NCBI RefSeq assembly: GCF_030818935.1
Contig: NZ_JAUTBD010000001.1
Span: 1,426,001-1,490,000 of the forward strand
Length of the DNA stretch: 64,000 nucleotides
Direction of reading: 5' to 3'
Source: Microbacterium sp. SORGH_AS_1204
GTDB taxonomy: Bacteria; Actinomycetota; Actinomycetes; Actinomycetales; Microbacteriaceae
The notes under the pieces were generated by a model that saw only the letters and a list, made by a program, of their open reading frames with translations, did not search any database and had not been told where the DNA came from. Positions 1 to 64,000 of the stretch are shown in pieces; within the stretch, counting starts at the first letter, position 1, and each line of letters opens with the position of its first letter. Position numbers and translations under genes: made by a program.

Positions 1-882
<882 letters not shown>

Positions 883-888
883 TCCTTC

Positions 889-2093
<1,205 letters not shown>

Positions 2094-2103
<10 letters not shown>

Positions 2104-2882
2104 CCAGAACCCCCCTCATCGCCGGCAACTGGAAGATGAACCTCGACCACCTGCAGGCGGTCGCGTTCGTCCAGAAGCTGCACTGGACGCTGAAGGAAGC
2201 GAAGCACGAGAACGGCAGCGTCGAGGTCGCGGTGTTCCCGCCGTACACCGACCTGCGCACCGTGCAGACGCTGCTCGATGCCGACAAGATCGAATTCGCG
2301 CTCGGCGGGCAAGATTTGTCGGCACACGATTCCGGTGCCTACACCGGCGAGATCTCGGGCCAGTTCCTCGCCAAGCTCGACGCGACGTACGTCATCATCG
2401 GGCACTCCGAGCGTCGCCAGTTCCACCACGAGACCGATGAGGTCATCGCGGCGAAGACCCAGGCGGCACTGCGTCACGGCCTCGTGCCCGTGATCTGCGT
2501 CGGCGAGACCAGCGAAGACCTCGAGAAGTTCGGCGCCAGCGCCGTTCCCGTGGGGCAGCTCGAGGTCGCCCTCGAGGGCGTGTCGGCGGACGCCGACATC
2601 GTCGTCGCGTACGAGCCCGTCTGGGCCATCGGTTCCGGTCAGGCCGCAACTCCCGACCAGGCTCAGGAGGTCTGCGCGAAACTTCGCGCGGTCGTCGCCG
2701 ACAAGCTGGGGGCCGACGCCGCCGCACGCACGCGCGTGCTCTACGGCGGTTCGGTGAAGTCGAGCAACATCGCCGGCTTCATGCGTGAGCCCGATGTCGA
2801 CGGCGCCCTGGTGGGTGGCGCGAGCCTCGTCGTCGACGAGTTCGCGGCGATCATCCGCTTCCAGAAGCACGTCGGCGTCTGA
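2094..2882 (+). CDS. tpiA: triose-phosphate isomerase
   Basis: Interconverts dihydroxyacetone phosphate and glyceraldehyde 3-phosphate (cytosol, glycolysis). 262 residues, typical of a TIM-barrel isomerase. The N-terminal catalytic lysine lies in GNWKMN, the catalytic histidine in IIGHSERRQ, the catalytic glutamate in AYEPVWAIGSG, and the phosphate loop in YGGSVK and GGASL. The start ATG 2094 lies inside the last codons of pgk (10-nt overlap), which favours translational coupling. A GC hairpin directly behind the stop probably ends the glycolytic transcript or attenuates read-through into secG. Confidence 0.97.
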
Positions 2883-2888
2883 CGCCAC

Positions 2889-2921
2889 CGGATGCCCGCG
2901 GCGACGAGCCGCGGGCATCCG
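2889..2921 (+). terminator. hairpin after tpiA
   Basis: A 13-bp perfect stem (CGGATGCCCGCGG at 2889-2901 with its complement at 2909-2921) closes a 7-nt loop 7 nt after the tpiA stop. There is no U-tract, so it may be only a partial terminator or an mRNA stabiliser. The stem contains the GGATGCC/GGCATCC word discussed in the findings. Confidence 0.6.
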
Positions 2922-2942
2922 TGCGTCGGGACACCCGCCCCC

Positions 2943-2948
2943 TATACT
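2943..2948 (+). promoter_or_regulatory. -10 element of secG-rbpA promoter
   Basis: TATACT, a near-consensus sigma-70 -10 hexamer, lies 46 nt before the secG GTG and directly after the tpiA hairpin. No good -35 is visible at the right distance. It suggests secG-rbpA have their own promoter. Confidence 0.45.
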
Positions 2949-2994
2949 TGACGCTTGTGCGGTCGACAGTGCCGCGCGCGAAAGGCTTTCGACA

Positions 2995-3243
2995 GTGCAG
3001 ATTCTCGAGTTCGTCCTGCAGGTGCTGCTGGGTGTCACCAGCCTCCTGCTGACCCTGCTCATCCTGCTCCACAAGGGTCGCGGTGGCGGTCTGTCCGACA
3101 TGTTCGGCGGCGGCATGAGCTCCGCCCTCGGCTCGTCCGGACTCGCGGAGCGCAACCTCAACCGTTTCACGGTCGTCCTGGCGCTGGTGTGGTTCGTCAC
3201 CATCGTCGGACTCGGCCTGCTGACCAAGTTCGCGGAGCTCTGA
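2995..3243 (+). CDS. secG: preprotein translocase subunit SecG
   Basis: Small accessory subunit of the SecYEG protein-export channel in the cytoplasmic membrane. 82 residues with two transmembrane segments (about residues 3-24 and 58-79) separated by the conserved HKGRGGGLSDMFGGGM loop typical of SecG. I chose GTG 2995 because an N-terminal helix must begin there; longer upstream reading frames run back into tpiA. A GAAAGG stretch lies upstream. Position after tpiA is the common actinobacterial arrangement, and rbpA begins 1 nt after its stop. Confidence 0.93.
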   Translation: MQILEFVLQVLLGVTSLLLTLLILLHKGRGGGLSDMFGGGMSSALGSSGLAERNLNRFTVVLALVWFVTIVGLGLLTKFAEL

Positions 3244-3244
3244 C

Positions 3245-3598
3245 ATGGCCACTGGCGGCAATGCGATCCGCGGCTCCCGCGTCGGCGCGGGCCCGATGGG
3301 CGAACAGGACCACGGCTTCCACGCCGATCGCGTGGCGGTGTCGTACTGGGACGCACTCGGCAACGAGACGGTGCGCTACTTCGCGGCGGGCATCCCCGAC
3401 GACGAGATCCCCGAGACCATCGACTCCCCGCACTCCGGTCTTCCCGCCGGTCGCGACAAGGCGAACCCGCCGGCTCTGGCCAAGGCGGAGCCGTACAAGA
3501 CACACCTGGCCTACGTGAAAGAGCGCCGAAGCGACGAAGAAGCCGCCTCACTGCTCGACGACGCGTTGCAGCAGTTGCGCGAGCGCCGCGGTCAGTGA
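3245..3598 (+). CDS. rbpA: RNA polymerase-binding protein RbpA
   Basis: Actinobacteria-specific transcription factor that binds sigma A-type holoenzyme and stabilises the open promoter complex. 117 residues with the diagnostic N-terminal RGSRVGAGPMGE, the central core region and the C-terminal sigma-interaction segment YVKERRSDEEAASLLDDAL. The start ATG 3245 follows the secG TGA by 1 nt and has no separate Shine-Dalgarno, so it is probably translated by re-initiation. In many actinobacteria rbpA neighbours pgl; here about 9 kb of other genes separate the two. Confidence 0.92.
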   Translation: MATGGNAIRGSRVGAGPMGEQDHGFHADRVAVSYWDALGNETVRYFAAGIPDDEIPETIDSPHSGLPAGRDKANPPALAKAEPYKTHLAYVKERRSDEEAASLLDDALQQLRERRGQ

Positions 3599-3602
3599 CG
3601 TC

Positions 3603-3638
3603 GAAGAGGGCCGGATGCCATGGCATCCGGCCCTCTTC
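3603..3638. terminator. perfect 36-bp palindromic terminator
   Basis: GAAGAGGGCCGGATGCCA followed immediately by its exact reverse complement, 4 nt after the rbpA stop and 25 nt before the end of the convergent lipoprotein gene. Short pyrimidine runs (CCCTCTTCTC) flank the stem on either strand, so it can end both transcripts. It carries the GGATGCC word in both arms. Confidence 0.8.
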
Positions 3639-3663
3639 TCATCCAGCCGTCCACGGCACGGGC

Positions 3664-4413
3664 TCACCGCACGGGGCTGCGGGTGATCAGCTTCGTCCAG
3701 GGGCCCGGCGGGACATCGTCGTCGTCGACGAACGCCCAATCGACGCGGTCGCCGTCGCCGTCGAGGTCGGCGAAGCCGAGGCATCCGTTCAGCGCCGGTG
3801 AGACGTCCAGCCCCGCCCCGTTGAAGCGCGTGTTCGTCGGACGTCGATCGTCGTCGCCGAACACGTACGCGGCGTCACGGTACTCGCCGGGTCCGGCATC
3901 CTGGATCTGCCCGTAGCAGACCCGTCCGTCGCGGTGCAGCACGACCCAGCGGTTCTTCATGAGGCTGATGTCGGGGTCGTCGACCGCGGACGCGTAGAGC
4001 GGGTCGGCGGCCCAGGGCACGACCTCACCTCGGGTGGCGAAGCCGGTTTCGTCGTTGAGGTCGTCGAACGGCAGGTCGAGGTAGAAGGGGTTCTCGCGCG
4101 GGGTCATGCGCGTCGGGAAGTAGTCCGCCTCCGCCGTGCGCGGCTCCGTCCGGCATTCCCCGTCGGCCTCGATGCCGTCGCATCCGCCGTAGGAGCCCAG
4201 CCAGTCGGAATCGTAGGTCGAGACCCGCTGGCTGCCGTCCGCCGCGCCGGGGTCGAACACCTCGCCGACCCAGAACGTGGTGGCGACGATGTCGGTGTGC
4301 CAGGGATAGCCCGTGTCGGGGCGGGGAGATGGCATCCCGGCGCAGGCGGGCAGCGCGACGGCGACGACCACCGCGAGGGTGATCGTCGCCGTCGGCCGGT
4401 GGCGCCGCGTCAT
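3664..4413 (-). CDS. secreted lipoprotein of unknown function
   Basis: A 249-residue protein with an N-terminal export signal (MTRRHRP, hydrophobic TITLAVVVAVALPA, then Cys in LPAC) that looks like a weak lipobox, so it is probably anchored outside the membrane. The rest is acidic and rich in Asp, Trp and Tyr, with paired cysteines (GGCDGIEADGEC) and an Asp-rich C-terminal stretch ADLDGDGDRVDWAFVDDDD resembling a calcium-binding loop. I do not recognise the family. The ATG at 4413 overlaps the stop of the upstream polysaccharide deacetylase by ATGA, so it is the last gene of the surface-polysaccharide operon and likely acts with that enzyme. Confidence 0.8.
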   Translation of the reverse strand: MTRRHRPTATITLAVVVAVALPACAGMPSPRPDTGYPWHTDIVATTFWVGEVFDPGAADGSQRVSTYDSDWLGSYGGCDGIEADGECRTEPRTAEADYFPTRMTPRENPFYLDLPFDDLNDETGFATRGEVVPWAADPLYASAVDDPDISLMKNRWVVLHRDGRVCYGQIQDAGPGEYRDAAYVFGDDDRRPTNTRFNGAGLDVSPALNGCLGFADLDGDGDRVDWAFVDDDDVPPGPWTKLITRSPVR

Positions 4414-5873
4414 CCGGAGACGGTGCTCTCGGTGGGCCGGAAGACCTCGACCGGGCCGGCGGGCGGCTCCCCCGAGGTGTCGGCGGTGGATCGCGTCACA
4501 GCGCCGGCCGCCGGCAACGGCGGGGCGCCGGCGCTGTCGTAGAGCTGCAGGTCGTCGGTGCGCAGGGTTCCGTCGGCGAAGATCGTCAGCGCGAAACTGA
4601 TTCCGTCGTAGCCCGCCGGGATGGCGGGGGTCGTCCAATCCGCCTGCGTCCACGCGGTCGCCGAACCGAACCACGGGCTCGACGTCCAGTACGTCCACGC
4701 GCCGCTCGAGGCGCGGAGGTAGACCGCGAACTGGGTGACGCCGCTGGAGAGGTACCACTCGCGCAGGGTGTACGTCCGGCCGGCGGTCACGGTCGGCGCG
4801 CACTGTCCGAGATCGAACTGGGGCAGCAGCTTCGCGTCGCCGTCGACGTAGTCCGACATGGTGATGCCGCTGGCGATGGCCCCGGTATGCGCCGGAGACC
4901 CGGTGCTGAACACGGGGGAGTTGCTGCCGTATCCGCCGCGCATCCAGCAGTCCGGCGCACCGACCTCCAGGCTCGGGTTCACGATGCCGTTGGTCGCGCC
5001 GGTGGGCGCGGGGACGGCGGGCCCGCTCACGACCGGTTTCGCCGCGCCGCCGATGACGTCGCCGACCGTGCGCACGACCGTCCCCACCGCCTGGCGCGTC
5101 TTGAGCCACGTCAGGAAGCGCGAGAAGACGGCCGGGGTGACGGCCAGGTCGCTGCAGGCGTCGGCGCACACGTCGTGGAAGGTGTACTGCACCCACCCGC
5201 CGCCGTTGCGTTCGGCGTTCGTGACGCCCGCCTTGAGATCGTCGAGCGTCCAGGTGGCATCCACCTGATCGAGCGCCCGCAGAGCGAAACGATCGGCGGG
5301 CGGGGTCGACTCGGCGAAGGAGCATTCCGGGCAGCCGAAGCGGCTGCGGATGTCGCCGAGAAGCCGTGCGCTGCTGTAGCCGCAGGACGCCGCCGCCTTC
5401 TCGACCTCGGGGGTGCTGGATGCGAAGGGATAGGCGAAGCTGCGTACGACGAAGCCCCACGACGTGAGGTTCTTGCGGTCGGTGCAGATCTGCCGCTTCG
5501 CCTCGTCGACGCTGACCTGTGCGAGGTCGGGGTGGTTCACGGTGTGGCCGCCGATCTCGTGACCGGCGTTCTTCAGCGACGTGAGGTCGGCGCGCGTCAT
5601 GTGACTCGCGGCGCCGATGAAACCGGACGGCACGTAGAACGTGGCCTTCATCCCGTTCGACCGCAACGCCGGGAGCGCTTGCAGCTGATTGGCGTTGGCA
5701 TCGTCGAACGTGAGACTCACGATCGTGCGGGTGGCGGCCGTGGCGGGCGGGGCGGGCGCGACCCCGATGAGACCGCCGAGGACGGCGGCGACCGCCGTCA
5801 CGACGGCCAGGGGGCGGCGGACCCGTCGCGCCGCGACCGACGTCGGGGGGTGCGGAATCCGGATGCGCATCAC
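4410..5873 (-). CDS. secreted polysaccharide deacetylase (NodB domain) with C-terminal beta-sandwich region
   Basis: Predicted carbohydrate esterase family 4 enzyme that removes N-acetyl groups from a surface polymer. 487 residues: signal peptide (about 15-47, ending PATAA), then a NodB domain with the Asp motif LTFDDA, the metal-binding pair in GGHTVNHPDL, the RSFAYPF motif, and the C-terminal histidine in QYTFHDVC. A linker precedes a roughly 190-residue domain (NGIVNPSLEVG onwards) that looks like a carbohydrate-binding beta-sandwich. The GTG at 5873 overlaps the epimerase stop (GTGA); ATG 5870 is an alternative start. The operon with sugar-nucleotide enzymes supports exopolysaccharide modification. 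Confidence 0.88.
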   Translation of the reverse strand: MMRIRIPHPPTSVAARRVRRPLAVVTAVAAVLGGLIGVAPAPPATAATRTIVSLTFDDANANQLQALPALRSNGMKATFYVPSGFIGAASHMTRADLTSLKNAGHEIGGHTVNHPDLAQVSVDEAKRQICTDRKNLTSWGFVVRSFAYPFASSTPEVEKAAASCGYSSARLLGDIRSRFGCPECSFAESTPPADRFALRALDQVDATWTLDDLKAGVTNAERNGGGWVQYTFHDVCADACSDLAVTPAVFSRFLTWLKTRQAVGTVVRTVGDVIGGAAKPVVSGPAVPAPTGATNGIVNPSLEVGAPDCWMRGGYGSNSPVFSTGSPAHTGAIASGITMSDYVDGDAKLLPQFDLGQCAPTVTAGRTYTLREWYLSSGVTQFAVYLRASSGAWTYWTSSPWFGSATAWTQADWTTPAIPAGYDGISFALTIFADGTLRTDDLQLYDSAGAPPLPAAGAVTRSTADTSGEPPAGPVEVFRPTESTVSG

Positions 5874-6928
5874 ACCACACCCCGGAACGTCGCCGCGCCC
5901 GCCAGGGGCATGGCATCCGACCCCAGCCGCTCACGCGAGAGCAGGTCGGCGGCGACGCGCATGATCGTCGAGGTCAACGACGTGTGCGGTTCGTAGCCGA
6001 CGAGCGCGTGGGCCTTGGTGTTGTCGGGGACACGGCGGCGCATGTCTTCGAAGCCGGGCGCATACGCGCGCTCGTACGGCACCAGCTCGACCGTGCTGCG
6101 ACTGTCGAGCGTGCGGATGATCTCGTGCGCGAGGTCGAGGATGGAGATCTCGCGGGCGCCCCCGAGGTTGTACGCCTCGCCGCGCGCTCGCGGGTCGCGC
6201 TCGATCGCGACCATCGCGGGGACGACGTCTTCGACGGCCGAGAAGCAGCGCGTCTGCCGCCCGTCGCCGAAGACGGTGAGGGGTTGATTGCGCAGGGCCT
6301 GACCGACGAGGTTGGGCAGCACCATGCCGTACCGCCCGGTCTGACGCGGGCCGACCGTGTTGAACAGTCGCACGATGGACACGTCGAGGCCTTCTTGATC
6401 GCAGTAGGCCTTCGCGAAGGCTTCGTCGATCCCCTTCGCACCCGCGTACGTCCAGCGCGAGAGGAGGGGATCGCCGAGCACCCGATCGGAGTCCTCGCGA
6501 AGGCGGTCGGCGGTGTTCTTGCCGTAGACCTCGCTCGTGGACACCAGCAGCACGGATGCCTGGTGCTCGATCGCGGCGGTCAGCACGTTCTCGGTGCCGT
6601 GGATGTTGATGCGCAGACCCCGCAGCGGCTGCTCGACGATCAGCTTCACCCCGACGGCCGCCGCGAGGTGGAACACCCGGTCGCACGATCGCATCGCCTG
6701 TCCGACGGTGGTGGGGTTGAGGATGGAGCCGTGGATCATCGTCAGGCGCGGGTTGTCGGCGACGCCGGCGAGATTGCGCGCCGAGCCGGTGGAGAGGTCG
6801 TCGAGCACGACCACCTCGTCGCCGAGGTCGAGCAGATGCTCGACGAGATGGCTGCCGACGAACCCGGCGCCGCCGGTGACCAGGGACGTGCGGCCCGTCC
6901 CGCGGCCGGGGTAGATCGGCACGCTCAC
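5870..6928 (-). CDS. NAD-dependent nucleotide-sugar epimerase/dehydratase (extended SDR)
   Basis: Extended short-chain dehydrogenase, 352 residues. It has the NAD-binding TGGAGFVGSHL at the N-terminus, the acidic cofactor selector in VVVLDDLSTG, the catalytic STSEVYG serine/threonine region and the active-site YAGAK (YxxxK), then RLFNTVGPRQ and the sugar-binding C-terminal half. This pattern fits UDP-glucose 4-epimerase/UDP-glucuronate decarboxylase-like enzymes; exact chemistry cannot be fixed. The first in-frame ATG lies inside the upstream gene, so I chose GTG 6928, which overlaps that gene's stop (GTGA). It probably converts the uronate made by the upstream dehydrogenase. Confidence 0.88.
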   Translation of the reverse strand: MSVPIYPGRGTGRTSLVTGGAGFVGSHLVEHLLDLGDEVVVLDDLSTGSARNLAGVADNPRLTMIHGSILNPTTVGQAMRSCDRVFHLAAAVGVKLIVEQPLRGLRINIHGTENVLTAAIEHQASVLLVSTSEVYGKNTADRLREDSDRVLGDPLLSRWTYAGAKGIDEAFAKAYCDQEGLDVSIVRLFNTVGPRQTGRYGMVLPNLVGQALRNQPLTVFGDGRQTRCFSAVEDVVPAMVAIERDPRARGEAYNLGGAREISILDLAHEIIRTLDSRSTVELVPYERAYAPGFEDMRRRVPDNTKAHALVGYEPHTSLTSTIMRVAADLLSRERLGSDAMPLAGAATFRGVV

Positions 6929-8253
6929 AGCAGCACCCGCCCCGCGATGTCGGCGCTGCGGTAGGTGCCGTCGACGACGACCGTGTCGGCATCCAGCCAT
7001 CCGAGGTCGCTGTCGTGGTGCCGGGTGTGCACGAGCACGACGTCGGGGTGGAACGCGCCGGGATCGGCGAGCGAATCGCGCTCCCTCCCGGATACGAGGT
7101 GGATGTGCGGCGCGTGCGTGTCGACGTACTGCACCTCGGCGCCGAGGTCGGCGAGCAGGTCGATGATCTCCAGCGCGGGCGATTCGCGCAGATCGGCGAC
7201 GTCGGGCTTGTACGTCACGCCCACGACGAGGACCCGGGCGCCCAGGGTGCCCTTGCCGGCTCGTCCGAGCACGTCGCGGATGCGCTCGACCACGCGGCGA
7301 GGGCGCGCGGCGATACGCGTCATCGCCTCGGTGATGACGCCGGCATCTACGTGCAGGGCCTTCAACTGCCAGAGCAGATAGTGCGGATCACACGGGATGC
7401 AGTGGCCGCCGACGCCCGGACCCGGGTAGAACGCCATGAACCCGTACGGCTTCGTGCTCGCCGCTTCGATGACCTCGGTGACGGGCACGTCGAGTGCGCC
7501 GCAGATGTCGGCGAACTCGTTCGCGAGCGCGATGTTGACCGCGCGGAAGGTGTTCTCGAGCAGCTTCGTCATCTCGGCCGTCGCCAGGCTCGACACCCGG
7601 TGCACGCGGTCGGCGTAGCGGGCGAGCAGGCGCGCGCCCTTCTCCTCGCACGCCGCGGTGGCCCCACCCACCACGCGGGGGACAACCTCCTGGGCGAAGC
7701 CGACGTTGCCCGGGTCGATGCGTTCGGCGCTGAAGGCGACGAAGACGTCGACGCCGACCTCCATCCCTCGTTCGCGCAATGGCCGTTCGACGAGATCGCG
7801 CGTGCAGCCGACGTAGGTGGTGGAGGTGAGCATGACGAGTTGCCCGGGCCGCGCGGCGGCGACGACGGTGGCGCACGCCGCGCGGAGTGCGGTGAGATCG
7901 GGTACCTGGCGGGCGTCGACGGGCGTGGGGACGCACACGACGACGGCGGCGGCGCGCGACAGCTCAGTGACGTCGCCGGTGAGACGGAAGGCGGCGGGGG
8001 CGCGCAGGGCGACGTCGAGTCGCTCGCGGTCTGAGTCGATGAGGTCGGCGCCGCGCGCAGCGATCGTGCGGAGGCGGCGGGACGAGGCATCCACCGCGAT
8101 CACGCGCGATCCGCTGGCGTGGTAGGCGAGCGCCGTCGGGAGTCCCACGTAGCCGAGTCCGACGATGGCGACGTCGTAGTCGAAGGCGGCGGTGGGGGGC
8201 GGCGGCGGGGACGGGGCGTCCCACAGATCGGCCCGGACATCGAGTGTGGACAT
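6925..8253 (-). CDS. UDP-sugar 6-dehydrogenase (WbpA/WecC-like)
   Basis: Oxidises a UDP-hexose (probably a UDP-N-acetylhexosamine) at C6 to the uronic acid with NAD. 442 residues: Rossmann motif VAIVGLGYVGLP at 28-39, the central EMTKLLENTFRAVNIA helix, the active-site cysteine C285 in GVGGHCIPCDPHYL, and the C-terminal Rossmann domain with VGVTYKPDVADLRESPA. The HCIPxDP loop matches the WbpA/WecC branch better than UDP-glucose dehydrogenases. Start: GGAGG stands 6 nt before ATG 8253; ATG 8259 would sit directly against it, so 8253 is preferred. First gene of the minus-strand polysaccharide operon. Confidence 0.9.
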   Translation of the reverse strand: MSTLDVRADLWDAPSPPPPPTAAFDYDVAIVGLGYVGLPTALAYHASGSRVIAVDASSRRLRTIAARGADLIDSDRERLDVALRAPAAFRLTGDVTELSRAAAVVVCVPTPVDARQVPDLTALRAACATVVAAARPGQLVMLTSTTYVGCTRDLVERPLRERGMEVGVDVFVAFSAERIDPGNVGFAQEVVPRVVGGATAACEEKGARLLARYADRVHRVSSLATAEMTKLLENTFRAVNIALANEFADICGALDVPVTEVIEAASTKPYGFMAFYPGPGVGGHCIPCDPHYLLWQLKALHVDAGVITEAMTRIAARPRRVVERIRDVLGRAGKGTLGARVLVVGVTYKPDVADLRESPALEIIDLLADLGAEVQYVDTHAPHIHLVSGRERDSLADPGAFHPDVVLVHTRHHDSDLGWLDADTVVVDGTYRSADIAGRVLL

Positions 8254-8528
8254 CTTCATCCTCCAGAGTGCAGGTACCGGTGGCCCCTCGCTTCGGGGCG
8301 CCGGACGATTCGGGTGCGGTGCGGGCGGCGCGTGCTGGTCGCGCCGATCCACCGCTCACCCTCATCCCGTCTCTCGCCGAGGGTCAAGGATCGGGCACCG
8401 ATCATGCGGGTCACCGCGCGCGGCCGCGATTCGTGCGGGAAACCGCAATGCCCGTGCGGTTCGAGTGGCACGCGTGCGGGGGACGCGCCGCGTACGGTCG
8501 AGCCGAGACCGCGATCGGGGAGGATGCC
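8254..8528. other. divergent intergenic region of the polysaccharide locus
   Basis: 275 bp between the divergent dehydrogenase operon and the glycosyltransferase. No convincing gene, -10/-35 pair or long inverted repeat was found, apart from a short hairpin CCCCTCGCTTCGGGG near 8284. Promoters for both directions should lie here. Confidence 0.4.
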
Positions 8529-8618
8529 ATGACCCACACCGCCGAGGGGACGCCGGCGTTTTGTCCGTCGCCCGCGCCGGTCGTCGCGTCGCGGCTTCAG
8601 CGGGGCGGGGGCGCGTGA
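8529..8618 (+). CDS. possible 29-codon leader ORF before the glycosyltransferase
   Basis: ATG 8529 is preceded at ideal distance by GGGGAGG (5-nt spacing) and encodes a 29-residue peptide beginning MTHTAEGTPAF whose TGA overlaps the glycosyltransferase GTG as GTGA. The coding potential is too short to judge by composition; the argument is the strong Shine-Dalgarno plus the same 4-nt overlap used at most operon junctions here. If real, it would act by translational coupling rather than as a protein. A longer in-frame start near 8450 is possible. Confidence 0.35.
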   Translation: MTHTAEGTPAFCPSPAPVVASRLQRGGGA

Positions 8619-9907
8619 GCACGCTCGCCGCGCTCCTTGTCGCGGCCTGCACCATCGGCGTCTCCACCCTCGTGTGGGGGGCGGTGGCGCTGTGCCGCCT
8701 CGCCGCCGCGGGACGCAAGGACTCGGGGCTGCTGACGCCGTCGATGTACTTCCGGCCGGAGGAGGTCGCGGTGCTGATTGCCGCCCACGACGAGCAGCTC
8801 GTCATCGCCGACGCCGTTCGCGCCGCCCGCGCCCTCGTGCCCGCGCAGAACGTCTTCGTGGTGTCGGACGGCTCCCACGACGACACCGTGGGTCGGGCGC
8901 GCGAGGCCGGGGCCACGGCGTGGGATCTCGTGCCCAACCGCGGCAAGGCCGGTGCCATCCGCGCGGGCCTCGCGCACTTCCGCATCCCGGATCGCTTTCC
9001 GCTCCTGCTGCTGCTCGATGCCGACTCGCGGCCGCGGCCGGACTACCTGCGCACGGGCCTGCCCCTGTTCACCGACGACGAGGTCGTGGCCGTGGCCGGC
9101 CGCGCGACGACCGCGACGGATGCCATGGCGGGCGGCATGGGGCGGTTCTTGACGTCGTACCGCGAGCGCACCTACGTCTTTACGCAGTACGTGCACAAGT
9201 TCGGTCAGGCCGCGCGTGCCGCTGACGCGGTGGCCATCGTGCCCGGGTTCGCCAGCATGTATCGCACCGACGTCCTCGACCGCATCGACATCGATGCCCC
9301 GGGTCTGTCGATCGAGGACTTCAACATGACCTTCGAGGTGCACGCCAAGAGGCTGGGGCGCATCGCCTTCCGTCCGGACTGCGCCGTCGCCGAGACCCAG
9401 GATCCGGCGATCTTCCGCGACTACTCCGCGCAGATGCGGCGGTGGAGTCTCGGTTTCTGGCAGACCGTCCGCCGCCACGGTCCGCGGCGCGGGCTGTTCT
9501 GGTCGTCGGTGGGTGTGTTCGCCCTCGAAACCGTCGTGTCGAGTCTCGTGCTCGCCGCGATCCTGCCCATGCTGCTGCTCGGGGCGATAGCGGCGTCGGC
9601 GAGTGTCGTGCTGTCGGGTGAGGCGGCGGCGACGGCGGCAGCGGTCGCCGCGTTCCTGCCCGTCATCCCCCTCGCCGCCGGGTTCCTGGCGGCGGACGCG
9701 GCGATGACGGTGTTCGTGTGCGCGGTGTCGCGCACGCGTCCGCATGTCTGGATGCTGCTCTACCCGCTCATGCGGGTATGGGATGCCGTGCTGTGCCTGC
9801 GCGCGCTGCTCGCGGCGCTCGGACGTCCCTCCGACGGGCGGTGGCGGAGCCCCGATCGACGCGCGGCGCTGTCCCACGCCCCGCTCTCCGCCGTCGACGG
9901 CCGGTGA
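8615..9907 (+). CDS. processive family-2 glycosyltransferase (membrane polysaccharide synthase)
   Basis: Predicted inner-membrane synthase that polymerises a UDP-sugar into a surface polysaccharide, as PgaC, NodC or hyaluronan synthases do. 430 residues: one N-terminal transmembrane helix (about 3-25), a cytosolic GT-A domain with EVAVLIAAHDE, the DxD-type LLLLDADS, the acceptor-site SIEDFNM and the QMRRW motif typical of processive enzymes, and three or four C-terminal transmembrane helices. GTG 8615 was chosen because it starts the first membrane helix and overlaps the small upstream ORF. It is divergent from the UDP-sugar dehydrogenase operon, which would supply its substrate. Confidence 0.88.
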   Translation: MSTLAALLVAACTIGVSTLVWGAVALCRLAAAGRKDSGLLTPSMYFRPEEVAVLIAAHDEQLVIADAVRAARALVPAQNVFVVSDGSHDDTVGRAREAGATAWDLVPNRGKAGAIRAGLAHFRIPDRFPLLLLLDADSRPRPDYLRTGLPLFTDDEVVAVAGRATTATDAMAGGMGRFLTSYRERTYVFTQYVHKFGQAARAADAVAIVPGFASMYRTDVLDRIDIDAPGLSIEDFNMTFEVHAKRLGRIAFRPDCAVAETQDPAIFRDYSAQMRRWSLGFWQTVRRHGPRRGLFWSSVGVFALETVVSSLVLAAILPMLLLGAIAASASVVLSGEAAATAAAVAAFLPVIPLAAGFLAADAAMTVFVCAVSRTRPHVWMLLYPLMRVWDAVLCLRALLAALGRPSDGRWRSPDRRAALSHAPLSAVDGR

Positions 9908-9931
9908 GGCCGGGCGCCCGGCATCCGGATT

Positions 9932-12463
9932 CTAGGAGCGCGTCGCGCCGTGCAGGAGGGCGACCAGCTGCACGCGCGAATTCACGCCCAGTTTGCGATA
10001 GATGCCGGTCAGGCGCAGCTCCACGGTGCGCAGCGAGATGAACAGGGATGCCGCGATCTCCCGGTTGCGCAGGCCGCGGCCCACGAGAGCGACGACCTCG
10101 CGCTCTTGCGAGGTGAGGGTGCGGCTCCTCTCGTTCGTGCCCGAGGGCGGGGTAGGGAGCGGGGGATCGCTCGACGGAAGGCACCTTTCGCGTGCCGCCG
10201 CCAGCCGGACGCGCTCGTACGGCGCGTCGTCGGTGCGCAGGATCGCCTCCGCCGCCCGGAACGCGGCGGCCCCGTCGGCGTCGCTGCGGCACACGGCCCG
10301 CGAGCGGGCGACGGCGATGGTGGTCCACCGGCGGGGACTGCGCGCCGACGCCGCTTCGAGATGGGCCAGCTCGACGCGTGCCTCGGTGCGCAGGCCGCTC
10401 AGCCAGAGCGCTTCGACGAGGTCGGCGTCGGCGCGCAGGAACGAGGGGTCGTCGACGGGAACCGCTTCCTTGGCGGTGCGGAGGGCGGTGACGGCATCGT
10501 CGAAACGCCCCTCGGCCAGCGCCGTTCCGCCTTCGATGACGGCGAACCACGGCAGCAGCGTCGGGGTCCCCTCGCGCCGACACAGGTCGCGTCCCTGTCG
10601 AACGAGGTCGGCCGCGCCCGGACCGACGGGATCGAGCGCGGCGGCACTCGCCAGCACGAGGATGTTCGCCACATCGGGCGCGCGGCCGGGAAACCACTCC
10701 CGCCGCCAGTCCGCGACGGCTTCGCGCGCCGCGGCCGGATCGCCGCCGCGCACCTCCGTCGTCACGAGCAGGCACCCCACCTGGTCACGCCAGAACGGCG
10801 CGAGCCGCGGCGTCTGATCGAGGAGCACGCGGATACGTCGGCGGACGAGGGCGTACTCCTCGCGCATGATCCCGACACTCAGTTCGATGAGGGTCTGCTC
10901 CAGGGAGGCCGGAGGAGCGGCCGCTGCGGAGCCGACCCCGGTGTCCACGGTCACGGGGAGGACGACGTCGGCCCCCACCTCTTCGAGGAGCCGCGCGACC
11001 AGCGCGCTCTCGACCGAGGCCAGACCCCTCTCGACCGCGATCTCGAGCAGCGTCCGCGCTCGGGCGGCCTCCCCGCGCCAGAGGTGCAGTCGCGCGCTCT
11101 CGCACAGCAGGCGTTCCACGGCACGGGGATCGTCGAGCTCGGCGGCGACGTCGAGCATGGCGTCGTCGACGACGTGATCGGTGGCCGCGGTCGCCCGGAG
11201 CCACGCGAGCGCGGCACGTGCACGCACGGCGGGCTCGCTCGATGTCCCGGCTCGCCGGAGGTAGAACCGCGCCCGCACGTCGTCGCCCTGGAGCACGAGC
11301 GCCTCGCCGAGGTCGACGAGCAGACGGCAGCGCGCTGCGGCGTCGAGTGGGCCGGCCAGCGCGCGTTCGGCGAACTCGACCGCCGTCGACGGCTCTCCCG
11401 TCTGGGCGAGGTCGACCGCGGCGACGAGCAGACGCTCGCGGTCGATGCCGGGGTCGGCGAAGCTCTCGTGCCAGAGCACGGTCGCCGGGTAGGCGCCCGC
11501 GTGTTCGGTGGCGGCGCGCGCGTGCAGCCGGTGTCGCTCGTCCGCGCTCAAAGCGCTCAGGTGTCGGAGACGGCGTGCGGGATCCGCGATGCGTGCGAGT
11601 TCGCCGTGGACGTCGACGAGGCCGTCGTCGATGAGCGCGTCGACCTCGACGCCGAGGGCCGCGGCCGCCCCGCGCAGGCGGTCATGGCCGAACACGGGAG
11701 CCACCGACAGCAGATCCATGACCGCGGCGACCGCGGGGTCGCGCACGAGCGTGTCTCCGGCGCCGCGTCGGCCGGCCGCGTCGTCCGCCAGGCGCAGCGG
11801 GAAGGGGAGAGGGACATCGCCCACCGTCTCGCGGGGCGTGAGGCGCACGCGGGCGAGAAGCCCGGGGTGCCCGCCCGTGCTCGCCACGACGTTACGGAGG
11901 ACGGCGGGGGCGGCATGCGTGCCCAGCACCGCACGGGCGAGCTCGAGGGACTCCTCCACGCCCAGCCGGCCGATGACCTCCCGCCGCATCCCGGCGAAAT
12001 CGGATCGCCCGCCCAGCGGCCCCGAGGTCGCGATCACGTGCAGACCCGTGCCGCGGAGTCGACCGAGGACGTACGAGAGCACGGTGACACTCGCGCCGTC
12101 CAGCTGGTCGATGTCATCGACGACGACGACATCGGGTTCTTCGCGCACGAGCTGGAGCGTGCGGCTGAGGTGTTCCGCGAGAAGGTGCTCGGGCCAATCC
12201 CCGCCGCGATCCAGAAGAGCGTCGACGGCCGCTCGGCGTTCTCCGCCGAGGCCCGCCGCCACGGCGGACAACCCCGAATAGGGCCACATGCGCTCGCTCG
12301 GGCTGGCCACCACCACGACGGCATCGTGGCCGGCGGCGATGTGGCCGGCCAGCGCCGACTTCCCCACACCCGGTTCGCCGGTGAACAGGCAGGCACCACC
12401 GCCCGCGGACCCGATCAGCTCGTCGGCGATCCGGTTCTCGCGCGCGCGACCAAAAAATGGCAT
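9932..12463 (-). CDS. large ATP-binding LuxR-family transcription regulator
   Basis: 843-residue regulator of the LAL/MalT type. An N-terminal AAA-like ATPase carries Walker A GEPGVGKS at 29-36 and Walker B VVVVDDIDQL; the long middle part is helical, Ala/Leu-rich and TPR-like; the last 65 residues form a LuxR helix-turn-helix (LTSQEREVVALVGRGLRNRE, then SLRTVELRL). Such proteins sense a ligand and activate neighbouring genes. ATG 12463 is chosen over a longer frame because GGGAG stands 7 nt upstream and the ATPase domain begins directly after it. It lies between the polysaccharide block and the pentose-phosphate operon; its target is unknown, though the convergent glycosyltransferase block is a candidate. 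Confidence 0.88.
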   Translation of the reverse strand: MPFFGRARENRIADELIGSAGGGACLFTGEPGVGKSALAGHIAAGHDAVVVVASPSERMWPYSGLSAVAAGLGGERRAAVDALLDRGGDWPEHLLAEHLSRTLQLVREEPDVVVVDDIDQLDGASVTVLSYVLGRLRGTGLHVIATSGPLGGRSDFAGMRREVIGRLGVEESLELARAVLGTHAAPAVLRNVVASTGGHPGLLARVRLTPRETVGDVPLPFPLRLADDAAGRRGAGDTLVRDPAVAAVMDLLSVAPVFGHDRLRGAAAALGVEVDALIDDGLVDVHGELARIADPARRLRHLSALSADERHRLHARAATEHAGAYPATVLWHESFADPGIDRERLLVAAVDLAQTGEPSTAVEFAERALAGPLDAAARCRLLVDLGEALVLQGDDVRARFYLRRAGTSSEPAVRARAALAWLRATAATDHVVDDAMLDVAAELDDPRAVERLLCESARLHLWRGEAARARTLLEIAVERGLASVESALVARLLEEVGADVVLPVTVDTGVGSAAAAPPASLEQTLIELSVGIMREEYALVRRRIRVLLDQTPRLAPFWRDQVGCLLVTTEVRGGDPAAAREAVADWRREWFPGRAPDVANILVLASAAALDPVGPGAADLVRQGRDLCRREGTPTLLPWFAVIEGGTALAEGRFDDAVTALRTAKEAVPVDDPSFLRADADLVEALWLSGLRTEARVELAHLEAASARSPRRWTTIAVARSRAVCRSDADGAAAFRAAEAILRTDDAPYERVRLAAARERCLPSSDPPLPTPPSGTNERSRTLTSQEREVVALVGRGLRNREIAASLFISLRTVELRLTGIYRKLGVNSRVQLVALLHGATRS

Positions 12464-12595
12464 CCGGACGCTCCCTCGTGCGTCGGCCGGAGCAGGGATA
12501 CGGATCCCCTCCCGGGCAGATGCCCCCCGTCGCCAGGCTAAGCGGCGGTGTCCGCGCAGGCAAGGGTGCTTCTCCCCTCGGGCGGAGGCGAAAGA

Positions 12596-12630
12596 AGGGG
12601 GCCCGGATGCCGTCGGCATCCGGGCCCCCT
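12596..12630 (-). terminator. terminator of the pentose-phosphate operon
   Basis: 16-bp perfect stem (12596-12611 with 12615-12630, 3-nt loop) 13 nt beyond the pgl stop, followed on the minus strand by CTTCTTTCG. The stem contains GGATGCC/GGCATCC. It separates pgl from the LuxR-type regulator. Confidence 0.85.
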
Positions 12631-12643
12631 AGGGGTCCCTCGC

Positions 12644-13435
12644 TCAGTACTCGCGGTCGATGAGCTGCGGCGGCACCTGATCGGCGGCGACCTCGTCGAC
12701 GAAGAAGGCCGTACGACGGCGCCCCTTCGCGCCCGCGGCGGGGACGCTCTGGTAGCTCGCTCCGGCCAGGGCGAGGCCGAGGGCGGCGGCCTTGTCGGCG
12801 CCGGCGATGACCATCCACACCCGCTTGGAGCTGTTGATCACGGGCCGTGTCAACGACACCCGGTCGCTCGGCGGCTTCGGCGACTCGCGCACCGGCACGG
12901 TCGCCCGGTCGGTCACCGAGATCTCGGGACGATCGGGGAACAGCGAGGCGATGTGCGCGTCGGGACCGACACCCAGGAAGCAGATGTCGAACGACGGCCA
13001 GGGACCCGTCTCGCTGCGGTCCGACGGCGCGAACTGCGCGAGCTCGTCGGCGTACGCGATCGCCGCGGCATCCAGGTCGACCCCGTCGTCGCTCGAGGCG
13101 ACGGAGTGGATGTTCGCGGCGGGAACCGCGAGGTGGTCGAGGAACGCCTCGCGCGCCTGCTTCTCGTTGCGGTCGTCACTGTCGCGCGGCACGAACCGTT
13201 CGTCGCCGAACCAGAAGTGCACGAGCGACCAGTCGATGTCGGCGACGCGCTCGTCGCGCGCGGCCGCCCGCAGCACCGCCCCGCCCATCGTGCCGCCGGT
13301 GAGGCAGATGTGCATGCGCTTTCCCTCGGCGACGCGCTTGACGATGCGATTCACGAATCGCGTCGCCACGTACTCGGCCAGCGTGTCGGCGTCGGGCTTG
13401 ATGATGACGCGCTTGGCCGCGCCGCCGTCGGTCAC
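12644..13435 (-). CDS. pgl: 6-phosphogluconolactonase
   Basis: Hydrolyses 6-phosphogluconolactone to 6-phosphogluconate, second step of the oxidative pentose-phosphate pathway. 263 residues with the DevB/SOL-type motifs ICLTGGTMGG, VHFWFGDERFVP (sugar-phosphate binding) and FLGVGPDAHIASLFP (active-site histidine region). GTG 13435 overlaps the opcA stop as GTGA, so it is coupled to opcA. Last gene of tkt-tal-pgi-zwf-opcA-pgl; a strong terminator follows. Confidence 0.95.
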   Translation of the reverse strand: MTDGGAAKRVIIKPDADTLAEYVATRFVNRIVKRVAEGKRMHICLTGGTMGGAVLRAAARDERVADIDWSLVHFWFGDERFVPRDSDDRNEKQAREAFLDHLAVPAANIHSVASSDDGVDLDAAAIAYADELAQFAPSDRSETGPWPSFDICFLGVGPDAHIASLFPDRPEISVTDRATVPVRESPKPPSDRVSLTRPVINSSKRVWMVIAGADKAAALGLALAGASYQSVPAAGAKGRRRTAFFVDEVAADQVPPQLIDREY

Positions 13436-14379
13436 GACCCGCTCTTCTCGCGCGCCGCATGCAGCAGGTCGTGCCCGGCGGTGATGACGCGACCGTAGAG
13501 CAGGTCGGGGTCGAGTCGGCGCAGTTCCTCGGCCAGGCACTCGCGCAGCGTCCGCCGCGGGAAGGCGAGGTCGTGCGTGGGCTGGCCGGGCTGGCTGAGG
13601 ATCGCCACCCCCGCCTCCGGACGCTCGAGCAGCGTGTCGCCGCTCGCGCGCGTGAGGCGCACCGACTTGATGCCGCTGGCCCACTCCTCGGCGGGGAGGT
13701 AGGCGTAGTCGACCGGGGCGTCGAGCTTCATCCCGAGCCAGGCGGCGAGCAGCGCCGTCGACGGGGAGTCCGATGCGCCGCGCACCTCGATGGCGGTGAC
13801 GGGCTCGTACGGCGGCTGGTCGAGAACCGCCGCGAGCTGCTCGCGCCAGCGGGTGACGCGCGTCCATGCGAAGTCCGTGTCGCCGGGGGCGTAGTGCTCC
13901 CCGAGCTCGGCGACCCACGCGGCCGGGTCGGCCTGGGAGGAGGCGTCGGTGATGCGGCGCTGGGCGATGCGCCCGATGGCCGAGCGCGCCGGGTCGGCGG
14001 GAGCCTCGGCGGGCCACCACGCGACGACGGGGGCGTCGGGCAGCAGTAGCCCCGTGACGAGGCTCTCCGCATTGGAGCCGGCGGCACCGTGGGCGCGCAG
14101 CACCACGACCTCACTCGCGCCGGCGTCGCCGCCCACACGGATCTGCGCGTCGAGGCGCGGCTCTTCGTCCTCGTCGCCGAACAGCACGGCGATGACGCGC
14201 ATCGGGTGCTCGCGCGAGGCGTCGTTCGCGGCCTCGATGACCTCTTCTTCGGCGCCGTGGTGCGTGACGATGATGAGCGTCAGCACGCGCCCGAGGGCGA
14301 CGGCACCGCCCTCTTCGCGGACGCTGACGAGCTTCTTCGAGATCGCGCTGACGGTGGTGTCGGGCAGGTCGATGATCAC
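13432..14379 (-). CDS. opcA: glucose-6-phosphate dehydrogenase assembly protein OpcA
   Basis: Allosteric/assembly partner of Zwf in cyanobacteria and actinobacteria, cytosolic. 315 residues with the family features IIDLPDTT at the N-terminus, HPMRVIAVL, and the central PVVAWWPAEAPADPA. GTG 14379 overlaps the zwf TGA (GTGA), and its own stop overlaps pgl in the same way, so zwf, opcA and pgl are made in a coupled chain. The position directly after zwf is the standard arrangement. Confidence 0.95.
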   Translation of the reverse strand: MIIDLPDTTVSAISKKLVSVREEGGAVALGRVLTLIIVTHHGAEEEVIEAANDASREHPMRVIAVLFGDEDEEPRLDAQIRVGGDAGASEVVVLRAHGAAGSNAESLVTGLLLPDAPVVAWWPAEAPADPARSAIGRIAQRRITDASSQADPAAWVAELGEHYAPGDTDFAWTRVTRWREQLAAVLDQPPYEPVTAIEVRGASDSPSTALLAAWLGMKLDAPVDYAYLPAEEWASGIKSVRLTRASGDTLLERPEAGVAILSQPGQPTHDLAFPRRTLRECLAEELRRLDPDLLYGRVITAGHDLLHAAREKSGS

Positions 14380-15926
14380 GGGCGCCTCCACGTGCGGCCA
14401 TCGCGGGCCAGGAGCTCGTCGGCGGATGCCGGCCCCCACGACCCGGGCGAATACTGTTCCAACGGACCGCCCTCGGCGGCCCAGAACTCCTCGATCGGGT
14501 CGAGGATCTTCCAGCTGAGCTCGACCTCTTCGTGCCGCGGGAACAGCGGCGGGTCGCCGAGCAGCACATCGAGGATGAGGCGCTCGTAGGCCTCGGGGCT
14601 GGCCTCGGTGAAGGCGTGCCCGTAGCCGAAGTCCATGGTCACATCGCGCACCTGGGTGCCGTCGCCGGGGACCTTCGAGCCGAAGCGGATCGTCACGCCC
14701 TCGTCGGGCTGCACGCGGATGACCAGCGCGTTCTGCCCCAGCTCCTGCGTCTGGCTCTGCGAGAACAGCTGCTGCGGCGCGCGCTTGAACACCACGGCCA
14801 CCTCGGTGACGCGGCGCCCGAGGCGCTTTCCGCTGCGCACGTAGAAGGGCACGCCCGACCAGCGGCGCGTGTTGATCTCGAGCTTGATCGCCGCGTACGT
14901 CTCGGTGACCGATTCGGGATTCATGCCGTCTTCTTCGAGGAAGCCCAGCACCTCCTCGCCACCCTGCCAGCCGCCGGCGTACTGACCACGAGCAGTCGCC
15001 TCGGCGAGGTTCTCGGGCAGGCGCACCGCGGCGAGCACCTTCTCTTTCTCGGCGCGCAGGTCGGCGGCGTTGAAGCTGATGGGCTCTTCCATCGCCGTGA
15101 GCGCGAGCAGCTGCAGCAGGTGGTTCTGGATGACGTCGCGCGCCGCGCCGATGCCGTCGTAGTAGCCCGCGCGACCGCCCACGCCGATGTCTTCGGCCAT
15201 CGTGATCTGCACGTGGTCGACGTAGTTGCGGTTCCAGATGGGCTCGTACAGCTCGTTCGCGAAGCGCAGCGCCAGGATGTTCTGCACCGTCTCTTTGCCG
15301 AGGTAGTGGTCGATGCGGAAGATCGAGTCGGCGGGGAACGCGCTCTCGACGACCTCGTTCAGCTCGCGGGCCGAGGCGAGGTCGTGGCCGAAGGGCTTCT
15401 CGATGACCACGCGGCGCCAGCCGGTCGTGTCCTCGGACGAGTCGCCGACGAGCCCCGACGCCTTGAGCTGAGTCGTGACGAGCGGGAAGGCCTTGGGCGG
15501 GATCGACAGGTAGTACGCGTGGTTGCCCATCGTGCCGCGCTCGGTGTCGAGCTTGTCGACCGTGTCGCGCAGACGCTGGAAGGCCTCGGGATCGTCGAAC
15601 TCGCCCTGAACGAAGCGAATGCCCTGCAGCAGCTCCTTCCACGTCTCCTCCCGGAATTCGGTGCGCGCGTACTTCTTGACCGAGTCGTACACGACCTCGG
15701 CGAAGTCCTGGTCCTCCCAGTCGCGGCGCGCGAAGCCGACCAGGGCGAACCCCGGGGGCAGAAGGCCGCGGTTGGCGAGGTCATAGACCGCCGGCATGAG
15801 CTTTTTGCGCGAGAGGTCGCCGGTGACGCCGAAGATCACGAGGGCGCTGGGCCCCGCGATCCGGCTCAAACGGCGATCCTCGGGATCGCGCAGGGGATTG
15901 TGACCCGGTGTGATCTTTACGACCAT
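14376..15926 (-). CDS. zwf: glucose-6-phosphate 1-dehydrogenase
   Basis: First enzyme of the oxidative pentose-phosphate pathway; reduces NADP. 516 residues. The Rossmann nucleotide motif is FGVTGDLSRKKLMPA (about 31-45), the substrate-binding signature is RIDHYLGKE with its catalytic His and Lys, and EKPFGHD precedes it. ATG 15926 lies 3 nt after the pgi stop. Downstream OpcA and Pgl overlap by 4 nt each, matching a single metabolic module. Confidence 0.97.
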   Translation of the reverse strand: MVVKITPGHNPLRDPEDRRLSRIAGPSALVIFGVTGDLSRKKLMPAVYDLANRGLLPPGFALVGFARRDWEDQDFAEVVYDSVKKYARTEFREETWKELLQGIRFVQGEFDDPEAFQRLRDTVDKLDTERGTMGNHAYYLSIPPKAFPLVTTQLKASGLVGDSSEDTTGWRRVVIEKPFGHDLASARELNEVVESAFPADSIFRIDHYLGKETVQNILALRFANELYEPIWNRNYVDHVQITMAEDIGVGGRAGYYDGIGAARDVIQNHLLQLLALTAMEEPISFNAADLRAEKEKVLAAVRLPENLAEATARGQYAGGWQGGEEVLGFLEEDGMNPESVTETYAAIKLEINTRRWSGVPFYVRSGKRLGRRVTEVAVVFKRAPQQLFSQSQTQELGQNALVIRVQPDEGVTIRFGSKVPGDGTQVRDVTMDFGYGHAFTEASPEAYERLILDVLLGDPPLFPRHEEVELSWKILDPIEEFWAAEGGPLEQYSPGSWGPASADELLARDGRTWRRP

Positions 15927-15929
15927 GTC

Positions 15930-17555
15930 TTACTGTGCCGCCTCGAAGAGTGAGAGCACCTCGGCCTGCGGGTCGGTCAGCGTCAGCGTGACGACGGGAC
16001 GGCCGTGACCGTCCGCCAGCACGCTCGCGTCTCCCGCGGCCTGTGCCTGGATGAGTTGTCCGAACGTGAACGGTCGACCGGGGATCTCGAGGTCGACGTC
16101 GGTGCGTTCGAGGATTTGGAGGAAGACACCGGTGGCGGGTCCTCCCTTGTGGTACTGGCCCGTGGAGTGCAGGAACCGGGGACCCCAGCCGAAGGTGACG
16201 GGGCGACCGGCGTCAGCGGCCACGAGCTCGCGAAGGCCGACGAGCTGCGGGAGCTCGAGGCGGTTCACGTAGGCCTGGATGCCGATGTAGCCATCGGCCG
16301 GCACTTGCGCGTACAGCGCCGCGAGGACGCTCGCGACGGTACCGCCGGCCGCCAGAGCCGGGTCGGACACGCGCACCTCGACGCCGTCGGCGACGAACGC
16401 CGGGGCGGTGGGGGCGGGCTGCGCGTCGAGGAGACCGCGAGCGGCCTCCTTCGCCGACTCGACGTCGGGCTGGTTGAAGGGGTCGATGCCGAGCAGTCGT
16501 CCCGCGATCGCGGTGGCGTACTCCCACACGACGAACTGCGCGCCCAGCGAACCGCTGACCAGCACCTCGTCGGTGTGACGTTCGAACAGGTGGAATGCCT
16601 GCGCGTCGTCGACGAACCGCACGATCTGCAGATCGTCGGGCGTCGCTTCGACCTCCGGCGAGACCGGCAGCAGCACGACGGGAAGGATGCCGGAGCCGTC
16701 CTTGCCCGTGGACTCGGCGACGAGCTGCTCGATCCAGTCGGGCAGCCCGATGATGTGCGTGCCGTCGGTGATCAGGCCGAGCTTGTCACGACGCCGAGCG
16801 CCCCCGCCGGCGATCGCGGCGGCGAGCACAAGTGCGGGGTTCTCGGGCGAATCGATCGCGACCTCGAGCAGGGTGGCATCCGCCTCGTCGAGGAGCTCGT
16901 CGATGTCGACGCCCGCGAGCCCCGTCGGGACCAGGCCGAAGGCGGTGAGCGCCGAGTAGCGGCCACCCACGTCGGGGTCGGCCGTGAAGACGCGGTAGCC
17001 GTCGGCACGCGCCGACGCCTCGAGCGGCGAGCCGGGGTCGGTCACGACGACGATGCGCTCGGTGGGATCGATGCCGAGATCGCGGAACGCGGCCTCGAAG
17101 GCGCGCTTCGCGGAATCGGTTTCGATGGTCGAACCGGACTTGCTCGACACCACCAGCACGGTCCGCGCGAGCCCGCCGGTCTCGGCGTCGCCGTCGATCG
17201 CGGCGAGCACCTGGCCGGGGGCGGTGGAGTCGAGGATGACCAGCGGCACGCCGGCCGTCTGCGCGATGACCTCGGGCGCGAGCGACGAGCCGCCCATCCC
17301 CGCGAGAACGACGCGGGTCACGCCCTGCGCGACGAGCTCGTCGCGCAGGGCGGTGATCTCGGGCACGAGCGGGCGCGAGACGGAGACCGCCCGCACCCAC
17401 CCGAGACGACGAGACGCTTCGTCTTCCGCGGCCGGGCCCCACAGGCTCGCATCGCCGGCGGTGATGCCCGACGCGATCAGCGAGCCGGTCAGGCCCGGCA
17501 GCTCGGCCTGAACGACCGAGCCGACGCGACCCGTGACCTTGACCGCGAAGCTCAC
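15930..17555 (-). CDS. pgi: glucose-6-phosphate isomerase (long actinobacterial type)
   Basis: Interconverts glucose 6-phosphate and fructose 6-phosphate. 541 residues with two SIS domains: [11 protein letters not shown] and [10 protein letters not shown] bind the sugar phosphate, and [13 protein letters not shown] plus [17 protein letters not shown] carry the catalytic region. This resembles the isomerase half of tal-pgi fusions, but here the tal gene is separate. GTG 17555 overlaps the tal stop as GTGA. Coupling of tal, pgi and zwf in one operon ties hexose recycling to the pentose-phosphate cycle. Confidence 0.94.
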
Positions 17556-18673
17556 TTCGCGGCCTGGGCGCTTCCGGCTTCGAGGGCGGTCTTGACCGTG
17601 TCCTGCAGTTCGTGCCACGAGGCGATGAACTTCTCGACACCCTCGTCTTCGAGCGTCTGCGTCGCGTCGGCGACGTCGACGCCCGCGGCGGCGAGACGGT
17701 CGAACACCTCGTGGGCCTCGGCGTAGGCGCCGGTCACGGTGTCACCCGTGATGACACCGTGGTCGAAGGTCGCTTCGAGGGTCTTCTCGGGCATCGTGTT
17801 GACGGTGCCGGGGGCGACGAGCTCGGTCACGTAGAGCGTGTCGGGCAGCGCCGGGTCCTTCACACCCGTCGAGGCCCACAGCGGACGCTGGACGGTGGCA
17901 CCGGCATCCAAGAGCTTCTTCGCGCGGTCCTCGGCGAACTTCTTCTCGAAGAGCTCGTACGCGAGGCGTGCGTTGGCGATGCCGGCCTTGCCCTTGAGCT
18001 GGGCGGCCTCGTCGGTGCCGAGGGCGGCGAGACGCTTGTCGATCTCGGTGTCGACGCGCGAGACGAAGAACGAGGCGACCGACTGCAGGGTCGAGATGTC
18101 GTGACCGGCGGCCTGCGCCTTCTCGACACCCGCGAGGTACGCGTCGATGACCTCTTCGTAGCGCTCGAGGCTGAAGATCAGCGTGACGTTGACGGAGATG
18201 CCGGCACCGATGACCTCGGTGATGGCCGGAAGGCCCGCCTTGGTCGCGGGGATCTTGATCAGCACGTTCTTGCGGTCGACCCGCGCCGACAGGTCTTTCG
18301 CCTGTGCAACGGTGCCCTCGGTGTCGTGGGCGAGGTCGGGGGAGACCTCGATCGACACGCGGCCGTCGACACCGTCGGTGGCCTCGAAGACGGGCAGGAA
18401 GATGTCGCACGCGTCGCGGACGTCGTCGGTGGTGATCGAGAAGATCGCCTCGTCGACATCGGCGCCGGCGGCGGCGAGTTCCTTGACCTCGCCCTCGTAG
18501 GCCTCGCCCTTCGAGAGGGCGCCGGCGAAGATGGTCGGGTTGGTCGTGACGCCCGAGACGTTGCGCGACTCGATGAGCTCGGCGAGGTTGCCGGACTGGA
18601 TGCGCTGACGCGACAGGTCGTCGAGCCAGATGCTGACGCCTGCGGCGGCGAGGTCTGCGGTGGGAGTGCTCAT
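17552..18673 (-). CDS. tal: transaldolase
   Basis: Transfers a dihydroxyacetone unit in the non-oxidative pentose-phosphate pathway. 373 residues, the length of the actinobacterial/TalB-like long form. Signatures are [15 protein letters not shown] near residue 40, the Schiff-base lysine in [13 protein letters not shown] and [20 protein letters not shown] stands 9 nt before ATG 18673; the gap to tkt upstream is only 18 nt. The stop overlaps the pgi start. Confidence 0.96.
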
Positions 18674-18691
18674 GTCGTTAATCTCCTCGGA

Positions 18692-20791
18692 TTACTTCTT
18701 GGCCGCGGCGAGCGACTCGCGGGCGGCCTCGACGACGGCCTCGGCCGTGATGCCGAACTTCTGGAACAGGGTCTTGTAGTCGGCCGACGCACCGAAGTGG
18801 TCGATCGCGACCGAGCGGCCGGCGTCGCCGACGATGCCGGCCCAGCTGAGGGCGGAGCCGGCCTCGACCGACACGCGCGCCTTCACCGACGACGGCAGAA
18901 CCGACTCGCGGTACGCCTCGTCCTGCTCGGCGAACCACTCGAGCGACGGGGCCGACACCACGCGGGCGTGCACGCCCTCGGCGGCGAGGGTCTCGCGGGC
19001 CTGGACGGCCAGCTGCACCTCGGAACCGGTGGCGATGAGGATGACGTCGGGCTCGCCGCCTGCTGCTTCGGCCAGCACGTAGGCGCCCTTGACGGCACCT
19101 TCGGCGGAGGCGAACTCGTCACCGGATGCCGCGCCCTCGCCGCGGGCGAAGACGGGGATGTTCTGACGGGTCAGCGCGATACCGGCAGGACCCGCGGTGC
19201 GGCGCAGCATCTCGAGCCACACGACACTGGTCTCGTTGGCATCCGCGGGCCGCACGAGGGCGAAGTTCGGGATGGCGCGGAGGGTGGCCAGCTGCTCGAT
19301 CGGCTGGTGGGTGGGTCCGTCTTCGCCGAGGGCGACGGAGTCGTGCGTCCAGACGAAGATGGTCGGGATGTTCATCAGGGCGGCTAGACGCACCGGCGGG
19401 CGCATGTAGTCGCTGAAGATGAGGAACGTGCCGCCGAACGGACGGGTGGGTCCGTGCAGGACGATGCCGTTGAGGATCGCGCCCATCGCGTGCTCGCGGA
19501 TGCCGAAGTGCAGCACGCGGCCGTAGGGGTCGCCCGACCACTCGTGCGTCGACCACGACGAGGGAATGAAGCTCTTTGCATCCTTGATCGTCGTCAGGTT
19601 CGATTCCGCGAGGTCGGCCGAACCGCCCCACAGCTCGGGGAGCGAGGCTGCGAGGGCGTTGATGACCGTGCCGCTCGCCGCACGGGTCGAGACGTCTTTA
19701 CCGGCCTCGAAGGCGGGAAGGGCATCGGCGATGTCGGCGGGGAGCTCGCGGGCCTGCAGGCGGTCCCACAGCTGCTTGCGCTCGGGGTTCGCGGCGGCCC
19801 ACGCGTCGAACGTCTCCTGCCAGGCGGCCTTCTCGGCCTCTCCGCGCTCGACGAGCTGACGGGTGTGGGCAATGACGTCGTCGGCGACGGCGAAGTGCTG
19901 CTCGGGGTCGAAGCCGAGCACCTCCTTGGTGGCCTTCAGCTCGTCGGCACCCAGAGCGGAGCCGTGGATCTTGCCGGAGTTCTGCTTGCCGGGCGAGGGC
20001 CAGCCGATGATCGTCTTGAGGATGATGAGCGAGGGCTTGCTCGTCTCGCCCTTCGCGGCCTCGATGGCGGCGTGGAGCTCGGCGACGTCTTCGACGTACT
20101 CGCCGGTCTTCTTCCAGTCGACCGTCTGCACCTGCCAGCCGTAGGACTCGTAGCGCTTCGCCACGTCTTCGGTGAAGGCGACGTTGGTGTCGTCTTCGAT
20201 GGAGATCTGGTTGGAGTCGTAGATCGCGATGAGGTTGCCGAGCTCCTGGTGGCCGGCGAGCGAGGAGGCCTCGCTCGTCACGCCCTCCTGGAGGTCGCCA
20301 TCGCCGGCGATCACGTAGACGAAGTGGTCGAACGGGCTCTCACCGGCCGGGGTCTCGGCATCGAAGAGACCGCGCTCGTAGCGGGCGGCGTAGGCGAAGC
20401 CGACGGCGGATGCCAGTCCCTGGCCCAGCGGGCCGGTCGTGATCTCGACGCCGTCGGTGTGGCCGTACTCGGGGTGGCCGGGGGTGAGCGATCCCCACGT
20501 GCGCAGCGCCTCGAGGTCTTTCAGCTCGAGGCCGAAACCGCCGAGGTAGAGCTGGACGTACTGCGTCAGCGAGGAGTGACCCGCCGACAGGATGAAACGG
20601 TCACGACCGGGCCAGTGCGTGTCGGCCGGGTCGTGGCGGAGGACCCGCTGGTACAGCAGGTACGCCGCGGGTGCGAGCGACATCGCGGTTCCGGGGTGGC
20701 CGTTGCCCACCTTCTCGACGGCGTCGGCCGCCAGAATGCGAGCGGTGTCCACCGCGCGCCGATCGATGTCATCCCATTCGAAGTCCGACAA
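18692..20791 (-). CDS. tkt: transketolase
   Basis: Thiamine-diphosphate enzyme that moves two-carbon units between sugars in the pentose-phosphate pathway. 699 residues: [17 protein letters not shown] at the N-terminus, the TPP motif [20 protein letters not shown], the middle domain with [13 protein letters not shown], and the C-terminal regulatory domain. The start is TTG 20791 because GAGAGAGG lies 7 nt upstream and the protein then begins [17 protein letters not shown], as expected; earlier GTG codons would add an unlikely extension. It is the promoter-proximal gene of the six-gene operon, divergent from ctaB. Confidence 0.95.
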
Positions 20792-20976
20792 AACGGTGCC
20801 TCTCTCGATCTGCGCCCGTTCACGGCCGACGTCCGCGCTCACCACCGTAGGAGTGGGAGGGGGGTGGGGGTGTCGTCGCGGGGCGCGCGTTCATCGTCAG
20901 CATAGCGAGAACGACGGCGGCTGTTGTGGATCGTGACGGGGGTCGACAGGCGGCCGGGCGTGTGGTGCGGATGCCA

Positions 20977-20982
20977 TAGAAT
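20977..20982 (+). promoter_or_regulatory. -10 element of ctaB promoter
   Basis: TAGAAT 35 nt upstream of the ctaB ATG, in the 225-bp divergent region shared with tkt. No clear -35. The same hexamer occurs before the suf operon at 24007. Confidence 0.4.
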
Positions 20983-21016
20983 CGGTGAGGATCATTACGC
21001 TCTACCCCGGGGGACG

Positions 21017-21943
21017 ATGGACATCTCGACGACGTCGCACGTCATTGCGACGACCGATCGCCGCTCCGTCGGACGCACCGTCCGGGCCTACGTCGCGCTG
21101 ACCAAGCCCCGCGTCCTCGAGTTGTTGCTGGTCACCACCGTTCCGGTGATGATCCTCGCGCAGGGCGGCCTGCCCGACCTGTGGCTCATCTTCGCGACGG
21201 TCATCGGCGGATCGCTGAGCGCCGGTTCGGCGGCGGCGTTCAACATGTACCTCGACCGCGACATCGACGCGCACATGCAGCGCACCGAGAACCGCCCGCT
21301 GGTCACCGGCGAGGTCTCGCCGCGCGGTGCCGTCGTCTTCGCGTGGACGCTCGCCGCCGTCTCGACGGTGTGGCTCTGGGCGTTCACCAACCCTCTCGCG
21401 GCCGGTCTGTCGGCCGCGGCCATCTTCTTCTACGTCGTGATCTACACGATGATCCTCAAGCGCCGTACCGAGCAGAACATCGTGTGGGGCGGCATCGCGG
21501 GCTGCTTCCCGGTGCTCATCGGCTGGTCGGCCGTCACGGGGTCGCTCTCGTGGGCGCCGTTCATCCTGTTCGCGCTCGTCTTCCTGTGGACGCCGCCGCA
21601 CTACTGGCCGCTGTCGATGAAGTACGCCGCACAGTACGAAGAGGTCGATGTGCCCATGCTGGGCGCGACCCGAAGCGGCTCGCAGGTGGGCCTGCAGGTC
21701 ATCCTCTACGCGTGGGCGACGGTGGCGTGCTCGCTGCTGCTCATCCCGGTCGCCTCCATGGGCCTCGTCTACAGCGTCTCGGCGCTGGTTTTCGGCGGGT
21801 GGTTCATCTACGAGTCGCACCGCCTGTACTCGCGCGCCGTGCGCGGTGGGGAGCCCCGCCCGATGCGTGTGTTCCACGCGTCCATCACGTACCTCACGCT
21901 GCTGTTCGTCGCGATCGCCGTCGACCCGCTGCTGCCGTTCTGA
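21017..21943 (+). CDS. ctaB: protohaem IX farnesyltransferase (haem O synthase)
   Basis: Membrane prenyltransferase that adds a farnesyl group to haem B for cytochrome oxidase. 308 residues with about nine transmembrane helices. The first allylic-diphosphate motif is [19 protein letters not shown] and the second is in [28 protein letters not shown] is also diagnostic. ATG 21017 follows GGGGGA. ctaA, whose product uses haem O, lies 1 kb away on the other strand. Confidence 0.96.
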
Positions 21944-21953
21944 GCTGATCCGC

Positions 21954-21981
21954 GAGCGCCCGTCCCTTCGGGGGCGGGCGC
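21954..21981 (+). terminator. ctaB terminator
   Basis: AGCGCCCG/CGGGCGCT arms with one internal G-T pair and a TTCG-type loop, followed by TTTCGCG, 10 nt after the ctaB stop. Confidence 0.75.
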
Positions 21982-22215
21982 TTTCGCGTGCGGCGTCGTT
22001 CCGGGCGGCGACGGGGGTGGGTGCCGTCCAGATCCCGGATGCCACGCGCTGCGGCATCGACGACCGATGTGCCGCGATCCGAGGGCGAGCGTGCGGGTTG
22101 CTGCGCGGGGACTCGGGGAGCGGAGGAGATCCCGCGACGGGGGACGGGGTCGCGATATCCCTCGTCCGCTCCGCAAAGCTCCTCCGTCGGGGAGCCGTGG
22201 CGAGCGGGAACGCGA
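21982..22215. other. intergenic stretch between convergent ctaB and membrane-protein gene
   Basis: About 230 bp with no credible gene, promoter or repeat; flanked by two nearly identical GCGCCCG/CGGGCGC terminator stems, one per strand. Confidence 0.4.
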
Positions 22216-22250
22216 AAGCGCCCGCCCCGGTGGGATCGGGGCGGGCGCTT
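22216..22250 (-). terminator. terminator of the 22263-22739 gene
   Basis: 14-bp perfect stem (22216-22229 with 22237-22250) just beyond the stop; the minus strand continues CTTTCGCG. Confidence 0.75.
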
Positions 22251-22262
22251 CCACGTACGGGA

Positions 22263-22739
22263 TCAGCGACGCGGGGTGTCGTCTCCCGCGTCGAGCCGGG
22301 GCTCGTCGTGGCGCGCGGCGGAGGCGGCCTGCGGCGGGGCCGTCGCGGTCGACGGTGTCTCGACGTCGGCATCCTCGACTGCCAGGGGAGCGGCGGAGGT
22401 GTACGGAGCCGGCGCAGGCTCGAGAGCCGTCTCGTCGTCGCTGTTCCAGTCGATGGTCTCGACGGCGACGTCGGGGCGGCGGGTCAGGGCGCTGGCGGCG
22501 GCGAGGGCCAGCACGGCCACGATGCCGACGGCACCGGCGCCGAGGACGGCGGCACCGACGACGACCCAGGACTGGCCGACGTAGACCTGCACGACGGTGG
22601 CGTTCGGGTCGTTGAGAACCTGCTCCATCGCGTTGATCCCGTTCAGGACGATCGCGAGCCCGCCGATGATGGCGGCCAGGGATGCGACGACGAGCACCCA
22701 GAACGGGATGCTGGTCAGCAGACGGGGACGAGTCTTCAT
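22263..22739 (-). CDS. small two-helix membrane protein, function unknown
   Basis: 158 residues. Two transmembrane segments are visible (about 11-33, PFWVLVVASLAAIIGGLAIVL, and 56-80, WVVVGAAVLGAGAVGIVAVL), joined by a short outside loop, then an acidic Pro/Ala/Thr-rich cytosolic tail ending DDTPRR. I do not recognise a family. ATG 22739 was chosen because AAGGAG lies 8 nt upstream; a longer reading frame has no ribosome site. It stands alone between ctaB and ctaA, so any link to haem or respiration is only positional. Confidence 0.7.
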   Translation of the reverse strand: MKTRPRLLTSIPFWVLVVASLAAIIGGLAIVLNGINAMEQVLNDPNATVVQVYVGQSWVVVGAAVLGAGAVGIVAVLALAAASALTRRPDVAVETIDWNSDDETALEPAPAPYTSAAPLAVEDADVETPSTATAPPQAASAARHDEPRLDAGDDTPRR

Positions 22740-22932
22740 GGGGAGTACTCCTTGTCGTTCCGACCCGGGGGAGTCGGACAGCGTCACCCGACGCGGTGGC
22801 ATCGGGTGGGTCACGGGCGGCGATCACCCGGATCACCAGCCTGTCTCATCCGCCCTCACCGCTCCTAGGGGTCGCCGATGAAAGCCCTATGAGCGTATAA
22901 GGGCGTCACACGCCTTCCGGGCGGCGGGGGCG

Positions 22933-23919
22933 TCAGCCGCGTACCGAGGCCGTTTCGCGCGGAACGACCCGCCCGGTCGCGACGACGGGCCGCTTCAGGC
23001 GCAGCACGACCACCGTCATCGTCGCGGCGGCCAGCGCTGCGAGCACCATGTGCGTTCCGACGGCGATCTCGGGCAGGCCGTTGCGGGCCTGATAGAGACC
23101 GACGGCGATCTGCACGAGTTCGACGGCCAGCAGCGCGACGGCCCAGCGGCGCACATCGAGACGCAGGCGCCGCGCGAACACGGCGACGACGAGCGTGAGG
23201 GCGAACAGCGCGTACCCGGGCCACGCGTGCACGTGCTCGAGCACCTCGGCGTTGAAGCCGTTGCGCACCGACGCCTCGTCGCCGGAGTGGGGTCCCGCGC
23301 CCGTGGTGAGCACGCCGAACACGATGGTCAGCGCCAGCACCGCCGTGGTCGCGTGCACGAGACCGGCGAACCACCGGGGGGCGGCGAGCGTGCGGGGCCC
23401 CGCCGGCTGGTACATGCGCACGAGGAACGCCGCGCACACCGCGACGAGCGAGACCGAGGCGACGTAGTGGAATCCGACGATGAACGGGTTCAGTCCCGTG
23501 AGCACGGTGATGCCGCCGACGACGGCCTGGGCGACGATGCCCAGCAGCACGACCAGCGAGAGCACGAAGAGCACGCGGCGCTCGCGACGCATGCGCCACA
23601 CCAGCACGACGACGGCCAGGGCGAGGATGCCGACCAGCCCGGTGAGGGTGCGGTTGCCGAACTCGATGATGCCGTGGATGCCCATCTCGGGGGTGTTCAC
23701 GAGCGAGTCGGGGGTGCAGCGGGGCCAGGTCGGGCAGCCGAGCCCCGATCCGGTCAGACGCACGGCGCCGCCGGTGGCGATGATGAGCACCTCGGCGACG
23801 AACGACAGCCAGGCGAACACGCGCACTCGCCGGTCGACGTCGGCGGGCAGCCACGCGATGACGCGCTGCAGGGGCGCCGGAACGCGTGACGGGGCGGTGG
23901 GGGACGAGGCGGAGGGCAT
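22933..23919 (-). CDS. ctaA: haem A synthase
   Basis: Membrane enzyme that oxidises the C8 methyl of haem O to the formyl group of haem A for aa3 oxidase. 328 residues, eight transmembrane helices in two four-helix halves. Haem-ligand histidines appear in GIIEFGNRTLTG (with preceding GIHG), VGFHYVAS, EHVHAWPGY and VGTHMVLA; TGSGLGCPTWPRC carries the paired cysteines. ATG 23919 is chosen because the upstream frame extension is Pro-rich and unlike the family. Divergent from the suf operon. Confidence 0.93.
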   Translation of the reverse strand: MPSASSPTAPSRVPAPLQRVIAWLPADVDRRVRVFAWLSFVAEVLIIATGGAVRLTGSGLGCPTWPRCTPDSLVNTPEMGIHGIIEFGNRTLTGLVGILALAVVVLVWRMRRERRVLFVLSLVVLLGIVAQAVVGGITVLTGLNPFIVGFHYVASVSLVAVCAAFLVRMYQPAGPRTLAAPRWFAGLVHATTAVLALTIVFGVLTTGAGPHSGDEASVRNGFNAEVLEHVHAWPGYALFALTLVVAVFARRLRLDVRRWAVALLAVELVQIAVGLYQARNGLPEIAVGTHMVLAALAAATMTVVVLRLKRPVVATGRVVPRETASVRG

Positions 23920-24006
23920 GCGTGCGGCTTCCTGGCATCGAGGCGGCCCCGGCGTACCCGGCGTGCGGGGGAGCGGTGCTGCCATGCCGGGAGCGGGTGT
24001 TGCCTG

Positions 24007-24012
24007 TAGAAT
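24007..24012 (+). promoter_or_regulatory. -10 element of suf operon and its leader
   Basis: TAGAAT 166 nt before sufB. The leader contains a 6-bp hairpin (AGGCGC 24061-24066 with GCGCCT 24074-24079). No SufR-type regulator gene precedes sufB here, which differs from many actinobacteria. Confidence 0.35.
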
Positions 24013-24177
24013 CGAAGGGTCCGGGTGCAGCGCTCACGCGATCCGCACCACAGACAGTCTAGGCGCGCAGCCAGCGCCTTCGAGCGGGCCCACCAGCGAC
24101 ATTCCTGGGACTTCGTCCGGAGTCCGGAATGCCGGGGCGGATGACACCGTTGGAGCCCGAGAAGGAGAGTGATCACC

Positions 24178-25596
24178 ATGTCCGATGTCCTCATCGACCG
24201 ACCCGAGCTCGAAAGCCTGGGGCAATACGAGTTCGGCTGGCACGACACCGATGCCGCCGGCGCGATCGCGCAGCGCGGGATCAACGAGGACGTCGTGCGC
24301 GGCATCTCCTCGTTGAAGTCCGAGCCGGAGTGGATGCTGAAGACGCGCCTCAAGGGCTACCAGCTCTTCGGTCGCAAGCCCATGCCCACGTGGGGCGCCG
24401 ATCTCAGCGAGATCGACTTCGACAACATCAAATACTTCGTGCGGTCCACCGAGAAGCAGGCGCAGACCTGGGAAGACCTTCCGGAAGAGATCCGCAACAC
24501 CTACGAGAAGCTCGGCATCCCCGAGGCCGAGCGTCAGCGCCTGGTCGCCGGCGTCGCCGCGCAGTACGAGTCCGAGGTGGTCTACCACCAGATCCGCGAA
24601 GACCTCGAGCAGCAGGGTGTCATCTTCATGGACACCGACACGGCGCTGCGCGAGCACCCCGAGTTCTTCGAGGAGTACTTCGGCACCGTCATCCCCGCCG
24701 GCGACAACAAGTTCGCGGCGCTGAACACGGCGGTGTGGTCGGGCGGCTCGTTCGTCTACGTCCCGAAGGGCGTGCACGTCGAGATCCCGCTGCAGGCGTA
24801 CTTCCGCATCAACACCGAGAACATGGGTCAGTTCGAGCGGACCCTGATCATCGCCGACGAAGACAGCTACGTCCACTACATCGAGGGCTGCACCGCCCCG
24901 ATCTACAAGAGCGACTCGCTGCACTCGGCCGTGGTCGAGATCATCGTGAAGAAGAACGCCCGCGTGCGTTACACGACGATCCAGAACTGGTCGAACAACG
25001 TCTACAACCTCGTCACCAAGCGCGCGGTCGCCCACGAGGGCGCCACCATGGAGTGGGTCGACGGCAACATCGGCTCCAAGGTGACGATGAAGTACCCCTC
25101 CATCTACCTGATGGGCGAGCACGCCAAGGGCGAGACCCTGTCGGTCGCCTTCGCCGGTCCCGGTCAGCACCAGGACGCCGGCGCGAAGATGATCCACATG
25201 GCGCCGTACACGCAGTCGTCGATCGTGTCGAAGTCGATCGCCCGCGGCGGCGGTCGCGCCGGCTACCGCGGCGAGGTGCGAGTGGATGCCAACGCGCACC
25301 ACTCCGCCAACACGGTGCGCTGCGACGCGCTGCTGGTCGACACCATCTCGCGCAGCGACACGTACCCCGCGATCGACATCCGCGTCGACGACGTGCAGCT
25401 CGGCCACGAAGCAACCGTCTCGAAGGTCAGCGAGGAGCAGCTCTTCTACCTGCAGTCGCGCGGCCTGCCTGAAGACGAGGCCATGGCCATGATCGTGCGC
25501 GGGTTCATCGAGCCCATCGCGCGTGAACTGCCCATGGAGTACGCGCTCGAACTGAACAAGCTCATCGAGATGGGCATGGAAGGATCCGTAGGCTAA
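24178..25596 (+). CDS. sufB: Fe-S cluster scaffold protein SufB
   Basis: Core scaffold of the SufBC2D complex on which Fe-S clusters are built. 472 residues, beta-helix family UPF0051. Typical features are YEFGWHDTD near the N-terminus, [34 protein letters not shown], and [17 protein letters not shown] with the conserved cluster/sulfur cysteine. No intein is present. ATG 24178 has AAGGAG 10 nt upstream; the GTG at 24169 is too close to that site. The stop TAA directly abuts the sufD ATG. Confidence 0.97.
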
Positions 25597-26790
25597 ATGT
25601 CGACTGCGACGCAGACCCCCGCAGCCGCCGCGGAGGGTCACATCGACCCTGCCGCCCTCGTGGCATCCGTCGTTCCGGTGCAGACGCGCTCGGAGCGGGC
25701 GACCTCGTTCGACCCGGCCGATTTCGGCACGCCGACGGGCCGCGAGGTCAACTGGAAGCTCAGCCCGATCGACCGGCTCGCGCCGTTGTTCGCCGATGAG
25801 GCCGGACCGACCGGCGTCATGCGCGTCGAGGTCGAGGCACCGGCCGAGGTGCAGCAGTCGCGCCTCGCCGCCGGTGACGCCCCGCGCGGCGAGCACTTCC
25901 GTCCCGAAGACCTGACCGCCGCCCTCGCCTGGACGCACGAGAGCGAGGCGCCGTTGCTGCGGATCCCCGCGAACGTCGAACTCGACGCGCCCGTCGTCGT
26001 GCGGCTCACCGGCACCGGTGGCCTCGCGCACGCCCATGTCGTGATCGAGGCGCAGCCGAACTCGCGCGGCACCGTCGTGCTGCGACACGAGGGCACGGCC
26101 CAGCACGCGCAGAACGTCGAGATCATCGTGCGCGACGGCGCCGACCTCACCGTCGTGTCGGTGCAGAAGTGGGATGACGACGCGATCCACGCCTCCGCCC
26201 ACCAGGCCCGCGTCGACCGGGACGCGAAGCTGACGCACGTCGTGGTCAGCTTCGGCGGCGGTGTCGTGCGCGTGAATCCGTCGGTCGAGCTGGCGGGTGC
26301 CGGGTCGGAGGGGCGCCTGTACGGCCTGTCGTTCTCCGACGCCGGCCAGCACCTCGAGTCGCAGGTGTACCTGCACCACAAGGGACCGCACACGGTCGGC
26401 GACGTGCTCTACAAGGGGGCTCTGCAGGGCGCCAGCGCCCGCAGCGTCTGGATCGGCGACGTGCTCATCGGACCGGATGCCACGGGCACCGACTCCTACG
26501 AGGCCAACCGCAACCTCGTGCTCACCGACGGTGCCCGCGCCGACTCGATCCCGAACCTCGAGATCGAGACCGGTGACATCCAGGGCGCGGGCCACGCCAG
26601 CGCCACGGGTCGTTTCGACGACGAGCAGCTGTTCTACCTGCAGGCCCGCGGCATCGCCGAAGACGAGGCGCGTCGCCTGGTCGTGCTCGGCTTCCTCAGC
26701 GAGATCGTCCAGCGGATCGGCATCCCCGAGCTCGAGACCGAGCTGACCGAGGCGATCGAGCGCGAGCTGGCCGAGGGAGCTGCCGCGTGA
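25597..26790 (+). CDS. sufD: Fe-S cluster assembly protein SufD
   Basis: Partner of SufB in the SufBC2D scaffold. 397 residues, same beta-helix fold: long N-terminal region, then the repeats around NSRGTVVLRHEG, and the C-terminal EDEQLFYLQARGIAEDEARRLVV that parallels the SufB end. ATG 25597 begins with no spacer after the sufB stop. Its TGA overlaps the Rieske gene's GTG. Confidence 0.95.
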   Translation: MSTATQTPAAAAEGHIDPAALVASVVPVQTRSERATSFDPADFGTPTGREVNWKLSPIDRLAPLFADEAGPTGVMRVEVEAPAEVQQSRLAAGDAPRGEHFRPEDLTAALAWTHESEAPLLRIPANVELDAPVVVRLTGTGGLAHAHVVIEAQPNSRGTVVLRHEGTAQHAQNVEIIVRDGADLTVVSVQKWDDDAIHASAHQARVDRDAKLTHVVVSFGGGVVRVNPSVELAGAGSEGRLYGLSFSDAGQHLESQVYLHHKGPHTVGDVLYKGALQGASARSVWIGDVLIGPDATGTDSYEANRNLVLTDGARADSIPNLEIETGDIQGAGHASATGRFDDEQLFYLQARGIAEDEARRLVVLGFLSEIVQRIGIPELETELTEAIERELAEGAAA

Positions 26791-27116
26791 GCGCCTCCCG
26801 CGCCTGCGCGCTGAGCGACCTCGTGCAAGACGAAGCACACCGCGTCGAGATCGACGGCGTCGCGATCGCCGTCGTGCTCGACGGCAACGGCGACGTGCAC
26901 GCGATCGGCGACGTCTGCACCCACGGCGACATCTCGCTCTCGGACGGCTTCGTCGAGGGCGAGACGCTGGAATGCTGGGCGCACGGCTCGGCGTTCTCGC
27001 TCAAGACCGGTCGCCCGCTCAACCTCCCGGCCTTCGAGCCGGTGCCCGTGTACGAGGTCGTGATCGACGGAGACGACGTGCTCATCGATCCGTCCGTCAC
27101 CAAGGCGACGGCCTGA
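26787..27116 (+). CDS. Rieske-type [2Fe-2S] ferredoxin of the suf operon
   Basis: 109-residue single-domain Rieske protein. The cluster ligands are visible as CTHG and, 16 residues on, CWAHG (Cys-X-His and Cys-X2-His). It is probably the electron donor or an Fe-S carrier for the SUF machinery; similar genes sit between sufD and sufC in Micrococcales. GTG 26787 overlaps the sufD stop as GTGA. Not a ring-hydroxylating dioxygenase subunit, since no oxygenase gene is nearby. Confidence 0.9.
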   Translation: MSASRACALSDLVQDEAHRVEIDGVAIAVVLDGNGDVHAIGDVCTHGDISLSDGFVEGETLECWAHGSAFSLKTGRPLNLPAFEPVPVYEVVIDGDDVLIDPSVTKATA

Positions 27117-27154
27117 GCCTCGCCACCACGACCCAGATTTACGTAAGGAAACCC

Positions 27155-27925
27155 ATGTCTGTCCTCGAGATCCGCGACCTCCACGTGACGGTCGAGACGG
27201 AGAACGGTACGACCCCGATCCTCAACGGTGTCACGCTGACGCTGCGCACCGGTGAGACCCACGCCATCATGGGCCCCAACGGCTCCGGCAAGTCGACCCT
27301 GGCGTACACGATCGCCGGTCACCCCAAGTACACCGTCACGAGCGGCTCGATCATGCTCGACGGCGAAGACGTGCTCGAGATGAGCGTCGACGAGCGCGCC
27401 CGTGCGGGTCTCTTCCTGGCGATGCAGTACCCGGTCGAGATCCCCGGCGTCACCGTCACCAACTTCCTGCGCACGGCCAAGACGGCCATCGACGGGGAGG
27501 CTCCGGCCATCCGCTCGTGGACGAAGGACGTCAAGGGTGCCATGCAGAACCTGCGCATGGACGCGAAGTTCGCGGCCCGCAACGTCAACGAGGGCTTCTC
27601 GGGTGGCGAGAAGAAGCGCCACGAGATCCTGCAGCTCGAACTGCTCGAGCCGAAGATCGCCGTGCTCGACGAGACCGACTCCGGTCTCGACGTCGACGCG
27701 CTGAAGATCGTGTCGGAGGGTGTGAACCGCGCCAAGGAGCAGACCGACCTCGGTGTGCTGCTCATCACGCACTACACCCGCATCCTGCGCTACATCCGGC
27801 CCGACTTCGTGCACGTCGTCGTCAAGGGCAAGATCGTCGAAGAGGGCGGCCCCGAGCTCGCCGACCGTCTCGAAGAAGAGGGCTACGACCGTTTCCTCGA
27901 GGCCGGTACGCCGGTCGACGCGTAA
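27155..27925 (+). CDS. sufC: Fe-S assembly ATPase SufC
   Basis: ABC-type ATPase that drives conformational change of SufB-SufD. 256 residues: Walker A MGPNGSGKSTL, SufC-specific GLFLAMQYPVEIPGV, ABC signature GFSGGEKKR, Walker B IAVLDETDSGLD and H-loop THYTR. ATG 27155 has AAGGA 7 nt upstream; longer frames run into the Rieske gene. sufT follows after 9 nt. Confidence 0.97.
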   Translation: MSVLEIRDLHVTVETENGTTPILNGVTLTLRTGETHAIMGPNGSGKSTLAYTIAGHPKYTVTSGSIMLDGEDVLEMSVDERARAGLFLAMQYPVEIPGVTVTNFLRTAKTAIDGEAPAIRSWTKDVKGAMQNLRMDAKFAARNVNEGFSGGEKKRHEILQLELLEPKIAVLDETDSGLDVDALKIVSEGVNRAKEQTDLGVLLITHYTRILRYIRPDFVHVVVKGKIVEEGGPELADRLEEEGYDRFLEAGTPVDA

Positions 27926-27928
27926 GAT
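27923..27928 (+). promoter_or_regulatory. -10 element for leaderless sufT transcript
   Basis: TAAGAT overlaps the sufC stop codon and lies 6 nt before the sufT ATG. There is no Shine-Dalgarno, so sufT may be transcribed leaderless as well as from the operon promoter. Confidence 0.45.
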
Positions 27929-27934
27929 CGTTAC

Positions 27935-28264
27935 ATGACCGCAACCCTCGCGCCCGAAAAGTACGACGAGGTCACCGAGGCCCTGAAAGACGTCATGGAC
28001 CCCGAACTGGGGATCAACGTCGTCGATCTGGGACTCATCTACGACCTCGCGTGGGATGACGAGAACGACGCCCTCGTCATCCACATGACCTTGACGTCGG
28101 CCGGCTGCCCCCTGACCGATGTGCTCGAAGAGCAGACGGCTCAGGCCCTCGACAACGTCGTGGACCGCTTCCGCATCAACTGGGTGTGGATGCCGCCGTG
28201 GGGTCCCGAGCGGATCACCGACGACGGCCGTGACATGATGCGCGCCCTCGGCTTCGCGATCTGA
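27935..28264 (+). CDS. sufT: Fe-S maturation factor SufT (MIP18/DUF59)
   Basis: Small cytosolic protein that helps load Fe-S clusters on targets. 109 residues with the DUF59 core DPELGINVVDLGLIYDL and the conserved cysteine in LTSAGCPLTDVLEEQ, ending in the PPWGPERITDDGRDMMRALG typical of the actinobacterial SufT. Last gene of sufB-sufD-Rieske-sufC-sufT. sufS and sufU, usual neighbours, are absent from the window. Confidence 0.93.
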   Translation: MTATLAPEKYDEVTEALKDVMDPELGINVVDLGLIYDLAWDDENDALVIHMTLTSAGCPLTDVLEEQTAQALDNVVDRFRINWVWMPPWGPERITDDGRDMMRALGFAI

Positions 28265-28323
28265 GGCTGAGTCCCGACCGCGGCGGACGAGTGATGTGTG
28301 CCCGCGATCTGAGATCGAGTCCC

Positions 28324-28354
28324 GAACGCCCGTCCCTCCATGGGGCGGGCGTTC
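28324..28354 (+). terminator. suf operon terminator
   Basis: GAACGCCCG/CGGGCGTTC stem with a short CCATGG-centred loop, followed by GCCTTTT. Classic intrinsic terminator about 60 nt after sufT. Confidence 0.85.
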
Positions 28355-28431
28355 GCCTTTTCCGGGTGCGGGGGCCCACGCCCGTGTTTCGCTGTCTGAC
28401 GCCGTGATTCCGTGGCATCCGCAGCCCTCAA

Positions 28432-28437
28432 TAGGCT
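28432..28437 (+). promoter_or_regulatory. -10 element, leaderless C-S lyase transcript
   Basis: TAGGCT exactly 6 nt before ATG 28444, with no Shine-Dalgarno between. Confidence 0.5.
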
Positions 28438-28443
28438 TTGCAG

Positions 28444-29667
28444 ATGAGCGTTCCTCCGTTGCAGGCCCTGCCGCTCGAGCTCCTGCGTCAGCGTTCGAGC
28501 ACGAAGTGGCGCTCGTACGGCGACGACGTCATCCCGATGTTCGTGGCCGAGACCGACTTCGCCCTGGCGCCCGCGATCACCGCGGCGCTGCAGCGCGCCG
28601 TCGAGATCGGCGACACCGGATACACCCCGCCGCGGCCGGGGATCGACCTCGACTTCGCCGACTACGCCGAGCGCCTGTGGGGCTGGCGACCCGACACGGC
28701 GCGTATCCGCTGGACGGGCGACGTGATGATGGGCGTCGTCGAGGTGCTGCGCGCGGTGACGGCCCCCGGCGATCGGGTCGTCGTCACTCCTCCCGTCTAC
28801 CCGCCGTTCTACGACACGGTGGAGGAGGCCGGTGCCGTGGTCGAGCGGGTGCCGCTGGTCGACGACGGCGAGCGGTGGTCTCTCGATCTCGACGGCATCG
28901 AACGAGCGCTGGCCGACGGCGCGCGGTCGGTACTGCTGTGCAACCCGCACAACCCGACCGGTACGGTGCACTCCCGGGAGTCGCTCGCCGCCCTCGCGCG
29001 CCTCGCGCACCGTTACGGTGCCACGGTCGTCAGCGACGAGATCCACGCGCCGCTGACGCATGCGCCCGCCGTGTTCACCCCGTTCCTGGATGCCGCGCCC
29101 GAGGCGGCGGCGGTGGGGTACACCGTGACCAGCGCGAGCAAGACCTACAACCTCGCGGGCCTGAAGTGCGCCGTGATCGTGACCGGCTCCGAGGAGACGG
29201 CCGCGGTGGTGCGGGCTCTGCCGTGGGAGGTCGAGTGGCGGGCCGGGCTGTTCGGCGTGATCGCCAACCGCGCAGCGTTCGCGCCCGACAGCGACGAGTG
29301 GCTCGAGGGGCTGCTGGCGGCCCTCGATCACAACCGCCGGTTGCTGGCCGACCTGTTGGCCGAGCACCTGCCGCTGGCCCGATACCGGACCCCGGATGCC
29401 GGCTTCCTCGCCTGGGTCGACGTCTCGGCCTACGGGTGGGGTGACAATCCCGCGCCGTTCATCCGCCGCGAGGCGAAGGTCGCGCTGCACCACGGACCGC
29501 TCTTCGGCGAAGAGGGCGTGGGGCACGTGCGCATCAACGTCGGGTGCGACCCGGAGGTGCTGCGCGACGCGGTCGAGCGGATCGGTCGTCTCGCCGTCGC
29601 GGCCGGTGCGGACGCGGGCGGATCGCCCATCGTCGAGAGGTCGCTCGTGGCATCCGAAGATAGGTAA
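28444..29667 (+). CDS. PLP-dependent aminotransferase/C-S lyase (MalY/PatB family)
   Basis: Fold-type I PLP enzyme, 407 residues, likely a cystathionine beta-lyase-like C-S lyase that releases homocysteine or sulfide from thioethers. Diagnostic features: PMFVAETDFALAP and GDTGYTPP near the N-terminus, CNPHNPTGTVHS, VSDEIHAPL (PLP Asp), and the Schiff-base lysine in SASKTYNLAGLK. ATG 28444 is chosen over TTG 28438 because a -10 hexamer lies 6 nt upstream. Its place after suf is where a cysteine desulfurase often stands, but it lacks SufS features; whether it supplies sulfur there is speculation. Confidence 0.88.
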   Translation: MSVPPLQALPLELLRQRSSTKWRSYGDDVIPMFVAETDFALAPAITAALQRAVEIGDTGYTPPRPGIDLDFADYAERLWGWRPDTARIRWTGDVMMGVVEVLRAVTAPGDRVVVTPPVYPPFYDTVEEAGAVVERVPLVDDGERWSLDLDGIERALADGARSVLLCNPHNPTGTVHSRESLAALARLAHRYGATVVSDEIHAPLTHAPAVFTPFLDAAPEAAAVGYTVTSASKTYNLAGLKCAVIVTGSEETAAVVRALPWEVEWRAGLFGVIANRAAFAPDSDEWLEGLLAALDHNRRLLADLLAEHLPLARYRTPDAGFLAWVDVSAYGWGDNPAPFIRREAKVALHHGPLFGEEGVGHVRINVGCDPEVLRDAVERIGRLAVAAGADAGGSPIVERSLVASEDR

Positions 29668-29678
29668 GGGTATCCTTA
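29660..29678. promoter_or_regulatory. DtxR/IdeR-like iron box with -10 of siderophore-interacting gene
   Basis: The 19-bp site beginning ATAGGTAAGG matches the DtxR consensus at about 13 positions by eye. It overlaps a TATCCT -10 hexamer (29671-29676) 6 nt before the GTG of the next gene, so iron-loaded repressor would block initiation. Confidence 0.6.
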
Positions 29679-29682
29679 TCGA

Positions 29683-30612
29683 GTGATCACCGCCACGCGC
29701 CCCGCCTACCGCCCGTACGTCGCGACGGTGAAGGCCGCGCAGCGGCTGTCGCCGCACTTCGTGCGCGTGACCTTCACGTGCCCCGACTTCGACGTCTTCG
29801 GCACCGATCGCCGTGATCAGCGCGTCAAGCTCGTGCTGCCCGGGGCCGATGGGCGCGTCTGCGACATCGGGCAGGACGATCCGGATGCCATCGCGAACGG
29901 CGAGTGGTACACCCGGTGGCGCGATCTGCCCGATGAGGAGCGGATGCCGTTCCGCACCTACACCGTGCGACGCATCGATCCCGATGCGCTCGAGCTCGAC
30001 ATCGACTTCGTCGTGCACCACGACGCGGGTCCGGCGGGGTCATGGGCGGAGGCGGCGACGGTCGGCGACCAGCTCGTCGTGGTGGGCCCCGACGCCCGCA
30101 GCCCGGAGTCGGCGCAGGGCATCGACTTCCACCCCGGCACGGCGCGTCGCATCCTGCTCGCCGGCGACGAGACCGCGGCTCCGGCGATCTGCGCCGTGCT
30201 CGAGGGGCTGGAGCCCGGCCTCGACGTCGACGCGTTCATCGAGGTGCCGACCATCGACGACGCCCTGACGGTGCGCTGCGGCGACGCGCGCGTGCACTGG
30301 TTGGCGCGCAGCGACCGCCCCCACGGGGAGGCCCTGATCGAGGCCATCGAGGGGTGGACGACGGCATCCTCCGACGTGCTGGCGCGCGCGGCGGCGCCGC
30401 GTCCGCAGGTTCTCGAAGACATCGACCTCGAGGTCGAGCTGCTGTGGGACAGCCCCGACGACGCCGAGGGTGAGTTCTACGCGTGGATCGCGGGGGAGTC
30501 CTCGACCGTCAAGCTGCTGCGTCGCATGCTGGTGTCGGGGTGCGGCGTCGACCGCGGCCGCGTGGCCTTCATGGGGTACTGGCGCGCGGGTCAGGTCGAA
30601 CGGACGGCCTGA
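29683..30612 (+). CDS. siderophore-interacting protein (FAD/NAD(P)H ferric-siderophore reductase)
   Basis: 309-residue cytosolic flavoprotein of the ViuB/SIP family that reduces imported ferric siderophores to release iron. The FAD-binding barrel carries FRTYTVRR, followed by the AGSWAE-type phosphate loop (DAGPAGSWAEAA), an NAD(P) domain with LLAGDETAAPAI, and the C-terminal YAWIAGESSTVKLLRRML and MGYWRAG motifs. GTG 29683 lies 6 nt after the -10 in an iron box, so it is probably leaderless and iron-repressed. It converges on the FecBCDE importer whose substrate it would process. Confidence 0.92.
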   Translation: MITATRPAYRPYVATVKAAQRLSPHFVRVTFTCPDFDVFGTDRRDQRVKLVLPGADGRVCDIGQDDPDAIANGEWYTRWRDLPDEERMPFRTYTVRRIDPDALELDIDFVVHHDAGPAGSWAEAATVGDQLVVVGPDARSPESAQGIDFHPGTARRILLAGDETAAPAICAVLEGLEPGLDVDAFIEVPTIDDALTVRCGDARVHWLARSDRPHGEALIEAIEGWTTASSDVLARAAAPRPQVLEDIDLEVELLWDSPDDAEGEFYAWIAGESSTVKLLRRMLVSGCGVDRGRVAFMGYWRAGQVERTA

Positions 30613-30633
30613 CACCGGCACCCTGCCCTGGAT

Positions 30634-30669
30634 GACGACAAGCCCCGGCCGCGGCCGGCGCTTGTCGTC
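30634..30669. terminator. bidirectional terminator between iron genes
   Basis: GACGACAAGC (30634-30643) pairs with GCTTGTCGTC (30660-30669) around a GC-rich self-complementary core. It sits between the convergent reductase and ATPase genes. Confidence 0.75.
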
Positions 30670-30747
30670 GTTACTCGAGCGTGTCAGCGGGTGTGCGCCT
30701 GCGCGGTGGCGCTGCGCGTGCGCGGCCGTCTGCACCTCCCGGGCGGG

Positions 30748-31584
30748 CTATACGTGCGAGACCGTCTCCGCCTGCTCGGGCTCGGTGACGGTGTGGTGGC
30801 GGCCGATGGGGATGACCATGGGACGCCCGGTCAGCGGATCCGGTACCACGCGGCTGTCGAGGCCGAAGACGCTTCGCACCGTCTCTTCGGTGAGGACCTC
30901 GGCGGGGTCCCCCGCGGCGATCACCTGACCCTGCGCCATGGCGACGAGGTGGTCGGCGTAGCGCGCGGCGAGGTTCAGGTCGTGCAGCACCATGGCGACC
31001 GTCGTGCCCCGCTCGCGATTGAGGTCGGTCAGCAGGTCGAGCACGTCGATCTGGTGGCTGATGTCGAGGAACGTGGTGGGCTCGTCGAGCAGCAGCACGT
31101 CGGTCTCCTGCGCCAGAGCCATGGCGATCCACACGCGTTGGCGCTGCCCACCGCTCAGCTCGTCGACCGGACGATCGGCCAGGTGCGTGACGTCGGTCGC
31201 CTCGAGGGCTCGGGCGACGGCGGTGTCATCGGCGCTCGTCCACCGCGACAGGGCGCCCTGGTGGGGGTGTCGGCCACGGCTGACGAGGTCGGAGACGGCG
31301 ATGCCGTCGGGGGCGATCGGCGACTGCGGCAGCAGGCCGAGCACGCGTGCGACCTGCTTGGTCGGGAGTCGGTGGATGGCCTTGCCGTCGAGGAGCACCT
31401 GACCGGACGACGGGGTGAGCAGCCGCGCCATCGCCTTGAGCAGCGTCGACTTGCCGCACGCGTTGGCGCCGACGATCGTGGTCACCCGGCCGGCGGGGAT
31501 TCGAAGGTCGAGGGAATCGACGATGGTCCGGTCGCCGTAGCCGAGGGTGACGCCCTCGGCCGCCAGGGAGCGCTCGATGGTCAT
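30748..31584 (-). CDS. iron-siderophore ABC transporter ATP-binding protein
   Basis: FecE/FepC-type ATPase that powers siderophore import. 278 residues: Walker A VGANACGKSTL (glycine replaced by Cys at one non-critical position), Q-loop LLPQSP, ABC signature ELSGGQRQRV, Walker B VLLLDEPTTFLD and H-loop VLHDLN. The ATG 31584 overlaps the permease stop as ATGA. Fourth gene of the FecB-C-D-E-like operon. Confidence 0.93.
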   Translation of the reverse strand: MTIERSLAAEGVTLGYGDRTIVDSLDLRIPAGRVTTIVGANACGKSTLLKAMARLLTPSSGQVLLDGKAIHRLPTKQVARVLGLLPQSPIAPDGIAVSDLVSRGRHPHQGALSRWTSADDTAVARALEATDVTHLADRPVDELSGGQRQRVWIAMALAQETDVLLLDEPTTFLDISHQIDVLDLLTDLNRERGTTVAMVLHDLNLAARYADHLVAMAQGQVIAAGDPAEVLTEETVRSVFGLDSRVVPDPLTGRPMVIPIGRHHTVTEPEQAETVSHV

Positions 31585-32642
31585 AGCGTGGTACCTCCGG
31601 ATCGACTGCTTCGAACGAGCAGGTAGATGAGATAAGGGGCGCCCAGCACGCCCGTGATGACGCCCACCGGCAGTCGCGTGCCGAAGGCGAACTGCGCGCA
31701 ATAGTCGGCCACGAGCACCAGGAGTGCCCCCACGAGGCCCGCCGGCAGCACGGGGGAGCCGACCGGGCCGAGCAGGCGCACGGCGATGGGGCCGGCGAGG
31801 AACGACACGAACGCGATGGGGCCGGCGGCGGCCGTGCCGAAGGCGAGCAGACCGACCGCCGCGACGATCAGCAGCACCCGACTGCGCTCGACGGGGAGGC
31901 CGACGGCCGCGGCCGTCTCGTCGCCCATGCGCAGGATTTCGAGACGGTGCGCGAGCACCAGGAGGACGGGTGCGAGCACGATCACGGCACCTGCCACGGG
32001 CAGCGCGCGGTCCCAGGTGGCGTCGTTGAGGTTGCCGGTGATCCAGCGCATGGCGGCGGGGAGGTCCCACTCGGCCGCGCGTGAGATGACGTACGAGACG
32101 ACGGCCTGGCACATGGCGGCGACGCCGATGCCCACGAGGATGAGGCGCGCCCCCGAGCCGCCCTTGCGGTAGGCGAGAAGGTAGATCGACAGGGCGACGG
32201 TGAGGGCGGCGGCCATGGCCATGACCGACACGGCGGTCTCGCCGACACCCAGCACGACGATGCCGATCACGGCGGCGGCGCTGGCGCCGGTGTTGATGCC
32301 GATGACGTCGGGGCTTGCGAGGGCATTGCGGAGCATCGACTGGAACACGACTCCGCCCATGCCGAAGCACAGGCCCGTCAGCAGGCCCGTGACGGCGCGC
32401 GGCAGGCGCAGCTCGCCGACGGTGAAGGACGCACCGGGCACACGCTGACCGATCAGTACGCCCCAGACCTCGGCGGGGGAGTATACGGTCTGGCCGAGCA
32501 TGAGCGAGAGGACGAAGGCGGTCACGACGGCCGCGGCCAGGATGCCGGTGACCACCGCCCACCGCGTGCGACGGCGGCGGCGCCCTGCCCGCACGAGGGT
32601 GGCGGCGTCGACCGCGGGCGTCGGGAGGAGGTCGGTGCTCAC
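31581..32642 (-). CDS. iron-siderophore ABC transporter permease (second)
   Basis: FecCD-family permease, 353 residues, about nine or ten transmembrane helices. Family motifs GLCFGMGGVVFQSMLRNALASPD, GINTGASAAAV, and the C-terminal VLGAPYLIYLL are present, with the ATPase-coupling loop LGLPVERSR-like segment AVGLPVERSR. GTG 32642 overlaps the upstream permease stop (GTGA); the long upstream frame extension is Arg-rich and discarded. Forms a heterodimer with the neighbouring permease. Confidence 0.92.
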   Translation of the reverse strand: MSTDLLPTPAVDAATLVRAGRRRRRTRWAVVTGILAAAVVTAFVLSLMLGQTVYSPAEVWGVLIGQRVPGASFTVGELRLPRAVTGLLTGLCFGMGGVVFQSMLRNALASPDVIGINTGASAAAVIGIVVLGVGETAVSVMAMAAALTVALSIYLLAYRKGGSGARLILVGIGVAAMCQAVVSYVISRAAEWDLPAAMRWITGNLNDATWDRALPVAGAVIVLAPVLLVLAHRLEILRMGDETAAAVGLPVERSRVLLIVAAVGLLAFGTAAAGPIAFVSFLAGPIAVRLLGPVGSPVLPAGLVGALLVLVADYCAQFAFGTRLPVGVITGVLGAPYLIYLLVRSSRSGGTTL

Positions 32643-33685
32643 AGGGCCCTCATCTTCTGGCGGCGCACGAGGGCGATGAAGAACGGCGCGCCGATCAGAG
32701 CGGTGACGATGCCGACCTCGATCTCTTCGGGACGCGCGATGACACGGCCCACGACGTCGGAGACCGTGAGCAGGATGGCGCCGCCGGCCGCGGACACGGG
32801 CAGGAGCCAGCGGTGATCGACCCCGACGATGAGCCGGCAGATGTGGGGGACGACGAGACCGACGAAACCGATGGGACCGGCGACGGCGGTGGCCGCGCCG
32901 CACAGGATGACGGCTCCCGCCGATGCGGTGAGGCGTGCGGTGCGCACGCGGGCGCCCAGGCCCGCGGCGAGTTCGTCGCCGAGGGCGAGGGTGTTCAAGG
33001 CGGAGGCGCTGAGCAGGCAGATCACGAAGCCCACGACGAGGAAGGGAAGCACCTGACCGATCGTGTCGGGGGTAGCGCCTCCGACACCGCCCACCTGCCA
33101 GAACCGGAAGACGCTCATCACGTTGATCCGGGGCAGCAGGATGGCGCTGATGAGCGAGCTGAAGGCGACCGCGGTGACCGCGCCCGCCAGCGCGAGCCGC
33201 AGAGGGGTCGGGCCCCCGCGGCCGAGGGAACCGATCGCGTAGACGAAGACGGCTGCGGCGCCCGCACCGATCATGCCGGTCCAGATGTAGCCCGAAGCGG
33301 AGCTGAGGCCGAAGAACGCGATACCGGTGACGATCGCGAGCGACGCGCCGCCGTTGATGCCGAGGATCTGCGGGTCGGCGAGCGGATTGCGGGTGGCTCC
33401 CTGCAGCACGGCCCCGGCGACCGCGAGGGCGGCACCGACGAGCATGGCCAGGATCGTGCGAGGGACGCGCTTGCCGACCGCGGCCGCCGACGCGGTATCG
33501 GTCGACCCGGTCAGGCCCGCCCAGATGTCGGCGAACGCGACGTCGCGCGCGCCGAAGGTGACCGAGAGCACTCCGGCGACGAGAAGGGCCGCCACGAGCA
33601 CGACGAGCCAGAGCACGCGTCGCCGCCCCCGGGCACGCGAGCGCGTGACGCCGGGGGCGGTCGAGGCCGGAGCGAGAACGGTCAT
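32639..33685 (-). CDS. iron-siderophore ABC transporter permease (first)
   Basis: FecCD-family permease, 348 residues with nine to ten membrane helices. Typical motifs are RVPRTILAMLVGAALAVAG, LQGATRNPLADPQILGINGG, and AGPIGFVGLVVPHICRL before the C-terminal IVTALIGAPFFIALV. The ATG 33685 follows the binding-protein gene by 25 nt. With the second permease it forms the membrane channel. Confidence 0.93.
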   Translation of the reverse strand: MTVLAPASTAPGVTRSRARGRRRVLWLVVLVAALLVAGVLSVTFGARDVAFADIWAGLTGSTDTASAAAVGKRVPRTILAMLVGAALAVAGAVLQGATRNPLADPQILGINGGASLAIVTGIAFFGLSSASGYIWTGMIGAGAAAVFVYAIGSLGRGGPTPLRLALAGAVTAVAFSSLISAILLPRINVMSVFRFWQVGGVGGATPDTIGQVLPFLVVGFVICLLSASALNTLALGDELAAGLGARVRTARLTASAGAVILCGAATAVAGPIGFVGLVVPHICRLIVGVDHRWLLPVSAAGGAILLTVSDVVGRVIARPEEIEVGIVTALIGAPFFIALVRRQKMRAL

Positions 33686-33710
33686 CGCGCCGAGGAGTGC
33701 CGCTGCGGCA

Positions 33711-34748
33711 TCAGGAGCCGGCCTTCTCCGAGGCGGCGCCCACGAGGTCGATGTACTCGTCGCCGTAGGACGTGCCGATCGACAGCGGGCTGGGGTTGGC
33801 CGCCGCGGCGATGGTGGTGTCGTCGGTCAGAGTGGCGAAGGCCCCGGACTTGATGGCCGGGATGCGCGACCACAGCGGGTCGGCCTGCAGCTGAGCGAGC
33901 AGCTCGGGTGTGCCGTAGCCGACGATGACGTCGACATCGGAGAAGGTCTCGATGTTCTCGGTGCTCTGCGTGAACCAGAAGGTCGCGGCATCCTTGCTGG
34001 ACTCCTCGACGGCCGACGACGGGGTGAGCCCGAGCTCGGTGAGGTACGCGGCGCGCGGGTCGAGCGTCGAATAGTAGCCCAGCGTGCTGAGGTCGGTCGG
34101 GTCGAGGTAGGTGAAGAGCGTCTTCTTGCCCGCAAGGGCGGGGTAGTTCGCGGACGCGTCGGTGACGTGCTTCTCGAGGTCGGCGATGAGCTCCTCCGCC
34201 TGCTCCTCGCGGCCGAGGGCCTTGGCATCCGTCAGGGTCATCTCCTGCCACGAGGTGCCCCAGGCGACCTCGGGGAACGCCACGACGGGGGCGATCTTGC
34301 TGAGGGTGTCGTACTGCTCCTGCGTCATGCCGGAGTAGGCGCCGAGAATGACGTCGGGCTGAGCGTCGGCGATGGCCTCGTAGTCGAAGCCGTCGGTCTC
34401 ATCCATGAGGGTCGGGGTCTCGGCGCCGAGCTCGTCGAGCTTGTCCTTGACCCAGGGGAGCAGGCCGTCGCCGTCTTCATCGCCCCACGTGACCTTCGGC
34501 ATGGCGACCGGTACGACGCCGAGGGCGAGGGCGGCCTCCTGGTTGCCCCAGCTGACGGTGACGACGCGCTCGGGCTGGGCCTCGATCGTCGTCTCGCCGA
34601 AGGCGTGGTCGATCGTCACCGGGAAGGAGCCGCCGGCGGACTCGGTCGAGCCCTCCTCGGCGCCCGGTGCGGCGGAGGTGCCAGCGCAGCCGGTGAGGAC
34701 GAGGGCGGAACCGGCGGCGAGGGCCACCAGAGCGCGGAATCGGGACAC
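33711..34748 (-). CDS. iron-siderophore ABC transporter substrate-binding lipoprotein
   Basis: FecB/FepB-type binding protein (345 residues) anchored outside the membrane. Signal peptide with lipobox LTGC (Cys about residue 21), Ser/Gly/Glu-rich linker, then the two-lobed class III fold: VTIDHAFGETTIEAQPERVV, the central DVIVGYGTPELLA, and YIDLVGAA at the end. GTG 34748 has GGAGG 6 nt upstream. A DtxR-like box lies just upstream, so the whole four-gene operon should be iron-repressed. Confidence 0.93.
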   Translation of the reverse strand: MSRFRALVALAAGSALVLTGCAGTSAAPGAEEGSTESAGGSFPVTIDHAFGETTIEAQPERVVTVSWGNQEAALALGVVPVAMPKVTWGDEDGDGLLPWVKDKLDELGAETPTLMDETDGFDYEAIADAQPDVILGAYSGMTQEQYDTLSKIAPVVAFPEVAWGTSWQEMTLTDAKALGREEQAEELIADLEKHVTDASANYPALAGKKTLFTYLDPTDLSTLGYYSTLDPRAAYLTELGLTPSSAVEESSKDAATFWFTQSTENIETFSDVDVIVGYGTPELLAQLQADPLWSRIPAIKSGAFATLTDDTTIAAAANPSPLSIGTSYGDEYIDLVGAASEKAGS

Positions 34749-34765
34749 GAAGAGCCTCCTGCGTG

Positions 34766-34784
34766 TTAGGTAAGGATAGGCTTA
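34766..34784 (-). promoter_or_regulatory. DtxR/IdeR-like iron box of the siderophore importer
   Basis: The 19-bp TTAGGTAAGGATAGGCTTA matches the iron-box consensus well and covers a minus-strand TATCCT -10 (34773-34778). Further half-sites (TTTAGG at 34786) extend it. It lies 18 nt before the binding-protein GTG. Confidence 0.65.
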
Positions 34785-34957
34785 GTTTAGGTCAGGCATC
34801 GGGTGAGAACGCAAACCCGGATGCTGATCGCCCGGGCGTTCGTCTCGACGCCGAGACAACGGCATCCGGGCTGTTCGGCGACCGTCGGAGGCGGCGGAGG
34901 GCCGGTGGAACGGGGTCTCGGCGACGAGGCTGTCGGCGGGCTCGCAGGGGCGCCTCT

Positions 34958-34963
34958 TATACT
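34958..34963 (+). promoter_or_regulatory. -10 element of ABC-F gene
   Basis: TATACT, near consensus, 54 nt before the GTG of the ABC-F ATPase gene. Confidence 0.45.
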
Positions 34964-35017
34964 GGGTGGCTGGCCTCTTCGGCCGGTTCCCCTTCCCCGA
35001 CTGAACGGACGTTCGCT

Positions 35018-36616
35018 GTGCTCGCCGTGCACGACCTCGAGATCCGCGTGGGCGCCCGCGTGCTCATGTCCGACGTGGCGTTCCGCGTCTCCGACGGCGA
35101 CAAGATCGGCCTCGTCGGACGCAACGGCGCGGGGAAAACCACGCTGACCAAGGTGCTCGCGGGCGATCTGCTGCCCTCGAACGGCAGCGTCGACCGGTCG
35201 GGCGAGCTCGGCTACCTGCCGCAGGACCCGCGCTCGGGAGATCCCGAGATGCTCGCGCGCACGCGCATCCTCGACGCCCGTGGGCTCGGTTCGCTCGCCC
35301 TGGGCATGCACGAGGCGTCGCTGGCGATGGCCGACGATGACGCCGCGGTGGCGGCGAAGGCGATGAAGAAGTACGCCCGGCTCACCGAGCAGTTCGAGGC
35401 GGCCGGTGGGTACGCGGCCGAGGCCGAGGCGGCATCCATCGCCCACAACCTCTCGCTGCCCGACCGCATCCTCGACCAGCCGCTCAAGACCCTCTCGGGT
35501 GGTCAGCGCCGACGCATCGAGCTCGCGCGCATCCTCTTCTCCGACGCGCAGACGATGATCCTCGACGAGCCGACCAACCACCTCGACGCCGACAGTGTCG
35601 TGTGGCTGCGCGAGTTCCTCAAGGGCTACAAGGGCGGGCTCATCGTCATCTCGCACGACGTCGAGCTGGTGGGAGAGACGGTCAACCGCGTCTTCTACCT
35701 CGATGCCAACCGCCAGGTCATCGACGTCTACAACATGAACTGGAAGAACTACCTGCGCCAGCGGGTGGCCGACGAGGAGCGCCGCAAGAAGGAGCGCGCC
35801 AACGTCGAGAAGAAGGCGACCGCGCTGCAGCTGCAGGCCGCGCGCTTCGGCGCCAAGGCGTCGAAGGCCGCCGCCGCGCACCAGATGGTCGCCCGTGCCG
35901 AGAAGATGCTCTCGGGCCTGGATGACGTCCGTCAGGACGAGCGGGTCGCCAAGCTCCGCTTCCCCAAGCCCGCGCCGTGCGGCAAGACCCCGCTCATGGC
36001 ATCCGGTCTGTCGAAGTCGTACGGGTCGCTGGAGATCTTCACCGACGTCGACCTCGCGATCGACCGCGGCTCGCGCGTCGTCATCCTGGGTCTGAACGGT
36101 GCGGGCAAGACGACGCTGCTGCGCATCCTCGCGGGCGTCGACAAGCCCGACACCGGGCAGCTCGAGCCCGGCCACGGCCTGAAGATCGGCTACTACGCGC
36201 AGGAGCACGAGAACCTCGACGTGCACCGCTCGGTGCTCGACAACATGATGTCGGCCGCGCCCCACATCACGGCGACCGAGGCGCGCAAGGTGCTGGGGTC
36301 GTTCCTCTTCGTCGGCGACGACGTGCTCAAACCCGCGGGCGTGCTCTCGGGCGGCGAGAAGACGCGCCTCTCGCTCGCGACGCTGGTGGTGTCGTCGGCC
36401 AACATGCTGCTGCTCGACGAGCCCACGAACAACCTCGACCCCGCCTCGCGCGAGGAGATCCTCGGTGCGCTCGCGCACTACGAGGGCGCGGTCGTGCTCG
36501 TCTCGCACGACGAGGGTGCCGTCGAGGCGCTGAACCCCGAGCGCGTGCTCATCCTCCCCGACGGGGTGGAAGACATCTGGGGCCGCGACTACGCGGATCT
36601 CATCACGCTGGCCTGA
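35018..36616 (+). CDS. ABC-F family ATPase
   Basis: Soluble ribosome-associated ATPase with two ABC domains and no membrane part, 532 residues. Domain 1: Walker A GRNGAGKTT, signature LSGGQRRR, Walker B MILDEPTNHLD. Inter-domain helix pair with a Lys/Arg/Ala-rich coiled segment (RRKKERANVEKKATALQLQA). Domain 2: GLNGAGKTT, LSGGEKTR, LLLDEPTNNLD. These proteins act as translation factors or give antibiotic resistance; the sequence alone does not tell which. GTG 35018 starts the domain-1 strand LAVHDLEIRVG; longer frames upstream lack support. Confidence 0.9.
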   Translation: MLAVHDLEIRVGARVLMSDVAFRVSDGDKIGLVGRNGAGKTTLTKVLAGDLLPSNGSVDRSGELGYLPQDPRSGDPEMLARTRILDARGLGSLALGMHEASLAMADDDAAVAAKAMKKYARLTEQFEAAGGYAAEAEAASIAHNLSLPDRILDQPLKTLSGGQRRRIELARILFSDAQTMILDEPTNHLDADSVVWLREFLKGYKGGLIVISHDVELVGETVNRVFYLDANRQVIDVYNMNWKNYLRQRVADEERRKKERANVEKKATALQLQAARFGAKASKAAAAHQMVARAEKMLSGLDDVRQDERVAKLRFPKPAPCGKTPLMASGLSKSYGSLEIFTDVDLAIDRGSRVVILGLNGAGKTTLLRILAGVDKPDTGQLEPGHGLKIGYYAQEHENLDVHRSVLDNMMSAAPHITATEARKVLGSFLFVGDDVLKPAGVLSGGEKTRLSLATLVVSSANMLLLDEPTNNLDPASREEILGALAHYEGAVVLVSHDEGAVEALNPERVLILPDGVEDIWGRDYADLITLA

Positions 36617-36667
36617 GCGCAGGGCCCGGACCGAGCGCAGCCGAGACCGAGATCTCGCTCTGCCCTT

Positions 36668-36693
36668 GCGGATGCCGGAGTCCTGGCATCCGC
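36668..36693. terminator. bidirectional hairpin between ABC-F and SURF1 genes
   Basis: GCGGATGCC (36668-36676), 8-nt loop, GGCATCCGC (36685-36693), between convergent genes. Stem is built around the GGATGCC word. Confidence 0.65.
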
Positions 36694-36698
36694 GAGAC

Positions 36699-37646
36699 TC
36701 AGCGGGCGTCGAGCAGCGCGTCCTCGTCGTCGGCGTCGTGGTCGCGCGGGCGTTTGCGCGACCGGTGCAGGGCGACCGGGTCGACCCGTCGGCGCTCGGT
36801 CGGCGCCTTCTCGCGAGCCGGGGCCGGGAGCTCCTCATCGTCGTCGTCGTCGCCTTCGCGGCGCAGACGGCGCTCGTTCACGATGACGTAGCCGATGAAG
36901 GCGAAGCCCATCACGGCGAACAGGATCCATTGGATCGCGTACGACAGGTACGGGCCCGGGTCGTCGCTGGGGGGATCGACGGGTTGGGGCGCCGTCGCGG
37001 GCGCGGGCGACTCGGACACGAGCAGACCGTAGGCGCCGGGCTCGATCGGGCCGGTCTGCTCGGCGACGAGCCCGAGGTTGATCGTGGGGACCTGTCCCGC
37101 CTCGGCGGAGCGGCCCGAGGTCGGCGCGGCCTCTTCGGGACGAAGGCGCACCTCGACCGTCACGTCGCCCGGCGGAGGCGCGGGGATCTCGTCGGGCAGG
37201 GACTGCCGGTCGCCGGGGGCGAGCCATCCGCGGTCGACGAGGAACGTGCGCCCGTCGATCAGTTGGAAGGGCACGAGCTGCTCGTAGGCGGCCGATCCTC
37301 CGTGCGCGCGGTTGCGCACGAGCAGTTGGTCCTCCGGCAGGTAGCGGCCCTCGAGGCGCACCGGGCGCCATTCGTCGGTCGGGTCGAGCGTCGCCCCGGG
37401 GGTGAGCAGCGTCTCCAGCGGCACCGCGGGCTGGTCGTAGTTGTTCGCGACGAGCTCGAGCTGCTCGGTGCGTTCGGCGTTGCGCGAGAACTGCCAGTGC
37501 GAGAGGAACGCGCAGGCGACCGCGAAGAGGATCGCGACGCCGATGTACATCGCCCAGCGCGCGGCGGCGGGGGTTTCGCGCACGCTCACGGGCGGTCTGG
37601 CGTCGACGCGCGCTCCGCGATCGCTCACGTCGTCTGTCTTCGCCAC
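36699..37646 (-). CDS. SURF1-family cytochrome oxidase assembly protein
   Basis: Membrane protein that helps assemble haem A into aa3 oxidase. 315 residues: N-terminal helix (about 32-50), periplasmic SURF1 domain with RPVRLEGRYLPEDQ, VPFQLIDGRTFLVDRGWL and the C-terminal helix YAIQWILFAVMGFAFIGYVI, then an acidic/basic cytosolic tail. GTG 37646 has a TACCCT hexamer 7 nt upstream, so it may be leaderless. It complements ctaA/ctaB elsewhere in the window. Confidence 0.9.
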   Translation of the reverse strand: MAKTDDVSDRGARVDARPPVSVRETPAAARWAMYIGVAILFAVACAFLSHWQFSRNAERTEQLELVANNYDQPAVPLETLLTPGATLDPTDEWRPVRLEGRYLPEDQLLVRNRAHGGSAAYEQLVPFQLIDGRTFLVDRGWLAPGDRQSLPDEIPAPPPGDVTVEVRLRPEEAAPTSGRSAEAGQVPTINLGLVAEQTGPIEPGAYGLLVSESPAPATAPQPVDPPSDDPGPYLSYAIQWILFAVMGFAFIGYVIVNERRLRREGDDDDDEELPAPAREKAPTERRRVDPVALHRSRKRPRDHDADDEDALLDAR

Positions 37647-37653
37647 ATCTCCC

Positions 37654-37659
37654 AGGGTA
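37654..37659 (-). promoter_or_regulatory. -10 element, probably leaderless SURF1 transcript
   Basis: TACCCT (minus strand) 7 nt before GTG 37646. GGGAG lies between but only 2 nt from the start codon. Confidence 0.35.
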
Positions 37660-37682
37660 CGTCGCTCAGGCCGCGGGCGCGC

Positions 37683-37889
37683 TCACGCCGGATCGGCCGC
37701 GAGGGAGCCGACCTCGACGGGGAAGTCGCGCGCCGTCAAGAACTCGCGGAGGTACACGACGTGCTCATCGCAGGCGACCCACGTCTTGCGTCGGTCGACG
37801 GCGTGGATACGAGGATTGCGCCACCGCAGGGCCCAGACGGCCTGGTCACGGCATCCCGCTCGTGAGCACTCGGTCTGTTCGGGGGTCAC
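37683..37889 (-). CDS. small Cys/His-containing hypothetical protein
   Basis: 68 residues, beginning TPEQTECSRAGCRDQAVW. Cysteines 8 and 13 and the later CDEH motif suggest a bound zinc ion; the middle is basic and aromatic (WRNPRIHAVDRRKTW). I recall similar small proteins beside DUF3099 genes in Micrococcales but know no function. GTG 37889 overlaps the DUF3099 stop as GTGA, so the two are translated together. Confidence 0.72.
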   Translation of the reverse strand: MTPEQTECSRAGCRDQAVWALRWRNPRIHAVDRRKTWVACDEHVVYLREFLTARDFPVEVGSLAADPA

Positions 37890-38254
37890 GCGTCGTTCTC
37901 GCGCGGCGGATCGATGCGGGGTGTCTCGGCGATGCGGATGACGACGGGGGCATCGGATGCCGTCGGCGCGGTCGGTGCGGCACGCGGCGCCTCGATGGCG
38001 CGTTCGGGGTCGATCCGCGTGGTCTCAGCGGCATCTTGGCCCACGTTGGCGACGATGACGGCGATGTACGGGAGGAAGATCGCGCCCGCGGCGAAGACGA
38101 AGGTGTACCAGCCGTAGGGCGTGACGACGGCCATCGCGATGAAGCATGCGATGCGGATCCCCATCATCAGCATGTACTTCGCGAAACGACCATCGGCGTC
38201 CTCCCGGGGAGCCGTGGGGAGCGACGTCGCAGACTGGGCGCGGTTTGTCTTCAC
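37886..38254 (-). CDS. DUF3099 membrane protein
   Basis: 122 residues with two transmembrane helices (about 27-45, MMGIRIACFIAMAVVTPYGW, and 49-70, TFVFAAGAIFLPYIAVIVAN), matching the DUF3099 pattern, and a Pro/Ala/Thr-rich acidic C-terminal tail. GTG 38254; a TACCCT hexamer lies 9 nt upstream and there is no Shine-Dalgarno. Its stop overlaps the small zinc-type gene. Function unknown. Confidence 0.8.
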   Translation of the reverse strand: MKTNRAQSATSLPTAPREDADGRFAKYMLMMGIRIACFIAMAVVTPYGWYTFVFAAGAIFLPYIAVIVANVGQDAAETTRIDPERAIEAPRAAPTAPTASDAPVVIRIAETPRIDPPRENDA

Positions 38255-38341
38255 AGTGGTCTCAGGGTACGCCCGTCTCGGCGGGGTGCGGCGCGTTCGG
38301 GCGGCCGTCTTCTCGACGTCATGACAAGCCGTCCGAGAACA

Positions 38342-38381
38342 GCGATGCGGGTGCCGCCCACACAGGCGGCACCCGCATCGC
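38342..38381 (-). terminator. terminator of the DUF4190 gene
   Basis: 17-bp perfect stem (GCGATGCGGGTGCCGCC with its complement) and a 6-nt loop, 12 nt beyond the stop of the minus-strand gene. Confidence 0.8.
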
Positions 38382-38393
38382 GGCGTCGTGGTG

Positions 38394-38993
38394 TCAGGCG
38401 CCGTAGCGCACGTCGGACCCGCCCGTGGTGGCGATGACGATCGCCGTGAAGACGATGAGCAGGATGCCGAGTCCGAGGCTGATGTATCCGATCAGCACGC
38501 CCGACAGTGCCATGCCGCGTCCGCGTTCTCCGGTCGTCTTGATCTGCTTCAGCGAGATGTGGCCGGTGATGATGCCGACGATCTGGCCGATGACGGGGAT
38601 GACGAACAGGCCCACCAGTGACGAGACGAGCGCCACGATCGCCAGCGGGTTCACACGGGGAGTCGCGCCGTAGCCGTACGCGGGCGCGTTGTAGCCCTGC
38701 TGGCCGTAGCCCTGCTGGCCGTAGCCCTGCTGCCCGTAGTCCTGCTGGCCGGAGGGCGGCGTGCCGGTGCCCGACGCCGACGGGGCGGGGGGCGGGGAGA
38801 AGGGCGCGCCGTAGGGCGGAGCCGGGGGCACGGGGGAGTCCGACGACGTGGCCGAGGTGCCGGATGCCGCGGGAGCCTCGTACGGGGGCGCGGGAGGCAC
38901 GCCGTCGTTCGCCGGCCGCGACGGCGCGTCGGGGCCGGTCGGCTCGGGCGCACGGCCGTACGGGGAGGGGTCGTTGGTGCGGTCGTCGCTCAC
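38394..38993 (-). CDS. DUF4190 membrane protein with QQGYG repeats
   Basis: 199 residues. The N-terminal 100 residues are disordered and rich in Pro, Ser and Gly, ending in three QQGYG repeats (nearly identical 15-bp units around 38698-38750). The C-terminal part is a DUF4190-type double helix: NPLAIVALVSSLVGLFVIPVIG, GHISLKQIK, and YISLGLGILLIVFTAIVIA. Probably a membrane protein with a cytosolic low-complexity tail; function unknown. GTG 38993 has AAAGG 7 nt upstream. Confidence 0.8.
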   Translation of the reverse strand: MSDDRTNDPSPYGRAPEPTGPDAPSRPANDGVPPAPPYEAPAASGTSATSSDSPVPPAPPYGAPFSPPPAPSASGTGTPPSGQQDYGQQGYGQQGYGQQGYNAPAYGYGATPRVNPLAIVALVSSLVGLFVIPVIGQIVGIITGHISLKQIKTTGERGRGMALSGVLIGYISLGLGILLIVFTAIVIATTGGSDVRYGA

Positions 38994-39119
38994 AGGATGC
39001 CTTTCGTCGTGCTCCCCTTCAGCGTTTCAGCGGCGCTCGCCCCCTGTCAAACCACCCGTCACGAACACTCTCCGCTTTCACCCCGCGGTGCGGGCGCGAT
39101 CGGTGCACGTCGTGCTCGC

Positions 39120-39125
39120 TAGGCT
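39120..39125 (+). promoter_or_regulatory. -10 element of the FabG-like gene
   Basis: TAGGCT 37 nt before the ATG; a GGAG ribosome site follows 8 nt before the start, so this one has a leader. Confidence 0.4.
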
Positions 39126-39162
39126 GGGCCGGTTACGTCCCCGCACGCACAGGAGTGTCACC

Positions 39163-39873
39163 ATGTCCCAGGACCGCGTCGTCGTCGTCACCGGAGGAAA
39201 CCGGGGCATCGGTCGTGCCATCGCCGAGCGTTTCGTCGCCGAGGGGTGGAAGGTCGCCGTCACCGCCCGCTCGGGTGAGGGGCCCGAGGGAACGCTGACC
39301 GTTCGCGCCGACGTCACGGATGCGGCCGCCGTCGACGCCGCTTTCTCGCAGGTCGAGGCCGAACTCGGTCCGATCGCCGTGGTCGTCGCCAACGCCGGTG
39401 TGACCAAGGACACCCTGCTGCTGCGCATGAGCGAAGACGACTTCGACAGCGTCGTCAGCACCAACCTCGGCGGTGCGTTCCGCGTCGTCAAGCGCGCGTC
39501 GAAGGGCATGCTCAAGGCGCGTTGGGGGCGCGTCATCCTCATCTCCAGCGTCGTGGGGCTCTACGGCTCGGCCGGGCAGGTCAACTACGCCGCCTCCAAG
39601 AGCGCACTCGTCGGCTTCGCCCGTTCCCTGACGCGCGAGCTCGGCGGTCGCGGAATCACCGCGAACGTCGTGGCTCCCGGCTTCATCGAGACCGACATGA
39701 CCGCCGAACTGCCCGCCGACACGCAGGCCGAGTACAAGAAGAACATCCCGGCAGGGCGCTTCGCCTCGCCCGACGAGGTCGCCGGCGTCGTGACATGGCT
39801 GGCCGGCGACGGCGCGGCCTACATCTCCGGCGCCGTCATCCCGGTCGACGGCGGTCTCGGTATGGGGCACTGA
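39163..39873 (+). CDS. fabG: 3-oxoacyl-ACP reductase (FabG-like SDR)
   Basis: NADPH-dependent short-chain dehydrogenase, 236 residues. Cofactor motif TGGNRGIGRAIA, NAG motif VVANAGVT, catalytic Ser in LISSVVGLYG, YxxxK as YAASK, and FabG-type APGFIETDMT and GAVIPVDGGLGMGH at the end. The ending and length fit the FabG of mycolate/fatty acid synthesis in actinobacteria; a related carbonyl reductase role is possible. ATG 39163 follows GGAG. Single gene. Confidence 0.88.
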   Translation: MSQDRVVVVTGGNRGIGRAIAERFVAEGWKVAVTARSGEGPEGTLTVRADVTDAAAVDAAFSQVEAELGPIAVVVANAGVTKDTLLLRMSEDDFDSVVSTNLGGAFRVVKRASKGMLKARWGRVILISSVVGLYGSAGQVNYAASKSALVGFARSLTRELGGRGITANVVAPGFIETDMTAELPADTQAEYKKNIPAGRFASPDEVAGVVTWLAGDGAAYISGAVIPVDGGLGMGH

Positions 39874-40049
39874 CACACCTCGCGTCGTCGCCGCGAGGGC
39901 GCGCTGCGCAGATGCCGTCGCCGCGAGCGTCCTTCGCCGTGCGGTGCATCCGGCCGGTCCCGCGCGCGGCGCGCGGCACTCGATTCTCGTCGTTCGACGC
40001 CCGTTTCTCGTCGCCCGACGCGCGTTCCTCCTCGCCCGGCGCGGGCCGT

Positions 40050-40728
40050 TCATCTCACCGCGGCGACCAGCTTCTTCGAGAACTCCGCGGGCTGCGAGAA
40101 CTGCGGCCAATGGCCCGAGCCCAGGTGCACCACCTCGACGTCGTCGAGGCGACCGAATTCGGCGGCGTAGGCGCCCCAGTCGGCCAGCACGCGCGGCAGG
40201 GCCTCGGCATCGAGCTGACCGGACAGGATCGTCACCGGAATCGCGAAGCGTCGGTCGTCGCCGAGCGTGACGGGTGAGGTGGGCACCCGGCCCGGGACGT
40301 CGACCACCTGCTTCGCGGTCCGGCGGCGGGTGTCGTCGTCGATGTCGGCGACGTCGTCGGCGTCGAAGGAGTCCCACCCCGGGAAGTGCACGACACCGTC
40401 GTCGACGGGGAACTCCGAGATCATGGCGCCCGGGTGCGGCACGATCGTGTCGACCAGGATGACGCGTGCGACGCTGTCGGGTCTGCGGTCGGGCCGCGCC
40501 CCAGGCGACGTTGCCGCCGCCCGAATGCCCGACGAGGACGACCGGGTGGTCGAATCGATCGATCTCGGACGCGACCGCGTCGACCCAGTCGTCGATCACG
40601 AGGTCGCCGACGGCCGGCCCGGGCAGGCTCAGCGGGTGCGGTCGGTGCCCCGCCGCTTCGAGGGCGGGGATGACGGCGTCCCACGACGACGCGGTGAGCC
40701 AGAGACCCGGTATGAGGATGATGTCCAT
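40050..40728 (-). pseudogene. alpha/beta-hydrolase gene broken by a one-base frameshift
   Basis: The N-terminal part (from ATG 40728, beginning MDIILIPGLWLTASSWD, with nucleophile motif VVLVGHSGGGNVAWGAA) and the C-terminal part (DSVARVILVDTIVPHPGAMI to GSGHWPQFSQP, ending 40050) lie in different frames. Removing one G from the GGG at 40491-40493 restores a continuous protein of 225 residues of the usual hydrolase length, joining AWGAA directly to DRRPDSVARV. The first frame otherwise runs into Arg/His-rich sequence. It is either a recent pseudogene or a sequencing error. Both catalytic motifs are intact. Confidence 0.8.
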
Positions 40729-40835
40729 GCCGGGATGGTAGAGCGGGGTCCCGACATCGGGAAGCGGGGTGTGGGACGGGTCCGGGGCGCTGCGACGGGC
40801 CCGGGCCCGGGGCGTCGGGCTCCGGGCGGATCGGG

Positions 40836-41477
40836 TCAGCGCGGGAGCAGCGGGATGACCTCGGCCAGGTCGACGGCGCCGATCACGAGGTCGGCGCGCT
40901 CGCGTACCGCGGGTTTGGCGTTGAAGGCCAGACCGAGACCCGCAACGGCCATCATCTCGAGATCGTTCGCGCCGTCGCCGATCGCGAACGTCAGCTCCCG
41001 GGGCACGCCGTGCTGGGCCGCCCACTCCTGGAGCGTCTCGGCCTTGGCCGTGGCATCCACGATTCCTCCGTCGACCTCGCCGGTGAGGACGCCGTTCGAC
41101 GCCGCCAGCCTGTTGGCGCGCCAGAGGTCGACGCCCAGGTCGGGTGCGACGGTGTCGAGCACCTCGTGGAACCCGCCCGAGACGACTCCCACCACACCGC
41201 CGCGCTCGTGCACGGCCGCGATGAGCTCGCGCACGCCCGGAGTGGGCTCGATGCGCGCGATCGCGCGGGCGAAGGCATCGGTGGAGACCCCGGCGAGAGC
41301 GTGCACGCGCGAGCGCAGGCTGCTGGCGAAGTCCACCTCGCCGCGCATCGCGGCCTCGGTGGCCGCGGCGACCTCGGCGCCGCGGCCGGCTTCGTCGGCG
41401 AGGAGTTCGATGACCTCGTTGCGGATCAGGGTGGAGTCGGCGTCGAGCACGACGAGGAAACGGGCGGGCGCAGGCAC
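40836..41477 (-). CDS. serB: phosphoserine phosphatase
   Basis: HAD-family phosphatase, last step of serine synthesis. 213 residues without an ACT domain. Catalytic Asp motif DADSTLIRNEVIE, the SerB cap segment EAAMRGEVDFASSLRSRV, Ser/Gly motif VVSGGFHEVL, and the metal-binding IGDGANDLEMM. I chose GTG 41477 (VPAPARFLVVLDADST), because a TAGGGT hexamer lies 7 nt upstream; the longer frame would extend through the promoter and is Arg-rich. Confidence 0.9.
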   Translation of the reverse strand: MPAPARFLVVLDADSTLIRNEVIELLADEAGRGAEVAAATEAAMRGEVDFASSLRSRVHALAGVSTDAFARAIARIEPTPGVRELIAAVHERGGVVGVVSGGFHEVLDTVAPDLGVDLWRANRLAASNGVLTGEVDGGIVDATAKAETLQEWAAQHGVPRELTFAIGDGANDLEMMAVAGLGLAFNAKPAVRERADLVIGAVDLAEVIPLLPR

Positions 41478-41484
41478 GCGCTCG

Positions 41485-41490
41485 ACCCTA
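41485..41490 (-). promoter_or_regulatory. -10 element, leaderless serB transcript
   Basis: TAGGGT on the minus strand, 7 nt before GTG 41477, with no ribosome-binding site. Confidence 0.5.
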
Positions 41491-41595
41491 GCGGGTCGGG
41501 AGGAGCCGCATCGCGCACTCGGGCGTCGACGGCCGCGCCGATGGGTCTCAATGTCTTCCCACGTCTTCCGCGGCTCGCACGTCGGCGGTCGCGCG

Positions 41596-41601
41596 TAGGC
41601 T
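41596..41601 (+). promoter_or_regulatory. -10 element of luxS
   Basis: TAGGCT 36 nt before the luxS ATG; GAAGGGA provides a ribosome site. Confidence 0.45.
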
Positions 41602-41637
41602 CGTCCGGTACCCCAGACCTTCAGAAGGGACTCCTCC

Positions 41638-42111
41638 ATGGCCGATGTCGAGAGCTTCACCCTGGACCACACCGCCGTGCTCGCGCCCTACGTCCGCCTG
41701 ATCGGCACCGAGGCGGGGCCGCGCGGCGACGTCATCTCGAACTTCGATCTGCGTCTCGTGCAGCCGAACGAGGGCGAGATCCCGACCGCGGGTCTGCACA
41801 CCATCGAGCACCTGCTCGCCAGCCTCGTGCGCGACCGCATCGACGGCCTGATCGACATCTCGCCCTTCGGATGCCGCACCGGCTTCCACGTCATCATGTG
41901 GGGCGAGCCCGACGTGGCCGCCCTCGTCGACGCCATCAGCGATTCGCTGCGCGCCATCGCGGAGGACGTGCAGTGGGAAGACGTGCCCGGAACCGACGCA
42001 TACAGCTGCGGCAACTACCGCGACCACAGCCTGCACAGCGCCCGCGAGTGGTCGAAGGCCGTGCTCGAGAAGGGAATCTCCCGCGACGCGTTCGCGCGCG
42101 TCGGCGTCTGA
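41638..42111 (+). CDS. luxS: S-ribosylhomocysteine lyase LuxS
   Basis: Cleaves S-ribosylhomocysteine to homocysteine and DPD, the precursor of autoinducer-2. 157 residues, standard length. The metal-binding HTIEH motif (about 55-59), the [13 protein letters not shown] segment with the catalytic cysteine, and CGNYRDHS with the third metal ligand are all intact. ATG 41638 has AAGGGA upstream and its own -10. A Pfs nucleosidase is not visible in the window, so the partner step is elsewhere. Confidence 0.96.
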
Positions 42112-42152
42112 CCCGCGCCCTCCCGCGTGGTGGCGTGATCGCACACGTCTCA

Positions 42153-42202
42153 GGATGCCGAAGAGGCGGTGACCCACTCGGGCACCGCCTCTTCTGGCAT
42201 CC
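42153..42202. terminator. bidirectional terminator between luxS and glgC
   Basis: Two-part stem: GGATGCC (42153-42159) with GGCATCC (42196-42202) and AAGAGGCGGTG with CACCGCCTCTT, loop of about 11 nt. It lies between the convergent genes. Confidence 0.8.
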
Positions 42203-42234
42203 GCGCATCCTGGCATCCAGGACCCGGCGCGATG

Positions 42235-43479
42235 TCACGCGTGGACGTGCACGTCCTTTCCGACGACGGTGATGCCCGTCTCGGTGACGGTGAAGCCGCG
42301 GGCCACATCGCGGTCACGGTCGACGCCGATGGTGGCGCCGGGCTCGAGCACGACGTTCTTGTCGAGGATCGCGCGGTGGATGCGCGCTCCCGCACCGACC
42401 TGCACGCTGTCGAACAGCACCGAGTCGGTGATGGTGGACCCGCCTCCGGCGAGGGCCCACGGGCCGACGACGCTGTGCTCGAGGTGTGTTCCTGAGAGCA
42501 CCGAACCGAGCGAGACGATGGAGTCGATCGCGTTGCCGATGCGTCCGACCGAGTCGCGGACGAACTTCGCCGGCGGGGCGTTGAAGGTCTGTGAGTAGAT
42601 CGGCCAGTCGTTGTTGTACAAGTTGAACACGGGCAGCGTCGAGATCAGGTCCATGTGCGCGTCGTAGAACGACTCGATCGTGCCGACGTCGCGCCAGTAC
42701 GACCGGTCGCGCGGCGTCGACCCCGGCACGTCGTTGCGCTGGAAGTCGTAGACGGCGGCCTCACCGCGGTTGACGAAATAGGGGACGATGTCGCCGCCCA
42801 TGTCGTGCGCCGACGTCGGCAGTTCGCCGTCGTGCGTGACGGCCTCGACCAGGGCATCGGCGTCGAAGATGTAGTTGCCCATCGACGCGAGCACCTCGTG
42901 CGGCGCGTCGGACAGTCCCGCGGGGTTCTGCGGCTTCTCGAGGAACTCGCGGATCCTCGTCGGGTCTTCCGGGTCGGTGTCGATGACACCGAACTGGTTC
43001 GCCAAGCCGATGGGCTGACGGATGCCGGCCACGGTGGCGCGCGCGTCGGACGCGATGTGCGCGTCGAGCATCTGCTTGAAGTCCATGCGGTAGACGTGGT
43101 CGGCACCGATGACGACGACGATGTCGGGCTTCTCATCGCGGATGAGGTTCATCGACTGCAGGATCGCGTCGGCGGAGCCGGAGAACCAGCGCTTGCCGAG
43201 ACGCTGCTGCGCCGGCACCGAGGCGACGTACGCACCGAGCATCGGCGACATGCGCCAGGTCTGCGAGATGTGGCGGTCGAGACTGTGCGACTTGTACTGC
43301 GTCAGGACGACCAGTTGTCGAAGCCCCGAGTTGATGAGGTTCGAGATCGCGAAGTCGATCAGGCGGTACTGACCGCCGAACGGGACGGCGGGTTTCGCGC
43401 GATCGGCCGTGAGGGGCATGAGTCGCTTTCCCTCGCCGCCGGCGAGGATGATTCCGAAGACCTTCGGCGCTGCAGGCAT
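42235..43479 (-). CDS. glgC: glucose-1-phosphate adenylyltransferase
   Basis: Makes ADP-glucose for glycogen synthesis. 414 residues: N-terminal nucleotidyltransferase [16 protein letters not shown], substrate loop [28 protein letters not shown] (metal/catalytic Asp), EFLEKP, and the C-terminal left-handed beta-helix. ATG 43479 has a TAGTGT hexamer exactly 6 nt upstream, so it is probably leaderless. Divergent from glgA with 76 bp between them. Confidence 0.95.
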
Positions 43480-43485
43480 GGCACA

Positions 43486-43491
43486 ACACTA
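43486..43491 (-). promoter_or_regulatory. -10 element, leaderless glgC transcript
   Basis: TAGTGT on the minus strand 6 nt before the glgC ATG. Confidence 0.5.
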
Positions 43492-43542
43492 GGGGTCACG
43501 AAGGCGTGCGGGAACACGTTCCCGGCGCGCCGTCCGCTGTAC

Positions 43543-43548
43543 TACGGT
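43543..43548 (+). promoter_or_regulatory. -10 element, leaderless glgA transcript
   Basis: TACGGT 7 nt before ATG 43556; no ribosome site. Back-to-back with the glgC promoter. Confidence 0.4.
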
Positions 43549-43555
43549 TCGTCTC

Positions 43556-44746
43556 ATGCGCGTCGACATCGTGACCAAGGAGTACCCGCCGGAGATCTAC
43601 GGGGGAGCCGGGGTCCACGCCACCGAACTCGTCAAGGCGCTCCGCGCCGAGGGCACCGAGGTGCAGGTCCGCGCGTTCGGCGCGTCACGCGAGGAGGCCG
43701 ACACCACGTCGTACGGCGTACCCGCTGAGCTGTCCTCCGCGAACGGCGCGATCCAGACCCTGGGCACCGACCTCGAGATCGTCTCCGATGTCGCGGGTGC
43801 CCACGTCGTGCACTCGCACACCTGGTACGCGAACTTCGCCGGGCACCTGGCATCCCTTCTCCACGGCATCCCGCACGTGGTCACCGCCCACAGCCTCGAA
43901 CCGCTCCGTCCGTGGAAGGCCGAGCAGCTGGGCGGCGGCTACGCCGTGTCGAGCTACATCGAGAAGACCGCGTACGAGGGTGCCGCGGCGGTCGTGGCGG
44001 TGAGCTCGGGGATGCGCGACGACATCCTGCGCAGCTACCCGTCGCTGGATCCCGACAAGGTGCGGGTGATCTACAACGGCATCGACACCGCGTCGTGGCA
44101 TCCGGTGTCGGATGACGCGTTCCTCGCGTCGCAGGGAATCAATCCGTCGCGTCCGTCGGTCGTCTTCGTCGGACGCATCACACGGCAGAAGGGGCTGCCG
44201 TACCTGCTGCGCGCTGCCGAGCTGCTGCCGCCGGAGGTGCAGCTCATCCTGTGCGCGGGCGCGCCCGACACTCCTCAGATCATGGCCGAGGTGCAGGAGC
44301 TCGTGCGCGGGCTGCAGGCGACCCGCGACGGTGTCGTGTGGATCGAGAAGCTGCTGCCGCGAGATGAACTGTGCGCGATCCTGACCTCGGCGACGACATT
44401 CGTCTGCCCGTCGGTGTACGAGCCGCTCGGAATCGTCAACCTCGAGGCGATGGCGTGCGGTGCCGCCGTCGTCGGCACGGCCACCGGGGGCATCCCCGAG
44501 GTGGTCGTCGACGGCGTCACGGGTCGTCTCGTGCCGATCGAGCAGGTGCAGGACGGCACCGGCACGCCCGTCGACCCCGAGCAGTTCGTGTCGGACCTCG
44601 CCCGCGTGCTCACCGAGGTGGTGACGGATGCCGACACCGCCCGCGCGTACGGAGAGGCGGGGCGTCAGCGGGCCATCGACGCCTTCAGCTGGGCGGCCAT
44701 CGCGAAGGAGACGGCGGCGCTGTATGCGGAGGTCGCGGCGAAGTAG
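43556..44746 (+). CDS. glgA: glycogen synthase, GT4 corynebacterial type
   Basis: Transfers glucose from ADP-glucose to glycogen, or makes maltose 1-phosphate as GlgM does in mycobacteria. 396 residues, GT-B fold: EYPPEIYGGAGVHATEL at the N-terminus, HSHTWYANFAGHL, PLRPWKAEQLGGGY, VIYNGID, VGRITRQKG (nucleotide site) and the C-terminal YEPLGIVNLEAMACG acceptor loop. Divergent from glgC, confirming a role in glycogen metabolism. Confidence 0.9.
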   Translation: MRVDIVTKEYPPEIYGGAGVHATELVKALRAEGTEVQVRAFGASREEADTTSYGVPAELSSANGAIQTLGTDLEIVSDVAGAHVVHSHTWYANFAGHLASLLHGIPHVVTAHSLEPLRPWKAEQLGGGYAVSSYIEKTAYEGAAAVVAVSSGMRDDILRSYPSLDPDKVRVIYNGIDTASWHPVSDDAFLASQGINPSRPSVVFVGRITRQKGLPYLLRAAELLPPEVQLILCAGAPDTPQIMAEVQELVRGLQATRDGVVWIEKLLPRDELCAILTSATTFVCPSVYEPLGIVNLEAMACGAAVVGTATGGIPEVVVDGVTGRLVPIEQVQDGTGTPVDPEQFVSDLARVLTEVVTDADTARAYGEAGRQRAIDAFSWAAIAKETAALYAEVAAK

Positions 44747-44843
44747 GGCGCGCTGCGACGGTGCGCCGGCGGCGTCGCCGCCGATCGTGTCTCGGCCCTC
44801 CACAGCGGGCCGCGTGGCATCCGGTCGCCCGGGGTCGGGCCAG

Positions 44844-44849
44844 TAGGCT
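44844..44849 (+). promoter_or_regulatory. -10 element, leaderless ABC ATPase transcript
   Basis: TAGGCT exactly 6 nt before ATG 44856, no Shine-Dalgarno. Confidence 0.5.
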
Positions 44850-44855
44850 AGCGTC

Positions 44856-45638
44856 ATGCCGCAGGTGCTCGAGTTCTCCGATGTCGTCGTCCGCCGCAAC
44901 GGTCGGGACATCGTGTCCCACCTCGACTGGACGGTGTCGGATGACGAGCGCTGGGTGGTGCTCGGACCGAACGGCGCCGGCAAGACCACCGTGTTGCAGC
45001 TGGCCGACACGCTGCTGCACCCCACGTCGGGCGCGGTGACGATCCTCGGTGAGCGTCTCGGTCGGACCGACGTATTCGAGCTGCGTCCGCGGATCGGGTT
45101 CGCCTCGTCGGCGATGGCGCGTCGCGTGCCGCCGGAGGAGACGGTGCTCGACGTCGTGCTGACCGCGGCGTTCTCGGTCGTCGGGCGATGGCGCGAGGAC
45201 TACGACGACATCGACGAGCGCCGCGCGCTGCGCGTGCTCGCCGAGTGGAAGCTCGACCACCTCGCCGACCGCACCTTCGGCACGCTCAGCGACGGCGAGC
45301 AGAAGCGCGTGCAGATCGCGCGTGCCGTGATGACCGATCCCGAGCTGCTGCTGCTCGATGAGCCCACCGCCAGCCTCGACCTCGGTGCGCGTGAAGAGCT
45401 GCTCGGGCTGTTGTCGGGCTATGCGCAGGCGCCGACGACGCCGGCGATGGTCATGGTCACCCATCACGTCGAGGAGATCCCCGTCGGCTTCACGCACGTG
45501 CTGCTGCTGCGTGACGGCGAGGTCGTGGCATCCGGTCCTCTCGACGAGGCGCTGACGGCCGAGAACCTGACGGCGACGTTCGGACTCGAGATCACGCTGA
45601 CGCACGAAGCCGGGCGCTACGCGGCGCGGGCGGTGTAA
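44856..45638 (+). CDS. orphan ABC-type ATPase
   Basis: 260-residue single ABC domain: Walker A LGPNGAGKTTVLQ, Q-loop replaced by FASSAMARRVPPEE, signature TLSDGEQKRVQIA (variant LSDGE instead of LSGGQ), Walker B LLLLDEPTASLD and H-loop VTHHVEEIP. No permease or binding protein is adjacent. Similar stand-alone ATPases (YlmA/ModF-like) are common in actinobacteria, role unclear. Own leaderless promoter. Confidence 0.85.
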   Translation: MPQVLEFSDVVVRRNGRDIVSHLDWTVSDDERWVVLGPNGAGKTTVLQLADTLLHPTSGAVTILGERLGRTDVFELRPRIGFASSAMARRVPPEETVLDVVLTAAFSVVGRWREDYDDIDERRALRVLAEWKLDHLADRTFGTLSDGEQKRVQIARAVMTDPELLLLDEPTASLDLGAREELLGLLSGYAQAPTTPAMVMVTHHVEEIPVGFTHVLLLRDGEVVASGPLDEALTAENLTATFGLEITLTHEAGRYAARAV

Positions 45639-45702
45639 GGCGGCATCGAGTGCCGCGTCTCCTGCTCGGGGCGCGCTGACCGAGGCTCTGCGCCGGGCCT
45701 GA

Positions 45703-45708
45703 TAGACT
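45703..45708 (+). promoter_or_regulatory. -10 element of the L31 gene
   Basis: TAGACT 78 nt before the L31 ATG; a structured leader follows. Confidence 0.45.
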
Positions 45709-45715
45709 CTGTCGT

Positions 45716-45765
45716 TGGTGCCTCCGGCGCCGCAGACTTTGACGTCCTGGCAGAATCCAGGGCAC
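45716..45765 (+). promoter_or_regulatory. structured leader of ribosomal protein L31 mRNA
   Basis: GGTGCC near 45718 can pair with GGCACC near 45760-45765, enclosing a second hairpin CCTGG-N6-CCAGG (45746-45761); the two are partly alternative. Such a leader could bind L31 or another factor for autoregulation. No zinc-uptake-regulator box was recognised. Confidence 0.3.
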
Positions 45766-45785
45766 CACTTCTCAAAGGACCTCCC

Positions 45786-46037
45786 ATGAAGACTGACATC
45801 CACCCCACGTACAAGGCCGTCGTGTTCCGCGACCTCGGCTCGGGCGACACGTTCCTCACGCGCTCGACCGTCTCGAGCGACAAGACGATCGAGCTCGACG
45901 GTGTCGAGTACCCCGTCATCGACGTGGAGATCTCGTCGGCTTCGCACCCGTTCTACACGGGCAAGCAGCGCATCATGGACTCGGCCGGTCGCGTCGAGAA
46001 GTTCAACCAGCGCTTCAAGAACTTCGGCGGTCGTTGA
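45786..46037 (+). CDS. rpmE2: 50S ribosomal protein L31, zinc-free type B
   Basis: Large-subunit protein of the 5S rRNA/bridge region. 83 residues with the type B start [14 protein letters not shown] and the C-terminal [12 protein letters not shown] and RVEKFNQRF. The CxxC pairs of the zinc-binding form are absent, so it is the C-minus paralogue that can replace the zinc form under zinc shortage. ATG 45786 has AAAGGA upstream. Confidence 0.95.
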
Positions 46038-46056
46038 TCCTCAGCGGATCCGCTTC

Positions 46057-46090
46057 GAGAGCCCCTCGTCCTTCGGGACGGGGGGCTCTC
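46057..46090. terminator. L31 terminator
   Basis: GAGAGCCCC/GGGGCTCTC-type stem of about 15 bp with a TTC loop and GTGTTT following, 20 nt after the L31 stop and before the convergent CN-hydrolase. Confidence 0.8.
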
Positions 46091-46134
46091 GTGTTTCGCG
46101 GGGCTCTGCGAGCAGATGGGGTGCGCTGCGGGCG

Positions 46135-46959
46135 TTACAGCGGTGCCGGACGCGGACCATGCGGATCTAGTTCACCCGAACGCTCGAAAAGACCCAGGTC
46201 TGCGCGGCGATCCGTCCACATGCGCTGGTCGCGGCGGACCTCGTCGACGACAGCGGAGTCGATGTCGACGACCGCCAGGCCTTCGCGCCCGTCGACGGCG
46301 GTGACGCGATGGCCGAGCGGGTCGAAGACGGCCGAGCCGCCGATGAACCCGCTGGGGGCTCCGACCAGCCCGCTGTAGACGACGTACATGCTGTTGTCGA
46401 GGGCGCGCGCAGCCAGGTGAAGGTCGCGTCGGCGTTCTCCGCCCGGGAAATACGCTCCGCTGTTCAGGTAGACCGTGGCTCCGGCGGTGGCGGCTGTCGC
46501 GGCGTGCTCGGGAAAATTCGCGTCGTAACAGACGGACAGGGCGAGGTCGACGTCGCCGAGCCGGAACGAGTACCCGCCCGCGCCCGGGGTGAAGAGCTCG
46601 CGCTCGGAAGCATAGAGGTGTTGCTTGGCATAGGCGGGCAGCGGGGGCCTGCCGGGGGCGATGACGAGGTCGGTCAGCGTGCGGTGCGCGCCTCGCTGAA
46701 GTGCGGTGTTCACGACGGCGATGACGCGGGTTTCGTCGACGGCGTCCTGCAGGGGGCTGAGCCACCCGAGATCGTCGAGGCGCGGCAGGACGCCGGCGAA
46801 GACGGTGTCGTCATAGCCGGTGAGGAAAGCCTCGGGGAAGAGGATGACGTTCGCACCGGCGGTCGCGCTGTCGCCGACGTAGCGCGCAGCCTGAGCGACG
46901 TTGCGGCCGATGGCGCCGGGGACGGCCTCGGCCTGCACGGTGGCGATGCGGACGGTCAC
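46135..46959 (-). CDS. carbon-nitrogen hydrolase (nitrilase superfamily)
   Basis: 274-residue amidase/nitrilase-like enzyme. The Glu-Lys-Cys triad is visible: FPEAFLTGYDD (Glu about 43), YAKQHLY (Lys) and SVCYDANFPEHA (Cys), with the C-terminal VDIDSAVVDEVRR. The substrate is unknown. The start is GTG 46959 (TVRIATVQAEAVPG), which lies inside the first copy of a 32-bp tandem array; its GTG overlaps the stop of the mini-ORF in the next copy. No ribosome site is visible. A single gene otherwise. Confidence 0.88.
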   Translation of the reverse strand: MTVRIATVQAEAVPGAIGRNVAQAARYVGDSATAGANVILFPEAFLTGYDDTVFAGVLPRLDDLGWLSPLQDAVDETRVIAVVNTALQRGAHRTLTDLVIAPGRPPLPAYAKQHLYASERELFTPGAGGYSFRLGDVDLALSVCYDANFPEHAATAATAGATVYLNSGAYFPGGERRRDLHLAARALDNSMYVVYSGLVGAPSGFIGGSAVFDPLGHRVTAVDGREGLAVVDIDSAVVDEVRRDQRMWTDRRADLGLFERSGELDPHGPRPAPL

Positions 46960-47142
46960 GGAATCAGTGTGGCAGGGGCGTGGACGGTCACGGAATCGGT
47001 GTGGCGGGGGCGTGGACGGTCACGGAATCGGTGTGGCGGGGGCGTGGACGGTCACGGAATCGGTGTGGCGGGGGCGTGGACGGTCATGGAATCGGTGTGG
47101 CGGGGGCGTGGATGGTCGCGAAATCGGTGTGGCGGGGGCGCG
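46951..47142 (-). repeat. 32-bp tandem array (6 copies) covering the CN-hydrolase start
   Basis: Six direct copies with unit GACGGTCACGGAATCGGTGT plus GGCGGGGGCGTG on the + strand. Copies 2-4 are identical, copies 1 and 5 differ at one or two bases, copy 6 is degenerate. Units abut with no spacers, so this is not CRISPR. Read on the minus strand, copies 5 to 2 each encode an 11-residue ORF (start at 47087, 47055, 47023, 46991) whose TGA overlaps the next start as GTGA, the last overlapping GTG 46959. Confidence 0.9.
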
Positions 47143-47188
47143 CGGATGGACACGCGGTCAGTTCGGCGAGGCGCGGACGGGGGCGTAC

Positions 47189-48796
47189 TCAGAACGGCGG
47201 CGGGTCGGTGCCGTATCTGCCGCCCAAGGGAGAGACCCAGACGGTGTCCTCGCCGGGCGGGTGGTCGATATCCCACCGACTTTCGTGGCGCAGACGGTGG
47301 TGATGTCGGCACTTCGGATCGAGGTTGTCGTCGTCGGTGGTTCCGCCGTCCGCCCAGGCGGTGCGGTGGTCTATGTCGCACTCCCGAGCGGCGCGACCAC
47401 ACCCGGGGAAGACGCAGGTGGGCGAGGTCACTCCGAGCCACCGGCGAAGAGCCGTGGGCACGCGGTAGGCCTTCCGGTCGAGCACGAGCGGTGCGCCGTT
47501 CACGGGGTGGGTGAGGAGTCGGATCCAGGATGTCGCCGAGCCCGCCAAACGCCGAGCCGTGTCGAGGTCGATCGGTCCGTAGCCCTCGAGCACGGCGGGC
47601 TCCGTGCCGCGGCCGAGAAGCGTCAGCGCCGGAATGGTGACGACGACGGTTGCCGGCGGAGCGGACCGGAACGTGCGTGGCGCATCGAACGGCGGAGGCG
47701 CGTGGCATCCGTCGGTCTCGGGCGGCGGATGCGCGGCCGACGGCTCCGCCGGTGGGCTCTCCGTCATCGTCACGAGGTCGGCGAAGGCGTCTGCCCGTAA
47801 CTGCGCGAGCGTGCGAGATTCGTCGGGGGCCGCACGAAGATGCCGTGCGGCGCGGTCGAGTCGCGACATCACGGCGCGAGCGCGGTCCCCCGGGAGCAGC
47901 GCATGAAGCGACGCCATGCCGTCGAGCTCGGCCGTCATCCACACGCCGCGGTCCTGAGCCGCGCGACGATGACGGCTCTCGATCGACTCGGCATGCACGC
48001 GCTCGCGAATCGCCCGGGCGGCCACCGCGAACGTGGCCGGAGGCAGCACCAGCGCGGACGGGCAGGCCTCCTCGTCGAAGCGATCGAACGTTTCGTTGTC
48101 TCCCGCTGGGAGGGTCGACGCGAGTCGGGCTGCGTCGACGGCGTGCTTCTCGGAGAGGCGTCCGTCGCCGAAGGCGGCCCACAACCGCGGGCACCCCTCG
48201 GCCAGGGTGCGCGCATGCGCGGCGCGTGTACGGACGGTCTGCTCGGACAGGTGAAGGCGCACCGCGATCTCGGCGACGGCGGCACGTTCGGCCAGGTCGA
48301 TGCGGTCGCGACGCACGGCGCGCGGCGTGCGGCCGCGAGGATCCTGCCGGGCGCAATCGACCGTGGGATCGGGGCCAACCCAGGGCGTCGGGTCGAACGC
48401 GGCATCGTCGAGGATCGCCAGGATCAGGCGGTACTCGTCGGCGGTCGCTCGCCGTCGATCGCGTACGACGCACTCGAGATGTCCGAGCCGCGCGTCGAGA
48501 TCGACGACCGAAGCGACGGCCTCAGACAGCGGGTTCGCACAGTCATCCGGATGCCACAGCGCGGCGTCGTCGAGCGCATCGTGTTCGTTCGCGCGTTCGT
48601 GGTCGAGGCGCCCGTCTGCGGTGAATGGTGAGTCGGTGGACGCGAGCGCCGCAGTCCCGTGCCGTTTGTGGGCGCTCTCGCGGAAAGCCGCCCACTCCGC
48701 GTCGAGATCCAGCTCGTTCTCGGTGGGCCAAGGCGCTCCGTCGCACGCCCGGAACACCGGCCGGGGCCGGTCGGCGGAGCGTGCGGTGCGGGTCAT
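47189..48796 (-). CDS. DUF222/HNH endonuclease signature protein (13E12-repeat type)
   Basis: 535 residues. The N-terminal two thirds match the actinobacterial DUF222 layout (RTRAAHARTLAEG, then FGDGRLSEKHAVDAARLAS); the C-terminal HNH nuclease motif is CVFPGCGRAARECDIDHRTAW, DDDNLDPKCRHHHRLRHE, with Cys pairs for a structural zinc. These genes are multi-copy in actinobacteria; some are linked to mobile DNA, function not established. ATG 48796 has TAGCGT 6 nt upstream, so probably leaderless. Confidence 0.88.
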   Translation of the reverse strand: MTRTARSADRPRPVFRACDGAPWPTENELDLDAEWAAFRESAHKRHGTAALASTDSPFTADGRLDHERANEHDALDDAALWHPDDCANPLSEAVASVVDLDARLGHLECVVRDRRRATADEYRLILAILDDAAFDPTPWVGPDPTVDCARQDPRGRTPRAVRRDRIDLAERAAVAEIAVRLHLSEQTVRTRAAHARTLAEGCPRLWAAFGDGRLSEKHAVDAARLASTLPAGDNETFDRFDEEACPSALVLPPATFAVAARAIRERVHAESIESRHRRAAQDRGVWMTAELDGMASLHALLPGDRARAVMSRLDRAARHLRAAPDESRTLAQLRADAFADLVTMTESPPAEPSAAHPPPETDGCHAPPPFDAPRTFRSAPPATVVVTIPALTLLGRGTEPAVLEGYGPIDLDTARRLAGSATSWIRLLTHPVNGAPLVLDRKAYRVPTALRRWLGVTSPTCVFPGCGRAARECDIDHRTAWADGGTTDDDNLDPKCRHHHRLRHESRWDIDHPPGEDTVWVSPLGGRYGTDPPPF

Positions 48797-48802
48797 GGAA
48801 GA

Positions 48803-48808
48803 ACGCTA
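48803..48808 (-). promoter_or_regulatory. -10 element, leaderless HNH gene transcript
   Basis: TAGCGT (minus strand) 6 nt before ATG 48796. Confidence 0.45.
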
Positions 48809-48980
48809 TCGGCGACCTCCGAAATTGCGCCGGGAGCGTGCGATGCGCGCCGAGCGCCGTCGAGAGGGTCGGCTATCCGGTCTGCCGGATGTCGCCGGGC
48901 GCAATGCCTTCGGCGGAGATGCCCCACTTCGGCGAGGGATTCCGGACCGGACGGCGCTGTCTAGGCGTCTCTCATGTCGA
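48809..48980. other. intergenic, no gene seen
   Basis: About 170 bp between the HNH gene promoter and the 58-60-bp array. No gene or hairpin of note. Confidence 0.35.
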
Positions 48981-49444
48981 CGGATGGGCCGTGTTCTGTA
49001 GAGCGGGGCGTCGCGGTATCCGGGTGTCCGGCGCCTCTGCGGATGGTTCACATTCCGTCGGGCGGGTGTCGCGGTCTCCGGGTGTTCGGCATGTCAGTGG
49101 ATGGTTCACGTCTCGTCGGGCGGGGGTGCCGTGGCATCCGGGTGTTCGGCGCCTCTGCGGATCGTTCACGCCCGGTAGGGCGGGGCGCCGTGGCATCCGG
49201 GTGTCCGGCGCCTCTGCGGATGGTTCACATTCCGTCGGGCGGGGTGCCGTGGCATCCGGGAGGCCCGCGGTTCAGCGGATGGGCCACGCTCCGTCGAGCG
49301 GGGCGTCGCGGTATCCGGGTGTCCGGCGCCTCTGCGGATGGCTCACATTCCGTCGGGCGGGGGTGCCATGGCATCCGGGTGTCCCGCGGTTCAGCGGATG
49401 GGCCACGCTCCGTCGAGCGGGGGAGCCGTGGCATCCAGGCGTCC
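48981..49444. repeat. 58-60-bp degenerate tandem array (8 copies) covering the exonuclease 3' end
   Basis: Eight contiguous copies beginning CGGATGG, most with GTGGCATCCGGGTGT in the middle. Two flavours occur: one with GGGCCACGCTCCGTCGAGCG and one with GGTTCACATTCCGTCGGGCG. The last copy contains the final 15 or so codons and the stop of the exonuclease gene (TGA at 49391-49393), so the array looks like repeated copying of the gene's tail. Remaining copies contain no credible ORF. Confidence 0.9.
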
Positions 49445-50125
49445 GATCTTGACGAAGTACTCGGTCAGACTCGCGGCTTGAGCGCGGGCCCACGCGATCT
49501 GGCGGGTGTGGAGTTCGTCGAGGGTGGGTGGCATCCACGGTCCGAACTTCTCGGCGAGGGCCAGGGCCACGCGGCCGGCGGCCACCGCGTCGGCGCAGGC
49601 TTCGTGCGCGGCGTCGAGCGAGACCGCGTAATGCTCGGCGACGACCGACAGGGTGCGCTTGCCGCGACGATAGCGGTCGTAGGTCTTGTCGACGACGAGC
49701 GGGTCGATGACGGGAGAGGGCGCGTGGATCGGTGCCACGCCGTGACGCACGGCCTCGTTCTTGAGCATCGAGAAGTCGAAGGGCGCGTTGTACGCCACGA
49801 CGGGAATGCCGGCGGCGAACAACGCCCCCAACGCCTCGACGACTTCGGCGACCACACGAGGCGCCGGAGCGCCGTCGGCGCGCGCCCGCTCCGTCGAGAT
49901 GCCGTGAATGGCGGCGGCGCCGGCCGGGATCTCGACGCCGGGATCGGCCAGCCAATCGCGCGCGTCGACCACGTTGCCGTCGGCGTCGAGCACGCCCACG
50001 TGGGCTGAGACGATGCGATCGTTCTCGACGTCGATTCCGGTCGTCTCGAGGTCGAACACGCCGACGAGGCGCGCCCAATCGGGCGTCTGGAAGAGGGGGA
50101 GCGGCTCGGCCTGCCACGTGGTCAT
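49391..50125 (-). CDS. DEDDh 3'-5' exonuclease (DnaQ-like)
   Basis: 244-residue exonuclease of the DNA polymerase III epsilon family. Exo I VFDLETTGID, HGIS, Exo II YNAPFDF and Exo III HEACADA carry the DEDDh residues. It is stand-alone, probably for DNA repair or RNA trimming. ATG 50125 is chosen because TACGGT lies 6 nt upstream (leaderless) and the longer frame is Pro/His-rich repeat sequence. The C-terminal RLDATAPPLDGAWPIR is encoded by the last copy of the adjoining array. Confidence 0.88.
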   Translation of the reverse strand: MTTWQAEPLPLFQTPDWARLVGVFDLETTGIDVENDRIVSAHVGVLDADGNVVDARDWLADPGVEIPAGAAAIHGISTERARADGAPAPRVVAEVVEALGALFAAGIPVVAYNAPFDFSMLKNEAVRHGVAPIHAPSPVIDPLVVDKTYDRYRRGKRTLSVVAEHYAVSLDAAHEACADAVAAGRVALALAEKFGPWMPPTLDELHTRQIAWARAQAASLTEYFVKIGRLDATAPPLDGAWPIR

Positions 50126-50131
50126 GTCGTC

Positions 50132-50137
50132 ACCGTA
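50132..50137 (-). promoter_or_regulatory. -10 element, leaderless exonuclease transcript
   Basis: TACGGT (minus strand) 6 nt before ATG 50125. Confidence 0.45.
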
Positions 50138-50301
50138 GAACGGGGCTCCGACATCGCCGTCGAGGCGCGCAGAACGGGGTGGATGCCGGGGCTCGAGCAC
50201 ATGGAGGGCGGGCCTGGGACGAACGGTAATGGATGCCGGGGCGCGAGCGGCGAGAAGGCGGGCGTGCGGAGAGGGGAACCGTATGCCGGGATGCGCGGCT
50301 G
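50138..50301. other. intergenic, no gene seen
   Basis: GC-rich sequence with degenerate GGATGCCGGGG-type phrases at irregular spacing; no gene supported. Confidence 0.35.
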
Positions 50302-50403
50302 CGAGGTGTGGAGCGTCGCGACGGGGACGGGATGCCGCGGGGTGAGCGGGTGCAAGGTGTGGAGCGTCGCGACGGGGACGGGATGCCGCGGGGTGAGCGG
50401 GTG
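50302..50403. repeat. 51-bp tandem duplication
   Basis: Two adjacent 51-bp copies differing at one base (GCGAGG versus GCAAGG at their start), each with GGATGCC. A third partial start (GTGAGGTG) follows. Confidence 0.85.
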
Positions 50404-50659
50404 TGAGGTGAGGCGTAGGGAGATGGGAACCGTATGCGGGGGTGTGGCGCCCGCGCGGGGGAGGGGTGGGGTGCGCGGAACCGCCCAGAACGGGGGTGAA
50501 CGCGCGCGGTGAACACGTGGAAGGGGGCGAGCAGTTGCAGGGGCTGGATGCCGGGGTGCAGGACGATCGCGCGCTGAAACGGCGGTGTTCGCCGGGACGG
50601 GACACCCGCTAGCGACCGCGGGAGGCCGTGAGCGCAGGAGATTCGGGCGGTTGCGGACA
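50404..50659. other. intergenic, no gene seen
   Basis: 256 bp of GC-rich sequence without a supported gene; all long frames here are shadows with Arg/Pro/Gly-rich translations. Confidence 0.35.
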
Positions 50660-50920
50660 CGGCCCACCGGCGACGCGACGGGGAGGGCGCGACCGGCACG
50701 CGGCATCCTCCGCTCCGCCGATCTCCTGCGTTGCGGGCCCGGCCCACCGGCGACGCGACGGGGGAGGGCACGACCGGCACGTGGCATCCTCCGTTCCGTC
50801 GGTCTCTTGCGTTGCGCGCCCGGTCCACCGGCGACGCGACGGGGAGGGTGCGACCGGCACGTGGCATCCTCCGTTCCGTCGGTCTCCTATGTTGCGGGCC
50901 CGGCCCACCGGCGAGGCGCC
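50660..50920. repeat. 80-81-bp tandem array (3 copies plus partial)
   Basis: Copies begin CGGCCCACCGGCGACGCGAC at 50660, 50740, 50821 and 50901 (partial). Each full unit contains GGCATCCTCCG. Copies are about 90 percent identical. The last partial copy ends about 30 bp before the promoter of the next gene. Confidence 0.88.
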
Positions 50921-50950
50921 CGCGGACGCGGCGATGTCGGAGGCCCCTCC

Positions 50951-50956
50951 TAGACT
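50951..50956 (+). promoter_or_regulatory. -10 element, leaderless hydrolase transcript
   Basis: TAGACT 7 nt before ATG 50964, no ribosome site. Confidence 0.5.
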
Positions 50957-50963
50957 CGATTCC

Positions 50964-51836
50964 ATGCCCAATCCCTACGCCGACCGCCTCGCCGCGATCC
51001 CCGTCGACCGCCGTGAGGCCGGGGTACTGGGCGGTACGACGGCCTACTGGGTCTACGGTGACGACGACGCCGACACGACGATCGTGGCGGTGCACGGGTT
51101 CCGCGGCGAGCACCATGGACTCGATCCGGTCGTGGCGCACCTGCCCGGCATCCGGGTCGTCTCGCCCGACCTCCCGGGCTTCGGCGAGTCGGCCCCCCTG
51201 CCGGGTCGCGCGCACGATCTCGGCACGTACGCGCGCTGGCTGCGCGCGTTCGTCGAGACGGTGGCTCCGCAGGCCGTCGTGCTCGGCCACTCCTTCGGCT
51301 CGATCGTCGCGGCGGCGGCGGTGGCGGGCGGACTGGCGACGCCGAAGCTGATCCTCGTGAACCCGATCGGGGCACCGGCGCTCGAGGGGCCCCGCGGCAT
51401 CCTCACCCGCCTCGCGGTGTTCTACTACCTGGCCGGGGCGAAACTTCCGCGCGCGCTCGGCGAGGGGCTGCTGCGCAACCGGCTCATCGTCCGCGTGATG
51501 AGCAACGCCATGGCCAAGACCCCTGATCCCGAGCTTCGACGCTTCGTGCACGAGCAGCACGACGAGTACTTCTCGCGCTTCGCCGACCGCGACGTGCTGC
51601 ACGAGGCGTTCGTGACGAGCGTGTCGCACGACGTGCGCGAGTTCGCTCCGCGCATCTCGCAGCCGACGTTGCTCATCGCCGCCGAGAAAGACGACATCAC
51701 CCCCATCGAGGCCGAGCGGCACCTCGCGACGCTGTTTCCGCATGCCGAGCTGGTCGAGATCCCCGAGGTGGGGCACCTGATCCACTACGAGACGCCGCAG
51801 GCCGCGGCAGAGGCCATTCGGAGGTTCCTGGGGTGA
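50964..51836 (+). CDS. alpha/beta-fold hydrolase
   Basis: 290-residue alpha/beta hydrolase. Oxyanion region VHGFRGEHHGLDP, DLPGFGES, nucleophile elbow LGHSFGS, acid residue near LIAAEKDDITP and histidine in EVGHLIHYETP. Cytosolic; substrate unknown (esterase or lactonase likely). The ATG 50964 is fixed by the -10 at 7 nt; the upstream frame runs through the repeat array. Its TGA overlaps a small membrane-protein ORF. Confidence 0.88.
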   Translation: MPNPYADRLAAIPVDRREAGVLGGTTAYWVYGDDDADTTIVAVHGFRGEHHGLDPVVAHLPGIRVVSPDLPGFGESAPLPGRAHDLGTYARWLRAFVETVAPQAVVLGHSFGSIVAAAAVAGGLATPKLILVNPIGAPALEGPRGILTRLAVFYYLAGAKLPRALGEGLLRNRLIVRVMSNAMAKTPDPELRRFVHEQHDEYFSRFADRDVLHEAFVTSVSHDVREFAPRISQPTLLIAAEKDDITPIEAERHLATLFPHAELVEIPEVGHLIHYETPQAAAEAIRRFLG

Positions 51837-51946
51837 CGAAGGCCCGCCGACGCCACGTCGGTCGGTGGGCGCCGACGATCACGGCCGTCGTCGTCATCGT
51901 CGGGGGAGCAACCGGCGGAGCGACGATGCGGGTCGCGATCGGCTGA
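51833..51946 (+). CDS. possible 37-residue single-helix membrane protein
   Basis: GTG 51833 overlaps the hydrolase TGA as GTGA. The peptide starts with a basic stretch (TKARRRHVGRW) and continues with APTITAVVVIVGGATGG, a plausible short transmembrane helix, before the TGA at 51944-51946. Charge layout and coupling argue for translation; the size makes this uncertain. No homologue recognised. Confidence 0.4.
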   Translation: MTKARRRHVGRWAPTITAVVVIVGGATGGATMRVAIG

Positions 51947-52034
51947 CGCGCCACGAGATGCCGGCGGCGACGAAGGTCCGTCGCGGCCCGTCGTGTCACT
52001 CGAGCCCGTCGAAGCACCCGACAGCTCTCGCTCG

Positions 52035-52595
52035 TCAGGCGGGTGCCTCCGCCTTGCGCTTGCGGTACGCGTTGACGTTCATGCGGTTGCCACAGTTGCC
52101 GGCGTCGCAGTAGCGCTTGGAGCCGTTCTTCGAGAAGTCGACGTAGACCCCGTCGCAATCGTCGGCGTCGCACACGCGCACGCGGGCGTACTCGTCGGCG
52201 CGGATCACGTCGACGAACGCCAGCGCCGACTCCACGAGGATGCGAATCGCCAACGGATCGTCGGGGTCGCTGGCGTGGATGTGCCAGTCGAGACCGTCGT
52301 GCCGCACCAGCTGGGGCAGCGCCCGACCGTCGGCGAGCATCGCATTGACCAGCGGCACCGCCCCGTCGCGATCAGTGCTCCACAGTTGCAGCAGGCGGGG
52401 ACGGATGCCGCGCACCGCGGCGAGCTCGCGTGCGTCGCGCGTGCGCGAACCGGTGTACCCGTGCCGCTCGGTGAACGCCTCCAGATCGGCGACCTCGACA
52501 AGGGTGTCGACACCGCTGACGTCGGTCTGCGGCAGCGTGTTCACCAGTTCGACGGCAGCACGCAGCACCAATTCGGTGTCACGGATGAAGACCAT
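52035..52595 (-). CDS. CGNR zinc-finger transcription regulator
   Basis: 186 residues: an N-terminal ABATE (stress-sensing) domain (FIRDTELVLRAAVELVNTL onwards) and the C-terminal CGNR zinc finger CDADDCDGVYVDFSKNGSKR followed by YCDAGNCGNRMNVNAYRKRK. Predicted DNA-binding regulator. ATG 52595 has AGGAG 5 nt upstream and a TACACT -10 at 52631-52636 on the minus strand. Divergent from an EamA exporter; repeated motifs in the shared region suggest it controls both itself and the exporter. Confidence 0.88.
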   Translation of the reverse strand: MVFIRDTELVLRAAVELVNTLPQTDVSGVDTLVEVADLEAFTERHGYTGSRTRDARELAAVRGIRPRLLQLWSTDRDGAVPLVNAMLADGRALPQLVRHDGLDWHIHASDPDDPLAIRILVESALAFVDVIRADEYARVRVCDADDCDGVYVDFSKNGSKRYCDAGNCGNRMNVNAYRKRKAEAPA

Positions 52596-52599
52596 GTTG

Positions 52600-52657
52600 A
52601 CTCCTGACAGGTGCGGCCCGTACTGTCACGAGTGTAAACGCTCTTCACTCCTGACAG
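52600..52657. promoter_or_regulatory. putative CGNR operator: three ACTCCTGACAG motifs
   Basis: CTGTCACGAGTG (52623-52634) and CACTCCTGACAG (52646-52657) form an 11/12 inverted pair with 11-nt spacing; a third direct copy ACTCCTGACAG (52600-52610) covers the regulator's Shine-Dalgarno. The inverted pair embraces the minus-strand -10. Confidence 0.6.
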
Positions 52658-52666
52658 CAGGCCCGC

Positions 52667-53659
52667 ATGACCACGTCGTCCGTCACCCTTCCGCGCTCCA
52701 CCCGCCACGGCTCTGGAGCCGTCACCGGCCTCCTCATCGCCGTCGCTTCCGCGCTGGCGTTCTCGTCGAGCGGCCCGTTCGTCAAGCCGCTGCTCGACGG
52801 CGGCTGGTCGCTCGGCACGGTGCTGCTCGTACGCATGAGCTGCGCCGCGCTCCTGCTCTCACCCGCGCTGATCATCGCCATCCGGCGTCAACCCGGATTC
52901 CTGCGTCGCCACGGCCTGCTCATCGTCGCGTTCGGTCTCACCGCCGTCGCCGGATGCCAGCTGTTCTACTTCGCCGCCATGCAGCGGATGCCGGTGGCCG
53001 TGGCCCTGCTCATCCAGTACATCGCCCCTGTGCTCATCGTCATCGCCGTGTGGGCGCGTACACGGCGCGCACCGTCGAAGGCGGTGCTGATCGGCTCGGT
53101 CGTCGCCATGGCGGGCCTCGTGCTCGTCGTCGACATCAGCGGCGCCCGCTTCGACCTGCTCGGGACCGTGTTCGCCCTGTGCGCCGCAGTGTGCGCCGCC
53201 GCCTACTTCGTCATCGCCGGCCGCGCCGGAGACGACCTCCCCCCGCTCGCCCTCGCCTCCGGCGGCCTGCTCATCGGCGCCCTGGTCATGGGAGTGCTCG
53301 TGGGCACCGGCATCCTGCCCTTCGCCGCCCCTTCGATCACCGTGTCGCTCGCGGGCTTCGAGGTTCCCGGCATCCTGCCCCTGCTCTGGGTGGGTGCGGT
53401 CGCGACGACCCTCGGCTACGCGCTCGGCGTCATCGCCGTGCCGCTGATCGGGTCGCGCCTGGCCTCGTTCGTCGGACTCAGCGAGGTGCTTTTCGCCCTC
53501 GGTTTCGCCTGGTTGCTGCTGGGTGAGACCCCCGCGCCGGTCCAGTTCGTGGGCGGCGCGCTGATCCTCGCGGGCGTGGTGCTGGTGAAGATGGATGCCG
53601 GCAGCCCGGCCGAACAGAAGACCGAGACGGCGAGCATCCCGGTGGTGCCGGCGCCGTAG
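52667..53659 (+). CDS. EamA/DMT-family exporter
   Basis: 330 residues with ten transmembrane helices in two EamA halves (first GLLIAVASALAFSSSGPFVK, second LLGTVFALCAAVCAAAYFVIA), ending after GVVLVKMD. Drug/metabolite transporter superfamily; probable efflux of an amino acid, metabolite or toxin, substrate not predictable. ATG 52667; the ribosome site is weak (GCAGG). Divergent CGNR regulator with shared operator. Confidence 0.9.
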   Translation: MTTSSVTLPRSTRHGSGAVTGLLIAVASALAFSSSGPFVKPLLDGGWSLGTVLLVRMSCAALLLSPALIIAIRRQPGFLRRHGLLIVAFGLTAVAGCQLFYFAAMQRMPVAVALLIQYIAPVLIVIAVWARTRRAPSKAVLIGSVVAMAGLVLVVDISGARFDLLGTVFALCAAVCAAAYFVIAGRAGDDLPPLALASGGLLIGALVMGVLVGTGILPFAAPSITVSLAGFEVPGILPLLWVGAVATTLGYALGVIAVPLIGSRLASFVGLSEVLFALGFAWLLLGETPAPVQFVGGALILAGVVLVKMDAGSPAEQKTETASIPVVPAP

Positions 53660-53689
53660 AGTCGCGGCGCCCCCGTGGTCGAGCGGGCG

Positions 53690-54240
53690 TCCGCGCGTGC
53701 ACAACGGCAGGGGAAACGGGCGACACGCCGGGGGTGGAGACCGTGTGGCGGCGTGTCGCGCGAAAGTCCTGCGGTTGTGTCCGGGATGCCGCTGGCGCCG
53801 TCGGGCCTCGTCAACGGCCGCTGCCCGTGCACAGCGGCGGAGGGAAGGGGCGACACCCCGGGGGCGGAGACCGTGTGGCGGCGTGTCGCGGGAAAGTCCT
53901 GCGGTTGTGTCCGGGATGCCGCTGGCGCGGCCGGGTCTCGTCAACGGCCGCTGGTCGTGCACCTCGGCTGTCGGCTGTGCACAACGGCAGGTAAAGGGGC
54001 CGACACGCGGCGGCTATGCGCCGGGCGGCGGCGTGTTGCGGGAAAGTCCTGCGGTTGTGTCCGCGGTGCCGCTGGCGCCGCCGGGCGTCATCGACGGCCG
54101 CTGCCCGTGCACAACGGCTGCCGGCTGTGCACAACGGCAGGAAAAGGGGCCGACACGCCGCGGCTGTGCGCAGGGCGGCGCCGTGTCGCGGAAACGTCCT
54201 GCGGTTGTGTCCAGGATGCCGCTGACGCCGAGCCGCGGTG
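53690..54240. repeat. 130-150-bp tandem array (4 copies) with conserved hairpin element
   Basis: Four copies of a long unit; the phrase GTCCTGCGGTTGTGTCC recurs at 53766, 53896, 54046 and 54196 (periods 130, 150, 150; the later ones gained about 20 bp). Each unit has GTGCAC-N19-GACACGCC-N20-GGCGTGTC (first at 53697-53757) with small changes and most have a GGATGCCGCTG phrase. No gene is supported in this 634-bp gap between EamA and Lrp genes. Confidence 0.9.
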
Positions 54241-54293
54241 TGAGCAGTGACGTGCTTAGCGATCCGGCACCGGCCCGTCGGTGGAGGAGGCCG

Positions 54294-54767
54294 CTACACG
54301 CCGTCGCGCGCCAGCTCCATCAGCGGGCCGACGCGATACCCGATCACCTCGCCCATGACGAGCGACGTCTCGGTGCGCTCCACGCCCTCGATCGCGAGGA
54401 TCCGGGCGTCGGTGTCGAACAGATGCTGCGTGTCGCGGCAGGCGACGCGCACCAGCAGGTCGACCTGACCGCTCAGGCCGTGCGCCTGCAGCACCTCGGG
54501 CACCTTCGCCAGGTCTTCGCGGATCGCCGGCAGCTCCGCCTGGCGCACTGTGACCTGCAGGAACGCCTCGATCGGAAACCCCAGCGCCTCGGCCGACAGC
54601 GTGCGCTCGAACGAGAGGAAGACGCCCCCGCGCTCGAGGCGGCTCATGCGCGCCTGGACGGTGTTGCGCGAGAGTCCGAGCTTCTCGGCGAGCGCGACGA
54701 CGGTGGCGCGCGGATCGGCGGACAGGGCGCGGAGGAGGTCGAGGTCGACCGCGTCGAGCTTGCTCAT
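54294..54767 (-). CDS. Lrp/AsnC-family regulator
   Basis: 157-residue DNA-binding regulator: winged helix-turn-helix (LDAVDLDLLRALSADPRATV, GLSRNTVQARMSRLE) and a RAM/ligand domain (GFPIEAFLQVTV, RVACRDTQHLFD). Divergent from the branched-chain 2-oxoacid dehydrogenase genes, like BkdR, so it probably responds to branched-chain amino acids. ATG 54767 is preferred; TAATGT lies 8 nt upstream. ATG 54779 is an alternative inside the -10. Confidence 0.9.
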   Translation of the reverse strand: MSKLDAVDLDLLRALSADPRATVVALAEKLGLSRNTVQARMSRLERGGVFLSFERTLSAEALGFPIEAFLQVTVRQAELPAIREDLAKVPEVLQAHGLSGQVDLLVRVACRDTQHLFDTDARILAIEGVERTETSLVMGEVIGYRVGPLMELARDGV

Positions 54768-54813
54768 GATGCGAAACATTAGCAGCGTCGAGACCGAGCG
54801 CAATGGGCACTGT

Positions 54814-54840
54814 GCTCAACATGACGTCGAGGTCTTGAGC
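54814..54840. promoter_or_regulatory. inverted repeat, candidate Lrp site
   Basis: GCTCAA and TTGAGC arms 15 nt apart in the 176-bp region between the Lrp gene and bkdA. Spacing is compatible with an Lrp dimer site; inference only. Confidence 0.3.
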
Positions 54841-54943
54841 GGGGTGCGTTCCGAGCGTACCGTCGCGCGTGTCGGCACCGCAGCCGACGCCCGGACCGCC
54901 GCGGCTCTCAAAAGGAACCCCGGCCGCACCTGGAGGGATGACG

Positions 54944-56065
54944 ATGACGTACACCCAGACCTCGCCGGATCACGGAGCCGCGAACCCCGCCGGCGACGTG
55001 GCCGACGCCGCCCGAGTGCTCGAGCCCGACGGCACACGCGTGCCCGACGCGGCGCTCGACCCGTGGATCGCCGACCTCTCGCCCCACGATCTGCGCGCCC
55101 TGCACCGCGACATGGTCCTGACCCGTCGAGTGGATGCCGAGGGCGTCGCCCTGCAACGCCAGGGTCAGCTCGCGCTGTGGGCACCCTGCCGCGGACAGGA
55201 GGCCGTGCAGGTCGGAACCGCCCACGCGCTCGCCCCCGGCGACTTCGTGTTCCCGAGCTACCGCGAGCACGGCGTGCTGCTCGGCCGCGGCGCACGACCC
55301 GCCGACTACGTGCTCGCCTGGCGCGGCGAGGAGCACTCGGCCTACGACCACACGACCATCAACGCCGCTCCTCCCCAGATCATCATCGGCGCGCAGTCTC
55401 TGCACGCGACCGGCTGGGCGATGGGTGCTCAGCGCGACGGCTCCACCGACGTCGCCGTCGCCTACTACGGCGACGGTGCCACCAGCCAGGGCGACGTCAA
55501 CGAGGCGATGGTGTTCGCCTCGTCGTTCCGGGCCCCGGTCGTGTTCGTCTGCTCGAACAACCAGTGGGCGATCTCCGAGCCCGTCACCGTCCAGGCGAAA
55601 CACCCGATCGCGGGCCGAGCGCCGGGTTTCGGCATCCCCAGCATGCGCATCGACGGCAATGACGCCCTCGCCTGCGTCGCCGCGATGCGGTGGGCGCTCG
55701 ACCGCGCCCGCCGCAACGAGGGTCCTTCGTTCATCGAGGCGGTGACCTACCGGATGGGACCGCACACCACCAGCGACGATCCGACCCGTTACCGCGATGC
55801 CGACGAGGTCGAAGCATGGACGAGGCGCGACCCGATCGCGCGCCTCGAGGCGTACCTGCGCGCCGAGGGGATCCTCGACGACTCGGGACTGGCCGAGGTC
55901 GCCCGTGCCGCCGACGCGCTCGCCGCCGAGGTGCGCGCCGCGTGCATCGGTGCGACCACGCGCGATCCCGCGACGATGTTCGACCACGTGTACGCCGAAC
56001 CGCACGGTCCGCTCGAGAGACAGAAGGCGGAGTACGTGGAGTACCTGGCGGGGTTCGAGAAATGA
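54944..56065 (+). CDS. bkdA: branched-chain 2-oxoacid dehydrogenase E1 alpha
   Basis: Thiamine-diphosphate decarboxylase subunit alpha, 373 residues. TPP motif GDGATSQGDVNEA with the NN of CSNNQWAISEP, phosphorylation-loop-like TYRMGPHTTSDDPTRYR, and RQGQLALWAPCRGQEA. Annotated in relatives as PdhA or BkdA; the divergent Lrp gene and following methylcrotonyl-CoA carboxylase genes, similar to the mycobacterial bkdABC-accA1-accD1 region, favour the branched-chain role. GGAGG is 7 nt before ATG 54944 and only 1 nt before ATG 54938, so 54944 is chosen. Confidence 0.88.
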   Translation: MTYTQTSPDHGAANPAGDVADAARVLEPDGTRVPDAALDPWIADLSPHDLRALHRDMVLTRRVDAEGVALQRQGQLALWAPCRGQEAVQVGTAHALAPGDFVFPSYREHGVLLGRGARPADYVLAWRGEEHSAYDHTTINAAPPQIIIGAQSLHATGWAMGAQRDGSTDVAVAYYGDGATSQGDVNEAMVFASSFRAPVVFVCSNNQWAISEPVTVQAKHPIAGRAPGFGIPSMRIDGNDALACVAAMRWALDRARRNEGPSFIEAVTYRMGPHTTSDDPTRYRDADEVEAWTRRDPIARLEAYLRAEGILDDSGLAEVARAADALAAEVRAACIGATTRDPATMFDHVYAEPHGPLERQKAEYVEYLAGFEK

Positions 56066-56142
56066 CCGCGCTGACACTTCGCGCGGCGCAGGCTGCCGGC
56101 CGGCCGGGCACCCGCGGGATCGACGAGGGGGTCTCGCGATGA
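56062..56142 (+). CDS. 26-codon mini-ORF copying the E1beta N-terminus
   Basis: ATG 56062 overlaps the E1alpha stop (ATGA) and the TGA at 56140-56142 overlaps the E1beta ATG (ATGA). The peptide starts MTALTLRAAQAAG, while E1beta starts MTALTLGAAINAG; the DNA is likewise nearly identical over about 24 bp. It looks like a tandem duplication of the E1beta start kept as a coupling ORF. It may do nothing beyond letting ribosomes pass from E1alpha to E1beta. Confidence 0.55.
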   Translation: MTALTLRAAQAAGRPGTRGIDEGVSR

Positions 56143-57173
56143 CCGCGCTCACGCTCGGCGCCGCGATCAACGCCGGCCTGTCGAAGGCCCTCGAGACCGA
56201 CGACAAAGTGCTGATCATGGGCGAGGACATCGGCAAGCTCGGCGGCGTCTTCCGCGTGACCGACGGCCTGCAGCAGCGCTTCGGCGCACAGCGCGTCGTC
56301 GACACCCCGCTCGCGGAAGCCGGCATCGTCGGCACCGCCGTGGGTCTCGCGCTCCGCGGCTACCGGCCGGTCGTCGAGATCCAGTTCGACGGCTTCGTCT
56401 ACCCCGCCTTCGATCAGATCGTCTGCCAGGTCGCCAAGCTCCACTACCGCAGCAACGGGCGGATCCGGATGCCGTTGGTCATCCGCATCCCGTGGGCCGG
56501 GGGTGTCGGAGCGGCCGAGCATCACTCCGAATCGCCCGAGGCCTACTTCGTGCACACCGCCGGCCTCCGCGTCGTCGCCGCCAGCACCCCCCAGGACGCC
56601 TACGTCATGCTGCAGCAGGCCGTGGCATCCGATGATCCCGTCATCTTCTTCGAGCCCAAGCGCCTCTATCACGCGAAGGGCGAGGTCGATCTGGATGCCG
56701 ACCTCGCCGACGCCCCGCCGATGCACCTCGCCCGCGTCGCCCGCGAGGGCACCGACGCCACGATCGTGACCTACGGTGCGCAGGTGCGGACGGCTCTGGA
56801 CGCCGCGCTCGCCGCGGAAGACGAGGGGCTCTCGCTCGAGGTCATCGACCTGCGTTCGCTCTCACCGATCGACATGAACACGGTCGCGGCATCCGTCCGC
56901 AAGACCGGGCGCGTCGTAGTGACCCATGAGGCCGCCCGCGAGGCGGGGGTGGGGGCGGAGCTCGTCGCGAGCATCACCGAGCAGTGCTTCGAGTACCTCG
57001 AGGCGCCGCCGCAGCGCGTCACCGGGCACGACATCCCCTACCCGCCGTCGAAGCTCGAGAAGCATCACGTGCCGGATCTCGATCGGATCCTCTTCGCGGT
57101 CGACCGTGTGGTGGAGCGCGGGACGGCTCCCTCGGCGGCGAGCGCGGCGGCGATCGAGGGAGGCGTCCGATGA
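56139..57173 (+). CDS. bkdB: branched-chain 2-oxoacid dehydrogenase E1 beta
   Basis: Beta subunit of the E1 decarboxylase, 344 residues, transketolase-like pyrimidine domain plus C-terminal domain. Motifs: VLIMGEDIGKLGGVFRVT, DTPLAEAGIVGTAVGLA, EIQFDGFVYPAFDQI, HHSESPEAYF, and DLRSLSPIDMNTV. Starts at ATG 56139, coupled to the mini-ORF; the TGA overlaps the E2 ATG. Confidence 0.92.
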   Translation: MTALTLGAAINAGLSKALETDDKVLIMGEDIGKLGGVFRVTDGLQQRFGAQRVVDTPLAEAGIVGTAVGLALRGYRPVVEIQFDGFVYPAFDQIVCQVAKLHYRSNGRIRMPLVIRIPWAGGVGAAEHHSESPEAYFVHTAGLRVVAASTPQDAYVMLQQAVASDDPVIFFEPKRLYHAKGEVDLDADLADAPPMHLARVAREGTDATIVTYGAQVRTALDAALAAEDEGLSLEVIDLRSLSPIDMNTVAASVRKTGRVVVTHEAAREAGVGAELVASITEQCFEYLEAPPQRVTGHDIPYPPSKLEKHHVPDLDRILFAVDRVVERGTAPSAASAAAIEGGVR

Positions 57174-58996
57174 TCGCGGAGTTCCTGCTTCCCGACCTCG
57201 GCGAGGGGCTTCCCGAGGCCGAGATTGTGCAGTGGCACGTGGCCGAGGGCGACGACGTCACCCTCAACCAGACCATCGCCGAGGTCGAGACGGCCAAGGC
57301 CATCGTCGAGATCCCCTCGCCGTACACGGGGACCGTGCAGGGACTGCACGCCGCCGCGGGCGACGTCGTCGCGGTCGGATCGCCGTTGGTGTCGTTCGCG
57401 GTGGAGGGGGCGGATGCCGTGAGCGCGGCGCCCGCGGGAACGGCCGAGGCAGCAGCGGGCAAGGCCGAGGCGGAGACGGGGGAGCCCGCTACGGGCTCGA
57501 CCCAACGTCCTGCGGAGTTCCGTTCCGACGCGTCCCGGCTGGAGACCGCCGAGGCGCAGCCCGGCGCGGGCGTGGCGCGTGGCGCGGCCGAGGTGCATGG
57601 CGCGGGCGTGGTGCATGGCGCGGGCGTGGTGCATGGCGCGGGCGTGGTGCGTGGTGCGGCCGAGGCGCAGCCCGGCGCGGGCGTGCGTGGCGCGGGCGTG
57701 GTGCGTGGCGCGGCCGAGGTGCATGGCGCGGGCGTGCGTGGTGCGGTCGAGGCGCGTGGCACGGCCGAGGGGCGTGGTGGCCCCGACGGTCGCACGACGG
57801 CGTCGGCAGCGGGCGACCTGGAACGCGCCACGCCCAACCTCGTCGGATACGGCGCGGCGCCCGCGTCGGGGAGCCGACCCCGGCGACGCGCGCGCTACAG
57901 CGGCACCGCGGTCGTCGAGAGCGACCACGCCGTGCGCGAAGCGGCACCCCACGATGTGCTGCACACCGGACCGATCGAGATACCGGGGGAGCGTCCCCGG
58001 TCCACCCCGCCCGTGCGCAAACTCGCGAAAGACCTCGGCATCGACCTCGTGCTCGTCGCCGCGGCCCATCCCGGAGAGGCGGTGACCCGCGCGCACGTCG
58101 AGGAGTTCGCGTCGCGTGAGCCCGCGGCATCCGGTGTCTCTTCGCAGACGTCGGAGGGCCGCCCGACGGCGAGGGATGTGTCCTCTTCCGCATCGACGGT
58201 CGGCCCGATGGAGGCCCGGCCGTTCTCTCCTTCCGCGTCGACGGTCCCCCCGGCCGTGCCCGCAACGCCGCTCCGGCCCGGTCAGGACCGCGCCGCGCGC
58301 GTCACGCGGACGCCGATCCGCGGCGTGCGCAAGCACACGGCGGCGGCGATGGTGCGCAGTGCCTTCACCGCTCCGCACGCGACGACCTTCCTGACGGTCG
58401 ACGTGACCGCGACGACCGAGCTGCTGGCATCCCTGAAGTCCGATCGAGCCCTCGACGGGCACAGGATCGGGGTGCTCGCGATCGTCGCGAAGGCGGTGTG
58501 CCTCGCGCTCGGGCGTACTCCCGCGCTGAATGCGGAATGGGACGACGCGGCGGGCGAGATCGTCGCGCACCACTACGTCAACCTGGGCATCGCCGCGGCA
58601 ACCGAGCGCGGGCTGGTGGTGCCCGTCATCGCGGACGCCGACGCCCTGCCGCTCGTCGACCTCGCCGACGCGATCGCCGATCTCGCCGCGACCGCCCGCG
58701 CAGGACGCACCGCTCCCTCCGCCATGACCGGTGGAACGTTCACGATCACCAACGTGGGCGTGTTCGGAGTGGATGCCGGCACGCCCATCCTCAACCCCGG
58801 TGAGGCCGGAATCCTCGCCGTCGGCGCCGTACGCCGTACGCCGTGGGAGCACGACGGCGACATCGCCCTGCGCGATGTGCTCACCCTCAGCCTCTCGTTC
58901 GACCACCGGCTGGTCGACGGTGCCGAGGCGGCGCGTTTCCTCACCGACGTGGCCGGGGTGCTGCGCGAACCCGGGAGGGCCATGCTGCTGCGCTGA
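57170..58996 (+). CDS. bkdC: dihydrolipoamide acyltransferase E2 with expanded linker
   Basis: Core acyltransferase of the 2-oxoacid dehydrogenase complex. 608 residues: lipoyl domain (1-80) with the lipoylated K43 in EVETAKAIVEI; a very long low-complexity linker (about 85-235) made of GAGVVH/GAAEV-type repeats encoded by 18-bp units; subunit-binding domain RSTPPVRKLAKDLGID; second Ser-rich linker; catalytic domain from TRTPIRGVRK to SFDHRLVDGAEAARFL with the active-site histidine. E2 of this class is usually about 430-520 residues, so the linker is expanded. E3 is not adjacent. Confidence 0.9.
   Translation: MIAEFLLPDLGEGLPEAEIVQWHVAEGDDVTLNQTIAEVETAKAIVEIPSPYTGTVQGLHAAAGDVVAVGSPLVSFAVEGADAVSAAPAGTAEAAAGKAEAETGEPATGSTQRPAEFRSDASRLETAEAQPGAGVARGAAEVHGAGVVHGAGVVHGAGVVRGAAEAQPGAGVRGAGVVRGAAEVHGAGVRGAVEARGTAEGRGGPDGRTTASAAGDLERATPNLVGYGAAPASGSRPRRRARYSGTAVVESDHAVREAAPHDVLHTGPIEIPGERPRSTPPVRKLAKDLGIDLVLVAAAHPGEAVTRAHVEEFASREPAASGVSSQTSEGRPTARDVSSSASTVGPMEARPFSPSASTVPPAVPATPLRPGQDRAARVTRTPIRGVRKHTAAAMVRSAFTAPHATTFLTVDVTATTELLASLKSDRALDGHRIGVLAIVAKAVCLALGRTPALNAEWDDAAGEIVAHHYVNLGIAAATERGLVVPVIADADALPLVDLADAIADLAATARAGRTAPSAMTGGTFTITNVGVFGVDAGTPILNPGEAGILAVGAVRRTPWEHDGDIALRDVLTLSLSFDHRLVDGAEAARFLTDVAGVLREPGRAMLLR
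57580..57772 (+). repeat. 18-bp coding repeats in the E2 linker
   Basis: Units such as GGCGCGGGCGTGGTGCAT (GAGVVH) repeat several times, mixed with related GCGGCCGAGG units. Multiples of 18 bp keep the frame. Confidence 0.85.
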
Positions 58997-59210
58997 ATCG
59001 CGGCGTCGGGCCCCGGCTACGCGGCGCGGCTCGAGGCCGGCGCGGACCGGGTGCCGGGGGAGTGGTCGCCCTCGGCACCTTTCCGCCGGACGGCGTTACG
59101 GGGGGTCTCAAAGACCCGGACCGTGGCTCCGGGGCCGGAACCCGCTCGGCGCCGCCGGCGCGAGCGGACCGCTCGGTCCAGACGGCGGAAGGGGATGTTC
59201 CCCCGCCCCG
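58997..59210. other. intergenic between convergent E2 and TetR genes
   Basis: 214 bp with no supported gene. Short hairpins (for example GGGTCTCAAAGACCC near 59103-59117) may serve as a terminator. Confidence 0.4.
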
Positions 59211-60749
59211 TCACGCCGTCAGGGCGGCCAGCGCCATGCGCGCCAGGGCGGGGCGCACGCGCGCTGCCGGAACGCCGCGGACACTGTGCGGTGTGGAGTT
59301 GATGAGCCCGAAGCAGGCCAGCGCCCGCACGCGGCGTTCGGCCGGGGTCTCGGCATCCGGGAACGCAGTGGCGAGGGCGTCGGTCCACACGGTGACGTAG
59401 GCGTTCTGCAGGCGCCGGACGGTGCGACGGTCGGCGTCGGAGAGGCGGTCGAGGTCGCGGTCCTGCACGCGGATGACGTCGGCTTCGGCGAGCGCGAAGG
59501 CGACGTGGAAGTCGACCAGCGCGCGCAGCACGGCATCCGGGTTCTCGGGACCGTCGGGGAGGGATGCCGTGTGTGCACTGCTGCGGGGGTTGTCGGCGAC
59601 ACGCCGGTCGCGGGTGGCCTGGGACGGCGTGTCGTCGTGGATGTCTGCCCTTGTGCTCGTGTCGCGGGGGTGGCCGGCGATGTTCGGGGCGAGTGCGTCG
59701 GGGTGTGGCGGCGGTGCGGGGGCGGATGCCGTGTGTGCACGGCTGCGGGAGTTGTCGGCGACACGCCGGTCGCGGGTGGTCTGAGACGGCGTGTCGTCGT
59801 GGATGTCCGCCGTTGTGCTCGTGTCGCGGGGGTGGCCGGCGGTGTTGGGGGCGAGTGCGTCGGGGTGTGGCGGCGGTGCGGGGGCGGATGCCGTGCGTGC
59901 ACGGCTGCGGGAGTTGTCGGCGACACGCCGGTCACGGGTGGCCTGGGACGGCGTGTCGTCGTGAATGTCTGCCCTTGTGCTCGTGTCGACGGGGTGGCCG
60001 GCGATGTTCGGGGCGAGTGCGTCGGGGTGTGGCGGCGGTGCGGGGGCGGATGCCGTGTGTGCACAGCTGCGGGAGTTGTCGGCGACACGCCGGTCGCGGG
60101 CGGCCTGGGACGGCGTGTCGGCGAACACGTCTGCCGTTGTGCTCGCGGCGACGGCGCGCCCACCCCGCAGCAACCGCTCGCTGACGTCGACGAGGATCGC
60201 GCCGAGCAGCGCCTGCTTGCTCGCGACGTGCCGGTAGACGGCGGGGCCGCTCACCCCGGCCGCTTCGCCGATGTCGCCGAGGGTCACGCCGTCGAACCCG
60301 CGCTCGGCGAACAGACGCGCGGCGGCGGCGAGCAGCGCCGTGCGGCGCTCCGCCTTGGCGCGGTCGCGTGCGGTGCCGGCGGGGGTCGGTGCCGGCGTCG
60401 CACTGGGACGCGCCGGGCCGGTCCCCGTTCGCGGGTCGTGGCCGGCTTCCGCCTGGGGCGCGTGGCCGGCGCCCGGCACGGGCTCCCCGCCGGTGCCCGT
60501 CCGGCGCGCGTGGCCGGCGCTCGGCGGAGACTCCCCGCCGGTGCCCGTTCGGGGCGCGCGGTCGGTGCTCGGCGGAGGCTCCCCGCCGGCCCCCGGCACG
60601 GGCTCCCCACCGGTGCCCGTTCGGGGCGCGTGGCCGGCGCCCGCTCCAGGCTCCCCACCGGTGCCCGTTCGGGGCGCGTGGCCGGCGCCCGCTCCAGGCT
60701 CCCCGCCGGTGCCCGTCCGGGGCTTTTCGTTGGCTCTTGTCATCGGCAT
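59211..60749 (-). CDS. TetR-family regulator with two internal repeat expansions
   Basis: 512 residues, over twice the usual 190-220. Residues 1-125 are a Pro/Gly/Thr-rich tail built of 16-residue APRTGTGGEP-type repeats. Residues 130-180 are a TetR helix-turn-helix (RRTALLAAAARLFAERGFDG, GEAAGVSGPAVYRHV). Residues about 203-395 are three and a half copies of a 54-residue unit (RDRRVADNSR to DIHDDTPSQAT) inserted before the ligand domain (PENPDAVLRALVDFHVAFAL to the end). The divergent gene is methylcrotonyl-CoA carboxylase beta with a palindrome between. ATG 60749 or 60743. The frame is intact despite the insertions. Confidence 0.82.
   Translation of the reverse strand: MPMTRANEKPRTGTGGEPGAGAGHAPRTGTGGEPGAGAGHAPRTGTGGEPVPGAGGEPPPSTDRAPRTGTGGESPPSAGHARRTGTGGEPVPGAGHAPQAEAGHDPRTGTGPARPSATPAPTPAGTARDRAKAERRTALLAAAARLFAERGFDGVTLGDIGEAAGVSGPAVYRHVASKQALLGAILVDVSERLLRGGRAVAASTTADVFADTPSQAARDRRVADNSRSCAHTASAPAPPPHPDALAPNIAGHPVDTSTRADIHDDTPSQATRDRRVADNSRSRARTASAPAPPPHPDALAPNTAGHPRDTSTTADIHDDTPSQTTRDRRVADNSRSRAHTASAPAPPPHPDALAPNIAGHPRDTSTRADIHDDTPSQATRDRRVADNPRSSAHTASLPDGPENPDAVLRALVDFHVAFALAEADVIRVQDRDLDRLSDADRRTVRRLQNAYVTVWTDALATAFPDAETPAERRVRALACFGLINSTPHSVRGVPAARVRPALARMALAALTA
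59572..60130 (-). repeat. 162-bp in-frame coding repeat (3.4 copies) in the TetR gene
   Basis: TGTGCAC-type landmark at 59572, 59734, 59896 and 60058: exact 162-bp period (54 codons). Each copy contains GTGCAC-N19-GACACGCC-N20-GGCGTGTC; the first three full units also carry GCGGATGCCGTG. Copies differ by only a few bases. Confidence 0.92.
60421..60720 (-). repeat. 48-bp coding repeats in the TetR N-terminal tail
   Basis: Units beginning GTGCCCGTTCGGGGCGCGTG at 60493, 60541, 60613, 60661 and (partial) 60709; 48 bp equals 16 codons. A shorter 24-bp variant (CCCCCGGCACGGGCTCCCC) is interspersed. In frame throughout. Confidence 0.88.
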
Positions 60750-60772
60750 CCGCTCGGGCTAGCCTGGCATCT

Positions 60773-60792
60773 CAGTTAGCCAACATTAACTG
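60773..60792. promoter_or_regulatory. TetR operator candidate
   Basis: Perfect inverted repeat CAGTTA-N8-TAACTG in the 118-bp divergent region between the TetR gene and the carboxylase gene. On the minus strand it contains TTGGCT, which with TAGCCC 16 nt on forms a -35/-10 pair ending 6 nt before ATG 60749, so the site would autoregulate the TetR gene. Confidence 0.6.
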
Positions 60793-60867
60793 AAACCCCA
60801 CCCCGCGGGAACGACCCCGACGGGAACGACGGTGCCGTCGACGACGCGGCGCCGAGACGGAGCCGCC

Positions 60868-62478
60868 ATGAGCACAGCACCGGTCATCGAGACAGCGTCC
60901 GCCGTGCCCTCGCGCGCCGAGGCAGCCGCGACACAGCTCGAGCTCGCCGCTCAGCTGCGCGCCATCCTCGCCCGCGCCGCCCGCGGAGGGTCGGACACCG
61001 CGCGCGAGCGCCACACGGCCCGCGGCAAACTCCTCGCGCGCGAGCGCATCGACCGGTTGCTCGACGAGGGGAGTCCGTTCCTCGAAATCGCCCCGCTCGC
61101 CGCCCACGGCCTTTACGACGGGCAGGCGCCCGGCGCCGGGGTCGTCGCGGGGATCGGGCTCGTGCACGGGCGTCACGTCATGGTGATCGCCAATGACGCC
61201 ACCGTGAAGGGCGGGGCGTACTTCCCCCTCACCGTGAAGAAGCACCTGCGCGCGCAAGAGATCGCGCGCGAGAACCGCCTGCCCTGCGTCTGCCTCGTCG
61301 ACTCCGGCGGCGCCTACCTGCCGATGCAGGACGAGGTGTTCCCCGACCGCGACCACTTCGGCCGCATCTTCCGCAACCAGGCGCAGCTGTCGGCCCTCGG
61401 CATCCCGCAGATCGCCGCCGTCATGGGCTCGTGCACCGCGGGCGGCGCCTACGTTCCCGCGATGAGCGACGAGAGCGTGATCGTGCGCAACCAGGGCACG
61501 GTGTTCCTCGGCGGTCCGCCCCTGGTCAAGGCCGCGATCGGCGAAGACGTCACCGCCGAGCAGCTCGGCGGCGGCGACCTGCACGCCCGGCGCTCGGGGG
61601 TGGTCGACCACCTCGCCGACGACGACGAGCACGCGCTCGAGATCGTCCGCGACATCGTGCGCACCCTGTCGCCCACCCCGGCGCCGATCTGGCACGTCGA
61701 ACCCGCGAAAGACCCCGTCCGCCCCGCGGAGGACCTCTACGACATCGTCCCCTCCGACATCTCGCAGTCCGTCGACATGCGCGCGATCATCGACACCCTC
61801 GTCGACGCCGACTCGCTCCACGAATTCAAAGCGCTGTACGGCGACACGGTCATCACCACCTTCGCGCGCCTGCACGGCCACCCCGTCGCCATCATCGCCA
61901 ACGACGGCGTGCTCTTCCGCGAATCCGCCCTCAAGGCCGCGCACTTCATCGAGCTCGCCGACCAGCGCGGCATCCCCCTGCTGTTCCTCCAGAACATCAC
62001 CGGGTTCATGGTGGGCCGGGATGCCGAGGCCGGCGGCATCGCGAAAGACGGCGCCAAGATGGTCACCGCCGTCGCCTCCACCCGCGTTCCTAAGCTGACG
62101 GTCATCGTCGGCGGGTCGTACGGCGCCGGCAATTACGCGATGTGCGGGCGGGCCTACGACCCGCGGTTCCTCTGGACCTGGCCGTCGAGCCGCATCTCGG
62201 TCATGGGCGGGGCGCAGGCGGCATCCGTGCTCTCCACCGTGACGCGCGATCAGCGTGCCGCGCGCGGCGAGGAGTGGACGGATGCCGACGACCAGGCGTT
62301 CCAAGCACCGATCCGCGAGCGGTACGAACAGCAGGGCAGCCCGTACTACGCCACCGCCCGGCTCTGGGACGACGGTGTCATCGACCCCGCCGACACCCGC
62401 ACGATGCTCGGGCTCGCCCTCGACGTCGTCAGCCGGGTGCCGCTCGCAGACCGCGGCTTCGGCCTGTTCCGGATGTGA
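60868..62478 (+). CDS. accD1: methylcrotonyl-CoA carboxylase beta subunit (acyl-CoA carboxyltransferase)
   Basis: Biotin-dependent carboxyltransferase, 536 residues, two crotonase-like halves. [19 protein letters not shown] and [16 protein letters not shown] in the N half and [32 protein letters not shown] in the C half match the methylcrotonyl-CoA class (LiuB/AccD1) of leucine degradation. ATG 60868 has GGAG 5 nt upstream; GTG 60832 is an alternative. Neighbouring alpha subunit, TetR and branched-chain dehydrogenase support leucine/isovalerate catabolism. Confidence 0.9.
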
Positions 62479-62492
62479 GCGGGGTGAGGGAG

Positions 62493-64000
62493 ATGATCGA
62501 TTACGCCGTGCCGGGCTCCGTCGCCGCCCCGCGCCCGGGCTCGGACGGGCCGCCCCCGGGCCCCCGCGCCGGCGCGGGCCACTTCACTGCGCCCCGCCTG
62601 TTCTCGTGCGTGCTCGTCGCCAACCGCGGCGAGATCGCACGCCGCGTGTTCCGCACGCTCCGGCGTCTCGGCATCCGTTCCGTCGCCGTCCACACCGACA
62701 CGGATGCCGATGCGCCCCACGCTCGCGAGGCCGATCACGCTGTGCGGGTGCCCTCGTACCTCGATGTCGACGCGGTGGTCGCCGCCGCGATGGCGACGGG
62801 GGCGGATGCCGTGCACCCGGGCTACGGCTTCCTCAGCGAGAACGCCGGCTTCGCGCGGGCGTGCGCGGCGGCGGGCATCGTGTTCGTCGGTCCGGGCGTC
62901 GAGGCGCTCGAGGTCATGGGCGACAAGATCCGCGCGAAAGAGCACGTCGCGCGGCATGACGTGCCGACGGTGCCGGGGTTCTCGGCGGCAGGACTCTCCG
63001 ATGCCGAGATCGCCGCCGAGGCCGACCGCGCGGGGTACCCGTTGCTCGTGAAACCGTCCGCGGGCGGTGGGGGAAAGGGGATGACGGTCGCCCGCGGTCG
63101 CGACGACCTCGCCGACGCGCTCGCCACCGCCCGTCGGGTCGCCGCCGCAGCCTTCGGCGACGACGCGCTGCTGCTCGAGCGACTGCTGGAGCGCCCACGC
63201 CACATCGAGGTGCAGGTGCTCGCCGACGCGCACGGCACGACGATCTCGCTCGGCGAGCGCGAGTGCACGCTGCAGCGGCGACATCAGAAGGTCATCGAAG
63301 AAGCACCGTCGCCCGTGGTCGACGCCTCCGCGCGGGCCCGCCTGGGTGAGGCCGCCGTCGCCGCCGCCCGCAGCGTCGGCTACCTCGGCGCGGGGACGGT
63401 GGAGTTCCTCACCGCCGGAGATCGCCTCGACGAGCCGTTCTTCATCGAGATGAACACGCGCCTGCAGGTCGAGCACCCCGTGACCGAGCTGGTCACGGGC
63501 ATCGACCTCGTGGAGCAGCAGCTGCGGGTCGCCGCGGGCCTCGCGCTCGACCTGCCGCAGATCCGGCTCGACGGGCACGCGATCGAAGCCCGGGTGTACG
63601 CCGAGACGCCCGCGCGCGGCTACCTCCCCGCCACCGGCACGGTGAGCCTGTGGCATCCGGGAACCGCCCGCGTCGACAGCGCCGTCGAGACCGGCAGCGT
63701 GATCAGTGCGCTGTACGACCCCATGATCGCGAAAGTCATCGCGCACGGGCCCGACCGCGAGACCGCGCTCGCCCGCCTCGACGCAGCCCTCGCCGACACC
63801 GTCGTGCTCGGCGTCGATACGAACATCGCCGACCTCCGGGCCCTGCTGGCAGACCCCGCCGTGCGCGCGGGGGATCTCGATACCGGACTGCTCGACCGCC
63901 GGGGCACGCCCGAACACCCGTCGCCGACGCCCGCCGCGCTCGCCGCGGCGGCGCAGAAGGTCGTGGATGCCGAAGCCCCGGCCGACGGTACGGTGTGGGG
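62493..64000 (+). CDS. accA1: methylcrotonyl-CoA carboxylase alpha subunit (biotin carboxylase), cut by window end
   Basis: Biotin carboxylase part of the alpha subunit; the frame is open from ATG 62493 to the last base (502 codons). After a Pro/Gly-rich 35-residue extension come [34 protein letters not shown], the ATP-grasp loop [31 protein letters not shown], and [14 protein letters not shown]. The biotin-carrier domain lies beyond the window. 14 nt after accD1, with a GAGGGAG ribosome site very close to the ATG; GTG 62610 is a shorter alternative start. Confidence 0.9.

Follow-up and report, generated by a model that had tools for sequence, protein, structure and literature searches.

An 86-bp dyad repeat of Microbacterium and the chromosomal nuclease family with which it is paired

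Dyad elements between and within genes

The window, by which we mean the whole analysed stretch of 64,000 nucleotides, carries a palindromic element four times between two convergent genes and four times within a coding gene, as listed here with mismatches to the consensus.

52667..53659, + strand: ORF (gene-finder score 137), upstream gene of the convergent pair, presumably an EamA/DMT-type transporter
53697..53782: dyad element, array copy 1, 3/48 mismatches
53827..53912: dyad element, array copy 2, 6/48 mismatches
53977..54062: dyad element, array copy 3, 5/48 mismatches
54127..54212: dyad element, array copy 4, 4/48 mismatches
54294..54767, - strand: ORF, downstream gene of the convergent pair, which we take to be an Lrp/AsnC-type regulator
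59211..60749, - strand: 512-aa ORF (start codon uncertain), a TetR-family regulator gene with four in-frame elements
59573..59658: dyad element, TetR copy 1, 6/48 mismatches
59735..59820: dyad element, TetR copy 2, 6/48 mismatches
59897..59982: dyad element, TetR copy 3, 6/48 mismatches
60059..60144: dyad element, TetR copy 4, 4/48 mismatches

The upstream gene ends 37 bp before copy 1 of the intergenic array, and successive array copies (starting at 53697, 53827, 53977 and 54127) are spaced by 130, 150 and 150 bp. An earlier note on this DNA had described a 61-bp element here, GTGCAC-N19-GACACGCC-N20-GGCGTGTC at 53697-53757, with three changed copies in the array. The motif is present as claimed; the measured unit is larger, an 86-bp dyad of the form GTGCACAACGGCAG-N10-CGACACGCCG-N18-mirror, in which two half-sites GTGCACAACGGCAG-N10-CGACACGCCG are oriented face to face across N18. 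Positions which the same note had found to be shared among the N19 segments are explained in part by the outer arm AACGGCAG. In 36 aligned 86-bp elements, the 5' start was GTGCAC, GTGCAT, GTGCGC, GAGCAC or GGGCAC and the end was its mirror or near-mirror, with no GTAG or CGTC tag. The loops and spacers of the dyads are constant in length and free in sequence.

The gene at 59211..60749 owes its TetR name to the earlier note and to its look. Its four copies do lie within a 162-bp repeat unit, as had been noted, the true start being 59573 and not 59572. In most of the Microbacterium orthologues the open frame is about 199-212 aa long; distant orthologues contain no element, G417 contains one and this genome four. 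The comparison of orthologues with and without the insert thus bears out the suggestion that the element had inserted in frame into a protein gene.

A dispersed family of fixed geometry

In the fetched stretches of this Microbacterium chromosome the 86-bp consensus gave 42 non-overlapping matches in 16 clusters, 36 of them with fewer than 10/48 mismatches; 20 block-shuffled sets gave 0. The genome contains 16 instances of the exact pattern CGACACGCCG-N{4,30}-CGGCGTGTCG, 14 with a spacer of 18 and 2 with one of 19, and no instance of its backwards control; half-sites with at most 2 mismatches numbered 39 + 40 (control 0). The dispersed family of small palindromic elements that the earlier note proposed is therefore real: further copies exist, and the controls yielded no chance spacing of this kind. 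Across genera, the fixed dyad geometry was kept in at least 118 stretches. The exact window-type half-site was found in 6/398 genomes of the family, the present one included, several of these occurrences probably being due to chance.

Elements were present or absent at orthologous sites (orthologues of the 54294..54767 gene served to find empty sites), their copy number differed between close species and tandem amplification was evident. Neither a target-site duplication nor an exact insertion boundary was readable at three sites compared with relatives; sites lacking the element were found, and their flanks could not be aligned base for base. Tandem repeats abound in the window, and 38/42 of the matches in this genome fall in clusters of at least two, as would be expected if the elements were passive minisatellites that contain a palindrome by accident. 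This explanation is scarcely credible: the elements are dispersed, their geometry is fixed across genera and matching dyads lie beside an enzyme, and the enrichment of dyads at nuclease loci, described below, already contradicts it.

The elements usually lie just 3' of genes, typically some tens of bases past stop codons, and the commonest setting was convergent, with 34/70 placed loci compared with 104/498 gene pairs. The count of 34/70 includes L061, L066, L074, L111 and L119 (three of which have no neighbour on one side), L111 being scored as codirectional and L119 as inside a gene. All three members (3/3) of an alcohol-dehydrogenase-type cluster were also near elements, in a neighbour count that omits these same five loci.

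The position past stop codons and the excess of convergent settings could reflect transcription terminators or 3' mRNA hairpins common to convergent genes, and single strands of the elements indeed folded better than all shuffles in 7/8 tests. Against this, only 1 pair was altered on both sides within the genome, compared with 3.8 in shuffles (36 elements; 6/42 matches were excluded for a length shift or a broken partner). This lack of compensatory change indicates that the dyad is probably read as a double strand and not as a hairpin; between species, both dyad arms change together (80 of at least 118 stretches). The fixed length and free sequence of loop and spacer also argue against terminators or mRNA hairpins, as do the four copies within the TetR reading frame. 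A scan of 53600-54350 found no stem followed by a T tract at any of the four array copies, its single match (53621-53643) lying outside any element, and Rfam gave nothing at gathering score over the whole window. As this explanation would also leave the pairing with the nuclease unaccounted for, we regard it as improbable.

A probable nuclease whose genes are often flanked by matching dyads

The same 86-bp dyads bracket a nuclease gene of this genome (C1:798798-799622, outside the window), and a nuclease gene is bracketed likewise in oral taxon 186. In the protein an N-terminal AbiEi-like winged helix is followed by a conserved C/H/H/C middle and by a nuclease domain of the Vsr/EDxHD type, and the genome encodes four divergent paralogues of it; at two of these (L164, L166) the dyad call was ambiguous. 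By VIA-align the nuclease domain matched 3r3p with Z 10.7 over 95 residues (2.7 A) and 1vsr with Z 8.9, and the N-terminus matched 6y8q with Z 4.0 over residues 4-47; rows with Z below 8 were disregarded, the AbiEi row apart. With Foldseek alone no match reached E 0.001, the lowest value being 0.0079 for 3hrl; 3r3p had 0.026. Over about 40 N-terminal residues the Pfam AbiEi_4 model, with its cut-off of 25 bits, scored 32.1 bits in L082 and fell below the cut-off in the protein of this genome (20.1 bits) and in L087 (16.5 bits). Searches with the nuclease found no match in the PDB by sequence profile, nothing meaningful in NCBIfam and only weak matches in PHROGs, the function of which is not annotated. 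The Pfam entry text for DUF559/MTES_1575 speaks of unknown function or a restriction-type nuclease. E177, Q194, D204 and D230 were present in 101/101 nuclease proteins and H221 in 97/101, in the numbering of the protein of this genome; E177, D204, H221 and D230 are candidates for the E, D, H, D catalytic residues of the EDxHD enzymes. The partner is probably a DNA-cutting enzyme. The earlier note had suggested looking for a transposase, for example of the TnpA-REP type; no match to Y1_Tnp (PF01797) was found in this genome, whereas 5/14 control genomes were positive.

To assess the pairing we used 94 nuclease loci gathered regardless of repeats. With seven more found through the core pattern they make up the 101 nucleases, among which there is one duplicate (L056 = L178); the 60 fetched loci were picked from the profile list by score and spread, and the profile cut of 250 bits was set after the list had been inspected. 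With the fixed geometry and a score of at least 18, 61/94 loci had at least one dyad within about 380 bp, a roughly 20-fold enrichment of such dyads over far flanks, and 29/94 had dyads on both sides; the remaining 33/94 had none at this score. Since complete dyads stand on both flanks in these 29 loci, the dyad is not interrupted by the nuclease gene. A search of the 94 loci that assumed neither motif nor geometry found 64 dyads within 400 bp of the nuclease gene, compared with 2 in a far flank of double size, 0 inside the nuclease genes and 1 in shuffled DNA; these dyads occurred at 47/94 loci, on both sides at 14. Left and right dyads were alike in 28/29 cases for one and the same nuclease and in 48/812 comparisons between different nucleases. 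Within the genus, the exact core was present in 14/17 genomes with a close nuclease compared with 9/42 others. The exact core is missing from G403, G450 and G402, each of which encodes a close nuclease, and no nuclease match was obtained in G460 (5 cores) or G421 (2 cores). The pairing of dyad and nuclease is well supported by these results.

Also well supported is that dyad and protein change together. Dyad sequence tracked protein identity, at constant geometry, with rho 0.38 (0/500 permutations as high), or 0.32 after removal of the seven core-found loci (again 0/500). The likeness of outer arms was 0.78 within a genome and 0.51 between genomes (0/500 permutations; L061, L066, L074, L111, L119 and L129 left out). 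In the window's clade (21 loci, that is 25 less L130, L178, L196 and L206), the outer arm was species-specific and varied with the first two parts of the protein, the winged helix and the middle, and not with its nuclease domain. The clade had been picked by its core, so that the constancy of its inner arm is partly a matter of selection.

The nuclease gene occupies a few fixed places over many species, which indicates that the gene itself is not hopping. The same constancy would suit a domesticated DNA-binding system, in which the nuclease would mainly regulate the host or organise its chromosome by binding dyads at gene ends and beside its own gene, spread being slow or past. AbiEi antitoxins bind their own promoter, a dyad lies upstream of the nuclease gene in 48/101 loci, and the protein had no match in the phage records or plasmids searched. 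Downstream dyads are as common (52/101), however, the putative catalytic residues are almost invariant, copy number varies among close species and elements sit within a coding gene, so that we think domestication of this kind unlikely. A role in defence or self-marking, with the nuclease attacking incoming DNA and the chromosomal dyads acting as decoys or self marks, appears very improbable. The AbiEi-like N-terminus does match a defence library weakly (PADLOC: weak AbiEi matches, best E 0.0004) and there are several different nuclease-dyad pairs per genome, but viral contigs lacked the exact core, phage records matched neither the protein nor the array DNA, and the genes that neighbour the nuclease in common across species look like housekeeping genes.

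A proposed mechanism and its relation to known systems

Our preferred reading, to which we give a probability of about 0.6, takes the elements for cognate DNA sites, and at the same time non-autonomous repeats, of a chromosomal nuclease gene elsewhere in the genome. We infer a mode of binding, cleavage and spread by break repair. A nuclease dimer or tetramer would read the double-stranded dyad; its winged helix and middle region would contact the variable outer arm, and its nuclease end perhaps the constant inner one. Over the 18-bp spacer, which is fixed in length and free in sequence, two nuclease domains would come together and make the cut. Repair of the break from another copy could lead to conversion, tandem multiplication and occasional copying to new places, and copies would persist mainly past stop codons, where they may do least harm. 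In other clades both half-site blocks carry the same motif, 18-19 bp apart, which fits poorly with assigning the outer arm to the helix and the inner arm to the nuclease.

The whole looks like an undescribed repeat-and-enzyme system, able even to insert into genes. Among the matches listed for open-access PubMed Central, none linked DUF559/AbiEi-type nucleases to palindromic repeats and none described such repeats in Microbacterium. Rickettsia palindromic elements offer a known case of a palindromic element in frame within a protein gene. The parallel, drawn in the earlier note, holds for in-frame insertion and for nothing beyond, as here an enzyme partner is proposed, the elements are mostly extragenic and the phylum is another.

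Bacterial repeat populations that depend on a single-copy enzyme are, to our knowledge, represented chiefly by REPIN-RAYT, and the present system works like it without being a member. Two papers describe REPINs as inverted pairs of short repeats, mostly extragenic and also in tandem clusters, and each RAYT as distinct, adjoining its own repeats and co-evolving with them (PMC3116915, PMC8266576). Here too inverted doublets are dispersed in extragenic space, the TetR copies excepted, and a distinct enzyme adjoins its own repeats, save at the loci without a dyad at threshold. The RAYT, however, is a Y1 HuH transposase, of which there is none here (PF01797), the enzyme being of the winged-helix and Vsr/EDxHD type, and the repeat is an 86-bp four-block dyad without the GTAG tag, probably read as a double strand. 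With Vsr and the EDxHD homing endonucleases the partner shares the fold of the catalytic domain (1vsr, 3r3p), and I-Bth0305I is described in a review as forming a dimer on a target site almost 60 bp long (PMC3943268). In contrast to the homing enzymes, the gene here stands between complete dyads and has many chromosomal sites; no intron or intein was seen at the nuclease gene. With AbiEi antitoxins the likeness lies in the putative winged helix, which here is fused to a nuclease domain.

A wider claim, which we hold tentatively and at somewhat less than even odds, is that of an independent counterpart of REPIN-RAYT with an unrelated enzyme. Actinobacteria would possess a large family of nucleases of the winged-helix EDxHD/Vsr type, with several mutually distinct members in a genome, and every member would drive a population of 86-bp dyads of its own through cuts in their 18-bp centre. 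Recognition specificity would turn over in place between species at constant geometry, the inner arm too being constant in one clade. A second case whose parts are unrelated would demonstrate a repeated origin of such pairings, and some of the DUF559/MTES_1575 proteins would gain a role. With many natural nucleases matched to long sites, winged-helix specificity may become readable from sequence alone. A second nuclease of this genome has dispersed sites as well, and the question of why repeat-enzyme pairings persist could be put to cells that contain several different ones.

The dyad and its copies

An earlier note had described a motif of fixed spacing in an intergenic array (53697-54212) and in a TetR gene (59211-60749, minus strand), and we found motif and spacing at these places. 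When the copies were extended outward, the full element was seen to be an 86-bp dyad of two facing half-sites: GTGCACAACGGCAG (outer arm), 10 free bases, CGACACGCCG (inner arm), 18 free bases and then the mirror image. In 89 half-site rows from the fetched stretches, counted with gaps of 4-13 permitted, the arm-to-arm gap was 10 in 83, 9 in 5 and 5 in 1. The exact inner core, i.e. the two inner arms facing across the loop, occurs 16 times in the genome of this strain (loop allowed 4-30; 18 in 14 cases, 19 in 2), and half-sites with at most two mismatches number 39 + 40; both controls gave 0. The scan for further copies suggested in that note bore fruit both in this genome, where the 86-bp consensus has 42 matches in the fetched stretches (36 with <10/48 mismatches; 0 in 20 shuffled sets), and in other Microbacteriaceae, where the inner core recurs. 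The loci are scattered across the 3.7-Mb chromosome, with 38 of the 42 matches in groups of at least two and 16 clusters in total.

In this genome, 14 intergenic loci were inspected (the window array and L010-L022), and a simple gene finder placed 9 of them between convergent genes. For the 80 named loci among the matches listed in the collection scan, 70 placed elements were convergent (34), codirectional (30) or divergent (6), as compared to 104, 290 and 104 among 498 pairs of neighbouring genes; a further 2 lie within predicted genes and 12 lack a neighbour on one side. The convergent interval that holds the window array measures 634 bp with four elements in our strain, about 220 bp with one element in G452 (Microbacterium enclense NIO-1002), and about 30, 21, 32 and 23 bp in genomes G417, G421, G404 and G414, with none in G425; in G413 (89 bp) and G403 (251 bp) it has no core. 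A second convergent site (L011) has one element in our strain. Overlapping matches suggest two there in G452 and G417, and the matches of G421, G413, G403, G404, G414 and G425 bypass the element. Separately, the window seems rich in minisatellites: one of 18/54 bp (57563-57777) lies in an ORF that by look is an E2-type acyltransferase (57170-58996), and other tandem arrays (32, 59 and 80 bp) lie at 46950-47140, 49003-49445 and 50650-50918.

Comparison of orthologous TetR genes, also proposed in the earlier note, revealed both states, with and without insert, the frame being open where elements are present. In two TetR orthologues (L262, L269), 90 bp separate the SERLL and FHV codons; among the more distant orthologues in Microbacterium, most open frames are short, about 199-212 aa. 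This interval is 681 bp with four elements in our strain, 342 bp with one exact core in G417, 231 bp in G413, whose core has one mismatch and whose outer arm is decayed, and 192 bp with an apparent remnant in G421, a genome without a match to the nuclease described below; the frame is open in all four. In G403 it is 246 bp with no recognisable element. In the same ORF, 24/48-bp repeats (60437-60723) encode a proline/glycine-rich N-terminal tail absent from the distant orthologues, whose frames are short.

A probable nuclease beside the elements

When the genes beside 75 listed element loci were clustered, one family had 4/4 members within 134 bp of an element. It is a probable nuclease, encoded outside the window, and tblastn with the protein of our strain found it in 7 of 118 element loci listed. 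Its gene (C1:798798-799622) lies between a single degenerate element and a group of three; the nuclease of Microbacterium sp. oral taxon 186 is flanked on both sides by a dyad with different arms. The earlier note had proposed a search for an unlinked transposase, for example of TnpA-REP type; the genome contains no Y1 transposase. The N-terminus resembles AbiEi_4 (our protein below the curated cut-off, the L082 protein above it), and the C-terminal end matches DUF559/MTES_1575. A structure model of the L087 protein, built from 7 sequences (mean pLDDT 73; residues 1-6, 78-115 and 220-222 below 50), predicts a winged helix for residues 9-44, with a nuclease fold spanning 177-270. Foldseek with this model returned nothing at E 0.001 or better, the top matches being 3hrl, a putative endonuclease-like protein, and I-Bth0305I. 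VIA-align gave Z 10.7 for I-Bth0305I, 10.3 for 3hrl, 8.9 for Vsr and, on the winged helix, 4.0 for AbiEi. In the numbering of our protein, E177, Q194, D204 and D230 are conserved in 101/101 proteins and H221 in 97; C62, H81, H101 and C126, conserved in 99-100 of 101, suggest a putative metal site. Because the putative catalytic residues are kept in nearly all copies, the alignments argue for an active enzyme.

Pairing and co-change of nuclease and dyad

Nucleases of this family pair with dyads of their own and change together with them, as is strongly supported by the following comparisons. Besides the nuclease, our strain encodes four paralogues that share 30-38% identity with it, and two further, weak and partial matches came from a profile search; inverted repeats of other sequence adjoin all four paralogues, clearly at L165 and L167, less clearly at L164 and L166:

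1375-1460 and 2440-2519 of L165: dyads of the paralogue, with their own, different sequence
1120-1226 and 1386-1464 of L167: dyads of the paralogue, with their own, different sequence

The L167 motif has 18 half-sites in the genome, 12 of them away from the L167 gene (control 0). The family is present in 75 of 98 genomes searched, and 94 loci were assembled (5 from our strain, 29 returned and 60 selected from the listed matches). A first scan, which assumed neither motif nor geometry, found 64 dyads no more than 400 bp from the gene vs 2 in far flanks twice as long, 0 inside genes and 1 in shuffled DNA; 47 of the 94 loci had at least one dyad and 14 had dyads on both sides. Whatever the sequence, the mean pairing profile was similar, with an unpaired centre, an inner arm that starts about 9 bases from it and an outer one at about 27-42. 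Scoring with fixed geometry (score at least 18) gave a dyad at 61/94 loci, on both sides at 29, and a 20-fold excess of near over far positions in a set that includes seven core-found loci. Left and right dyads agreed at 0.82 for the same nuclease and 0.44 for different nucleases, reaching at least 0.6 in 28/29 and 48/812 pairs, respectively. Dyad similarity tracked protein identity (rho 0.38 at 68 loci, 0.32 at the 61 unselected; 0/500 permutations), from about 0.43 below 45% identity to about 0.8 above 70%. In non-core clades, both half-site blocks tend toward one repeated motif, 18-19 bp apart.

Among the matches listed, the inner core, with about 18 bases in the loop, occurs in many Microbacteriaceae and other Micrococcales (Isoptericola, Demequina, Haematomicrobium), with an outer arm that varies by species yet is mirror-symmetric each time. 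In 123 listed elements from 69 genomes, the left outer arm agreed at 0.69 with its own right arm vs 0.44 with those of other genomes; outer arms of different loci agreed at 0.78 within and 0.51 between genomes (0/500 label shuffles as high). The exact window-type half-site (at most two mismatches) is narrow, being found in 6/398 family genomes, ours included: G089 has 8 as a variant and four other genomes have single matches. In Isoptericola (L079, L110, L115, L122) and Haematomicrobium (L075, L096, L099, L101), the outer arm abuts the same inner core directly, without the N10 spacer. Core matches in one record each of an Oscillospiraceae, a Streptomyces, a Pantoea, an Undibacterium and a Chloroflexi lack symmetric arms and are probably due to chance.

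Across 59 Microbacterium genomes, the core is associated with the nuclease (Fisher p 2e-5). With a best nuclease match of at least 250 bits, a cut set after the list was seen, 14/17 genomes have an exact core (mean 5.9), as do 2/17 at 186-249 bits and 7/25 with a weaker or no match (1-3 copies each). The exceptions are G403, G450 and G402, with nuclease and without exact core; G418, whose best match is 212 bits and which has 12 cores, two of them flanking its nuclease; and G421, with 2 cores and no nuclease match. Outside Microbacterium, G481 has one core. G460, also outside, has five exact cores without a match to the family; a different partner may exist there.

Reading, spread and inheritance

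In 21 core-clade nucleases, a clade itself picked by the core, inner arms agreed at 0.93 and outer arms at 0.59. Outer-arm similarity tracked residues 8-46, 47-110 and 111-172 (rho 0.24-0.28; 0 to 2/500 permutations) and did not track the nuclease domain (rho 0.02; 179/500). We infer from these statistics that the front of the protein would read the outer arm and that its conserved end may read the inner arm. In 36 elements of our strain, pairing was not above shuffled, one pair having changed on both sides vs 3.8 in shuffles, and each half-site is conserved as sequence, which would fit a protein on double-stranded DNA. Between species the two arms change together, and folding was better than in shuffles for 7 of 8 single strands; a hairpin route may therefore also be open. 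Most likely, the predicted nuclease would cut in N18 and the element would then spread by repair. The system appears to work in the manner of REPIN-RAYT, but the defining transposase of the latter is absent here, and the likeness to EDxHD homing enzymes rests on the fold they have in common with the nuclease; we therefore assign the system to neither.

The nuclease gene stays in place: by look, 13 of 29 core-clade loci have a pstB-type neighbour upstream and 15 a chorismate-lyase-type neighbour downstream, and 7, including ours, have a second shared position. Outer arms differ widely even at the pstB/chorismate-lyase place, and specificity therefore seems to change in situ. The phage and plasmid records searched contain no copy of the protein. 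When the 24 weakest loci at phylum level were scanned, no dyad lay near 17 of them. Beyond the order, G772 has a nuclease with matching dyads on both sides, the palindromes GATCGTACTGACCCGTAT at about 1329 and 2449 of L329. At L339 (G506), two near-identical perfect palindromes of a different repeat type, at about 770 and 1802, surround a weak nuclease match.
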